From IMG/VR virus record IMGVR_UViG_3300043100_000068, positions 1-39,694 of that record: a stretch of DNA of 39,694 nucleotides. One strand, 5' to 3'. Below the pieces are notes generated by a model. The model was not told the DNA's origin and searched no databases. It saw nothing but the letters and a program-made list of their open reading frames with translations. This DNA is from a virus. The translations under genes and the position numbers were made by a program. Shown here one piece after another: positions 1 to 39,694 of the stretch (its first letter is position 1; each line of letters starts with the position of its first letter).

Positions 1-13
1 GCGCCGGAAGCTT
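1..13. repeat. Terminal direct repeat, copy 1
   Basis: The 13 bases GCGCCGGAAGCTT are identical to the last 13 bases of the window. Merging the two copies joins two minus-strand reading frames in phase, so this is best read as the overlap of a circular or circularly permuted genome. A cohesive-end explanation is possible but less likely, because the repeat lies inside a gene. Confidence 0.85.
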
Positions 14-313
14 CTCCCAATTCGCGGGGTATTTGAGACCCGCGTTCTGTGCGTCGATCGCCTTGGTCTGCGCAAGCTGGGTCTTCCGGTCGGTCTGCCC
101 CTCGTTGAACTCCGTCTGCTCGCGTTCGCCCTTCTGCGCTTCCAGTTGCATCCGCGCGGCGGCCTGCTGCGCGAGGGCCTGCTGGTAGGCGTCCTGGCGG
201 CGTTGACGCTCGTCTTCTTTTTGTGTCTGACGTTTCGCCTCAAGTCCAGACATAAACGAGCCTGCGGCTGACAGCCCAGCGTCAAGCGGATTCGGGATTT
301 CGTACGGAGGCAC
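1..313 (-). CDS. Coiled-coil virion-type protein, N-terminal part (gene spans the window ends)
   Basis: This is the 5' part of a gene that continues at 39681 after circularisation. The total is 315 residues from GTG 313, which overlaps the TAG of the preceding gene as TAGTG. An internal ATG at 253 is a less likely start because nothing like a ribosome site precedes it. The N-terminus contains NPLDAGLSAAGSFMSGLEAK, followed by a long Gln/Glu/Arg-rich stretch with heptad-like spacing that suggests coiled coil. It lies directly before the 1006-residue virion protein gene, so a structural or DNA-ejection role is inferred from position only. No enzyme motif is visible. Confidence 0.8.
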   Translation of the reverse strand, partial: MPPYEIPNPLDAGLSAAGSFMSGLEAKRQTQKEDERQRRQDAYQQALAQQAAARMQLEAQKGEREQTEFNEGQTDRKTQLAQTKAIDAQNAGLKYPANWEKLPA

Positions 314-1434
314 TAGGTCTGGACTCCGTAGTTGGAGCTCTCCGTTTGCAAGCCCCCGCTCTGGGGCGTTCCGGATGCTGCTGCCTGTTGCGCGGCCGTT
401 GCAGCGGTCGTCGGAGAGGCTGCGGCCGCCGATGTCACGGGGTTGTACGCCGCAATCCCACCTGCTAACGCGTTCGCACCGCCAGTGTTCGTGGGCACCC
501 CGTAGGCGTTCGCACCTTGGGCCGCGATGCTCGACGCGCCGGTCTGCTGGTTGCTCGTGACGCCCCCGTACTGCCCGGCTTGCGTCGTGCTCTGCCCGTT
601 GAGCAGGGCCATGAGAGCGGCGATCTGCGCGTTGTAGGTCCCCGTGTTCGCCTGATTGGTCGCGTTGATCGTATTCACGTTCCCCGCGTTGGATGTGTTG
701 GCGATCCCGGCGTTAGTGAGGTTGGTGTTCTGCTGCACGCCTTGGTTGGCGAGCGCAGCGTTCTGCGTGTTCGCCGTCCCGGTGTTCGCCGCAGACAGCA
801 GGTTGTTTTGGCTGTTCTGGACCTCGTTTGCAAGCGACGGCGCGAAGCCCGCCGCCTGGGACTGCGCCAACTGGTCGCCGGCAAGCGTCGAAGGCCCGCC
901 CACGATCCCGGCGTCCGCGAGTTGCTGTTGGAGCAAATTGTCTTGCTGTTGAATCCCGGGAGCCGCGCCTTGCATCGTGAGCTGCTCCGCCGCCGCCGGG
1001 GAGAGGGCGGACAGCAAGGCTGGATCGACGTTACTCGTACTGAGTTGCGACCCCGTGATGTTCGCAGCCGGCGTCGCGTAGGTCGGCGTCTGCAACGTCG
1101 GGGTGGGCAAGTACGCAGGCTGCGCAAGCGCGTTGACGAGGTTCTGATTGGGCTGCGGGTTGAGTTGGTTATAGTCCGCCTGCGCGCTCGTGAAGCTCGT
1201 CGGGTTCAGGCCGCTTTGCTCGTCGCCGACGCCAAGGGACGCATTGCTTTCATCCCATTGGCCGGTACTTGGATCGTACCCAATACTAAGTGCGGCGTTG
1301 AGAGGATCGCTCGCGCTCTCCCAGGGCGAGCCGGGGCCTTGCGGGTTCCAGTCAAGCGTTTGCCCCGCGATGGGTTGCGGCAGCCCGGGCGCCTGCGGAG
1401 CCGTTGTCGGGGTCGGCGCGAAGCTCGATGCCAT
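313..1434 (-). CDS. Low-complexity Gln/Asn/Ala-rich virion-associated protein
   Basis: A 373-residue protein dominated by Gln, Asn, Ala, Thr and Gly. Its middle (about residues 200-280) holds degenerate tandem units of the type N-x-x-N-A-G-x-x-N-T, as in NLTNAGIANTSNAGNVNT. It begins 4 nt after the stop of the 165-residue gene upstream and is followed by a TAGTG overlap with the junction-spanning gene. Such proteins lie between tail/fiber genes and internal virion proteins in many podovirus-like genomes. I infer a structural role and recognise no named family. Confidence 0.75.
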   Translation of the reverse strand: MASSFAPTPTTAPQAPGLPQPIAGQTLDWNPQGPGSPWESASDPLNAALSIGYDPSTGQWDESNASLGVGDEQSGLNPTSFTSAQADYNQLNPQPNQNLVNALAQPAYLPTPTLQTPTYATPAANITGSQLSTSNVDPALLSALSPAAAEQLTMQGAAPGIQQQDNLLQQQLADAGIVGGPSTLAGDQLAQSQAAGFAPSLANEVQNSQNNLLSAANTGTANTQNAALANQGVQQNTNLTNAGIANTSNAGNVNTINATNQANTGTYNAQIAALMALLNGQSTTQAGQYGGVTSNQQTGASSIAAQGANAYGVPTNTGGANALAGGIAAYNPVTSAAAASPTTAATAAQQAAASGTPQSGGLQTESSNYGVQT

Positions 1435-1437
1435 GCC

Positions 1438-1935
1438 CTAGTGCTGCCCGTAGATGTGCTGTAACAGGGCTTGTGGGTTCTGCATCGGCTGCGCGATCTG
1501 CGGGCTTTGCGGAAGCTGCATCCCCGGGGGACGCTGCCCCCCGGGCTGGCCGCCCTGTCTGCCCGCCATCGCGGCTTTGAGCGCCGCGAGCAGTTGGGGC
1601 GGAATCTGTCCCTGCGCTTGCCCCCCTTGCGCCCCGGGCGGCGCGGGGCCGCCTGCCTGCCCCTGGCCTGCGGGAGCGGCGGTCGGCGCGGGAGCTTGCA
1701 TCGAGGGGGCGCCTTGCCCGGAGACCGCGCCCGGCGCGCTCGGCGCCTGCATCTTGTAGAACGGGTTCTGGGACCAGTAGTTGTTGAGCGCTCCCGTCGC
1801 CGTCGCGCCTGCTCCCACATTGCGGGCCAGGCCGATGTTCTGGGCGTTTTGGGCGTTCTGGGCAGCACCCTTGGCCGCGATGTTCCCGGTGACGGCGCCG
1901 AGCCCGGCGGAGACTAGTGGGCCAATCCAACTCAT
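1438..1935 (-). CDS. Small hydrophobic-start, Gly/Pro/Gln-rich structural protein
   Basis: A 165-residue protein that opens with MSWIGPLVSAGLGAVTGNIA, a short membrane-like hydrophobic stretch, then becomes Ala/Gln/Gly/Pro-rich with repeated GGQ, QGQ and NAQNAQN blocks. A hydrophobic glycine-rich start followed by low complexity is typical of small podovirus internal or ejection proteins. That role is inferred from composition and from its place just upstream of other low-complexity virion genes. The ATG overlaps the stop of the 32-residue gene before it as ATGA. Confidence 0.7.
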   Translation of the reverse strand: MSWIGPLVSAGLGAVTGNIAAKGAAQNAQNAQNIGLARNVGAGATATGALNNYWSQNPFYKMQAPSAPGAVSGQGAPSMQAPAPTAAPAGQGQAGGPAPPGAQGGQAQGQIPPQLLAALKAAMAGRQGGQPGGQRPPGMQLPQSPQIAQPMQNPQALLQHIYGQH

Positions 1936-2030
1936 ACGCTCATCCTATCAGAAGCCCAAGGGGAACGCTCGCGCGCGTCGTACTGTAGCCTGTGCGTGGG
2001 GCTCGTCATATTACGGCGGGCCTTTTTCAT
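1932..2030 (-). CDS. Mini-gene, 32-residue basic protein
   Basis: ATG 2030 to TGA 1932 gives a 32-residue peptide beginning MKKARRNMTSPTHRL and ending SDRMSV. Support is positional: it starts 2 nt after the stop of the 98-residue gene, ends in an ATGA overlap with the next gene, and fills what would be the only gap here. The ribosome site is poor (AGGA abuts the ATG), so translational coupling is likely. Function unknown. Confidence 0.5.
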   Translation of the reverse strand: MKKARRNMTSPTHRLQYDARERSPWASDRMSV

Positions 2031-2032
2031 TC

Positions 2033-2329
2033 CTAGAATAACCACAAAGTGTACGTCCCCGAGACGCTCGCACGCAGCACCACTTGGCTCACGCTCCAAT
2101 CGGCGCCCGAGTTGGAACCGTCCGTCACGACTCCGCCTCCGACCGGCACCCTGACCGTGTGGTAGCCGACGGGAACGCGGCCTAAGCCGTGCGCGATGAT
2201 CTTGTCGACCCCCGCCACAAAGGCAATGACCAAGAGCTGCCCATGCCCGTCGCGCATGCCGTTCTTGACCACAGACCGCTGGTGAACGGTTTGGATCGAG
2301 CGCGTTGACGCAAGGCCGCCGGCACTCAT
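2033..2329 (-). CDS. Small tail/appendage-associated protein
   Basis: A 98-residue protein. The segment VDKIIAHGLGRVPVGYHTVRV (about residues 41-61) matches a beta-rich motif (T/D-x-x-I-x-H-x-L-G-R-x-P-x-G-Y) seen in many phage tail and receptor-binding accessory proteins. That similarity is from memory of the pattern and needs a profile search. The start overlaps the stop of the fiber-like gene by 4 nt (ATGA), so the two are probably translated together. Confidence 0.65.
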   Translation of the reverse strand: MSAGGLASTRSIQTVHQRSVVKNGMRDGHGQLLVIAFVAGVDKIIAHGLGRVPVGYHTVRVPVGGGVVTDGSNSGADWSVSQVVLRASVSGTYTLWLF

Positions 2330-3579
2330 GACGACGACTCGTAGGTGCCGGAGAAAATAATCGTCTTCCCGCTCAACGTCGCATTCGTGACGTTGGTGTA
2401 CGCCGGTAAGGCAACGGGGAAAAACGTCCCGCTTGATATGCTCATAAGGTCAACGGTGGCGCCGCCGATGACGCCCATGCTGACAAGCTGATTTATTCCC
2501 GACGCTGCGAAAAGCGGCGTGAGCGAAGCGTTCGCCGCGCTTGCCGTCACGGGATAGGAAAGCTGCGCCTGGACGAAGACGAGGCGCCCGATTTTCACGT
2601 AGCTCCCTGTAACCCCCGTAAACACAAGGCTCGCGCCGCTTGCGTCCGTCGGGGTCCAGGTTCCCACTTCGTAGTCGTTGAGACTTGCGGGCGTCCCGCC
2701 GCCGGGGGCGTAGCCGAAGTACAGCCCCCCGTTTGCGCCGGATGTGGTGAGCGTGAAGTTCCCCGCGTGCGAGGTGCCGTAGTCCAGCGTCCCGTTTCCG
2801 GTGCTGCTCCCTAAATCCAGCACGCCCTTGGATGTGCCGGTCGTTGACGTGAGGTACCCCGGAGCGATAGCGGGAGACGTCGCCGTGCCCGTGCCCGCCG
2901 TGATCGCGCCGATCGCCGTGATCGCCGTCGCGGCAAACGGCACGCTGCTCGTGAGCACGCCCACTGCGGTGACCCCGTAGTCCAGCGTCCCGCTTGACGC
3001 GCTGCCCCCTAGGACGAGCGCCCCCGTGGTCGTTGAGCGCGTTCCCGAGAGGTCCCCGGAGCTGGTCGTCGGGGCCGTCCCCGACAAGGTCTCCGCCTTG
3101 AGCGACCCGTAGACGAACGTCGGGTTCCCCAGGGTGATCGCCCCCGCGTTGGAGGCCCCATAATCCACAATCCCCGTCGACGAACTGCCCCCTAGCCGCA
3201 GGACCCCGATCGACGCCGTCTGCGAGGCGACGAGATCGCCGGGGTTAAACGCCGGGGCCGTCGCCGAGCCCGCGACGATCGCCCCCACGGCGCTGATCCC
3301 CGCCGGGAACGTGTAGGTGAGGCTGCCCCCAAACGCCGCTTGCGGAGCCGTCGCGGGGATGACCTGCGAGGCGTAGATGCCCGCAGAGCCGAGGTTGGTA
3401 TGGTCGATATTATTGATGCAAGAAATTTCATTGGCAGGATTAGCGTTTAAGTTGGTAGCGGTCAAAGTTTGGCCGGTCGCGAAAACAAAGGCTTGACTGC
3501 ACGTTACCGCCTGGGCGGGCTTGGCGGCACCAAGGCACCCGAGGGCAAAGAGACCGGCGTAGAGATGCTGCTTTTTCAT
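2326..3579 (-). CDS. Fiber-like repeat protein with an N-terminal signal peptide
   Basis: A 417-residue protein starting at ATG 3579, which overlaps the upstream TGA as ATGA; a start 21 codons earlier is rejected for that reason. The N-terminus is a textbook export signal: MKKQ, a hydrophobic core LYAGLFALGCLGAA, then AQA before V. The ALGC could weakly serve as a lipobox. The body holds three diverged repeats of about 60-90 residues with the core G-x-L-x-L-G-[GS]-S-[ST]-x-x-G-x-[LV]-D-Y-G. The C-terminal third has a beta-rich fiber-like sequence (VGTWTPTDASG). It is probably a tail fiber, but a signal peptide on a virion appendage is odd; secreted or periplasmic protein is the alternative. 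Confidence 0.65.
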   Translation of the reverse strand: MKKQHLYAGLFALGCLGAAKPAQAVTCSQAFVFATGQTLTATNLNANPANEISCINNIDHTNLGSAGIYASQVIPATAPQAAFGGSLTYTFPAGISAVGAIVAGSATAPAFNPGDLVASQTASIGVLRLGGSSSTGIVDYGASNAGAITLGNPTFVYGSLKAETLSGTAPTTSSGDLSGTRSTTTGALVLGGSASSGTLDYGVTAVGVLTSSVPFAATAITAIGAITAGTGTATSPAIAPGYLTSTTGTSKGVLDLGSSTGNGTLDYGTSHAGNFTLTTSGANGGLYFGYAPGGGTPASLNDYEVGTWTPTDASGASLVFTGVTGSYVKIGRLVFVQAQLSYPVTASAANASLTPLFAASGINQLVSMGVIGGATVDLMSISSGTFFPVALPAYTNVTNATLSGKTIIFSGTYESSS

Positions 3580-5354
3580 GGCGCCCCGATCGAACCCACG
3601 TTCTGGATGTTTAAGGTGACCACATAGCCTAGTATAGTCCATGCGTAGATCGAGGTCTCGGTAAACCCGACTTGCACGATCTTCCCTTGGCCCGGCGCCT
3701 GCGTATACGCCGATGCCACCTGATAGACGGCGGCGTTGGGAGGCAAGCCGATGACCGCCGTGCCGACGACGGCAGTCCCGACCACGGCGCTTCCTCCCGT
3801 CGCCGGGGTCGCAAGGGTCGTCACACTACTGGCGAGCAAGCCGATGAGGTCAAAGACGGTGTAGACGTTGAACGTGAGCACTTCGCCGTTGACGGGGTTG
3901 AGGATCGACACCAGCAACCGGACATTATCGACTTGCTTGGTGCTAATCGCCGCGCGGTCGCCCCACACGTCGGTCATCATGTCCGCTTTGCCCGCGATCT
4001 GGGTCGCGATCGGCGCTCCGAAGTCGGCGTAGACGCCTTGCGCGGGGAAGTTCCCGACGCGGTCTTGGCTGCCGTCGCACCAGGCGATCGTGCCGTTGTC
4101 CAGCGGCCCCCGCAGAGGGGCTGCGCCGTTGACGTTCATCCCGGCGATTTGCCCCGCCGTCGGGCGGCCTGCGCTGTCGAGCTTGCTCCAATCAAAGAAC
4201 ATGCCGATCGTCGGATAGCCGGCGGGGGTCGTCGTGCCCGCGCCGTTGTCGTAGAAGAGCAGATAGCGCTGCCCGTTGCGCACGCCCACCGCCGTGCTGC
4301 GCACGACGATGTCGGGGACAACCCCGATCGTGCCGTCAAAGAACGTCGGGACCGCGTCGGAAATACGATTGACCACCGTGCCGTCGGTCATGTAGACGCC
4401 GTCAATCCCCAGGAAGCACACGAAGGTGTCGAACGCGACGATGCTGCGAGGAGCGACGCACCCCGTACTTGCCGACACCAACGTCACGGCCCACACCAAG
4501 TCCCCGAACAGCCCGACTTGCTGCAACGCGTACACCGCGCCTTGCTTGAAGACGAGCATGATGTTCTGAAACCGCTTGATGCCCGTGATCGAGCCGCCGT
4601 TGACCCCGTCGTTGCGCCCGACTAAGTAGGGGATATACGTTGGGTTGTAGTTGATATTCGCGGTTGTGGTGATCGCGTTCGCGGTGAAGCTTTCAGGCTG
4701 GAACGGATCGGAAATATACACCGCCGTCGGGGCGGTGGGGTCGTTGGCGTAGAAGAGCGAGGAGAAGAGCGTATCGACATACAGCGGGGTGATAAGGGCG
4801 CTGCCGGTTTGGTTGTTGGGGGCGAGGGCGGCGATAAGCGCGCCTGATCCCGGGCCTTTCCAGATGCGCGGGAAGTCCACGCCGTCCACGATGAAGGTGC
4901 AATCCGACGTCTGCAACGGATCGTAGAGGTCCGTCGTGTGCATGATCCCGCCCGTGGCGATCGTGCCGATATTGTTCCAGGCCATATCCGTCGTCTTCGC
5001 CTGATAGATGATGTTATTGCTCTGCACGAGGATGCTCGTCACGCCCGCGAACTGCGCGGTGGAAAGCGTCTGCCCGACGGCCCCCGATCCCGTGGCCCCC
5101 GACACCGTGATGAGGGGCACGTTCCCGGGCCGCTTGGAGATCGCGTTGTTGGTGATGAGCCACACGTTGATGCTCGTCGCGAGTTGGTTGCGATCCAACG
5201 CATGCGGGTCTTTCTGGGTGTTCAGGCCGCCGGATAAATCAGGATACAGCACCCATTGCGGAGATTCGGGCATCTCCGCGTTCATGGTCCCCGAGCCTGA
5301 ATAGAACTCGAAGGGGGCGGACGCGGGCGCCAAGGACGGCGGCTTGAAACTCAT
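3576..5354 (-). CDS. Tail-tube / stabilisation-like structural protein
   Basis: A 592-residue protein. Near residues 38-70 the sequence DLSGGLNTQKDPHALDRNQL, followed by N-x-W and a K-R-P-G-N block, matches the opening of podovirus tail tubular protein B or stabilisation-type proteins (D-x-x-G-G-x-N...N-x-x-x-x-G-x-x-x-x-R-x-G). The rest is regular beta-rich sequence without enzyme motifs, which fits the beta-propeller architecture of such nozzle proteins. It is coupled to both neighbours by ATGA overlaps, between a probable adaptor gene and the fiber-like gene. The assignment rests on the N-terminal pattern, size and position. Confidence 0.6.
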   Translation of the reverse strand: MSFKPPSLAPASAPFEFYSGSGTMNAEMPESPQWVLYPDLSGGLNTQKDPHALDRNQLATSINVWLITNNAISKRPGNVPLITVSGATGSGAVGQTLSTAQFAGVTSILVQSNNIIYQAKTTDMAWNNIGTIATGGIMHTTDLYDPLQTSDCTFIVDGVDFPRIWKGPGSGALIAALAPNNQTGSALITPLYVDTLFSSLFYANDPTAPTAVYISDPFQPESFTANAITTTANINYNPTYIPYLVGRNDGVNGGSITGIKRFQNIMLVFKQGAVYALQQVGLFGDLVWAVTLVSASTGCVAPRSIVAFDTFVCFLGIDGVYMTDGTVVNRISDAVPTFFDGTIGVVPDIVVRSTAVGVRNGQRYLLFYDNGAGTTTPAGYPTIGMFFDWSKLDSAGRPTAGQIAGMNVNGAAPLRGPLDNGTIAWCDGSQDRVGNFPAQGVYADFGAPIATQIAGKADMMTDVWGDRAAISTKQVDNVRLLVSILNPVNGEVLTFNVYTVFDLIGLLASSVTTLATPATGGSAVVGTAVVGTAVIGLPPNAAVYQVASAYTQAPGQGKIVQVGFTETSIYAWTILGYVVTLNIQNVGSIGAP

Positions 5355-6379
5355 CCCACACCGACGCCGCTACCGCTCAGGCCCCCGATGCTGCCCAAGG
5401 TCCCCACGCCGATCCACTTCTCCTGGAAGCGCTGCGAGTCGCCCGAGCTTGTCTTGCGATACTCGGTACGAATGCGCTCCAACTCTTGCATGTAGAGCTG
5501 CATGTACGCCATGCTTGCCCCGGCTTGGCGTTCCCGCATCCACAAGCGCGACAGGGCCCAGAAGACGATCGCCTCGCAGCAGTCGTCGGGCACGACCGGA
5601 GAATCGGTCTCGTTGACCAGGGTCGGGACGAAGTCCGCGCCCGCCGTAGGAAGAGCGCAGTAGTCCATAAGAACGCCGTCCCCGCTTTGCGCCGGAGCCG
5701 AAAATACCGCAAGGAACTGTCGGTTCGGCGTGACGGCTGCCTTGCCCGGCTGCGTCGCATAGGAGAACGGCGTGAGGAACCCTTTGTCGGTGTAGCGTTG
5801 AAACTCATTCCACCCGATCAAGTCCCCGCCGGGGATGTACTCTTGCTGATAGAGCAACATCTGGGGCGCGTAGTAGAAGCGACGCACTTGGCGCACGGTC
5901 GGGTACACGATCCCGCGCAGCACCTCGGTTGAGGCATGCGGGAAGTTCAACTGGAACAGCGTGATGTTCGGGGCGGCGACCTTGGTGACGAAGGCCACTT
6001 CTTGGGTCGCGTTCCCCGGGTTGATGAGCAGCCCGCTGCCTTGCACGATCCCCGTGAGCGAGGGCGGGGTCACGACGATCTGGCTCCCCGGGGTGGTCGT
6101 GGCGCCTAACGTCGTCGGGGCGGCGGTGATCGTGGCGATCGGAGCGATGGGATAATAGGCTTGCAACGCAATGCTCGGGAACGCCGCGCGGACAAGGTAC
6201 AGGTCCCAATCGCACATATCCGACATGAGCCGGATGTAGCCCCGATTGATGTAGTTATCGACGATCCCTTGCGCATATTGCGCGTTGGTTAGCGCGGACC
6301 ACGTAGGAGCAAGTGGGAAGTTGGAGCCTGGTTGCTGGAGCTCTGAAAGGCAGATATTCTCCATTTGCTGAAGTTGCAT
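5351..6379 (-). CDS. Probable head-tail adaptor or tail tubular A-like protein
   Basis: A 342-residue protein with a helical N-terminus (residues about 1-65), a beta-rich centre with repeated ITAAPTTLG-type stretches, and a helical C-terminus containing ALSRLWMRERQAGASMAYMQ. A C-terminal helix of this kind is common in adaptor proteins that sit under the portal. The gene lies between the capsid region and the tail-tube-like gene and ends in an ATGA overlap with it. The role is an inference from position and helix layout. Confidence 0.5.
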   Translation of the reverse strand: MQLQQMENICLSELQQPGSNFPLAPTWSALTNAQYAQGIVDNYINRGYIRLMSDMCDWDLYLVRAAFPSIALQAYYPIAPIATITAAPTTLGATTTPGSQIVVTPPSLTGIVQGSGLLINPGNATQEVAFVTKVAAPNITLFQLNFPHASTEVLRGIVYPTVRQVRRFYYAPQMLLYQQEYIPGGDLIGWNEFQRYTDKGFLTPFSYATQPGKAAVTPNRQFLAVFSAPAQSGDGVLMDYCALPTAGADFVPTLVNETDSPVVPDDCCEAIVFWALSRLWMRERQAGASMAYMQLYMQELERIRTEYRKTSSGDSQRFQEKWIGVGTLGSIGGLSGSGVGVG

Positions 6380-6397
6380 ACTAGGATGCCCCAGCGC

Positions 6398-6715
6398 CTA
6401 AACCAAGGTGACGGTGAGCGGCCCTGCCGTGGCGGCGCTAAAGGACACGGTCACCCGGCCCTTGCTGGGCGGGAATTGGAGGTCGACGATCGCGTTGACG
6501 GCAAGCGCAACGGCAGTGAAGAACGCAACCCCGGTGTCGGGATCGGTAAAGATCACGTTCACCCCGGTTTGCACCGTGGCGCCGTTGATGATGCGGCACA
6601 CCCGCCCGACTTGGGTGAGGACGATCGACACGGTCTGCCCGGTCGGAATAGCCAGGTAGTACGCCCCGCCTGAGCTGGTGAGGAGGGTCGAATCGCCGCC
6701 CGGGAAGGCCGGCAT
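6398..6715 (-). CDS. Small beta-rich structural protein
   Basis: A 105-residue protein, almost entirely short alternating hydrophobic strands (TGQTVSIVLTQVGRVCRI, GRVTVSFSAATAGPLTVTLV). Size and composition would fit a head decoration or connector protein. ATG 6715 follows the upstream TAA without a gap. No family recognised. Confidence 0.6.
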   Translation of the reverse strand: MPAFPGGDSTLLTSSGGAYYLAIPTGQTVSIVLTQVGRVCRIINGATVQTGVNVIFTDPDTGVAFFTAVALAVNAIVDLQFPPSKGRVTVSFSAATAGPLTVTLV

Positions 6716-6919
6716 TTAGTCCGCCTCCGGGCTTGCTCCGCGAGGAGAGCCGCCGACGCGGAGGTTGCGGATGAAGGCGCCCTTGTCTGCCGTGGGCGCA
6801 GGGCAATCGCTCTTCTGCGGCGGGTCCGAACGCTCGGTGATGCGTTGGGTTCCCAGCACGATGTGCGGCATAGTCGCCGCATCTTGCTTGTGGTCTCCGC
6901 CGTCATCCCTACGCGACAT
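6716..6919 (-). CDS. Hypothetical small hydrophilic protein
   Basis: A 67-residue protein rich in Asp, Arg, Pro and Gly with no hydrophobic segment; it opens MSRRDDGGDHKQDAATMPHI. The start overlaps the end of the 254-residue gene by 11 nt and the stop abuts the next ATG. It is retained because it exactly fills the slot in a gapless operon. Function unknown. Confidence 0.5.
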   Translation of the reverse strand: MSRRDDGGDHKQDAATMPHIVLGTQRITERSDPPQKSDCPAPTADKGAFIRNLRVGGSPRGASPEAD

Positions 6920-7673
6920 GCTGATCCGCCTTTACAAAGTGTCCTTTGGCGTCCCGAGTTCGGGTTTCGGCCGCTTCTTTGGCGCGACGCGCGTCGATGA
7001 AGGCTTGGAGATCGGAGAGAGTAAAGCCCGCAAGCGCCGCAACGTCGGGCTTGGCTTGCGCTCCGGTGACCTCGGGATGGGTTGGGTCACAGTCATCCTC
7101 CCAGGCGAACCACTCCCACGGCCGGAAGGGCGCGCCCTTGATCTTGCCGCGTTGATCGACGGCCTCAATCCGCACCCGAGGCACCCGAGGCGGGCCGATG
7201 ATCGTCAAGTCGAAATCGTTCTCGCCTTTGCGGCAGTGGGTCGTCCCATTGAGTGCGAGCCTAGGACGACGCCAATCGCCCCACAAGAAGGCGACACGCT
7301 TGCGTTCCTCGCCGAAGGTCCAGCGCGGATCGGTTTCCGGGGCGGCGGACTTGGGGATGCGCTCGTGCCCGAAGAGCAACCGCGCGGTTTCTCGCGAGAG
7401 AATCCCGCTGTCGCGTTCGGGGTCGCCGAAGACCAGGATCACGTCGTTGGGCTTGCCCGGCTTGTACTTGGGCCGCTGCCGGGGGAATATCCCCATGTGC
7501 GCGCCCCCGTCGACAAGCTCGTCCAAGCCCCCCGGCACGTCGCCTTCGGCTACTGCTCCCGATATCACCTGAGCGTCTTCAAACCCGTGTCGCAAGACCA
7601 CGGGGATCTCGCTACCGTCCTTGTTCTTCCCGTAGGATGCTTCCAAGGTGACCAGCACCTGCGTCTGCGCCAT
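6909..7673 (-). CDS. Hypothetical protein in the head gene cluster
   Basis: A 254-residue hydrophilic protein from ATG 7673; a GTG one codon earlier (7676) forms a GTGA overlap and is equally possible. It contains a Trp/Arg-rich core (FLWGDWRRPRLALNGTTHCR) and a C-terminal acidic-basic helix GFTLSDLQAFIDARRAKEAA followed by a Lys-rich tail. No catalytic motif is recognised. Position between capsid-proximal genes and the adaptor-like gene suggests a virion or assembly role. Confidence 0.65.
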   Translation of the reverse strand: MAQTQVLVTLEASYGKNKDGSEIPVVLRHGFEDAQVISGAVAEGDVPGGLDELVDGGAHMGIFPRQRPKYKPGKPNDVILVFGDPERDSGILSRETARLLFGHERIPKSAAPETDPRWTFGEERKRVAFLWGDWRRPRLALNGTTHCRKGENDFDLTIIGPPRVPRVRIEAVDQRGKIKGAPFRPWEWFAWEDDCDPTHPEVTGAQAKPDVAALAGFTLSDLQAFIDARRAKEAAETRTRDAKGHFVKADQHVA

Positions 7674-8941
7674 CACATGATATTCATGTCTGCGAGCACG
7701 GCCGCGACGAGGATGCCCGAAGCCGGAGCCACGAGCAAGGGAGAGGTCGAAACGCTATTGATGCCCTGGACGGGTTCGCCCGCCGCATGGCTGTTGGCGA
7801 TCGTCGCCGTAATCGAGGGGTTCACGCCGCCCGCGAGGGTCGCCGCGCCCGAGACGAACGTGAAGCCGCCGGCTCCCGTCACGGTTGCCGTCACCGGGAT
7901 GAGGTTGTACGCGGCGGCCGGAGTCAACGCGTTTGCCACCAAGGTCCCCACGCCCGCCGAGTTGGTAACGGGCTGGAGAAACGGGATGAAGAAGTTGGAG
8001 CCTAAGAGGACTGCGGCCGAGGCGTTGATCGCGGCAACGATCGCATTCATGCCCGTCGTCGCCGTGTTGGCGGCCGTCAGGTTGACGGTGATCGTCACGG
8101 CCGGGAACGCCGACGTTCCGCCGCCGATGACCAGCGTCACGGTGTTGATGCCGGGGGTTCCGGCGAGGGTGATCGTCTGTTGCGCGAGCACGCCTTGGGT
8201 GACGGCGGACGGGGTGACCGTCTCTTGATTGCCGCCCGAGGCCGCGCTGCCTTGCCCGATCGTCACGGGCGTCGATGTCGTGATGCCGACCACCCCTTGG
8301 GCGATCGGGAAGTTGGATGTCAGGGGGATGACGACCCCGGTCCCGGGCGCCACGGCCGAGAAGACGGTCGTGTTGATCGGGTAGGCGATGACGCGCCCGA
8401 CGGTGATGCCGGCGGTGAAGGCGCCCTGCACGGCATAGACGCTGGAGGTCTGCGTGTTGAGGTACTGCCCGATGCTAATGGTCGAGCCGCCTGCGGCAAC
8501 CCCGCACAGGACCCAGCCGATGCCTTCCTTGCGCAAGATCACCCGCGCGTTGGTCTGCACCGAACCCAAGGGCGAGGCGATCGGCCCGAAGGACGAGACG
8601 CCGCCTTGCAACTGCGCCGCAACGAGTGGCCCTTGGTAGGGACCCTGATACGGCCCGAGCACGTTGCCCAGCGCCACGGCGGAGGTTGGAAGCTGCACGC
8701 GGTCGGGAGCGCCGACGGGGAACGTCGTCGCAGGGCCCGCGTTGGTGGGAACCGTCGGCAGCGAGCCTTGCGTCCCGACGGACACGAGCTGCGAGAGATC
8801 GCGCGCGAAGGGAAGCCCCGTGGGAATGGGGCCAAAGCCCGGGATGCCGCCTGGAGCCAGCGGGAACACCGCCTCCATATCGACATAATCACCCGCTGCG
8901 TTGAGGCCGTCGACTTGAATGCCGGGAGTTTTCGTAATCAC
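7673..8941 (-). CDS. Beta-rich minor structural protein
   Basis: A 422-residue protein from GTG 8941, which shares one base with the upstream TAG (TAGTG). The N-terminal 150 residues are Pro/Gly-rich; the rest is dense in Thr, Val, Ala and Gly with strand-like alternation, including TITVNLTAANTATTGMNAI and a C-terminal repeat-like block. It is two genes downstream of the capsid gene, a usual place for decoration or minor head proteins, which is the inferred role. No enzyme motif. Confidence 0.65.
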   Translation of the reverse strand: MITKTPGIQVDGLNAAGDYVDMEAVFPLAPGGIPGFGPIPTGLPFARDLSQLVSVGTQGSLPTVPTNAGPATTFPVGAPDRVQLPTSAVALGNVLGPYQGPYQGPLVAAQLQGGVSSFGPIASPLGSVQTNARVILRKEGIGWVLCGVAAGGSTISIGQYLNTQTSSVYAVQGAFTAGITVGRVIAYPINTTVFSAVAPGTGVVIPLTSNFPIAQGVVGITTSTPVTIGQGSAASGGNQETVTPSAVTQGVLAQQTITLAGTPGINTVTLVIGGGTSAFPAVTITVNLTAANTATTGMNAIVAAINASAAVLLGSNFFIPFLQPVTNSAGVGTLVANALTPAAAYNLIPVTATVTGAGGFTFVSGAATLAGGVNPSITATIANSHAAGEPVQGINSVSTSPLLVAPASGILVAAVLADMNIM

Positions 8942-9195
8942 TACTTCTCACCACGGTCCATGAAAAAGCTCGTCATGACATTGTTTGCCGTCGGCAGCTT
9001 GCCGCGCCCCAAGGGTTCGCTCCCCACGGCGTGCGTGTTGCCGCGAAGGCCCGGATCGGGCGGCACGCCGGTGATGTTGTTGGAGAACCCCTCCGGCGCG
9101 AAGGTGAAGCCGCTCTTGGTCGAGTGGAACGGCGCGTCGGGGCTGCGCGGCACTTTGTCCCCGGTGGCGTAGGTGTAGTCTCTGTCTTTCGCCAT
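8941..9195 (-). CDS. Small hypothetical head-region protein
   Basis: An 84-residue hydrophilic protein beginning MAKDRDYTYATGDKVPRSPD. ATG 9195 has a strong AAGGAG site seven bases upstream, immediately downstream of the capsid gene stop. High Gly, Pro and Asn content with no predicted membrane segment suggests a flexible or extended protein. Family unknown. Confidence 0.65.
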   Translation of the reverse strand: MAKDRDYTYATGDKVPRSPDAPFHSTKSGFTFAPEGFSNNITGVPPDPGLRGNTHAVGSEPLGRGKLPTANNVMTSFFMDRGEK

Positions 9196-9196
9196 G

Positions 9197-10228
9197 TTAC
9201 GCTCCTTGAATCCAAACTTGGAAACTGGTACTCGGCTTTAATCCCACGAGGTTCGCGAACCATAAGATGCGCGTGAAGAGGACGAGATTGTTCTGTCCCA
9301 GCGCCCAGTCCAAGAGTGCGAAGTTGACTTGCGGGTTCACGACGATCTTGATAAACGATGAGTTCAGCCCGAACAATAAGCCGCCCGAATTGGTCCCCGT
9401 CGCAGGGGTTCCGAATGGAGATGCGACCCCCGTCGGCGTGTGCTGATCGAGGAACAATGGGTTGCCATTAAAGATCAAGTCGTTGCCGCCGGCAGCCCGG
9501 GCCATCTCCGGCTGATTGTAGCGGTCGACCGTCCAGAGCGACTGAATCAACTGCGCGAACGCAAGCGTATTGGTGAAGTAGAAATCCGGCCGTTGCCCGT
9601 CGATCGAGGCTTGCAGATCGAGAAGATGAATCGACGCGAGGGTGTTCGTTCCGCTGGTCGCCGGGAGCAGGTAGTTCACATTCCCTTGCCACAACGGGCC
9701 TAAGACCGTGCGCGAGAAACCCGCGTAGCTGGGCGCGACCGAGCCGTTGTCGACGATCTCCGCAAGCCCGTCCAACCCTTTTGGGTTAATGGACTGCGTA
9801 TTAAGAATCCAATCGAAGGAAATCTTGTCGATCAAGCTCGCTTTGGTAATGTCGAGCTGCACGTCGAGCAGGTTCGCAATCGCTTCATCCGAGCCGTTGT
9901 TGTCGGCGATGTCGGTGAGGTTCACGGCAAGCGCGTCGGTGTAGCGCTTCCAGGGTAACGCCGCCCGCAAGATGTTCGAGTTCATCGACGCGATCGGCAA
10001 GGTGTCGTCGCCGTCGAACGTCGTCGTGTTCGGCGACTTCCCCACATTGATCGGCCACGTTAATGCCGCGCCGCCTTTGACGTCGTCGTACATGCCCTTT
10101 TGACGCAACCACTGCCAGGCTTTGTTGCTCTTAAAGACGGTGTCGATCACCTTATTGGTGATGACTTCTTCACGCGTCAAACTCTGGAAGGCGTTGAGGT
10201 AAACATACTGCGCGGATATATTTGCCAC
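9197..10228 (-). CDS. Major capsid protein
   Basis: A 343-residue protein from GTG 10228 with TAGGAG upstream. Size, position directly after the scaffold gene and sequence style (MANISAQYVYLNAFQSLTRE, later RPDFYFTNTLAFAQLIQSLW and FGLNSSFIKIVVNPQVNF) fit the HK97-fold major capsid proteins of podo- and siphoviruses. The pattern 'N-x-x-F-x-x-L...G-L-x-G-L-x-x-I-V-D' is characteristic of coat proteins of this class. No protease domain is fused. The specific family needs a structural search. Confidence 0.8.
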   Translation of the reverse strand: MANISAQYVYLNAFQSLTREEVITNKVIDTVFKSNKAWQWLRQKGMYDDVKGGAALTWPINVGKSPNTTTFDGDDTLPIASMNSNILRAALPWKRYTDALAVNLTDIADNNGSDEAIANLLDVQLDITKASLIDKISFDWILNTQSINPKGLDGLAEIVDNGSVAPSYAGFSRTVLGPLWQGNVNYLLPATSGTNTLASIHLLDLQASIDGQRPDFYFTNTLAFAQLIQSLWTVDRYNQPEMARAAGGNDLIFNGNPLFLDQHTPTGVASPFGTPATGTNSGGLLFGLNSSFIKIVVNPQVNFALLDWALGQNNLVLFTRILWFANLVGLKPSTSFQVWIQGA

Positions 10229-10257
10229 GCTACTGAGCTCCTACGTGATCGTTCATG

Positions 10258-11010
10258 TTAGCTTGCCTTTCGCTTGGCTTCATTGAGTTTTTCCATGACG
10301 TGCGTGAAGAACGGCTTGTCTGCATCGTCCTTTTTGGACGACGGCCCCGGCACGCCCGACGCGCCCATGGAGCTACGCAAGGTGCGATCCTCGCGTTGGT
10401 TCTGCTGCGCCTTGGCCTTGAACTCATAGGCGCTCATGCGGGTGGAGAACTCGTCGATCACCGTCTTAAACGGCACGTTGCGGCTCTGCGCATCGAGCGC
10501 GAGTTGACGGACGGCGGCGTAGTTGTTATCACGCAAGAAGGGGTAGGTCTTCTCAAGCTCTTGCACGATGGCCGCGTCGGTGTTGACGCGCTCTTTCATG
10601 CTGCGCTCGGCGCGTTGCGCGTCTTCGGCGCGGTTACGCTGTTCTTGCGCGTCGGCAAAGGAGATGACGCGATTGAGCTTCTCGTCGAACGGCTTTAACT
10701 CGGGCGGGAGTTGCGGGGCTTGGCGCGCTTTGATCGCGGCCAGGCTCGCCATGCTCTCGTCGTAGAACCGCGCGTTGTCCTCATCGAGTAACCCCGACGC
10801 GCGTTCGCGGTACTTCTCGTCCTGGAGCACACGCTCGACGAGCGACTTGTGCGGGGCGAGGTTGGCGAAGATAGGTTCTGCCTCATCGCGATAGCGACGA
10901 AGTTGCTCAAGCTCGGCGCGTTCTGCGGCAAAGTTGTCGCCCCCAATCGCGGGGGAGCTAGGCGCTTGTCCGCCGGTTGCCGCCCCAGGCGGGGCTAGGT
11001 GTTGGTCCAC
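10258..11010 (-). CDS. Scaffolding protein
   Basis: A 250-residue, highly charged, almost wholly helical protein directly upstream of the capsid gene. It has a Pro/Gly-rich N-terminus, long Glu/Arg/Ala helices (AAERAELEQLRRYRDEAEPI) and a short basic C-terminus (MEKLNEAKRKAS), the end by which scaffolds typically bind coat protein. GTG 11010 is preceded by GAGGGG. Scaffold is the standard assignment for this composition and position; sequence similarity alone would not prove it. Confidence 0.75.
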   Translation of the reverse strand: MDQHLAPPGAATGGQAPSSPAIGGDNFAAERAELEQLRRYRDEAEPIFANLAPHKSLVERVLQDEKYRERASGLLDEDNARFYDESMASLAAIKARQAPQLPPELKPFDEKLNRVISFADAQEQRNRAEDAQRAERSMKERVNTDAAIVQELEKTYPFLRDNNYAAVRQLALDAQSRNVPFKTVIDEFSTRMSAYEFKAKAQQNQREDRTLRSSMGASGVPGPSSKKDDADKPFFTHVMEKLNEAKRKAS

Positions 11011-11077
11011 GGGTTCCCCTCAAAGGGAGATGGGCCGCGCACGCCCACGTCATAGAAAACGCACGCGGCCCGGGGTG

Positions 11078-11149
11078 CTATTTGTGGCGACCCTTGTGCT
11101 TGCGTCCGCCTCTGCGCCGTTCGTAGCCGGCGATCATGGAGTCGAGCAT
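11078..11149 (-). CDS. Tiny basic protein, 23 residues
   Basis: ATG 11149 to TAG 11078 encodes MLDSMIAGYERRRGGRKHKG plus RHK. An AGAGGA site lies 7 nt before the ATG. The C-terminal R-K-H-x-G-R pattern recurs in two other mini-genes of this late region (14986-15153 and 15216-15344), which supports it as a real gene. It may bind nucleic acid; that is an inference from charge. Confidence 0.5.
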   Translation of the reverse strand: MLDSMIAGYERRRGGRKHKGRHK

Positions 11150-11170
11150 GCTGATGTCCTCTCATTGAGC

Positions 11171-11644
11171 TTAGGCCCCCAGAGCTTGTGGAACGGGGGT
11201 TGGTTCACCGGGAGACCCGCCCGGAGCACCGCCGCCTGCGAGAGCAGCGAGCATGTCGGGGTTGGGAGCCGGGGAACCCAGTGGTGGCGCCGTAGGCGGA
11301 CTCGCCTGTGGTAAACCGGGGGCGGGCATTGGGGACCCTCCCGGCTGGACAGCACCGCCCGGCGGCATAGCGGACTGTAAAGCTTGGACCAGCGTTTGGA
11401 GAATGGTCGGGGGGTCAATCCCGGCCATGGCCTTGTTGGCGGCGTAGTGCATCGCACCGAAAGCCTGTTTGAGCACCGGATCGTCGGCGTTGTCGACGAG
11501 GCGCTCCAGAGACTTTCTCACCGACGCCAGGGCTTGAAGATATTCAACGCGCGGGTCAAGGCGAGAATCGGGGGTGTTGGGGTTACGCGGCGGGGCCGAT
11601 GACTGTAGGGTCTGCATGAGGGCGGCCACGCCGCCTTGCGTCAT
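11171..11644 (-). CDS. Pro/Gly-rich helical protein upstream of the scaffold
   Basis: A 157-residue protein from ATG 11644, chosen because GGAGGGGGG lies just upstream; longer upstream frames run through a terminator hairpin. Residues about 1-80 are helical (DPRVEYLQALASVRKSLERL), and the C-terminal half is low-complexity Pro/Gly/Ala. Its position before scaffold and capsid suggests an assembly or minor virion role. Family unknown. Confidence 0.6.
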   Translation of the reverse strand: MTQGGVAALMQTLQSSAPPRNPNTPDSRLDPRVEYLQALASVRKSLERLVDNADDPVLKQAFGAMHYAANKAMAGIDPPTILQTLVQALQSAMPPGGAVQPGGSPMPAPGLPQASPPTAPPLGSPAPNPDMLAALAGGGAPGGSPGEPTPVPQALGA

Positions 11645-11710
11645 CGGATTCCCCCCTCCGGGGGCCTGCGTGCCGGGCTTGCCGCCCTCTGCTGGCTGCG
11701 TCCTGTCCTC

Positions 11711-11740
11711 CAAAACAAAACCGACTCTAGGGAGAGTCGG
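11711..11740 (-). terminator. Rho-independent terminator
   Basis: On the minus strand an 8-bp perfect stem (CCGACTCT / AGAGTCGG) with a 4-nt loop is followed by TTTTGTTTTG. It lies between the portal/HNH block and the scaffold/capsid block, so it may lower rather than abolish readthrough. Confidence 0.75.
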
Positions 11741-11808
11741 CGCGAGAACTTCGGACCGGCAACTTTGGCGCAAGGGTCAACCGGGAGGAAGACCCTTACA
11801 GGCCCATG

Positions 11809-12030
11809 TTACGCTTTCGCGAGCGTGGTCGTCAACTCGACCCCAGCCACGGTCCCGTTGCGGACGGTTACCCGCAGACCGCCGAAGGCGGGCGGGGCTT
11901 CAAAAAACCGTGCGATCGCTTCCGCGAAAATCGGCTCCCGCGAGTGCAAGCGAGCAATGACGGCAGCGACCTTGGCGCCCACCGCTTGCGATGAGCCGTC
12001 CTCAACTACGCGCCCGTCGGCTAATATCAT
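11809..12030 (-). CDS. Small hypothetical protein downstream of the HNH gene
   Basis: A 73-residue protein from ATG 12030, which shares one base with the HNH stop (TGATG). It begins MILADGRVVEDGSSQAVGAK and has a helical middle followed by a strand-rich end. The last gene before the terminator at 11711-11740. No family recognised. Confidence 0.55.
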   Translation of the reverse strand: MILADGRVVEDGSSQAVGAKVAAVIARLHSREPIFAEAIARFFEAPPAFGGLRVTVRNGTVAGVELTTTLAKA

Positions 12031-12611
12031 CACGCCGCCGGCTCTTCCGGGAGCTTGGTGTGCTTCCTGGAATTGCACGAACGGCAAAGAGGTTGAATGT
12101 TGCTGATCCAGTTTGACCCGCCACGGCTTATCGGAACAATGTGGTCAATAGTTAACGGGCGGGGCTGTTTGCAAGAGGCGCACAGGCCCCCATGTTCTTC
12201 CTTCTTCGCGTTCCATTCCTTAGCGGTGAATCTTCCTTCGGCGCTATTTTTGCGCGCTCGCCTGACGTGGTTTTTCAGCCGGCTTATTTCCCGCATCTTT
12301 TCAGGTGGGAGCCTCGCATACCACGCGGCTTTCCCTCGCGTAAGGCGCTCCGTATTTGCCGCACGCCATGCGGCTTGACGTTCGACGTACTTCCCTTTGT
12401 TTGCGGGGTTCCCGTAGAATTTCGCGCAGGCTTTCTCCTGCGTCTCCCGCCTTCTCTCAGGGTTGGTCGCCCTATACGTCTTCTGTTTGCGAAGATACTT
12501 TTCGGGATTTCTTTCATAGGCGTAGCGAGCCCACTGGGTTTTGTACGCCTTACGGCACGGCTTGCATTTGTGAGATGCCCCGTTTTCGGGGCAGGTTGCG
12601 CAACCGTTCAC
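12030..12611 (-). CDS. HNH homing-type endonuclease
   Basis: A 193-residue protein. The N-terminus has two CxxC-like pairs (CATC, CKPC), suggesting a zinc finger. The middle is Arg/Lys-rich and helical. The C-terminal HNH domain shows C-A-S-C, then DHIVPISRGGSNWISNIQPL, C-R-S-C-N and K-H: the D-H pair, the Asn of the second motif and a four-Cys zinc site. GTG 12611 overlaps the portal stop as GTGA. The long linker with repeated N-P-E-R / A-N-T-E-R units resembles DNA-gripping helices of free-standing homing endonucleases. It is likely a selfish insertion between structural genes; HNH proteins can also help terminase cutting. Confidence 0.85.
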   Translation of the reverse strand: MNGCATCPENGASHKCKPCRKAYKTQWARYAYERNPEKYLRKQKTYRATNPERRRETQEKACAKFYGNPANKGKYVERQAAWRAANTERLTRGKAAWYARLPPEKMREISRLKNHVRRARKNSAEGRFTAKEWNAKKEEHGGLCASCKQPRPLTIDHIVPISRGGSNWISNIQPLCRSCNSRKHTKLPEEPAA

Positions 12612-14554
12612 GTTGGAGGCTTCGGGGCGGCAGGCGCTTTCGGTTTTTTCGCACTCGTTCTTTTCGGTGGCGCCCCCGCCGGCCCTGACAGGACCGGGTT
12701 CTGCGTGAGAAGACGATCACGAATTTGCTGCCAATCGGGAACGTCAAGCTGCTGCCACACGGCAATCTTATCAAGAATCCCCGCTTGTAAGTCTTGCATG
12801 ATGCGCGCCTTGCGCGCGCTTTCCGACCACGCCTGCGTTGATCCCACGGCGATCTTGTAGTCAAAGGTCCCATAGAGGAAGGGACCGGAGACCCGCTCGT
12901 GCGTGATGACCCCTTCGGCATTCTCGACCGCAATCGCGTGCTTGTCGGTGTAGCGGTTCTGGGCATACCAGCCGACGATGCGGGTGATGTCGGCGATAAA
13001 CTTCTCCATCCGCTGGGTACTCTCGGACACGCGCGACCCGCCGATCTCGGCGAGTTGGTCGTACCCGGATGCAGAGTCGACGCGGCCTGCGGCCTCGCCC
13101 TGCATGATGCCCGACAGGCCGATGATACGTTCCATGATTTGCAGCAGTTTGTCGAGCCACTTGAACCACGGGTCTTTGACCTCGGGGAACTCCAGGGGCT
13201 TGATCGCTTCCACTTTCCCGACGTTCACCACTTCGGCCGGGCCGATCATGAGCGTGTTGCGCTCCAACTGCGCTTCGCGGCCGGCGAGAATGGGGCGCAT
13301 GGCGTTGAGGCGCAAGTTGTCCATCATGGACGAGAGACTCACGTTGAAGGCGATCTGCGTATCTTCGCAATCAAGGAGCGATCCTTTGACCCACGGACCT
13401 TCAAGTGCATCCCCCGCACTATCAAGTGCGTAGGGAGCCGGTCCGTCCCACGCACGATCGTCCAAGATCGCGCCGTCGGGAAGCAGCACGGTCGTCCGCC
13501 TCCACCAGGGATACACGCGCTTGAGAACCTTCTCTTCGCGCTCGCGCATACGGAGTTTGAACGCCGGGATGCTCACCGTCTGCCCGGCCTCGTCGAGAAT
13601 CTCGTCGGCGATTTGGTCGAAGAGCGGCATGCCGTCCTCGTCCTTTTCGATCTCTAGGACCGTGTTGCCCGAGGGGTCGTAGCTTTTCTCGGTATCCTTA
13701 TAGAGGGTGTAGTCTTTGTAGTGCAGCTCGATGATTTGCACGGTGTCCGTCTTCGGGGACACTTTGGCCGGTTGGTTGGTAAACGCGGAGATGACGGGCT
13801 TGCCGTTGACGATCTGCCCGAAGTTGATGCCGCTGCCGTAGGCGCGGTCGTAGGGCGTGCCGATCGGGCTGCTCGGGAAGTCGCTGCCTGCGGCGGCCGC
13901 GCGGCGGTCGGCTCGCGGGCGTTGGCGGATGCGTTCGGCTTCGTCGGGGTAGAACAGGCACGCGCGGCTTCGCGGCATGGTCTCGCGGTGCCCGATGTAC
14001 TCCATGTTCTCGACGAAGTTCGCCTGGTCATCGAGAATGAGGCGCCAGCCCGGGATGATGTCCCAGGTCATATTCCCCGCGCCCTCATGAAGGGTGGGGT
14101 CCCAGACGATCTTGGCCGCCGTCGTGCGCGTGCATTCGGCAAGCCGCTGCGTGCGACGCAGCTTCATCTGGGCCTGGTCGTTGTCCCACCAGCGCATGAT
14201 GACTTGGCGCATGAGCCGCGCCGCCGCTTGATCGCCCGCTTCCCCGGCCTCGATGACCGGCGTGGGCTTTTGCTTGCACATGATCGCGACTTTGTGCTCG
14301 ATCAAGGCTCCGGCCACGTTGGCGGTTATCTGCGACCGGCTCTCCGGCATCATTATCGCCCAGTGACGACCATAGCGCAGGTTCGCCCCGATGCGGTCGG
14401 ACTTGCGGCGAATGTCCTCGGAGGTGTCGTTCATCGCGACCATCTCTAAGACGCGCTCGGTAAGGTGCCGCTCCCAGTCTTCGCTTTGCGGGTCGCCTCG
14501 TAGGCCGACGCTGGGGCTGTCGGTTGCGCGCCCGCTATCAACGGCTGTAGGCAT
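12608..14554 (-). CDS. Portal protein
   Basis: A 648-residue protein from ATG 14554, picked over a start five codons earlier because AAGGAG lies 4 nt upstream. Size, order (downstream of the terminase, upstream of scaffold and capsid) and sequence fit P22-type podovirus portals: an acidic helical N-terminus, an N-x-x-x-x-x-I-x-x-K core with KPTPVIEAGE, the NMTWDIIPGWRLILDD wing segment, and a C-terminal helical part with ESTQRMEKFI. The last 30 residues are Lys/Pro/Ala-rich. It forms the dodecameric ring for DNA packaging and exit. Confidence 0.85.
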   Translation of the reverse strand: MPTAVDSGRATDSPSVGLRGDPQSEDWERHLTERVLEMVAMNDTSEDIRRKSDRIGANLRYGRHWAIMMPESRSQITANVAGALIEHKVAIMCKQKPTPVIEAGEAGDQAAARLMRQVIMRWWDNDQAQMKLRRTQRLAECTRTTAAKIVWDPTLHEGAGNMTWDIIPGWRLILDDQANFVENMEYIGHRETMPRSRACLFYPDEAERIRQRPRADRRAAAAGSDFPSSPIGTPYDRAYGSGINFGQIVNGKPVISAFTNQPAKVSPKTDTVQIIELHYKDYTLYKDTEKSYDPSGNTVLEIEKDEDGMPLFDQIADEILDEAGQTVSIPAFKLRMREREEKVLKRVYPWWRRTTVLLPDGAILDDRAWDGPAPYALDSAGDALEGPWVKGSLLDCEDTQIAFNVSLSSMMDNLRLNAMRPILAGREAQLERNTLMIGPAEVVNVGKVEAIKPLEFPEVKDPWFKWLDKLLQIMERIIGLSGIMQGEAAGRVDSASGYDQLAEIGGSRVSESTQRMEKFIADITRIVGWYAQNRYTDKHAIAVENAEGVITHERVSGPFLYGTFDYKIAVGSTQAWSESARKARIMQDLQAGILDKIAVWQQLDVPDWQQIRDRLLTQNPVLSGPAGAPPKRTSAKKPKAPAAPKPPT

Positions 14555-14744
14555 ACTGCTCCTTGGCACGCCGGTCAGTGGCTCTTATATGCCCGATATG
14601 GTACCCCTTGCAACTTGGGCAACGATACGCATGCGCGGTAGCCGGATCGGGAACCTTGCGCATCTGCACGCAGGCCCCCTCGAAGGTCGCATGTCGCAAC
14701 TTGCCCACGCATTGTTTGCGACGCAATCTGCGCTTAGAAGCCAC
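14538..14744 (-). CDS. Small zinc-ribbon protein (CxxC...CPxC...H)
   Basis: A 68-residue basic protein from GTG 14744 with GTGAGG upstream. It begins VASKRRLRRKQC (GTG read as Met) and contains AYRCPSCKGYHIGHIRA near residues 39-55. The pattern of basic start, one early Cys, then Y-x-C-P-x-C-x-x-x-H-x-G-H is a recurrent phage and plasmid mini-protein family, probably zinc-binding. It overlaps the portal start by 17 nt. Specific function unknown. Confidence 0.65.
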   Translation of the reverse strand: MASKRRLRRKQCVGKLRHATFEGACVQMRKVPDPATAHAYRCPSCKGYHIGHIRATDRRAKEQYAYSR

Positions 14745-14749
14745 AAGCC

Positions 14750-14989
14750 TCACCGGCTGTAGGCACAGAACACCGCTTCCCACTCGACTAACACGCCGTG
14801 CTCGACGACTTGCTTGTAGGCGTATTCGGCGATGCACACCGCGCCGTCGTCGCCCCACGCGGGGACTCTGACGCACGCTCCTCCGGGGAAGCATCGCACT
14901 TGCCCATCGAGCGGGCCGCCGGTGAACTCGCAACGCAAGCGGCGCTCGTCGAACGGCTTGATCCGCATGCCGTCATCATAGCGCGTCAT
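14750..14989 (-). CDS. Small conserved-type phage protein with FTGGPLDGQ motif
   Basis: A 79-residue protein with C-E-F-T-G-G-P-L-D-G-Q near residues 20-30, then alternating strands and a terminal CAYSR. The 'F-x-G-G-P-x-D-G' motif is frequent in small phage proteins of unknown function. ATG 14989 overlaps the upstream TGA by ATGA. Its last codons share a 12-bp identity (TGCCTACAGCCG) with the end of the next gene, a small local duplication. Confidence 0.65.
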   Translation of the reverse strand: MTRYDDGMRIKPFDERRLRCEFTGGPLDGQVRCFPGGACVRVPAWGDDGAVCIAEYAYKQVVEHGVLVEWEAVFCAYSR

Positions 14990-15153
14990 CGCTTGCGCCC
15001 CGCGTGCTTGCGCGACTTCTTGCGGGCGTGCCCGGTTTTGTCCACGTCTTTGCGTGTGCCCTCGGCCATTCTTCGGTCGAACTCTTTGCGTGACAACTCC
15101 CCGCGCGACATCTGCGCCCCGAACAAACGACGCTGCGCGGGAGTCCAGGGCAC
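14986..15153 (-). CDS. Tiny basic protein, 55 residues
   Basis: GTG 15153 to TGA 14986 gives MPWTPAQRRLFGAQMSRGEL followed by a Lys/Arg-rich tail ending RKHAGRKR. The N-terminal W-T-P-A-Q-R-R-L-F motif is common in small phage proteins. It is coupled downstream by ATGA and lies 3 nt after the previous mini-gene. Highly basic, possibly nucleic-acid binding. Function unknown. Confidence 0.6.
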   Translation of the reverse strand: MPWTPAQRRLFGAQMSRGELSRKEFDRRMAEGTRKDVDKTGHARKKSRKHAGRKR

Positions 15154-15156
15154 GGG

Positions 15157-15219
15157 TTAGCGCCTGCGGCCCGTACCGGGGGTGTAGCCGCGACGGCCAC
15201 GACGACGCCCGCGCTTCAT
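15157..15219 (-). CDS. Tiny Arg-rich peptide, 20 residues
   Basis: ATG 15219 to TAA 15157 encodes MKRGRRRGRRGYTPGTGRRR. It overlaps the upstream stop by ATGA and is followed 3 nt later by the next mini-gene. Ten of 20 residues are Arg or Lys, giving a protamine-like composition. The ribosome site is too close, so expression would depend on coupling. Confidence 0.45.
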   Translation of the reverse strand: MKRGRRRGRRGYTPGTGRRR

Positions 15220-15344
15220 CCCTTGCGCCCGAACATGCCGCGCCCGTGCTTCTTGCGCCCGTGCTTGCGCGTGGCGTGGTCGTCTTTGCTGCCCGCGTCT
15301 TTGTCGTCTTTGCGGACCATCCCGCCCACGAGGTGTTTTCGCAT
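15216..15344 (-). CDS. Tiny basic protein, 42 residues, HGRKKHGR motif
   Basis: ATG 15344, with GAAGG 7 nt upstream, to TGA 15216. It begins MRKHLVGGMVRKDDKDAGSK and ends in a Lys/Arg/His/Gly tail with H-G-R-K-K-H-G-R. An acidic-basic linker precedes the tail. First of three abutting basic mini-genes. Function unknown; nucleic-acid or virion DNA binding is a guess from charge. Confidence 0.55.
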   Translation of the reverse strand: MRKHLVGGMVRKDDKDAGSKDDHATRKHGRKKHGRGMFGRKG

Positions 15345-15362
15345 CCGGCGACCTTCGTCGGC

Positions 15363-15503
15363 CTAGGGGCTTGCCCTTTCGTCCTTCTCTAGCAGTCTTG
15401 CCCAGCACGCCTGGCAGATGTCGTCGGGGTCACCCGTCCCCGTACACAGCGGGCATCGCGCCTTGTGGGTTTGCACCTGTGAGTATGTCTGTGGAAAAGG
15501 CAT
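15363..15503 (-). CDS. Small zinc-ribbon protein, 46 residues
   Basis: ATG 15503 has GGAG 6 nt upstream. The product begins MPFPQTYSQVQTHKARC and carries C-P-L-C (residues 17-20) and C-Q-A-C (31-34), a four-Cys zinc site, then a charged helix. It lies in another frame over the last 74 nt of the RusA-like gene, so either both are translated or the RusA reading frame is longer than its functional part. Confidence 0.55.
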   Translation of the reverse strand: MPFPQTYSQVQTHKARCPLCTGTGDPDDICQACWARLLEKDERASP

Positions 15504-15918
15504 GCCGATCTCCGTGTTCCTCGTGGAACGGCGGGACGATGGGAACGTGCCCCCGTCGTCCGAAGTAGCGTCGTCCGTCCGCCTGGCGGAAGCACAGCCG
15601 GGCTTCGGCAGGGCGTCGGGGCACCCGCAGGCTCACCACGCGCACGTCGACCAGGCGGGAATCATAGGGGAAGACGATGCCTTGCAGGGGGTCCATAAGC
15701 TCCTTGCATGCGTTGTCCCAATCCATGCGCAGGCTGATAAGCACGACCAACCCTCGCACGTAGGTGGGCATTGTCCAGCCTTGCTCGCGGGCGGCCAGGC
15801 GAGCGAGCGTCGCGACCTTCGCATCGAAGGCGCGGGACTCCGTGGTGCGACGGCCGTCGCGCGTTTTTGAATGATTGCCCGAGACGAAGGGACCCGGGAT
15901 CACCAGCGTGAGCTGCAT
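15430..15918 (-). CDS. RusA-like Holliday junction resolvase
   Basis: A 162-residue protein. The motif RMDWDNACKELMDPLQGIVF at 64-83, then PYDSRLVDV at 84-92, reproduces the RusA pattern: D-x-D-N (D66, D68), K72, D76 and a downstream D86. Most RusA proteins are about 120-140 residues; the extra C-terminus has little resemblance to the family and overlaps a zinc-ribbon gene. The enzyme would resolve branched DNA before packaging. It is the last minus-strand gene before the plus-strand island. Start ATG 15918; the ribosome site is weak. Confidence 0.75.
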   Translation of the reverse strand: MQLTLVIPGPFVSGNHSKTRDGRRTTESRAFDAKVATLARLAAREQGWTMPTYVRGLVVLISLRMDWDNACKELMDPLQGIVFPYDSRLVDVRVVSLRVPRRPAEARLCFRQADGRRYFGRRGHVPIVPPFHEEHGDRHAFSTDILTGANPQGAMPAVYGDG

Positions 15919-15943
15919 GCCGGGAGGGTCTTCCTATCATCGC

Positions 15944-15973
15944 TTGCCTTCCCTGTTCTGCGTACGCTAGAGT
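15944..15973 (+). promoter_or_regulatory. Leaderless promoter for the KGG gene
   Basis: TTGCCT (15944-15949), an 18-bp spacer and TAGAGT (15968-15973), then six bases before ATG 15980. The predicted transcription start coincides with the ATG, and no ribosome site is present. Confidence 0.5.
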
Positions 15974-15979
15974 CTGTCT

Positions 15980-16345
15980 ATGGAGCAAGAAGAGAAACCG
16001 GCCAAGCCCGCCCTCGCTCGCTTTGGGGGGATGACCCAAGCGCAAGCCGGGGCGCTTGGGGGCAAGAAGACGGCCTCAACGCACGGGCACGAGTTCTACC
16101 GCGAGATCGGGCGCAAGGGCGGGAAGGCGACACACGCCGCGCACGGGCACGACTACTATGTGGAGATGGGCAAGCGCGCCGGGAGCAAGGGCGGCAAGGA
16201 AACGCTCTTTCGGCACGGATACGAGCACTTCGAGCATATCGGAGCGCTGAGCGCGAACAAGGCCCAGGAGCGTGTCGCCCAAGCCAAGGCCGCCCGTGCC
16301 GAGTCGACCAGCGGGAAGGGACCCGGTGGATCGACCGATGCCTGA
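15980..16345 (+). CDS. KGG-repeat protein
   Basis: A 121-residue protein with three tandem units of about 22 residues built on [K-G-G or G-K]-x(4-6)-H-G-[HY]-[DE]-[FY], e.g. ASTHGHEFYREIGRKGGKAT. This is the KGG repeat of stress-induced bacterial proteins and fungal con-10. It is hydrophilic and Gly/Lys/His-rich, probably disordered. It is on the strand opposite to the surrounding late genes, with its own leaderless promoter, so it behaves like a moron gene. KGG proteins are linked to desiccation and stress; the role here is unknown. Confidence 0.7.
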   Translation: MEQEEKPAKPALARFGGMTQAQAGALGGKKTASTHGHEFYREIGRKGGKATHAAHGHDYYVEMGKRAGSKGGKETLFRHGYEHFEHIGALSANKAQERVAQAKAARAESTSGKGPGGSTDA

Positions 16346-16499
16346 AACCCCACTCACCGGCGAGGAGATCATCGAGGCCGGGGATAGTTACTTTCTGTCC
16401 GACGATCGCGAGGACAACGTGGTCGATGTCCTCCAGCGGATCGAGAAGCATCTCGTGCGCATCGCCGACGCGTTGGAAGACGAGAAGGCCGCATCCTAA
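16338..16499 (+). CDS. Small acidic protein
   Basis: A 53-residue acidic, helical protein from ATG 16338, overlapping the end of the KGG gene by 8 nt. It begins MPETPLTGEEIIEAGDSYFL and ends in a helix rich in Glu, Asp and Lys. A start 22 codons upstream is possible but would lie mostly inside the KGG gene. Second gene of the plus-strand island; function unknown. Confidence 0.5.
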   Translation: MPETPLTGEEIIEAGDSYFLSDDREDNVVDVLQRIEKHLVRIADALEDEKAAS

Positions 16500-16531
16500 C
16501 GCCCGAGCAGATCGCCGCCTATGAAGCCCGG

Positions 16532-16687
16532 ATGCTGGACCTGGCTCGCTGCTCGCTGCCCGACATGCCCCGCCGCCCGCACATCCGGGTCGATGAGATC
16601 GTCGGATATATCCGCATCCGCCTGTGGAAGAGTCCCCGCATGCGGGGGCCTGCTCTCTTGGAAGTGAGCATCCCCCATGAGCGATGA
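16532..16687 (+). CDS. Small hypothetical protein of the plus-strand island
   Basis: ATG 16532 to TGA 16687 gives 51 residues, MLDLARCSLPDMPRRPHIRV onward. It overlaps the next ATG by 11 nt. The frame is open upstream with L-T-P-E-Q-I-A-A-Y-E-A-R, which would read well as an N-terminus, but no standard start codon is found there. It contains a 14-bp DNA palindrome CCCCGCATGCGGGG (16635-16648). Moderate support only. Confidence 0.4.
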   Translation: MLDLARCSLPDMPRRPHIRVDEIVGYIRIRLWKSPRMRGPALLEVSIPHER

Positions 16688-16901
16688 TCTCGTGACGCAG
16701 CGCGCGATCCGCGAGGGGGTCTTCCCGATCCCTGCGGTCATGGGTGAGATGTGCGGCTTCCATATCGGCCGGCTCAACGAAGGCTGCCGACGGTGCGGCT
16801 TTACCCTGTGCTCGCACTACGGGCTGCCGGAGCCCGCTCCTACGCCTTCTCGGCGGCGGCGAGCTTCTCGCGGTACTGCCGATCCTGGTGCTCCGTGGTG
16901 A
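16677..16901 (+). CDS. Small putative zinc-binding protein
   Basis: A 74-residue protein with C-G-F-H-I-G-R-L-N-E-G-C-R-R-C-G and a following C-x-H (residues about 26-47), a likely zinc site. The C-terminal 25 residues are Pro/Arg-rich and run 62 nt into the convergent minus-strand gene ending at 16840. Last gene of the plus-strand island; no terminator with a T-run is visible after it. Confidence 0.5.
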   Translation: MSDDLVTQRAIREGVFPIPAVMGEMCGFHIGRLNEGCRRCGFTLCSHYGLPEPAPTPSRRRRASRGTADPGAPW

Positions 16902-17328
16902 ACGTCTCCGGGGCAAACTCACGTCGCTTGTAGTTCGCCTGCTTCATATAGTGGGTGAGGGGGAGACTCTTCTCCTCGGGCACACTGATCGGCTTGTCGA
17001 CGCGCTCCCCGCCTGAGGCGACGTGCTGCTGGTACTCAATCGCTTGCCTCTCGTGGGGAAGCAGGTCGGCCTTGGAGGCGAAGTTCACGCCCGAGGCTTG
17101 CTCGATCATGCGCTCCTCCGCTCGTGACTGCGCATAGGGCCTGCCCGTCGCGGGGCTCGTGCCTTGGCGAAGGCGGCGGCGGTCTTCTTGGAAGTTGAAG
17201 CTGTAGACGCGGACTGATGTCTTCATGCACGGGACTTCCCAGTACGTGCAGTCCTCGCCGTGCTCATCGTGAATGCTTTTCCCCAGCACGAGAACGTCGC
17301 ACCACACAGACTCCGGGGCTTCCCCCAT
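16840..17328 (-). CDS. FmdB-like zinc-ribbon protein, probably N-terminally longer
   Basis: 162 residues from ATG 17328. The open frame extends upstream and reads ARYAYACPQHGEFDRFFP before that Met, which restores a typical FmdB-type start (M-x-x-Y-x-Y-x-C-P-x-x-G-x-F-[ED]-x-F). The natural start could therefore be the AUA at 17385, which overlaps the upstream stop as ATAG; no AUG, GUG or UUG exists in that stretch. Downstream are another Cys pair (C-T-Y-W-E-V-P-C) and SVRVYSFNFQEDRRRLRQGT. It sits between the terminase and RusA genes. Function unknown, perhaps regulatory or nucleic-acid binding. Confidence 0.6.
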   Translation of the reverse strand: MGEAPESVWCDVLVLGKSIHDEHGEDCTYWEVPCMKTSVRVYSFNFQEDRRRLRQGTSPATGRPYAQSRAEERMIEQASGVNFASKADLLPHERQAIEYQQHVASGGERVDKPISVPEEKSLPLTHYMKQANYKRREFAPETFTTEHQDRQYREKLAAAEKA

Positions 17329-17381
17329 CGGAAAGAAGCGGTCGAACTCGCCGTGCTGCGGGCAGGCGTAGGCGTATCTCG

Positions 17382-17567
17382 CTATGAGCGCACCGCCGTC
17401 AACGATGCTTTACTCCCTTTGATCTCGATGAGAATGTGCTTCACGCCCTTGTCCTCAACGTGTATCGTGAGAAGCCCCAACCGATCCTCGGGGGTTTCTC
17501 GAATGATGCGCACCAATGTCTCGCGCGGGTGGAAACTCAAGCCTGATTCAATCGCTTCGGTCTTCAC
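17382..17567 (-). CDS. Small hypothetical protein after the large terminase
   Basis: A 61-residue protein from GTG 17567, placed 1 nt after the terminase stop, with GGTGG upstream. It starts MKTEAIESGLSFHPRETLVR (GTG read as Met) and has alternating strands and helices (LLTIHVEDKGVKHILIEIKG). Longer starts would run back into the terminase gene. Unknown family. Confidence 0.6.
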   Translation of the reverse strand: MKTEAIESGLSFHPRETLVRIIRETPEDRLGLLTIHVEDKGVKHILIEIKGSKASLTAVRS

Positions 17568-17568
17568 G

Positions 17569-19638
17569 TTACCACCGTTGATGCCCCGGGGCGGGGACGA
17601 CGTGCAGGTTCTTGAAGAGGGCCGCCGCGATGCCCTGATCGTCGTTGGTGATGCGCGGAGGGCCGGCAAACTTGTTGAGTCCCAAGTCGATCGCGTTGGG
17701 CACGGAGGCTCGCTTTCGTCGCGCGTCGTCGACGAGCATTAGGAAGCGGGGGGTTTGCCGAATCGCAACACACGCCAACCCCGCCGCTACGACCCTGTCG
17801 TCGTGCTGGTTCTTTTTGGCCGTGGAAAAGATCATGCCTTCTTGCTTGAAGTTCGCCATTTCCCGCACCAAATCGGGGCTGGCGATCTCCAAGAACCGCT
17901 CTTGGATCAACCACACCAGGCCCGTGAAGATCAGCGCGCGGTTCTGCTCCTTGGTCCAAAACCCGGGCTTGTCTTTTTTGACCCCCGCTTCGTCCCACTT
18001 CTCTTCGTGCGCGAGGTGCAGGTAGCCCCACTCGTTGGTCATCCGCTTCATGACGATCGAGCCCAAGTGGTTGATCTCGGGCATGATCGTGCAGTTGTTA
18101 TACCAGGCCCCCGCATGCACGCAAAAGTCGGCGAAGTCTTCGGCCCGCACGGCATTGTCGGCATACTCGGCCACCTGGCGGCCGGAGTAGCAGTCAAAGA
18201 TCACCAAGCATGAGGAGTCGCGCTCGTTGCCTCCGGCCGTGTCGCACCCCGCCACATACACATGCCCGGGCTGGGGGGTCTCCCACACGACGAAGCTGCC
18301 GCTTGGTTTCATCGCGAAGGTCGGCTTTTGGTAGTGCTGGTACCCGATCGCGTTCTCAAGGCCAAAGGGGGAGGTCAACGGCGGAAAGACAAGCTCCCCG
18401 TACGCAGGGCCGTTCGTACGCATGGGACGGCCTTGCGTGTCCTCGCGCAGGCCCCAGTGCTCCTTGGCGCGGACGGCGGCGTCGGCCACGCAGGCTTGGA
18501 GGTAGCGCATATCCTCGGCAAAGACGGACTTGCTTCGCAGCATGAAGCAGGTCTGGTCGTCGGAGGGGTACTCCTGATCGAAGGCGTCCTCGTTGCCGTA
18601 GTGCGGGTGCCCGGCTAAGGTCCGCTCGTACCAATACATCTGCGAGCGGTCGACGTCGTGGCCGTCGATCCGCCGACGAATGAGCGACCACCCGGCCTGT
18701 TTTGCCTTGAGCTTCTCGCTCAGTCGCCACTCCGCCGGCGGCGGGAGACTGTACTCGGACGGCATGACGTACCAGGGTAAGAAGATGCCCCAGAACTCCG
18801 CCCCCGGCTCTTTGGTCTCTTCCCATAAGTCATAGAAATCGTTCTGTCCGTTGGGGGTGGATTCGATGATGAGCGAGCACTTGGCGCGGGCGGGGCTGCC
18901 GATGCTGGGCAACTGCGGGGTGAGCGCATCGTTGAGGTCGGTGAGGCTGGGATAGAACGCCCCTTCGGACATGCCGATCAGCCGGGCTGATGAACCACGG
19001 GGGTTGAGGTTTTTGGCGACATGGGTCTCGCCGTGGTTGCGCTTTTCGGCGTAGTAGAGTTCGGCCTTGGGGACCCGGGCGCTCTTGCTTTCGGCCCGCA
19101 GCTTGGGCTTGATCCCGCCCACGTCGGGCAGCCCGTCGTGAAAGATGCGAAAGAACCCGACGATGCGCTTGGCGAGCTGATCTTCGTGCGCCACGTTGAG
19201 GGTGCGCACGTCTTCCCCGGTCCACAAGTGCCAGTGATGCCAGGCGGCAACGAAGGTCGTAATCCCGAGTTGGCGGGCTTTGAGGATGACGAAGAAGCAG
19301 GGCTCGCCGCGGGTGCGGCGGACGACCATGCGGTTCCAGACGACGACTTGCCCCTCGTTCCAGATGAACGGGGTCGTCTCTTGGGTCAGGCGGTTGAGGA
19401 CCCGCAGCAGCAGCGCGCAGTAGGTCGGGTAGTCGGTGCGGCAGATCGCGACGAGTCGGAGAAAGTCGGCCGGGTTGCGGCGGAGAAGCTGCTCCCACCA
19501 GGCCTGGGAGAGTCCTCGGAAGTGGGGGGACTTGTCGGCACGAAAGCCCGGAGGGATGCTCGCGCCGTTGCGTCCGCAGATGTCGAGGGCCTCGCGGTCG
19601 ATCTGCGCGTGAACGCGGTCGGCGGGATCGTATCTCAC
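17569..19638 (-). CDS. Terminase large subunit
   Basis: A 689-residue protein from GTG 19638, which overlaps the GH16 stop as GTGA; the open frame runs further but lies inside the GH16 gene. The ATPase part shows a Walker A-type KARQLGITT at about 120-128 and a Walker B-like LIIESTPNG near 240. The RNase H-like nuclease part shows AGCDTAGGNERDSSCLVIFD with its first metal-binding Asp, and a late DDRVVAAGLAC. Together these are diagnostic of the packaging motor. At 689 residues it is longer than many TerL proteins, mostly through the N-terminal ~110 residues. Confidence 0.9.
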   Translation of the reverse strand: MRYDPADRVHAQIDREALDICGRNGASIPPGFRADKSPHFRGLSQAWWEQLLRRNPADFLRLVAICRTDYPTYCALLLRVLNRLTQETTPFIWNEGQVVVWNRMVVRRTRGEPCFFVILKARQLGITTFVAAWHHWHLWTGEDVRTLNVAHEDQLAKRIVGFFRIFHDGLPDVGGIKPKLRAESKSARVPKAELYYAEKRNHGETHVAKNLNPRGSSARLIGMSEGAFYPSLTDLNDALTPQLPSIGSPARAKCSLIIESTPNGQNDFYDLWEETKEPGAEFWGIFLPWYVMPSEYSLPPPAEWRLSEKLKAKQAGWSLIRRRIDGHDVDRSQMYWYERTLAGHPHYGNEDAFDQEYPSDDQTCFMLRSKSVFAEDMRYLQACVADAAVRAKEHWGLREDTQGRPMRTNGPAYGELVFPPLTSPFGLENAIGYQHYQKPTFAMKPSGSFVVWETPQPGHVYVAGCDTAGGNERDSSCLVIFDCYSGRQVAEYADNAVRAEDFADFCVHAGAWYNNCTIMPEINHLGSIVMKRMTNEWGYLHLAHEEKWDEAGVKKDKPGFWTKEQNRALIFTGLVWLIQERFLEIASPDLVREMANFKQEGMIFSTAKKNQHDDRVVAAGLACVAIRQTPRFLMLVDDARRKRASVPNAIDLGLNKFAGPPRITNDDQGIAAALFKNLHVVPAPGHQRW

Positions 19639-20390
19639 TGCGGCGTGAAACTGGGGTTGGCGAAGATCGCGGTGATGGGGGTGGTGTACACCAGCGGCCC
19701 AAACCAGGCGGGGGTGTTCCCTTCGGTCCACAGGCTCATGTACAGGTTGGTCGGCATCGTCGGCAGGGTGTACTGCGCGGAGGTGTCCGTCGCGACGATC
19801 GCGCCGTCCACCGTCCATTGAATCTCCGTCGGCAGCCACCGAATCCCGTAGAGATGCATGCCCTTGGAGACATCGAAGGGGAGGTTCACGATCTTCACGA
19901 CCCCTTCAATCCCCTTATGGTAGAAGTTCGTGGAGATTTGGGTGTTGTGATCGGAGAGCAGCTCGACGTCGATTTCATCCTGGTTTGCGGCGTAGGTGAA
20001 GAAGGCGGTGTTCGTCCCGCTCGTCGCGTTGGCGGCTTGCATGCTCACTTGGTACAGGCCGTAGCCGTAGGTCTGCGCCGTGTTGAGCTGCCCGGAGGCA
20101 AGGGGCAGCCCGTCGCAGGAGGCCGGGCAGCCGGCGTTATCCAGCGTGATCGTCATGTCCAACCCGTTTGTCGCGATCTGCTTGGCCTCCCAGGCGTTGC
20201 CGTAGAACGGCTCGTTGTTGGAGACGATCCACGCGGGCCAGGGCAAGGGCACGGGAGCCCCCGCCACGGGCGCAGGGGTCGGGGTGGCCGGAGCAACAGG
20301 GGAGGGACGATGCCGCAACGGCATCGGAACGGCGGCAAGCAGCACCACGAGCGGGCAGGCAAACAGGACGGCTTTGGACAGGGCGTTCAT
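19635..20390 (-). CDS. Secreted glycoside hydrolase family 16 endoglucanase
   Basis: A 251-residue protein. Residues 1-23 are an export signal (MNALSKAVLFACPLVVLLAA), followed by a Pro/Ala linker to about 50 and the GH16 domain. The active-site signature is QDEIDVE at 137-143: nucleophile E139, D141, acid/base E143, the no-bulge form found in lichenase-like members. The later block FYHKGIEGVVKIVNLPFDVS and YGIRWLPTEIQWTVDGAIVA is also typical. It should cut beta-1,3/1,4-glucans or a related polysaccharide outside the cytoplasm. It is placed directly before the terminase gene with its own leaderless promoter (TACAAT, then 6 nt, then ATG). Confidence 0.85.
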   Translation of the reverse strand: MNALSKAVLFACPLVVLLAAVPMPLRHRPSPVAPATPTPAPVAGAPVPLPWPAWIVSNNEPFYGNAWEAKQIATNGLDMTITLDNAGCPASCDGLPLASGQLNTAQTYGYGLYQVSMQAANATSGTNTAFFTYAANQDEIDVELLSDHNTQISTNFYHKGIEGVVKIVNLPFDVSKGMHLYGIRWLPTEIQWTVDGAIVATDTSAQYTLPTMPTNLYMSLWTEGNTPAWFGPLVYTTPITAIFANPSFTPQ

Positions 20391-20396
20391 GCGACC

Positions 20397-20405
20397 ATTG
20401 TAGCA
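20397..20405 (-). promoter_or_regulatory. Extended -10, leaderless promoter for the GH16 gene
   Basis: On the minus strand TGCTACAAT ends six bases before ATG 20390. An extended -10 compensates for the lack of a recognisable -35. No ribosome site precedes the ATG, so a leaderless transcript is inferred. Confidence 0.5.
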
Positions 20406-20411
20406 CTCTCT

Positions 20412-20519
20412 TCACGGCAGGACCGATCGCTCGATGAACAGCGCCCCAAAGGCGGCGAGTGCTGCGCTCAACAGGAACCAACACCACGCGGCAAAGCCGT
20501 CATCCCACTCGTCGTGTAT
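20412..20519 (-). CDS. Mini membrane protein, possible AUA start
   Basis: The open frame ends at TGA 20412 and encodes (from AUA 20519) a 35-residue peptide with an acidic start I-H-D-E-W-D-D-G and a membrane span AWCWFLLSAALAAFGALFI, then ERSVLP. No AUG, GUG or UUG is available, but GGAAGG lies 6 nt before the AUA. Either an AUA start is used or this is a decayed gene. It directly precedes GH16; holin-like or export-accessory roles are possible. Confidence 0.35.
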   Translation of the reverse strand: MHDEWDDGFAAWCWFLLSAALAAFGALFIERSVLP

Positions 20520-20607
20520 GACGGGCCTTCCAGATCATGCAGACGGCCATGACGAGTTGCAGCCCCAGATATGCCCGACTCAAGCCCAGGAGGAACTCAT
20601 GCACCAC
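20500..20607 (-). CDS. Mini membrane protein, 35 residues
   Basis: GTG 20607 (or the next GTG, 20604) to TGA 20500. The sequence V-V-H-E-F-L-L-G-L-S-R then AYLGLQLVMAVCMIWKARH shows one membrane span with a basic C-terminus (KARHTRRVG). The start overlaps the upstream stop by 11 nt. Together with the following mini-ORF it forms a pair of single-span proteins upstream of the secreted glucanase. Function unknown. Confidence 0.45.
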   Translation of the reverse strand: MVHEFLLGLSRAYLGLQLVMAVCMIWKARHTRRVG

Positions 20608-20788
20608 GTTTGGGTCGTCCTCGCGTGGGGGTGAGTGACTCGAAGAGTCCTTGCAGGTCGGGCGGGATGGTCGGGATGCCGTAGTGCGCTTCAATCCCCC
20701 GATACGTATGTGTCGGGGGCTGCGGGCCGTCAGACGTGTGCTGCGTCCCACTGCGCAGGGTCTTGAGTTTGATGCCGCGCTTAGACAT
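20597..20788 (-). CDS. Small hypothetical protein, 63 residues
   Basis: ATG 20788 overlaps the upstream stop by 8 nt. The protein starts MSKRGIKLKTLRSGTQHTSD and has Y-R-G-I-E-A-H-Y-G-I-P-T-I-P-P-D in its second half and a basic end RGRPKRGA. It lies between the terminase-small-subunit neighbour and the mini membrane genes. Function unknown. Confidence 0.55.
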   Translation of the reverse strand: MSKRGIKLKTLRSGTQHTSDGPQPPTHTYRGIEAHYGIPTIPPDLQGLFESLTPTRGRPKRGA

Positions 20789-21125
20789 CCGGGGCCCGCA
20801 CCCGACGCGTGCCCTCGCCGACCGGGGTGCCGGCCGCCGCCTCTCGCTGGGCCGCCATCTCCCGCAGCGCCGCCTCCACCGACGCCACGTCGGACATATC
20901 GACATCTCCCTCGCGCATCTCGTCCTTCATCCGGGCAAACAGGTCGATCTCTTCAGGCGCGGGAGGGGCGATGTCGGGAATGCTCGCTCGGGCGAGCGGC
21001 GGCGTTTTCTCCGCATGATCTGCGGCGATGACGGGGCTATTCTCCGCATCCTGCGTGAGCAACCCTTGCATCAGGCCGCGAGCGAAGGCGGCGATGAGTT
21101 CTTGCCGCTCGGTGAACGGCGTCAC
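20781..21125 (-). CDS. Hypothetical helical acidic protein
   Basis: A 114-residue protein beginning MTPFTERQELIAAFARGLMQ, with a helical N-terminus, a Pro-rich centre and an acidic/basic helix (EEIDLFARMKDEMREGDVDM) before a basic end. ATG 21125 overlaps the upstream stop by ATGA. Encoded directly downstream of the probable small terminase. Role unknown. Confidence 0.6.
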   Translation of the reverse strand: MTPFTERQELIAAFARGLMQGLLTQDAENSPVIAADHAEKTPPLARASIPDIAPPAPEEIDLFARMKDEMREGDVDMSDVASVEAALREMAAQREAAAGTPVGEGTRRVRAPDV

Positions 21126-21760
21126 TCCTCGGCTTCTTCCTCATGCTCGTGCTCGGCAAACACGTTGACGTCGCCGTGTTGCGCCGGCCCAAGCGCTCCG
21201 ACGGCGCGAGGATGGTCCTCTGCGACGGAGGGGGGCGCGTGCTTGAGGACGTCGATGTTGAGGTTCACGTTCTCGTTGCGGGAGGGCGGCTGCTCGTGGG
21301 TCATCTCGTAGTAGGCTTTGAGCGCGCTCATGTTCGGGGCGTGTTGGGTCGTGGTGACTTCCACGAAGCCGTCTTCCCCCTCACGCACCTTGGTCACGAC
21401 CGTCGTCGCCTTCCCGCAGGCCAAGGACGCGAGGTTGCGTGCCGCGTCCATGGGGGCGAAGCCCGCGTCGGTGAAGGCCGCTCGCAGGCAATCCCGCACG
21501 GTTTGGTGCGTGAGCATGTTCTCGTACTTGGCCAGGGCGGAGACGGCTTGGCGGTCCTTATCTTTCATCTGCCCGACATTATCCCACGCTTTGCAGGCGG
21601 CGGCGATCTGTCGGCGGGGAGAGAACCCCGTCTCGCCCGCGTCGACGGCGGCGGTGAGCTGCTCGGAGACGGCGTTGAGGAACATGCGTTCGCGCTTGTT
21701 GGGGCCGTCGGTGCGGCGGATGAAGTTGAACTGCGAGGAAAGGGGCTTAGGACTCTGCAT
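21122..21760 (-). CDS. Probable terminase small subunit
   Basis: A 212-residue protein from ATG 21760 with TAGGAG upstream. The helical N-terminal half could hold a DNA-binding domain (RRQIAAACKAWDNVGQMKDK). Residues about 100-175 (FTDAGFAPMDAARNLASLAC and later NMSALKAYYEMTHEQPP, then N-V-N-L-N-I-D-V-L) follow the style of small terminases, where a helical segment about changes in neighbour copy number ends in an N-x-x-x-x-I motif. The acidic tail also fits. It would recognise the packaging site for TerL. Assigned by layout and position. Confidence 0.5.
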   Translation of the reverse strand: MQSPKPLSSQFNFIRRTDGPNKRERMFLNAVSEQLTAAVDAGETGFSPRRQIAAACKAWDNVGQMKDKDRQAVSALAKYENMLTHQTVRDCLRAAFTDAGFAPMDAARNLASLACGKATTVVTKVREGEDGFVEVTTTQHAPNMSALKAYYEMTHEQPPSRNENVNLNIDVLKHAPPSVAEDHPRAVGALGPAQHGDVNVFAEHEHEEEAEE

Positions 21761-22010
21761 AGGCTCCTACTCCAAGCCTCCCACGGAAGCTCTCAAATAA
21801 GGACGGCAAGGGTTCATGCCCGGTTTGGGCGGCCACGATCGCCTCGTTGAGGGCGGCGGACTTGTCCCGCAAGCGCTCTCGTAGCGCCAGGCGTTCGGCT
21901 CGCAGGGCGGCGAGTTGGTCGTTGATTACCAGCAGACGGGCCTGTTCGTGCGCCACCCCTTCGGCCGCAAGGACGATACGCTGCTTTTGCCCTTCGGAGT
22001 AGTCCCTCAC
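21747..22010 (-). CDS. Coiled-coil hypothetical protein
   Basis: An 87-residue protein from GTG 22010, which overlaps the upstream TGA as GTGA. It is one long helix, INDQLAALRAERLALRERLR, then EPLPSLFESFRGRLGVGAYA. Alternating Leu/Arg/Glu suggests coiled coil. The end overlaps the small terminase start by 14 nt. Longer upstream starts would read through the neighbouring gene. Unknown family. Confidence 0.55.
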   Translation of the reverse strand: MRDYSEGQKQRIVLAAEGVAHEQARLLVINDQLAALRAERLALRERLRDKSAALNEAIVAAQTGHEPLPSLFESFRGRLGVGAYAES

Positions 22011-22432
22011 CAGGGGGCCGCCTCGATGACGAGCAGGCCGTCGACGGTCTCCACCACGTTGAGGATGCTGTCGGCATTGCGGGTGGGGTGTTCGGGCTGG
22101 GACCAGCCGGAGATCTTCTTCATCATCTCCGCGCGGCGCTTGGCGGCGAGGGCTTGGAGGACGTTTGGGGTGTCGATCGGATCGGGGGCGCTGTGCTGTA
22201 CGGCGTCCAAAAAGGCGACCGTCGCCGCCTCTTCGGCCATTTGCGCACGCACCAACGCGACGGCAGCCTCCCGCACCGCCGTCATCTTCGTGCAATGATC
22301 GGGGCTTTTGGGACGCACGGCGAACAGCTCCCCGAGCACGTCCTCCGTGAGGATCACGGGCTGCGGACGGCTCCCGTTCTCGGGTTCCTCCTCCGAGCGG
22401 GAGAGCTTGGCGAAGAGGGCTTCGAGGGACAT
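22007..22432 (-). CDS. Hypothetical helical protein
   Basis: A 141-residue protein beginning MSLEALFAKLSRSEEEPENG. The segment ELFAVRPKSPDHCTKMTAVR then EAAVALVRAQM has the F-x(3)-P-x(7)-R-E-A-A spacing seen in some small phage anti-defence (Acb2-like) proteins, but the C-terminal half does not follow, so I treat this as a weak hint only. No other motif is recognised. Coupled to the next gene by GTGA. Confidence 0.55.
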   Translation of the reverse strand: MSLEALFAKLSRSEEEPENGSRPQPVILTEDVLGELFAVRPKSPDHCTKMTAVREAAVALVRAQMAEEAATVAFLDAVQHSAPDPIDTPNVLQALAAKRRAEMMKKISGWSQPEHPTRNADSILNVVETVDGLLVIEAAPW

Positions 22433-22492
22433 GCAGGACTCACTTTCAAAGCGGACGACACACGGGAAGGGCCCCGTGTGATCGGCGCGACG

Positions 22493-22774
22493 CTAGTCGC
22501 TTTCGGTGGGGAGGGCGTAGAACTCGTCGGAGAGGGAGGCAAGCAGCACCTCGTTGGCCCGCTTGATGAGCGCTTCATCGACCGGGGCTTTGTCGCAGAT
22601 CGCCAACGCCTGGAGCGCGATGTTGGCTTGGACTTGGCGTAGGGCGATGGCGGCTTGGGCTTTGGCCGCGGCGAGCTGGGAGTGGGCTTCACGGCGTTGG
22701 ATTGCTTGCTGCATATCCTCGTCTTTCATCAGGAACTGGGCCAGGCCCGAGTCGGGGTCGATCTTGGCAGTCAT
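22493..22774 (-). CDS. Hypothetical helical protein, 93 residues
   Basis: Ala/Gln-rich helix (AHSQLAAAKAQAAIALRQVQ) between a short N-terminal segment and an acidic end. ATG 22774 lies 4 nt after the XRE gene stop with no ribosome site, so coupling is likely. The stop is followed by a hairpin containing CACACGGG/CCCGTGTG (22459-22480) without a T-run. Function unknown. Confidence 0.55.
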   Translation of the reverse strand: MTAKIDPDSGLAQFLMKDEDMQQAIQRREAHSQLAAAKAQAAIALRQVQANIALQALAICDKAPVDEALIKRANEVLLASLSDEFYALPTESD

Positions 22775-22780
22775 GGGAGG

Positions 22781-23011
22781 CTAGTTCGTCACGCGTTGCA
22801 GGTCGTCGGCTGCGGCGGCGAAGACCTCATTGGGGGTGAGGGAGAGGGCCCGAGCGATACGGACGGCGCAGGCCAAGGTGAGGAAGGCAGGGCTCCCGAT
22901 CTCGATGTCACGCAGCGTCCCCGCCGGCACCCGGGAGAGGCGTTCCAACTCCGTGAGGGTGAGGTTGCGGGCCTTGCGGGTCGTCGCAAAGAGCGCTCCG
23001 AGGGTCCGCAT
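22781..23011 (-). CDS. XRE-family helix-turn-helix regulator
   Basis: A 76-residue protein that is a single HTH domain: MRTLGALFATTRKARNLTLT, then ELERLSRVPAGTLRDIEIGS and ALSLTPNEVFAAA. The order of helix 2, turn S-R-V-P, recognition helix and following helices is typical of Cro/C1-type DNA binders. ATG 23011 is chosen; a TTG eight codons earlier is possible. Its first 104 nt overlap the RHH gene in another frame. Probably regulates this operon. Confidence 0.75.
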   Translation of the reverse strand: MRTLGALFATTRKARNLTLTELERLSRVPAGTLRDIEIGSPAFLTLACAVRIARALSLTPNEVFAAAADDLQRVTN

Positions 23012-23165
23012 CGAGCAGCCCCGTAGTCGGGTCAACCGGGATCACCGACCGGGTGAGAATGAGGGCCGCTTGGGCAGAGAGGGAGCGACGATTCGCCGCC
23101 GCACGCTGCCGCAGAAGCGCGAGAGCCCTCGGGCTCAAACCCCGAATCGTCAGATGATCCGCCAT
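22908..23165 (-). CDS. Ribbon-helix-helix (FitA/Arc-like) DNA-binding protein
   Basis: 85 residues from ATG 23165. The N-terminal 40 residues MADHLTIRGLSPRALALLRQ and A-A-A-N-R-R-S-L-S-A-Q-A follow the FitA-type antitoxin fold: a strand, then two helices. The C-terminus is Pro/Gly-rich. No toxin partner such as a PIN domain is visible next to it, so a regulator is more likely than an antitoxin. The last 104 nt overlap the XRE gene. First gene of the late minus-strand operon, after a likely promoter. Confidence 0.6.
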   Translation of the reverse strand: MADHLTIRGLSPRALALLRQRAAANRRSLSAQAALILTRSVIPVDPTTGLLDADPRSALCDDPQGPQPHPHGVGTPLPGAGGDAA

Positions 23166-23170
23166 ACACC

Positions 23171-23204
23171 AGGATATGATGAGGCATTGTGCGTCAGGAG
23201 TCAA
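23171..23204 (-). promoter_or_regulatory. Candidate promoter of the long late operon
   Basis: On the minus strand TTGACT (23199-23204) lies upstream and TATCCT (23171-23176) ends 5 nt before ATG 23165. Spacing between them is 22 bp, so the -35 may serve an overlapping CATCAT -10 at 17 bp instead. No ribosome site precedes the ATG. Confidence 0.4.
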
Positions 23205-23210
23205 GAGACA

Positions 23211-23237
23211 CAAACGCCCCGGGTTTCCCCGAGGCGT
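23211..23237 (-). terminator. Terminator after the Ig-like gene
   Basis: On the minus strand ACGCCTCGGG-GAAA-CCCGGGGCGT, a 10-bp stem with one mismatch and a GNRA tetraloop, is followed by a U-rich run (TTGTGTCTCTT). It separates the Ig-like gene from the RHH-led operon. Confidence 0.7.
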
Positions 23238-23293
23238 CTGTGCAGCGACGCGGCGAGCACACAGGACCCTTCCCGTGTGTCGCCTTCTGTGGG

Positions 23294-24115
23294 TTAGGTA
23301 ACGATGACCGGGACGGTGACGTTGAGACCTGCTTGGTCGGTGATGAGCAAGCTGGTGGTTCCGGGTTGCAGGCGGGTGAGGGTGAAGATGCCCGTGCTGC
23401 CTGAGGCCGGGGTGATCGTGGCGATATTGGGGTTGGCGATCACGCCGGTGTAGATGCCCGCCGAGGCGTTGGATTGGGTTGCCGCGAGGTTGACGGTGGG
23501 GACGGCGGCCGAGAGGGCGACGGTGGCGGGGATGGCGATGACCGTTTGGGTGCCGCCTGTGCCGGGTCCGGTTCCTCCGCCCGCTCCGGTGGTGACCGGA
23601 ACGGTGACCGTGTTCCCTGCCGCATCCGTGAAGGTGAGGCTCGCGGTGCCGGTCGCTCCGGGCACCAAGCTCACCGTGAAGGGCCCGTTCCCGCTTGCCG
23701 GGGTGACGGTCACGATGCTGGGGGCGGAGCTGATCGCAGCCACCGGCGCGCTTGCTCCCGTGAGGCTCACGAGTTGGGTCGAGGCCGTCGCGGTGAGGTT
23801 GAGCGAGGGGGGCGAGGCCGCGATCGTGCCGGGCGGGGTCGTTGTTCCCGTCCCGCCCAGTTGCGCCGTCACCGCCTGGATTTGACTGGTGACCGCCGCA
23901 ACGGCGGTGTTCTGCGGGGTGAAGTCTTGTGACGCTCCCGAGGCGGCGGCTGCCGCCGTCAGGGCGTTGGCGGCCGTGGTCGCGTTGGCGATGGTCGCGT
24001 TGAGTTGGGTGAGTGATGTTGCCATAAGCTTCGTTAGGGTCTCCTCTAGGACGCGTCGGATGAGGGGGTCAAGGACGTCGGTGAAGGCATCCTCGATATA
24101 CTGAGTCAGTGACAC
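23294..24115 (-). CDS. Bacterial Ig-like repeat protein with coiled-coil N-terminus
   Basis: A 273-residue protein from GTG 24115 (starts further upstream are rejected because TACGCT lies exactly 6 nt before). Residues about 1-95 are helical (DAFTDVLDPLIRRVLEETLT, then Thr/Ala/Asn-rich repeats). Two Ig-like domains of about 75 residues follow, each with the order V/I-x-P-A-S-G ... G-x-x-x-L-x-x-x-D-x-x-G-x-x-V-x-V-P-V. Phage Ig-like domains often bind carbohydrate or decorate virions. Monocistronic with own promoter and terminator, so an accessory (moron) gene is plausible. Confidence 0.65.
   Translation of the reverse strand: MSLTQYIEDAFTDVLDPLIRRVLEETLTKLMATSLTQLNATIANATTAANALTAAAAASGASQDFTPQNTAVAAVTSQIQAVTAQLGGTGTTTPPGTIAASPPSLNLTATASTQLVSLTGASAPVAAISSAPSIVTVTPASGNGPFTVSLVPGATGTASLTFTDAAGNTVTVPVTTGAGGGTGPGTGGTQTVIAIPATVALSAAVPTVNLAATQSNASAGIYTGVIANPNIATITPASGSTGIFTLTRLQPGTTSLLITDQAGLNVTVPVIVT
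24097..24102 (+). promoter_or_regulatory. Leaderless -10 for the plus-strand zinc-ribbon gene
   Basis: TATACT followed by exactly six bases and GTG 24109. The -35 is not clear. It lies inside the opposite-strand Ig-like gene. Confidence 0.45.
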
Positions 24116-24480
24116 CACGTCAGCGTAGCACACCAACCCGGGAAAGCAACACGTTCCAAACGACCCCTTGTCTTCCCGGGTGTGAAGGCTGCAGGTCCCT
24201 TGCCGACGATCCCCTGGCGTTCTGGGGGTTCATCCTCGAACAAGCCGCGATCGAGAACCCCAAGGCCGCAGCCTGGAGAGCGAGGAGGGCGCAGGAACGC
24301 GCGGCTCGTTGCGCCGACCCCGCCCTCGCGCACAACCCGCGTTGTCTCCGCTGCAACGACGTGCTGCTGCTCCGGCACGTCAAGCCCCCCAGACGACGCC
24401 GCTTCTGGAGTTGCCCGAACTTCCCGGGCTGCAAAGGAAGTCTCTCGCTTACGTCGCATGCCCACGGCATGACCCTTTGA
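24109..24480 (+). CDS. Zinc-ribbon protein, topoisomerase C-terminal type
   Basis: A 123-residue protein from GTG 24109. It has C-L-P-G-C-E-G-C near residue 21 and, at about 78-108, CLRCNDVLLLRHVKPPRRRR, F-W-S-C and P-G-C-K-G: the C-x2-C...F-x-x-C-x-x-[YF]-P-x-C-x pattern of the zinc ribbon repeated at the end of bacterial topoisomerase I. The middle (AAIENPKAAAWRARRAQERA) is a charged helix. It is free-standing here, so a DNA-binding or single-strand-DNA role is inferred. The C-terminal half lies opposite the first part of the gene-free region. Confidence 0.6.
   Translation: MTPRQRSTPTRESNTFQTTPCLPGCEGCRSLADDPLAFWGFILEQAAIENPKAAAWRARRAQERAARCADPALAHNPRCLRCNDVLLLRHVKPPRRRRFWSCPNFPGCKGSLSLTSHAHGMTL
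24122..24149 (-). promoter_or_regulatory. Leaderless promoter for the Ig-like gene
   Basis: On the minus strand TTGCTT (24144-24149), 16-bp spacer and extended -10 TGCTACGCT, then six bases before GTG 24115. The two start codons 24109(+) and 24115(-) overlap head to head. Confidence 0.5.
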
Positions 24481-25126
24481 CCACGCCCCCGCCCCCACCA
24501 CCGTCGCACAACGCGGCCGAGGTTGTAATGGCTCCTCGGCTCTGCATTCGGAGAATAACACCGTCTCACGGATCACCTGTGCGCCGCTTGCAACAGAAGA
24601 ATACCACTCTGTTGAAAAGCGAAATGGCTTAAATTTTCCTTTTCGGGCGCGGAAGCGCACGACAGCCGTAGGCTGGACCGCACAGAGCGGACAACACGAA
24701 GGGCACGTGACGAGGGAGGGGCTATCCTCTCTGTTCCAGGCACCGAGGGGGCCGACGCCCCTAGCCCTGCCCGGCAGGTCTAGCGGTCGTCCCCCAGCCT
24801 CGGTGCTTGAAGCAGGGGAACGCTCGCTCGACCCACAATGCAAGCAGGCACACGTGTACGTGTGCCTCTGCTGAGGCTGGGTGCGCTTGGCGGAGGCGCA
24901 GGCCCTGTTGGCCTGCTTGCCTCCTCGCCCCCTTGCTTCGCCGTCCTTGCGTCTGTGCTAATCTCGCAGGCGCGCCCGCGTGCCTGGAGGACGTGAAAGC
25001 GTGGTTCATGCTTGCGTTGCTCTCAGCCTGCCTGTAGCGGAAAGGCTAAAGATAGTGTAGTCTCGTTGCAGACGTGAGAACGACGAGCGTTGCCCGCTTG
25101 CGTTGCTCACGAACCGGGAGTGAACC
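24481..25126. other. Gene-free region with strong secondary structure
   Basis: About 646 bp with no convincing gene on either strand. It holds a short AT-rich stretch (24595-24640), a structured block (24737-24881, described separately), and two copies of GCTTGCGTTGCTC (25011-25023 and 25098-25110). A leader containing ACGAACCGGGAG lies just before the ATG at 25127. Candidate locations for an origin of replication or a regulatory RNA. Confidence 0.5.
24737..24881. ncRNA. Candidate structured RNA or DNA element with alternative pairings
   Basis: Stem P1: 24737-24748 with 24798-24809 (12 bp, one wobble), enclosing hairpins P2 (24749-24760, GGGC-CGAC-GCCC) and P3 (24761-24783, eight pairs around one mismatch). 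Alternative stem P4: 24793-24801 with 24873-24881 (9 bp, CCCAGCCTC/GAGGCTGGG), enclosing P5 (24846-24867, nine-bp stem AGGCACACG). P1 and P4 share bases 24798-24801 so they exclude each other. No known riboswitch or tRNA pattern is recognised. Confidence 0.4.
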
Positions 25127-25279
25127 ATGTCTGAAGCGGACTACGAACGCGCGTTAGCGCGACTAGCACGTAGCGTACGCCGTTTGTACGCAAGCGGCCT
25201 ATCCGAGAAACTCATCACGCGTTGGTATGACGCGAGCATGAACGCGCTGAACGCGCGGCGCGACCGGGAGGGAGGCTAA
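25127..25279 (+). CDS. Small basic helical protein, 50 residues
   Basis: ATG 25127 with GGGAG 6 nt upstream; TAA 25277-25279 overlaps the ATG of the amidoligase gene (TAATG). It starts MSEADYERALARLARSVRRL and is a basic helix throughout. Leading gene of the amidoligase operon, so it could be a regulator, a partner or even a modification substrate; none of this is shown. The leader ACGAACCGGGAG is repeated before the gene at 27598. Confidence 0.6.
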   Translation: MSEADYERALARLARSVRRLYASGLSEKLITRWYDASMNALNARRDREGG

Positions 25280-26631
25280 TGCTTCTCCTTCGCCCCGCAG
25301 GCAACCCTGATAGCCCGCTCACCGAATCCGGCGGAGAAGTCAACCGCGACAATTGCGAGTGTTCGTGCGAATTTGACCATTGTCGTGATTCATGTGAAAC
25401 CTGCATACGCCGCAGGCGCTACTACGACGGGGAACGCTGCGACACTTGCACCTTTGGGGAATGCGGATGCCAAGACGATTGCTCCTGCGATTATTGCACC
25501 TGCGAACCGGAAAACGGCGAAGAAGGCTTGCATCCGGCTTCGACCGATGTCCTTCGCATCTTCGGTGCCGAGGTCGATAGCAACGAACCTGGGGCGGTTC
25601 TGCTGGGGGCTGAGGTGGAATTGCATATCCCTGACGGGGACACCCAAGACGCTGTTGACGGCCTGCGGGCAGCATTTGCCGCATCACCCTCCTTCATCGG
25701 GAAAGAAGATGGGAGCATCGGGAACGGCATTGAGATGGTGACGTTGCCCTTGACCCTGGAACAGCATGGGGACCTTGGGAAGGCACTTGCGGCCCATTGG
25801 TTCAGGACGATGGAGAAAACCGCGTCCTGCGGCATGCATGTCCATATCGGCAGAGCAAGCTTTGACACCGAGAACCATCAGGACCGCTTCGCCGAATTCT
25901 TCGGCTTGCACGGCGGAAACCCCGATTGGAACCTGTTTCTTGATCGGCTGTTTCGTCGCGCTTCGAACGGCTTTTGTCGGCGGGAAACCAAAGGCGACGA
26001 TATGCGCCGAGAAGGCAAATACGCCGCCGTCAACTTCTCCAAGCGCAACACCCTGGAAGTCAGAGGGTTTTGGACATGCCAATCCCTTAGCGTGTACATG
26101 GCCAACCTTGAGCTCGTGCTCGCGGTTCGCAATGCAACCGCCAAGGGCTATAGCCGAATCCATGCCTCCTCTCCGACGGCCTTCATGGCATGGGTGGCAA
26201 GCAATGCCGCCACGTACCCGCACCTGGCAAAGCGTCTGACCCTTCGGCATGGGGATTCAGGGAGCGAGCTTTTCGCCCCGTGGTTGCCTGGGCATGGAAC
26301 CGAGGAGCGACCCAACCTCTACGGCATTTCCGGCCCGAACGTGCCGCGCGTTCATGCGTTCTTGCGCGCATTCCGAGCGGGCACGATTCAGGAACGCGAG
26401 GCATCCGCAGGTGTGTGGACCGAACCATTGTCGGCAGCAAAAAACCGTGCCTTCATCGCGGCCCGAGCGGCCGGGCGTGTCGGCGAATGGAACCAGGCAT
26501 GGGAAAATGCGAACTGCGCTGCCTGCCCGATCATCGCGCTGGTTGCCGACGACCTCATCTCGCGGGCGGAGTTTACCCTCCTCACATCCGCGTACGACGC
26601 CTTCATGCCGGAGGTCGCACCATGTGTGTGA
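25279..26631 (+). CDS. Amidoligase (COOH-NH2 ligase) with Cys-rich N-terminal domain
   Basis: A 450-residue protein. Residues 26-75 hold 14 cysteines, in patterns such as C-E-C-S-C and C-S-C-D-Y-C-T-C, a probable multi-metal domain. The catalytic part shows G-A-E-V-E (110-114), K-E-D-G-S-I (142-147) with E-M-V-T-L-P (152-157), and C-G-M-H-V-H-I (184-190), the ordered G-x-E-x-E / D-G-S / E-x-[VT]-x-P / C-G-x-H-V-H motifs of the amidoligase superfamily (glutamine-synthetase-like fold). These enzymes form amide bonds between carboxylates and amines using ATP. The next gene is a class II glutamine amidotransferase. Substrate unknown; peptide or cell-envelope modification is inferred from the family. 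Confidence 0.75.
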   Translation: MLLLRPAGNPDSPLTESGGEVNRDNCECSCEFDHCRDSCETCIRRRRYYDGERCDTCTFGECGCQDDCSCDYCTCEPENGEEGLHPASTDVLRIFGAEVDSNEPGAVLLGAEVELHIPDGDTQDAVDGLRAAFAASPSFIGKEDGSIGNGIEMVTLPLTLEQHGDLGKALAAHWFRTMEKTASCGMHVHIGRASFDTENHQDRFAEFFGLHGGNPDWNLFLDRLFRRASNGFCRRETKGDDMRREGKYAAVNFSKRNTLEVRGFWTCQSLSVYMANLELVLAVRNATAKGYSRIHASSPTAFMAWVASNAATYPHLAKRLTLRHGDSGSELFAPWLPGHGTEERPNLYGISGPNVPRVHAFLRAFRAGTIQEREASAGVWTEPLSAAKNRAFIAARAAGRVGEWNQAWENANCAACPIIALVADDLISRAEFTLLTSAYDAFMPEVAPCV

Positions 26632-27500
26632 TTCTTGCCTGCGGCCCCGGGGTGCCGCTTCCCCCTCCCGAGCATATCGTCAACGCGAATCTCGATAACC
26701 CGCACGGGTGGGGGGTGAGCATCAACCTGCCCAAAGCATGCAGGGTTCATCGCGGCCTGTCACCCGTCGGCACCTGTCGGCGGTGCCGTAGCAGGTCACA
26801 GGTTGCCGTCATGCGGGGGTTTGATACCGGAGCACTCCTCGATGCGGTCGATCGTTTGGAGGCGCTGCGAACGCCTGCGTCAAGCTTGGTGGTTCATTGC
26901 CGGATCGGCACGGGAGGGACCAACACCCTCGATAACACCCACCCGTTCCCGATTACCGACAAGCTTGCTCTGTTTCATAACGGCATCTTCTCGGAAGCAA
27001 CCGTGCCGACGGAAACCAACCCAAAGAAACCGGATAGCTACCACCTGGCAAACGCGATAGCGCCTGCGGTACGACACAACCCCTCATGGATTCATGCCCC
27101 CCTGTTCACGACATGGCTTGACGCCCTCTGCCGACAACCGGCCTACCAAAGCAAAGTGCTCCTCTTGGATGCCGTCTATGGGCAGGTTCTGTACAACCGG
27201 ACGGCCTGGGTTGACGGGGGCGACGGGCGTCTCTATAGCAACGACGGCCCCCTCTGGAGATGGATCGAACAGACGGGACCCTCCCCGTCTGTCGATTGGG
27301 TCAACGAGGACATCGGGACGGCGGGCTATGCCTTCGACCCCTTTGACGACGAGACAAGCGACCTGGGATTCGCGACCTGGAAGGACGATCACGGTCGCTA
27401 CTCACAACGCCGTCGGCTTGAAGACCTTGAGGAGGAAGCCGAAGCCGCCTTCATGCGGGAGAACGAGGACCTCGTTGCCTGCGTCCGGGGCTATGGCTAA
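26622..27500 (+). CDS. Class II glutamine amidotransferase-like protein
   Basis: A 292-residue protein from ATG 26622, overlapping the amidoligase end by 10 nt. Met1-Cys2 (MCVILACGPG) supplies the N-terminal nucleophile of the Ntn class II GATase. Downstream H-C-R-I-G-T-G-G...N-T-H-P-F and L-A-L-F-H-N-G-I-F match the conserved R-x-x-x-x-G / N-x-H-P / H-N-G set. It would release ammonia from glutamine, presumably supplied to the upstream amidoligase. The C-terminal ~100 residues are acidic and without a known domain. Confidence 0.8.
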   Translation: MCVILACGPGVPLPPPEHIVNANLDNPHGWGVSINLPKACRVHRGLSPVGTCRRCRSRSQVAVMRGFDTGALLDAVDRLEALRTPASSLVVHCRIGTGGTNTLDNTHPFPITDKLALFHNGIFSEATVPTETNPKKPDSYHLANAIAPAVRHNPSWIHAPLFTTWLDALCRQPAYQSKVLLLDAVYGQVLYNRTAWVDGGDGRLYSNDGPLWRWIEQTGPSPSVDWVNEDIGTAGYAFDPFDDETSDLGFATWKDDHGRYSQRRRLEDLEEEAEAAFMRENEDLVACVRGYG

Positions 27501-27597
27501 CCCCTCGGACGATACAAACCACAGGGGCGGCCTCAAAACCGCCCTACAGAGCCTTCTAGGCCCCTTTGCGGGCCATTCTACGAACCGGGAGAACCCC

Positions 27598-27789
27598 ATG
27601 AAATTCACCCTAACCCTGACGACCGACAACGACGCCTTCCAACCGGAACCGGGCGACGAAGTAGCCCGAATCCTGCGGGAGGTTGCATCCCGTGTCTTGC
27701 ATGATCGCGATTGTACGGGCAACGCATGGTCAGGAACCGTCCGCGACATCAACGGCAACGCTTGCGGCGCATGGAGTCTGCGGCCATGA
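27598..27789 (+). CDS. Small conserved phage/plasmid-type protein
   Basis: A 63-residue protein with GGGAG upstream. It begins MKFTLTLTTDNDAFQPEPGD, continues E-V-A-R-I-L-R-E-V and ends with D-I-N-G-N-A-C-G-A-W. The M-K-x-T-[LI]-T-[LI]...A-F...E-[VL]-A-R-I-L-R ... D-x-N-G-N-x-x-G pattern recurs in small phage and plasmid proteins of unknown role. Downstream partner overlaps by ATGA. Confidence 0.7.
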   Translation: MKFTLTLTTDNDAFQPEPGDEVARILREVASRVLHDRDCTGNAWSGTVRDINGNACGAWSLRP

Positions 27790-28034
27790 ACGACAACGAG
27801 ACCGCCGCGCGTGAACGCTACCGCCTGGCGCAGGCGGCCTATACGCACGCCTTCACGGCAAGCAAAGACGCCTACCTCGGCTACACCCAAGCGAAGCAGG
27901 CACTCCATGAAGCCGTACAGCCGATTGAGGTCGCCTTGCCGAGCATGGTTGCCCGCGTCGCGGAGGCGCTCGTCGAACGGGAAGCGGCCAAGCTTGCCCT
28001 TGCCGAACTGCTTGGAGCCCCTACCGCTTCCTGA
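27786..28034 (+). CDS. Small helical protein at the end of the amidoligase operon
   Basis: An 82-residue protein from ATG 27786, overlapping the previous stop by 4 nt. It is almost wholly helical, beginning MNDNETAARERYRLAQAAYT and with A-L-V-E-R-E-A-A-K-L-A-L-A-E-L near the end. No motif. It ends 7 nt before the stop of the convergent minus-strand gene (28042). Confidence 0.6.
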   Translation: MNDNETAARERYRLAQAAYTHAFTASKDAYLGYTQAKQALHEAVQPIEVALPSMVARVAEALVEREAAKLALAELLGAPTAS

Positions 28035-28041
28035 CCCAGAC

Positions 28042-28254
28042 CTAGCGACGAACAGGCTTGGGTCCTGTTCGTTCGCCGCCCGTAGGGCTTTCCGGGGTGA
28101 AGCACCCGCTCCAATCAAGCACCGCCTCCCGAACCGCCTCGCCCGGAACGTGCGGCCACGCGGCCTCGAACCCGTGCCGGTGCAACGCCTCGGCCATAAG
28201 CGACCCGTACCAGGCGCTGATCGAGGTCCCCGGCTTCCCGACGGCAGAGGCCAA
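28042..28254 (-). CDS. Small protein at the end of the recombination operon
   Basis: 70 residues from TTG 28254, MASAVGKPGTSISAWYGSLM onward. The frame is open further upstream and reads P-H-V-A-P-Y-K-A-I-P-C-V-E-L before this point, which looks coding. The nearest candidate start there is CTG 28320, which overlaps the upstream TGA as CTGA and has GAGGAA just before it. A start at either codon is possible. Unknown family. Confidence 0.5.
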   Translation of the reverse strand: MASAVGKPGTSISAWYGSLMAEALHRHGFEAAWPHVPGEAVREAVLDWSGCFTPESPTGGERTGPKPVRR

Positions 28255-28316
28255 CTCAACGCACGGAATCGCCTTGTAGGGAGCGACATGAGGCGGGGGC
28301 GTCGGAGGGAGCAGAC

Positions 28317-28523
28317 TCAGGGTTTCCTCACGAGAAGCGTGCCGTGCCGGCAGGCGATCGACCCAAGCAACCGCTCGGAAAGGTCGTACAAGGGCGTCCA
28401 GGCCCCGTCACAGGCAAGGTGCAGGCGTGTCCGTGCAGGCTGGTCGGGCGCAAGAATCGCATCGGTCACATGACAAGGCGGCTCATGCTTGGCTCCGATG
28501 GCAGAACAGGGCGTCGGCGTCAT
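28317..28523 (-). CDS. Small hypothetical protein, 68 residues
   Basis: ATG 28523 overlaps the annealing-protein stop by ATGA. It begins MTPTPCSAIGAKHEPPCHVT and has a Cys/His content (C6, C17, H18, C38, C58, H60) that could bind metal. Strand-rich C-terminus. Function unknown; a part of the recombination operon by coupling. Confidence 0.55.
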   Translation of the reverse strand: MTPTPCSAIGAKHEPPCHVTDAILAPDQPARTRLHLACDGAWTPLYDLSERLLGSIACRHGTLLVRKP

Positions 28524-29782
28524 GCTGCCTTCCCGTTTTCGAGGTCGTCCCCGAACTCCCGCAACTGCTCCTCGGTCAACTCGGTGAGCGACTCGTGCGC
28601 GTAGGCCCGCTTGGTCATCTCGTGCCGACGCTGCTCGTTGATCTTCAAGGCCGTACACAAGGCAAGCACCCGCTTTTCGAGCCTGCGGTGCAGCGTGTCC
28701 GTGTGTCCGTGTGTCCGTGCATCGAGCGCGGCTTCGGCCTCGTGAAGCTGGGCAAAGGCGGTGGAGAGGGAGTCTGTTTCCCCTTCATCCGCCAAGGCGT
28801 CCAAGGCTTCCAACGCTTTCAGGCGAGCAGGCCAATCCAAGGCGGGGTACTTCTCGCGTACATAGTCCCGAAACATGATCTTATCGTTGGGGCACAGTCC
28901 CAGCTTCACCGCGATGTCGAACGCCTTGCGCGCATCCTCGGCCACATTGGGAGCCTGTTTGCGGGGCATTGCGGCCCCGCTCGGGGCGTTGTGCGGGGGC
29001 GGCCTATGGTCCGCCTCATCCCGAGCGTTGTCGGCCTTGGAAGGCCGCTGCATCTCGTCTGCGGTGACCTCGCCTCCGCCGACGCCGATGCAATTCATGA
29101 CGGCACGGTTGGTCGCTCGCGTCTCGGCGGTGGAGAGCACGTCATGATAGGAGCGAGCACGCGCCTTCTTGGCTCGCGCCTCAAAGTCGGTCGGCGACTC
29201 GTTGCCGTAGCGCACCACGTCGAAACGCTCCTCGAAGGTCGAACACCCTCCGGTGGCTTCAATCGGTCGGCCTTGGTTATTCGTGGCACGCGCCGTCACC
29301 CGAAAGCCGAAGTGTCCCTCGCCCAAGTCGTCACGCTGGGACTCTTTGATCGTCACGGACACGCCCCAAAACGTCTGAAGCTTCTTGACGGCGCTTTTCT
29401 TCTTGAACTTCTTGAGGGTTTTGGTGCGCGTTTTGGGGTCCCATTGCGGGAATTCTTGGTAGTCCTCATCGCTCAGGACGGCTTTGCACACCTCAAGGTA
29501 TCGCGTCATGGCCTCGCGCGCTTCATCCGGCGAGACGACGGGTAACACCCCGCTGCCGTGCGGCTCGATAACGGCCAGGGGAGCCGGCTTCTCATCGACC
29601 TCGGCGAAGTGCGCGTCCACGACGTGCCCCTCCTCGGCCTTGAGGCGAGCTGCTTGCTCTTGCTCCATGCGTACCAATGTTTTCCTCCACGCGACATCTT
29701 CCCACGTCGGGTCGGGAGCGGCGTTGCACGCGTCGATCTGCGCGCGAATTCGCTGCGTGACCTCTTCGCAACTCTCGCTCAT
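28520..29782 (-). CDS. Rad52/Sak-like single-strand annealing protein
   Basis: A 420-residue protein from ATG 29782 with AAAGGAG upstream. The core (about 110-250) contains WDPKTRTKTLKKFKKKSAVK, W-G-V-S-V, then F-G-F-R-V-T-A-R-A-T-N-N and the block H-D-V-L-S-T-A-E-T-R-A-T-N-R-A near residue 221. The 'R-V-x-A-x-A-x-N-G-R...C-S-T...H-D-V-x-x-T-A-x-T-R-A-x-N-R-A' pattern is typical of Rad52/Sak-type phage annealing proteins. It is in the same operon as a PD-(D/E)XK nuclease, a common pair for phage recombination. Residues 250-420 are helical, charged and unassigned. Confidence 0.55.
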   Translation of the reverse strand: MSESCEEVTQRIRAQIDACNAAPDPTWEDVAWRKTLVRMEQEQAARLKAEEGHVVDAHFAEVDEKPAPLAVIEPHGSGVLPVVSPDEAREAMTRYLEVCKAVLSDEDYQEFPQWDPKTRTKTLKKFKKKSAVKKLQTFWGVSVTIKESQRDDLGEGHFGFRVTARATNNQGRPIEATGGCSTFEERFDVVRYGNESPTDFEARAKKARARSYHDVLSTAETRATNRAVMNCIGVGGGEVTADEMQRPSKADNARDEADHRPPPHNAPSGAAMPRKQAPNVAEDARKAFDIAVKLGLCPNDKIMFRDYVREKYPALDWPARLKALEALDALADEGETDSLSTAFAQLHEAEAALDARTHGHTDTLHRRLEKRVLALCTALKINEQRRHEMTKRAYAHESLTELTEEQLREFGDDLENGKAA

Positions 29783-29982
29783 GTCGTCTCTCCTTTCGGG
29801 GAAGAAAGGCGGTCAAGGGACCGCTGCCTGCCCTGCATGTAGTTCATGCCGGACTGGAACGCGTTGGCAAGAAGAGGCTCCATGCCCGCGACCAGCTTGC
29901 GTTCGAAGTCATCCTCGCGGTTGGAAGCGGCGGCTTGAATGACCACGCGGGCGTAGTCCTTGGCTTCGGGAGAGAGCCTCAT
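29779..29982 (-). CDS. Small hypothetical protein, 67 residues
   Basis: ATG 29982, ATGA-coupled at both ends. It starts MRLSPEAKDYARVVIQAAAS and is helical with charged residues and a hydrophilic end SSPKGETT. The first codons resemble those of the preceding gene (both M-R-L-S-P), suggesting local duplication of the start region. Function unknown. Confidence 0.6.
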   Translation of the reverse strand: MRLSPEAKDYARVVIQAAASNREDDFERKLVAGMEPLLANAFQSGMNYMQGRQRSLDRLSSPKGETT

Positions 29983-30125
29983 CGGGGCATCCGCTCCAGG
30001 GCGGCGGCGATGCGCTTGAGGGCGTCGGCGATACGCCCGAGATCGCCTGCGCCCTGTCCCAGCGCCCATACCGCGAAGATCACCATGCCGATAACCGCGC
30101 CGTTGACGAACGGCGAGAGTCTCAT
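29979..30125 (-). CDS. Mini membrane protein, 48 residues
   Basis: ATG 30125 to TGA 29979. MRLSPFVNGAVIGMVIFAVW has one membrane span, then an amphipathic basic helix (LGRIADALKRIAAALERMPR). Both ends are ATGA overlaps. The design (one span plus amphipathic helix) could suit a holin-like, superinfection-exclusion or membrane-recruitment role; which one is not shown. Confidence 0.55.
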   Translation of the reverse strand: MRLSPFVNGAVIGMVIFAVWALGQGAGDLGRIADALKRIAAALERMPR

Positions 30126-30138
30126 GCCGCACCGTTCG
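30121..30138. repeat. 18-bp direct repeat, copy 1
   Basis: CTCATGCCGCACCGTTCG, identical to 30351-30368. Both copies span an ATGA stop/start junction and encode the gene end N-G-A-A. Confidence 0.9.
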
Positions 30139-30355
30139 GTTCGTCGCAATAGTGCCACTCCATGACCTCTTCGCGTTCGACCGTCATGTCGTGCGCGGAG
30201 AATCCCTTGAGATACTCGTTCACGAACACCCCGCAGAGAAAGGCGGGAGGATCAGGGACCCCGTCGTCCAGGGGAATCCGTATCGTGAACACCGTCTCCA
30301 TGATCGCCTGCACACGGACGACGCGGGGCTCTCCCGCATGCTCCGGGACACTCAT
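30122..30355 (-). CDS. Small hypothetical protein, 77 residues
   Basis: From ATG 30355, overlapping the nuclease stop by ATGA. It begins MSVPEHAGEPRVVRVQAIME and is strand-rich with an acidic C-terminus ending N-G-A-A. Its last 18 bases plus the overlap (30121-30138) are an exact copy of the nuclease gene end (30351-30368). Function unknown. Confidence 0.6.
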   Translation of the reverse strand: MSVPEHAGEPRVVRVQAIMETVFTIRIPLDDGVPDPPAFLCGVFVNEYLKGFSAHDMTVEREEVMEWHYCDEPNGAA

Positions 30356-30368
30356 GCCGCACCGTTCG
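30351..30368. repeat. 18-bp direct repeat, copy 2
   Basis: Second copy of the element at 30121-30138, at the end of the nuclease gene. Confidence 0.9.
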
Positions 30369-31254
30369 AAAGCACGTGTGAAGGGCAGGAAAGCAAGGGG
30401 CAATAGGCCTTTTGGACCTTGCCGTTGCGAACGGAGCCGCATGCCCACGACGTATTGTCCTCGCGCATCGTCCAGGCGTGCGGAGCGGCGACCGGGCCTT
30501 GCGCATCGGTCGGATCGGTGGCGTACAACGAGCCCCGCAGCGCGTTCTCGACCTGCTCGCGCATCGACTGCCAGGGCACCTGATCGTAGCGATAGGCCTT
30601 CCCGCCCAGGTCCAACTCCCACAAGCCTGCTCCGACCGCATCGAGCGGTTCGGCCAACGCAACCGCCCAGGCGTACGAGGCGACTTGCAGCATGTGGCTC
30701 TCCTTGGGGGGATACTTGGGAGCCCAGCCCTTGCTGTAGCTATAGCCCCAGACCGTGCTCTTCACGTCGATCACGGCGATCTCGTTGCCCTGGGTCGCCA
30801 GCGCGTCGATGTGCCCGATCGCGACCCCCTTGTGCGTCCTCGCGTACTCAATCGCGGCCCCGTGCCCGTCGTCCATCGTGAACAGCTTGCCCTGCATGCC
30901 TTCGTCGGTCATGACCAAGGCGCAGGGGACGTTGCGCTCAAGGCTCGCGTCCTCAGGCAATCCGAGCATGAAGGCGTGCAGCACGAGGTCCTCGGCCTTG
31001 AAGCCCAACTGCATCGCAACGATCCCTTCGCTTGGGGGCAGGGCAAGGGCAAGGTCGGGATAGGGATGCGCCCAGGTCCCCGTCACCACGTCCCAGCGCA
31101 GCGCGGCGGAGGCGTAGCGACGACGAGCCCAGCCGAGCCTATCACACAGGCCCGCCATGTCCCCGCCGATATGCACGAACTCTTCGTCGTGACGCGTTCC
31201 TCGGGCGTGCAGGCGGGCAAGCCCCGCGTCGTAGGCGGCGGACAAGTCGATCAT
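30352..31254 (-). CDS. PD-(D/E)XK exonuclease, Cas4/RecB-like
   Basis: A 300-residue protein with G-H-I-D-A-L (D150), I-D-V-K-S (D163, K165) and a downstream Q190 in K-E-S-H-M-L-Q-V-A-S-Y, the G-x-x-D / D-x-K / Q-x-x-x-Y pattern of the RecB/Cas4 nuclease group. One Cys near residue 37 and three near the C-terminus (W-A-C, C-P-L-L-S-C) resemble the placing of an iron-sulfur cluster in Cas4/AddB, but this is uncertain. Upstream ATGA coupling to the XRE gene. With the annealing protein it would make a two-component recombination system. Confidence 0.7.
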   Translation of the reverse strand: MIDLSAAYDAGLARLHARGTRHDEEFVHIGGDMAGLCDRLGWARRRYASAALRWDVVTGTWAHPYPDLALALPPSEGIVAMQLGFKAEDLVLHAFMLGLPEDASLERNVPCALVMTDEGMQGKLFTMDDGHGAAIEYARTHKGVAIGHIDALATQGNEIAVIDVKSTVWGYSYSKGWAPKYPPKESHMLQVASYAWAVALAEPLDAVGAGLWELDLGGKAYRYDQVPWQSMREQVENALRGSLYATDPTDAQGPVAAPHAWTMREDNTSWACGSVRNGKVQKAYCPLLSCPSHVLSNGAA

Positions 31255-31544
31255 GACGCTTTCTTTCCGGCGAACGGCTGACGGCCGGGCCCCGTTAGCC
31301 CGTCCGTCCGCTCCGGCACAAAGGCGACGCGAAGCAAGTGGGGGTAGACGGCAAGCAACAAGGCAAACTCCCGCAAGGACGGCGGACGTTCCGCTCGTTC
31401 GAACTGCGCAATTTGCCCCTGGGTTAGGCCCGACGTGGCGGCAAGCTGCCGTTGGCTGGTGTCGGACGCTTCCCGCGCCGCGAACAAGGCCTGCCCGATA
31501 CGGGAGGCCATGTCGTCATGCGGACGCAGGGGGATGGTTGCCAC
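31251..31544 (-). CDS. XRE/CI-type repressor
   Basis: A 97-residue protein from GTG 31544. A GTG two codons earlier (31550) would lie before the likely transcription start, so I prefer 31544. The HTH is R-I-G-Q-A-L-F-A-A-R-E-A-S-D-T-S-Q-R, then Q-L-A-A-T-S-G-L-T-Q-G-Q-I-A-Q-F-E-R. It lies first in the recombination operon, with a strong promoter (TTGACA-18-TATACT) 6 nt before the GTG, as in a leaderless repressor transcript. It faces an opposed operon across overlapping promoters, so it probably acts as the switch regulator. Confidence 0.75.
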   Translation of the reverse strand: MATIPLRPHDDMASRIGQALFAAREASDTSQRQLAATSGLTQGQIAQFERAERPPSLREFALLLAVYPHLLRVAFVPERTDGLTGPGRQPFAGKKAS

Positions 31545-31567
31545 GTCCACAGTATAGGTGCTATCCT
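31538..31567 (+). promoter_or_regulatory. Overlapping promoter for the plus-strand operon
   Basis: TTGCCA (31538-31543), 18-bp spacer, extended -10 TGCTATCCT (TATCCT at 31562-31567), then six bases before ATG 31574. ATAG-GTG-CTAT, an 11-bp inverted repeat at 31554-31564, lies between the two -10 boxes and could be an operator. Confidence 0.55.
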
Positions 31568-31580
31568 CTTGCTATGTCAA
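31551..31580 (-). promoter_or_regulatory. Strong sigma70-type promoter for the repressor operon
   Basis: TTGACA (31575-31580), 18-bp spacer, TATACT (31551-31556), then six bases before GTG 31544. Predicted start at the GTG itself. Confidence 0.75.
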
Positions 31581-31747
31581 TCAATTGGGACGCAGTCACG
31601 GCGGCCGAGCAGGCCGCGATCGAGGCGAGCCGCGCCTGCCCGACCTGCCGCTGGGGGCGTATCGGGAACGACGACATCCAATGCCAATCCTGCCTGGCCG
31701 AGGGAGCGCGTCTGGACCCCAATCAAAAGTATGAGGAGCATCAGTGA
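31574..31747 (+). CDS. Small zinc-binding protein, leaderless
   Basis: 57 residues, MSINWDAVTAAEQAAIEASR, with C-P-T-C and C-Q-S-C pairs (about 22-25 and 38-41), a four-Cys zinc site. No ribosome site; TATCCT is 6 nt upstream. First gene of the operon controlled by the divergent promoter. Function unknown. Confidence 0.6.
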   Translation: MSINWDAVTAAEQAAIEASRACPTCRWGRIGNDDIQCQSCLAEGARLDPNQKYEEHQ

Positions 31748-31851
31748 CGCAGCGGGTCTGCAAGCACTGCGGGCTGTCCTGGGTCGAAGCGGCCCTGCGC
31801 CCGTGCCTCAAAGCCCCGCAGCACGAGTTCACCAAAGGCCCCGCCGCATGA
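31744..31851 (+). CDS. Mini zinc-finger protein, 35 residues
   Basis: GTG 31744 overlaps the previous stop (GTGA); TGA 31849-31851. M-T-Q-R-V-C-K-H-C-G-L-S-W then a later Cys and His (R-P-C...Q-H) suggest a C2CH site. Coupled at both ends. Function unknown. Confidence 0.55.
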   Translation: MTQRVCKHCGLSWVEAALRPCLKAPQHEFTKGPAA

Positions 31852-32027
31852 GTGAGATGTCCTCGCTTCACGCGGAGATTCTCGATCAGATCGACGCCTG
31901 CGGCAGCGAGGACGCCCTCATCGCGTTACGCACCAAACTGCTCCTCCGACACGTCTACTCCCACGCGATCGCGGCCTACTGGCTGGACCGCTTGACCTTC
32001 CTCCGCGAGGAAGAAGCGGCTCCCTAG
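31848..32027 (+). CDS. Small helical protein, 59 residues
   Basis: MSEMSSLHAEILDQIDACGS then A-L-R-T-K-L-L-L-R-H-V-Y-S-H. Helical, amphipathic, with ATGA coupling to the previous gene. No motif. Followed by 75 nt to the next gene, including a -10-like TATTCT. Confidence 0.6.
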   Translation: MSEMSSLHAEILDQIDACGSEDALIALRTKLLLRHVYSHAIAAYWLDRLTFLREEEAAP

Positions 32028-32102
32028 CACTGCAAGGGGCATCCGCTAGGATCGCGCTATTCTTGTTGCTATCACCCTGTCTGTGAAAGGACACGTCATC
32101 CC

Positions 32103-33065
32103 ATGGCAAAAGCCAAACTCGTCGAATCCTCGAATCTTCCGACCCTTCGCGCTGTTCCCGTGAGCAACGGGCAGGCCCATGCCGAGGTCGTCCTCGTCAC
32201 TCCCGCGATGGCGTCGGCGCTGCTTGCAAAGAATCCAAAGAACCGGAATATCAAAGCCTGGCGGGTGAAAGCGTTCACCGAAACGATGCAGCGGGGCGAG
32301 TGGCAACTCAACAATGACGCGATCGGGCTTAACGCCATGGGGGAGTTACTCAACGGGCAGCACCGGCTCACGGCCGTGGTTACCTCGGGGTTAGCCCAAT
32401 CGTTCCTCATCGCCTACGGCCTCACCGACGAGTCGCAGCTAACCATGGACATCGGGCAGCGTCGTAACTACGCCGACCACCTCGTCATGCAAGGCCTCGT
32501 CAAGCACGCCGGCAACGTCACCGTGGGGTTACGGGTTCTCCACTACTACCTCCGCACGTACGCCCGAGGAGGGACGAACGGCGACTTTATGAGCGGGTAC
32601 GGCAACAACACCGCCAAGCCGAGCTTTCAGCAGCTCGACACCCTGTTAGCGCAGGTCTGGAGCCCGCTGCAAGAGGGGGTTTCTGCGGCGTCCAAGGCGA
32701 TTCTGCGGTCCAAGTCTGCGCCTGCGCTGCACGGCGGGGTCGGGGCGCACGGCGTCGGGATATTCCTGGCGCGTGAAGGGTTCGCCGACCGCAATCGCGA
32801 CCCGCAGGACTTCGAACGGGGCCTGTTTACCGGGGCGGAGTTGAGCGAGGGCGACCCCCGCTTGCTGCTTCGCGCGTACACCCGGCTAACGAACGGTCGG
32901 GGACAATCCGGCTACGAGGTGCTTGCGTATCTGCACACGGTGAACACGTGGTTTGAGCAAGGCAAACGTCAAGCGCTGCGCATCCAAGATCGCGGCCCGC
33001 TCACGCTGCCCTTCGGCCGGCTGCCCTCGGTGCTGCGGGAGTACGTCGCCAAGGAGCTTGCCTAA
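32103..33065 (+). CDS. ParB/Srx-fold-like phage protein
   Basis: A 320-residue protein. The segment about 48-105 (NIKAWRVKAFTETMQRGEWQ, then D-A-I-G-L-N-A-M-G-E-L-L-N-G-Q-H-R-L-T-A) has the G-x-L-x-D/N-G-Q-H-R-L pattern of a family with a ParB/sulfiredoxin-like fold found in many actinobacterial phages and plasmids. Then M-D-I-G-Q-R-R-N-Y-A-D-H follows, also characteristic. The C-terminal 200 residues are helical. DNA binding or a regulatory enzyme is possible; no characterised activity is known to me. AAAGGA lies 12 nt upstream, a long spacing. Confidence 0.6.
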   Translation: MAKAKLVESSNLPTLRAVPVSNGQAHAEVVLVTPAMASALLAKNPKNRNIKAWRVKAFTETMQRGEWQLNNDAIGLNAMGELLNGQHRLTAVVTSGLAQSFLIAYGLTDESQLTMDIGQRRNYADHLVMQGLVKHAGNVTVGLRVLHYYLRTYARGGTNGDFMSGYGNNTAKPSFQQLDTLLAQVWSPLQEGVSAASKAILRSKSAPALHGGVGAHGVGIFLAREGFADRNRDPQDFERGLFTGAELSEGDPRLLLRAYTRLTNGRGQSGYEVLAYLHTVNTWFEQGKRQALRIQDRGPLTLPFGRLPSVLREYVAKELA

Positions 33066-33352
33066 TGCCCTGCGGCGGGATATTCCCGGTCACGGTGCGG
33101 GAAGAGTACATCGGCGACCTCGACGCACGATGCTGGCAATGCTCTCACATGATGGCAGCCGACATCCCCGCCTCGTTCTGCGAGGAGTGGGACACGTTTC
33201 TCCACGACCGCTGTATCGACGCATTCTTGCTCACCGAGGAGGGGCGCATCGTGATCGACCACGGGCATGAGATCGTGCGGCGCGCTGAGGTTCCACCGAC
33301 AGTGAACGAGCGCGAATACCGAGGTGCCACCGAAGTGCGGGGGGAAGCGTGA
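33065..33352 (+). CDS. Small Cys/His protein
   Basis: A 95-residue protein that starts at ATG 33065, overlapping the stop (TAATG). It shows C-W-Q-C (about 23-26), then C near 39 and H-D-R-C near 47, a possible zinc site. The second half is mixed strand/helix. Unknown function. Confidence 0.6.
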   Translation: MPCGGIFPVTVREEYIGDLDARCWQCSHMMAADIPASFCEEWDTFLHDRCIDAFLLTEEGRIVIDHGHEIVRRAEVPPTVNEREYRGATEVRGEA

Positions 33353-33355
33353 GGC

Positions 33356-33529
33356 ATGACGACACTCGACGTGCGTTCACTGCTTCTCGACCTGTGGGAC
33401 ACGGTGGAACACGCAGGCGGGAAGCCCAGCGTGCGCATGATCTTCGCCTTAGCACGACGGGCAGGGGCGAAATTCGACGACAAGGCGGCCAAGGCAATCT
33501 TATCGTCTCGCAACGGGGCGACCCCGTGA
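33356..33529 (+). CDS. Small helical protein, 57 residues
   Basis: ATG 33356 to TGA 33529. It starts MTTLDVRSLLLDLWDTVEHA and continues with a basic helix and FDDKAAKAILSSRNGATP. GTGA overlap with the next gene. No motif. Function unknown. Confidence 0.55.
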   Translation: MTTLDVRSLLLDLWDTVEHAGGKPSVRMIFALARRAGAKFDDKAAKAILSSRNGATP

Positions 33530-33666
33530 TCGGCAACGCCGGGTACGAGGCCGTGCATGCGCTCGCCGTCGACGCGGGCGCCTGGATTTTGGGGGCGGTC
33601 GGCGTGCTCGCGCTGGTGTTGGTTGCGACGGCCGCGCATAGCGTGTGGCGGAGTTGGCGGCCATGA
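33526..33666 (+). CDS. Mini membrane protein 1 of 3
   Basis: GTG 33526, 46 residues. One membrane span A-W-I-L-G-A-V-G-V-L-A-L-V-L-V-A after an N-terminal soluble stretch; the C-terminus is S-V-W-R-S-W-R-P. Overlaps the next gene by ATGA. Part of three consecutive single-span peptides that all end in a Trp/Arg cluster. Confidence 0.6.
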   Translation: MIGNAGYEAVHALAVDAGAWILGAVGVLALVLVATAAHSVWRSWRP

Positions 33667-33767
33667 ACGACGTGATGACCGTGTGCTGGAGCCTGTTCGC
33701 GATTTTGAGCCTGGCGGAGCTGCTGGTGATGGGTGTCGCCGTCATCCGGTGGATGTGGCGGCAGTGA
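33663..33767 (+). CDS. Mini membrane protein 2 of 3
   Basis: ATG 33663, 34 residues: MNDVMTVCWSLFAILSLAEL then L-V-M-G-V-A-V-I-R-W-M-W-R-Q. One span and the W-x-W-R end. ATGA and GTGA coupling at start and end. Confidence 0.6.
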   Translation: MNDVMTVCWSLFAILSLAELLVMGVAVIRWMWRQ

Positions 33768-33883
33768 GCGACGCGACGCTGCATTCCGTCGCCAACGTCT
33801 GCCTCGCCGCGTTCTTTGGGGGGCTGACGGCGGTCGTCCTGTCCCTGGCGTTCGTCGCCGTGTTCGGCCTGTGGCGGCGATGA
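33764..33883 (+). CDS. Mini membrane protein 3 of 3
   Basis: GTG 33764, 39 residues: MSDATLHSVANVCLAAFFGG followed by a hydrophobic span ending A-V-F-G-L-W-R-R. Overlaps the next gene by ATGA. Size and topology match small phage membrane peptides, but no named family. Confidence 0.6.
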   Translation: MSDATLHSVANVCLAAFFGGLTAVVLSLAFVAVFGLWRR

Positions 33884-34074
33884 ACGACCCCGCCTGGGAC
33901 GCGCTGCAAGCCTACGCTCGGGCTCGCGTGCAAACGGCATTCATCCAAGCCGACGTGCTCCCGTCCCACACGCAAGCGCAGATCGCTCGGGACGCGGCCG
34001 ACGCGATCTTGGCCGAGGCCAAGGTGTACTTCTTCGCCCGCCTCAAGGACATGACCGCAAACAGGCAGGGCTAA
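33880..34074 (+). CDS. Small helical protein at the end of the operon
   Basis: A 64-residue protein starting MNDPAWDALQAYARARVQTA. Amphipathic helices, with A-D-A-I-L-A-E-A-K-V-Y-F-F-A-R. ATGA coupling to membrane peptide 3. Unknown function. Followed by the structured region and a terminator. Confidence 0.6.
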   Translation: MNDPAWDALQAYARARVQTAFIQADVLPSHTQAQIARDAADAILAEAKVYFFARLKDMTANRQG

Positions 34075-34109
34075 CCCGGGAAGAGGGAGCGAGTAACTTC
34101 GACTTCCGG

Positions 34110-34250
34110 CGCTAACCCGAAATTAGGCCCGCTTGCGCTGCCAGGAATCAGACGGACGACGCTGCGAAAAACGACAGGCGTCTCCCGCAATCGGAAGCTA
34201 GCCGAGTACGGTTAGCGGGTAGCAACGCCGTGCATCCGTGGCGTGACGCG
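34110..34250 (+). ncRNA. Candidate structured RNA before the terminator
   Basis: The stretch 34080-34287 has no gene. Perfect or near-perfect pairings are: 34110-34117 with 34210-34217 (8 bp); 34197-34203 with 34210-34216 (7 bp, hairpin, competes with the first); 34158-34162 with 34178-34182; 34225-34229 with 34240-34244. With the terminator downstream this could be the 3' part of the operon transcript or a separate small RNA. No known family recognised. Confidence 0.35.
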
Positions 34251-34287
34251 AAACGGGCTGGTGGAAGGCGTTAAACGCCCCGCTTCA

Positions 34288-34314
34288 GGCCCCGGAAACG
34301 GGGTCTTTTGCTTT
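34288..34314 (+). terminator. Terminator of the plus-strand operon
   Basis: GGCCCCG-GAAA-CGGGGTC (seven pairs with one wobble, GAAA tetraloop) followed by TTTTGCTTT. Confidence 0.8.
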
Positions 34315-34381
34315 CCCCGCCCGAGCCCCGCATTTGCTCCAGGAGGCGCGCAAGGCTCGCGGACGCCCTAACACTCGGGGC

Positions 34382-34960
34382 TTACGTGCCCGGCCTCCTG
34401 GGAAGCCCCAGCGGGGCCTTCATGTCGTTGTAGAGATGGAGCAAGTGCTGGGGCATGGGCGGCTGGTCTTCCCCTCGCGACCAGGCGAGGCAGATGTCGA
34501 GCACCTCGCGTTCCCCCTCGGTTGGTTCTCTCAAAACCGCCGTCGTTTTTATATTTACGTTCTCTGTTATAGAAGAAACTCGGTTATAGCGTCCCGTGAC
34601 GGAATCAGCGCTGCGTCCCGTTGTGCTCAAAAGCGCGTCCGGTACTGCGTCCCGGGTGCGTCCCGCGTGCGTCCGCCCTTGATCTATAAGGCTTTCCAGC
34701 GCAGTCAATCGTCGCAGATATGCGCGAATAATCTCAGATCGAAGCCCGTTATCCACAGCCTGAAACACGCGTGCGACCGCTCGGTAGCTCGCCTTCTTTT
34801 GTCGATTGCGCAGGAAATAGACCGCTGCTCGAACGCCCTTGTAGTCTCGCATCTCATCGACGGAAAGCGGTTGCGACGGGTCGGCTAGGCGCTTGCCCTG
34901 GCCGGCTTGCCGAGAGTTCGAGGTCGTAGGGGTCCCACCAGGGACCGTGGTATCTTTCAC
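34382..34960 (-). CDS. Hypothetical protein at the end of the late region
   Basis: A 192-residue protein from GTG 34960 with AAGGA 4 nt upstream. Residues 40-90 are helical and basic (RAAVYFLRNRQKKASYRAVA, then R-S-E-I-I-R-A-Y-L-R-R-L-T-A-L), and could be a DNA-binding domain. The coding DNA at 34530-34600 is visibly AT-richer than its surroundings, which may mark recent acquisition. No family recognised. Confidence 0.6.
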   Translation of the reverse strand: MKDTTVPGGTPTTSNSRQAGQGKRLADPSQPLSVDEMRDYKGVRAAVYFLRNRQKKASYRAVARVFQAVDNGLRSEIIRAYLRRLTALESLIDQGRTHAGRTRDAVPDALLSTTGRSADSVTGRYNRVSSITENVNIKTTAVLREPTEGEREVLDICLAWSRGEDQPPMPQHLLHLYNDMKAPLGLPRRPGT

Positions 34961-35061
34961 GCAGTCCTTCTTTTCGTAAACGGGGGAGAGGGGTAGCAGG
35001 CGGCTCCTTCAATCGAGTTTGAGCCGTCGGCGCGCACATCGTCCTTGCCTGGGCGAACAAC

Positions 35062-35092
35062 GGGAGCGAGCTTTTCCACTCGCTCCCTTTTT
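35062..35092 (+). terminator. Strong plus-direction hairpin with T-run
   Basis: GGGAGCGAG-CTTTTCCA-CTCGCTCCC (9-bp stem) followed by five T on the plus strand. The neighbouring genes are on the minus strand, so it would end a plus transcript that reads past 34314 or one not yet seen. On the minus strand the T-run is absent. Confidence 0.65.
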
Positions 35093-35200
35093 GTGTGCGC
35101 CGAAGGAGGAGGCGCCCGGGGATATGCGGTACGATACGCACGTCGGCCTCCGCCTAATCCCCGGAGGACGGCTTCAGAGTGAGTAAGAGGGAACCGAGAG

Positions 35201-35224
35201 CCGGGGCGAATAGAGACGCCCCGG
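35201..35224 (-). terminator. Probable terminator after the transglycosylase
   Basis: CCGGGGCG-8 nt-CGCCCCGG hairpin starting 4 nt after the stop at 35228. The following minus-strand stretch is only partly T-rich (CTCTCGGTTCCCTCTT). Confidence 0.5.
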
Positions 35225-35227
35225 TTC

Positions 35228-35803
35228 TTAGCTTGCCTGCCCCGCCATCGCGTGCGAGTCCGTAACGTACTGCTCATAGGTTGCCAACACCGCCGAGCCG
35301 TAGTAGGACCCCTGTTCGAAGGTGGTTACGAAGTCAGGATTCTGCCCGGCATACACCGCATTCGTAACCGTCGAGAATCCAGCGTTAAATGAGCAAGCAA
35401 CAAAAAACGCGAGTTGCCCGTTGCCGAACTTTGACGTCGTCTGCGGGCAGAGCGCAACCAGCGTGGCGCAGTTAATTAGCGCGGGTTTGAGGAACGCACG
35501 GGCCGCGATGAAGAGGTTACTACTCGGGTCCAGGAGGTCCCAGTACTGGCCCTGGAACTTGTACTGCGGCTTGTCTAGCGTTAACCACAGAACATTTGCG
35601 GTAATCTGCGCCACGCCTGCGCCGGCTCCGGGACCCGGGGGCACCCCCTCCTCGATGATGTTCCTCCCTCCCGACTCGCGCTGCACGATCGCGGCCAGCA
35701 AGCACGGCGGGATGCTCGCGGCTTTGGCCTGCGCGTTGAGAAGCGGGGCCAGCGTCCCCATGTCGGAGTCGGGCTGCGTAGGACGATAATCCGCATAATC
35801 CAT
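35228..35803 (-). CDS. Lysozyme-like lytic transglycosylase
   Basis: A 191-residue protein with I-P-P-C-L-L-A-A-I-V-Q-R-E-S-G-G-R-N near residues 31-48, where the E in R-E-S-G-G is the catalytic Glu of SLT/goose-type lysozymes. Then G-V-A-Q-I-T, the second motif (normally G-x-M-Q-[IL]), and F-V-A-C-S-F-N-A-G. These are the E-S-x-x / G-x-x-Q / N-x-G-x motifs of the family. It has no signal peptide. Placed after an XhlA-like gene, so either an endolysin or a virion peptidoglycan-cleaving protein. The hexamer GATAGT lies 6 nt before ATG 35803, a weak leaderless candidate. Confidence 0.75.
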   Translation of the reverse strand: MDYADYRPTQPDSDMGTLAPLLNAQAKAASIPPCLLAAIVQRESGGRNIIEEGVPPGPGAGAGVAQITANVLWLTLDKPQYKFQGQYWDLLDPSSNLFIAARAFLKPALINCATLVALCPQTTSKFGNGQLAFFVACSFNAGFSTVTNAVYAGQNPDFVTTFEQGSYYGSAVLATYEQYVTDSHAMAGQAS

Positions 35804-35839
35804 GAAGCTACTATCTCGCTCCCTATCTTGGGATGCCCT

Positions 35840-36043
35840 TCACTTCCCCAGCAGCCGCGCGATGACGTCCGCCAGCACGGCCCCGGCCACGGTGAAGCTC
35901 AGGCTGCGCGAGGAGGCTCGCACCTCGTCCCGCAGCGCGTCCAGGCGGACGACGAGGTCCCGCAAGGCTTGCTCCAGGACGGCGATGCTCGACCGCGCTT
36001 GGGCATCGACGGCGGGAACGGGGGCAGGGTCGGGGGAGATCAC
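35840..36043 (-). CDS. XhlA-like small protein with coiled coil and C-terminal span
   Basis: A 67-residue protein from ATG 36043, overlapping the large virion gene by ATGA. Residues 18-45 are a charged helix (LEQALRDLVVRLDALRDEVR) and 47-66 a moderately hydrophobic segment S-L-S-F-T-V-A-G-A-V-L-A-D-V-I-A-R-L-L. The order of coiled coil, then membrane span at the end resembles XhlA-type lysis accessory proteins. It precedes the transglycosylase gene, supporting a lysis-cassette role. Confidence 0.5.
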   Translation of the reverse strand: MISPDPAPVPAVDAQARSSIAVLEQALRDLVVRLDALRDEVRASSRSLSFTVAGAVLADVIARLLGK

Positions 36044-39000
36044 GGCAGCCCCATGCCCTGGCCGATTTTCGTGAAGAGGCGGTAGAAGTCGTCGGCCAGC
36101 TTCTTGTCCCCGATTTGCTTTGCCTTATGCTGCGCGGCAAGAAGCCGCTGCCGCAGGTCGTCGATCATCTTCTGCTGCACCACCCCCGGCCGCCCGTAGG
36201 TGACCCCGCCTGCCACACCAAACAGCGGCGACGGGTCGCCCTTTGCAAGCGCGGGGAGGTTGCGCAGCATCGGCGGCACGAGCCGCTCCCCAACGCTTGC
36301 CCCGATCTGCTTGGCCTGCACGTCGCCCGGCGCCGCCTTGTCGAAGAGCGTGTGGATGTTCAGCCCGCCGGGGGTCTTCGGCGAACCGTAGGTCGTAGCG
36401 GCCGCGTCGATCGCCAGGCTGGTCGGAAGGTTCGCGTGGCTTGCCGCCATGTTCATGACTGCCGTGAGGTTGCCGCCTATGCCCTGGTTGTTGGGACGAG
36501 CCATATCGAGCACGTCTTCGAGGTTGCGTTGGGGGAAGGGCAAGGACAGATAGTGCGGCTGCCCCCCCCAGGTGCCCAGGTACGGCACGGTCGACTTGGT
36601 GGCGGCGTTGGGGTCGCCCATCCCCTGGTTCCATGCCTGTATCCCGCGCACGGGCTTGGTGATCCAGGACGGGTTCTTGACGGCGGTCTGCGTGACGAAG
36701 GGGATGATCGTCTTCATCCAGTTGTAGAAATAGAAGCCTTTGCTCAGGGTGTCCTCAAGGCTGCCCCGTACTTGGTTGATGTTCGCATAGTCGCCGAAGG
36801 TCTTGCGCATCTGGAGGCCCGCGTGCATGGCGGCCTCTTTGAGCGACATGCCCTGAGCTTGCATCTCGGTCACCTTTTGGTGAAAGAGCGCATTGGTAAA
36901 ACGCCGTTCCATCGTTTCGAAGACCAGCCGCTGATTGGCGTTCCAGCCTTTGGTCATCGCTCGGTCGAGCCGCTCGATCGGGTTGCCGCCGCTGCTCGTC
37001 AGGAGCCGAGCCGGATCGCCGCCCAGAACCGAATGCATACCCAGGTGCGCGTGCGCGCCGTTGGCTTCCGCCAGCTTGTCGACGGTCCCGGCCTCATCGA
37101 AGCCTTTGCCGGTCGCCACATAGGCAAGCTTTGCCGGGTCCCCCTTGGCTCCCAGATAGTTGCCCAAGAGGTTCCAGGCGACGTGAACGACCGGGTTGAT
37201 GACGATGCCGATACGCTGGAGCTTATTGAGCATGCCGAAGAACGCGGCGACGCCTCCGGCCTCTTCTTGGCTGGCCCCGGCCTCAACCATGAGCTTGATC
37301 GCTTCGGGGTGGAACGTGCGCTGGGCGGCCGAGGGCGAGGAACCGAGGAGCTTGACGACTTCGTCGGCGGGAACGTGCCCGGGCGGGGTGATCGGGCGCA
37401 TCCCCTTGGTTGCTTTGGCGAACTGCTCCTCGGCCTGCGGTCCCCAATCCGCGAAGTCTTCGATCTTCAAGTGTTTGGGCATGAGGGCTTGTGCGTTGCC
37501 GGACGGGCGTTCGTACTCGATACGGGCGGCGAGGGACTTGGGGAGGCTTTGGATGCCCTCTTCGATCGCGACGTTGCGCCCGCGCCGCGCGAAGTGGCTC
37601 CCGAGCGCTTGCGCCAGGTCGAAGTCGGGCTTGAGGAGCGGCGTCTCCCCCTTGGTGACGCGCTGGGCTTCGGCCGCACGTATCTCATCCAAGTCGGCGT
37701 ACACCTTGCTCGGGGCATGCGGTGCAGCAGTCCCTAGCCCGGTGCGCAGACCGCCGACGCCGGGAGTCGACGGCCGCATCGCGTCGATGAATTGCTGGAC
37801 CTCGTCCGTTGCGTCGGGATTGCGGTATTGCCCCGACATGGGGATGAACGTCTTGGGGTTGAACCTGCTGCCCGGCGGGAGCAAGTTCGGATGCGCGGCG
37901 ATTTGCGAGGCGTCCTGACTCTCAAGCGCCGCACGGACATCTTCCCCGCGCTGCGTGAGCGCGTTGTCTCGCGCCAGCTCGGCCTTGTTCATGATCGCGC
38001 GCTTGGCGGTCGCGGTGCGAGAGGCCAGCGTGCTCTGCAAGCGCTCGTTCACGGCGCGGCTGATCGCTGCGCCGAAGTGCGCGCGGTTGGGATCGCGAGC
38101 GGCGTCGTTGACGATCTGCTCCGCTTCATCCATGGTGTACCCCGCGCCGCTCAGATAGCCAAGAGCCGTGTCTTCGTTGGGATTCGCGTTGGGAAGCTTG
38201 AAGCGCCGTGGGATGCGCGGCAGCTTGATCGGGATGTTCGCATTGACGACGTGCTCGGGACGAAGCCCCTGGGAGCGACGGCCGACCTCCCACTTCTCCT
38301 CGCGACTCAGCGCCGTGCCTGCCTCCGGGGTGAGCAGGTCGATCCCTCTCTGCGTGCCCTTGGTCGACGCGTCGGCCGCTGCGCCGATGAGGTTGCGCAT
38401 GGCGGTCTCGCCCTCAACCCCGCCCGCCTTATGGACGCCGTAGAAGCGGTTGAACTCCGGGCCGACCTTGTCGGCGACTGCCGTCGCGGCCTTGGCGACC
38501 CCGGGAATCTTGCCTGCAAGCTTGGCCGCCCCGACGACTCCCTTGCCCGCCAGCCCTGCGGCAGCGGGGAGCAACACGTTGGACGGGTTGAGCCCCTCCG
38601 AGGCGATTGCCCCGAGGGCACGGACGGCCGGATACTTAAGCGCTGCCCCGGAGAACGGGTCATGAGGGGCTTTGCGTTCCAGGGCCGCCTGTGAGGTCGG
38701 GAAGTACTCTTCCCCGAGCGCCTTGGGGCCTTTGCTCTTGAGTATGCCCCATGCGCGACTCACGTCGCTGCCCGTTTTCTTCCAGTCCTGCGCAGACCAC
38801 GGCACGCCGGGGGACTCCAAGAACGCCGACCCCAAGTTGAGCGGCACATCGAGCGCGTCGGAGAACGCCTCTAAGGCAGAGGTCCCTTGCTTGCCGGGAA
38901 GATGATACTGCGGCAACTCGGGCGGAGCCGCCGGCGGGCTTCCGGCTTGCGGCGTCGGGGCGAGTGAAGCGGAGGCCTTCTTGTTGACGCCCCAGGGATC

Positions 39001-39060
39001 GGGGTCGTAGGCGGGCGCGCCCTTGGCGTTCACCCCCCAGGGGTCGCTACTGTCCGCCAC
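36040..39060 (-). CDS. Very large virion protein, probable DNA-ejection/internal protein
   Basis: A 1006-residue protein, the largest gene here. The N-terminus holds two D-P-W-G-V-N repeats (residues 6-11 and 21-26), then a Pro-rich stretch and long helical regions. About residues 700-810 contain LVFETMERRFTNALFHQKVT, A-M-H-A-G-L-Q-M-R-K-T-F-G-D-Y and F-Y-F-Y-N-W-M-K-T-I-I-P-F, a pattern seen in large phage polyvalent/internal virion proteins. I infer an internal ejection protein from size, position beside the coiled-coil gene and absence of tape-measure features. No lysozyme or transglycosylase motif is visible in it. Confidence 0.65.
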   Translation of the reverse strand: MADSSDPWGVNAKGAPAYDPDPWGVNKKASASLAPTPQAGSPPAAPPELPQYHLPGKQGTSALEAFSDALDVPLNLGSAFLESPGVPWSAQDWKKTGSDVSRAWGILKSKGPKALGEEYFPTSQAALERKAPHDPFSGAALKYPAVRALGAIASEGLNPSNVLLPAAAGLAGKGVVGAAKLAGKIPGVAKAATAVADKVGPEFNRFYGVHKAGGVEGETAMRNLIGAAADASTKGTQRGIDLLTPEAGTALSREEKWEVGRRSQGLRPEHVVNANIPIKLPRIPRRFKLPNANPNEDTALGYLSGAGYTMDEAEQIVNDAARDPNRAHFGAAISRAVNERLQSTLASRTATAKRAIMNKAELARDNALTQRGEDVRAALESQDASQIAAHPNLLPPGSRFNPKTFIPMSGQYRNPDATDEVQQFIDAMRPSTPGVGGLRTGLGTAAPHAPSKVYADLDEIRAAEAQRVTKGETPLLKPDFDLAQALGSHFARRGRNVAIEEGIQSLPKSLAARIEYERPSGNAQALMPKHLKIEDFADWGPQAEEQFAKATKGMRPITPPGHVPADEVVKLLGSSPSAAQRTFHPEAIKLMVEAGASQEEAGGVAAFFGMLNKLQRIGIVINPVVHVAWNLLGNYLGAKGDPAKLAYVATGKGFDEAGTVDKLAEANGAHAHLGMHSVLGGDPARLLTSSGGNPIERLDRAMTKGWNANQRLVFETMERRFTNALFHQKVTEMQAQGMSLKEAAMHAGLQMRKTFGDYANINQVRGSLEDTLSKGFYFYNWMKTIIPFVTQTAVKNPSWITKPVRGIQAWNQGMGDPNAATKSTVPYLGTWGGQPHYLSLPFPQRNLEDVLDMARPNNQGIGGNLTAVMNMAASHANLPTSLAIDAAATTYGSPKTPGGLNIHTLFDKAAPGDVQAKQIGASVGERLVPPMLRNLPALAKGDPSPLFGVAGGVTYGRPGVVQQKMIDDLRQRLLAAQHKAKQIGDKKLADDFYRLFTKIGQGMGLP

Positions 39061-39694
39061 TGAAGACCGTTAGCATCTGCTGCGCGTCGGCCGGCGTGAT
39101 CCCCGGCAAGGTCGTCTTCCCGGCCAAGTAGTCCTTGAGATGGGCAGCCGCACCGGCTCCTCCGTAGTGCAAGACTCCAACCTGTAGGCTATTGACCTGA
39201 TTGGGGGTCAACGCAAGCAGATGGATGTTGTTCTGCAACGCCGCCCACTGCTTGACGTATTCAGGGTTCATCCCGGCCGTCTTCGCCTTGAGCGCCGCCG
39301 CTTTGACGGCATCCTCGTGCTTGAGACGATCCTGGTTCTCGCCGTGCGTGAAGGCGTGTGACGCTGCGGCAGCCGTATCGGCATGCCCGAAGCCCCGGAG
39401 TTGGCGCTCGTTATCGGCTGCGATCGTGTTCGCGCTACGGGTGTCCCCGGCCGCAATCTCTTTGTCGGTACGTTGCCCGGCAGCCTCGCGGTTGAGCTTT
39501 TCGTTCCCCGCCGTCGCGGCTATCGCGATCTTTTGGTGACGGTCGGCTTCCTCGCGCGCCTGCTGCTGCGTGTACTGCGTTTGCAACTCGGAGATGCGAT
39601 CTTGCGTGAGCTTGGCGCCCTCGGTGTTGTGCGAGACAAGCTCGGCTTGGAGGCGATTCTGCAAGTATCGAATCTGAATCGGCGCCGGAAGCTT
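39047..39694 (-). CDS. Coiled-coil virion-type protein, C-terminal part (gene spans the window ends)
   Basis: Continuation of the gene that starts at 313. After removing the duplicate 13 bp, codons run in phase through P-A-N-W-E-K-L-P-A-P-I-Q-I-R-Y-L. This part is helical and Gln/Ala/Glu-rich (E-L-Q-T-Q-Y-T-Q-Q-Q-A-R-E-E-A), ending in a globular-looking stretch K-D-Y-L-A-G-K-T-T-L-P-G-I-T. A TTG start at 39664 would be an artefact of the window end. The stop overlaps the next gene start by 14 nt. Confidence 0.8.
   Translation of the reverse strand, partial: KLPAPIQIRYLQNRLQAELVSHNTEGAKLTQDRISELQTQYTQQQAREEADRHQKIAIAATAGNEKLNREAAGQRTDKEIAAGDTRSANTIAADNERQLRGFGHADTAAAASHAFTHGENQDRLKHEDAVKAAALKAKTAGMNPEYVKQWAALQNNIHLLALTPNQVNSLQVGVLHYGGAGAAAHLKDYLAGKTTLPGITPADAQQMLTVFSGGQ
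39682..39694. repeat. Terminal direct repeat, copy 2
   Basis: Identical to 1-13; see the first copy. Removing one copy gives the 39,681-bp circle. Confidence 0.85.

Follow-up and report, generated by a model that had tools for sequence, protein, structure and literature searches.

Glutamine-synthetase-fold ligases that work with class II amidotransferases follow a scheme in which glutamine is split at a cysteine, the ammonia is delivered to the ligase and a carboxylate activated by ATP is converted into an amide. MurT/GatD works in a similar manner: a glutamine amidotransferase of its own feeds a ligase that depends on ATP. The PF12224 (Amidoligase_2) or phiEco32-type COOH-NH2 ligases are said to have been described by Iyer et al. 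in 2009. Different roles have been suggested for such genes in phages: in PMC10580990, a cell-wall change against superinfection is cited for phiEco32 and secondary metabolism for Marvin, and PMC10945688 suggests nitrogen metabolism for the set of amidoligase, amidotransferase, glutathione synthase and GGCT of Phage-ZRK32. No substrate is given in these passages, and no demonstrated substrate for such pairs was found in the papers searched.

The virus record analysed here was taken as a whole, and the window is this entire stretch of 39,694 bases. The recognition of terminase, portal, major head and internal virion proteins, all on the minus strand, indicated a tailed phage. Five consecutive ORFs of 50, 450, 292, 63 and 82 aa occupy 25127-28034 on the plus strand, with the following features:

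25127..25279, plus strand: 50-aa ORF immediately before the ligase, its last base being the first base of the ligase start; no known relatives
25279..26631, plus strand: predicted amidoligase, glutamine-synthetase-like, diverged PF12224-type, 450 aa
25354..25503, plus strand: ligase residues 26-75, a block of 14 Cys predicted to bind metal
25603..26253, plus strand: ligase catalytic core, residues 109-325, model mostly confident
26245..26628, plus strand: ligase C-terminal tail, residues 323-450, absent from the 60 aligned relatives
26622..27500, plus strand: predicted class II (Ntn) glutamine amidotransferase, 292 aa
26772..26843, plus strand: amidotransferase insert of about 24 aa, around residues 50-74, edges approximate
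27598..27789, plus strand: 63-aa ORF matching phrog_9027, of unknown function
27786..28034, plus strand: 82-aa ORF (counted from its ATG), no family match, overlapping the 63-aa ORF by 4 nt

Two folds, retained catalytic motifs and a conserved adjacency were computed for the ligase and the amidotransferase, and from these we infer that they would form a two-subunit, glutamine-dependent ATP amidoligase, with a probability of about 0.75 for this activity and complex formation.

Comparison with described systems

The arrangement of the window pair is found in mycobacteriophage Marvin (gp105/gp106, cluster S) and in relatives such as Tesla, where a ligase with Cys pairs at its N-terminus is followed by a class II amidotransferase. 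The Marvin-type ligase is 26% identical to the window ligase over the alignment, and 79 nt lie between the Marvin genes, whereas those of the window overlap by 10 nt. Moreover, the Marvin and Tesla ligases, both outside the set of 60 relatives, carry a C-terminal extension of their own, and the C-terminal part of the Marvin-type amidotransferase includes a Cys-rich stretch absent from the window copy. In the Methylophilales phages MEP401 and MEP402 (PMC10580990), the amidoligase and GATase genes also overlap by 10 nt and a small upstream ORF abuts the ligase, as in the window, but their ligase presents a long extra N-terminus with fewer Cys pairs and the upstream ORF differs from the 50-aa ORF. 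Cassettes from IMG/VR (L014-L093 and L175-L191) share with the window the CxxC block, the GS-like core and the adjoining amidotransferase, and differ from it in their regular CxxC spacing, short ligase C-terminus and amidotransferase C-terminus with up to four CxxC motifs. MurT/GatD, a peptidoglycan amidation system (PMC3267633), offers a works-like analogy only, with a Mur-ligase fold and a class I amidotransferase that are not homologous to the window pair.

The first-pass annotation had regarded pairs of amidoligase and amidotransferase as known and had nevertheless raised the idea of an undescribed system. The former statement agrees with the annotation of such pairs in Marvin and in marine OM43 phages (PMC10580990), and the latter is, on the same grounds, not supported.

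Organization of the locus

The reported 10-nt overlap between the ligase (25279-26631) and amidotransferase (26622-27500) genes was confirmed at 26622-26631, as was the presence of three small flanking genes (25127-25279, 27598-27789 and 27786-28034). Each of the five ORFs is preceded by a purine-rich stretch resembling a ribosome-binding site (5/5). Third-position GC is lower in the five cassette genes of the record (0.66-0.73) than in five others (0.77-0.83), a difference that fits separate acquisition, being compatible with it and no proof of it. The vicinity of the cassette yielded no sigma-70-like promoter, the count of terminator-like elements was lower than the shuffle mean, and neither Rfam families nor tRNAs were found in the window. 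The sequence ACGAACCGGGAG is common to 25107-25126 and 27578-27597, the stretches preceding the 50-aa and 63-aa ORFs, respectively. A stem-loop lies at 27525-27544, in the gap that separates the amidotransferase from the 63-aa ORF; it was read on the minus strand, and the inverted repeat is also present on the plus strand. Elsewhere in the window, a 300-aa protein (30352-31254, minus strand) gave a weak PDDEXK_1 nuclease match under the cut-off (E 0.0016), and no close relative of a 320-aa protein (32103-33065) was retrieved in a scan of viral contigs.

Identity and predicted fold of the two proteins

All ligase motifs named in the first-pass annotation were located where expected, with G-x-E-x-E at residue 110, D-G-S at 144, E-x-V-T-x-P at 152 and C-G-x-H-V-H at 184. 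An alignment of the window ligase with 60 relatives revealed that G-x-E-x-E, C-G-x-H-x-H and E-x-R were invariant in the 61 sequences and that the glycine of D-G-S was nearly so; all four motifs are present in the window ligase, which retained the family-invariant residues G110, E112, E114, D144, S146, E152, H187, H189 and R262. Its core motifs are shared with the PF12224/phiEco32-type ligases, and PF12224 was matched by 60 of the 61 aligned members, although the window ligase on its own scored 14.7 bits, below the Pfam cut-off of 22 bits, and was better matched by phrog_16683 (6e-11). A profile built from the relatives, with the window sequences left out, scored it at 150 bits, which places the match beyond chance. 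When residues 101-333 of its AlphaFold model were compared with the PDB, the best match was the YbdK-type structure 1tt4 (Z 12.0, 210 residues, 3.8 Å), followed by plant GCL (Z 11.4) and GS (Z about 11); Dop and PafA, two GS-fold enzymes that have a small protein as substrate, were also among the matches. Confidence, averaged every 10 residues, was 69-96 over residues 101-320 and low in much of the tail. The model supports the glutamine-synthetase-like fold proposed earlier, of YbdK type, for the ligase core. Beyond the core, the tail comprises about 127-128 residues in the window copy versus 1-29 in the 60 aligned relatives, and it had no match in a tblastn search against phages.

The amidotransferase presented the previously listed Met1-Cys2, N-x-H-P (residue 105) and H-N-G (residue 119) motifs, and preserved the family-invariant residues C2, R94, H119, N120 and G121. 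GATase_4 was matched by 49 of the 51 members of its alignment, and a relatives-only profile, again without the window sequences, gave 68 bits, also beyond chance. The AlphaFold model was closest to EgtC (Z 14.1), followed by GlmS (13.2) and PurF (12.2), which supports an Ntn class II fold and the class assigned in the first reading.

Since YbdK and GCL, the nearest solved folds of the ligase, act on small substrates, the pair might instead make or alter a small metabolite of amide or gamma-glutamyl type, aiding the nitrogen economy of the host during infection. Such an auxiliary metabolic role was proposed for a similar gene set by the Phage-ZRK32 authors (PMC10945688) and would be in line with the ATP-grasp protein and gamma-glutamyl cyclotransferase encoded near the pair in one related phage. 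It is possible, if on the unlikely side, for the window pair, beside which neither a GGCT nor an ATP-grasp gene was recognised, the neighbours matching only families of unknown function; moreover, the finger block carried by nearly all of these ligases would be odd for a small-molecule enzyme.

Distribution of the pair

A single-protein scan of viral contigs returned no close relative, but an alignment query did find relatives, at least 403 in one scan and at least 441 in a second. The viral sample consisted of the best 80 (L014-L093) of more than 400 relatives, and the bacterial sample of the best 80 loci (L094-L173), mostly from gut Clostridia. These loci were chosen by similarity to the query, and therefore the counts of pairs and CxxC motifs hold for this family and not for all amidoligases. 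An amidotransferase was found beside the ligase in 77 of the best 80 viral loci, nearly always immediately downstream, and close to it in 72 of the best 80 bacterial loci, several of the exceptions being placed at contig ends. In a further 17 viral loci (L175-L191), both the amidotransferase, one of them a weak match, and the CxxC pairs were present in 17/17. Named phages with the pair included Marvin, Tesla, MEP401/402, an Acinetobacter phage and a Manatee Spring phage. The distances among ligases and among amidotransferases from 48 loci were strongly correlated (r = 0.919, against a maximum of 0.294 in 2000 shuffles), for which shared phage ancestry alone may account.

The idea of a conserved unit was thus borne out by these viral and bacterial counts, and, judged from sequence comparison, the window pair is a real, diverged copy of a widespread kind, with an ordinary architecture, and not a new system.

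At least five separate contigs of Butyricicoccus pullicaecorum DSM 23266 carry the pair (L107, L108, L113, L152 and L162). A WhiB-like gene neighbours the pair in 44 of the best 80 viral loci (L014-L093), which indicates that many of them belong to viruses of actinobacteria.

Cysteine-rich blocks

The 14 cysteines reported for residues 26-75 of the ligase were counted exactly, with three CxxC motifs, and their description as unusual had to be abandoned. At least two CxxC pairs occur within the 150 residues before G-x-E-x-E in 78 of the best 80 viral relatives, and two or more likewise precede this motif in 79 of the best 80 bacterial loci; consequently, relatives as a rule have a Cys-rich N-terminus. 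The block had also been considered as a novelty specific to this cassette, a candidate rejected for the same commonness. Against a profile of the relatives' N-termini, the window block scored 20.3 bits, a value as high as this being obtained in 3 of 2000 shuffles, and its homology to them is likely but weak. Its Cys spacing is less regular than the regular CxxC spacing of the relatives, and it was modelled at very low confidence (pLDDT about 33). Probably, this block is a metal-binding finger that would position the substrate or the partner enzyme.

The window amidotransferase has no C-terminal CxxC, whereas most relatives have two to four. The motif is equally absent from this region in L033, L047, L050, L051, L064 and L078, and since several members are devoid of the finger, it is a common and not a defining feature of these cassettes. 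The insert of about 24 aa contains C52-x2-C55 and has no counterpart in the 24 aligned relatives compared.

The nearest aligned relative is only about 27% identical for each window protein, versus medians of about 33% for the ligase and 36% for the amidotransferase among the others. Together with the missing amidotransferase finger and the irregular Cys spacing of the ligase, this divergence could mean that the window copy, with its catalytic parts intact, is decaying or has been repurposed and no longer works as an amidoligase. However, all invariant catalytic residues are retained, both frames are open and ribosome sites are present, which makes such a fate quite improbable.

Small neighbouring genes

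The first-pass annotation had suggested a search for the same gene neighbourhood in other phages, and had named the 50-residue upstream protein as a possible partner. The pair proved widespread, but the 50-aa ORF had no relatives in any fetched locus, which leaves its partnership unsupported; neither the 63-aa nor the 82-aa ORF had a homologue there (best BLAST E for the three, 0.73). In the best 80 clostridial loci (L094-L173), a DUF960 gene was located upstream of the ligase, within -53 to +380 nt, in 45 cases, and a 96-aa representative matched PF06124 at 4.2e-27. Relaxase, NikA-like and recombinase-like ORFs are often near the clostridial pairs, which, together with DUF960, suggests a three-gene mobile cassette in Clostridia. 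No paper naming both amidoligase and DUF960 was found in the literature search.

The frequency of DUF960, the small ORF abutting the ligase start in the window and in MEP401/402, and the presence of Dop and PafA among the fold matches would all suit a pair that modifies the product of an adjacent gene, a protein or short peptide such as the 50-aa product in the window or DUF960 in Clostridia, with the Cys block as the substrate-recognition domain. This is unlikely, given that the orphan 50-aa ORF has no DUF960 match, that the upstream proteins of the MEP phages look unrelated by eye and that short ORFs are common in phages.

Proposed function

As a two-subunit amidoligase, the pair would operate by splitting glutamine at the Cys2 nucleophile of the amidotransferase, with the released ammonia passing to the ligase through a presumed channel. 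The GS-like ligase would use ATP to convert a substrate carboxylate into an acyl phosphate, to which the ammonia would be added, and a primary amide would result. Given that ammonia comes from the partner, the amidation of an acid is most likely, and not the joining of two peptides. The most likely target would be a peptide or cell-envelope carboxylate, for example in a peptidoglycan stem peptide, and as a last step, which is a guess with less than even odds, the phage would alter the surface of the infected cell. The pair had no match among the PADLOC defence families.

In a broader and more tentative view, these cassettes may constitute a widespread amidation family of mobile elements, in which metal fingers of the ligase, and usually also of the amidotransferase, would steer glutamine-derived ammonia onto a specific macromolecule, a small accessory gene, which in Clostridia would be DUF960 and in other groups a different one, would supply the substrate or an adaptor, and the window copy would represent a variant that has a recognition tail of its own. 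Such pairs are frequent in phages and in the mobile elements of Clostridia, and the conserved finger blocks and the DUF960 neighbour provide testable handles on the amidation target.
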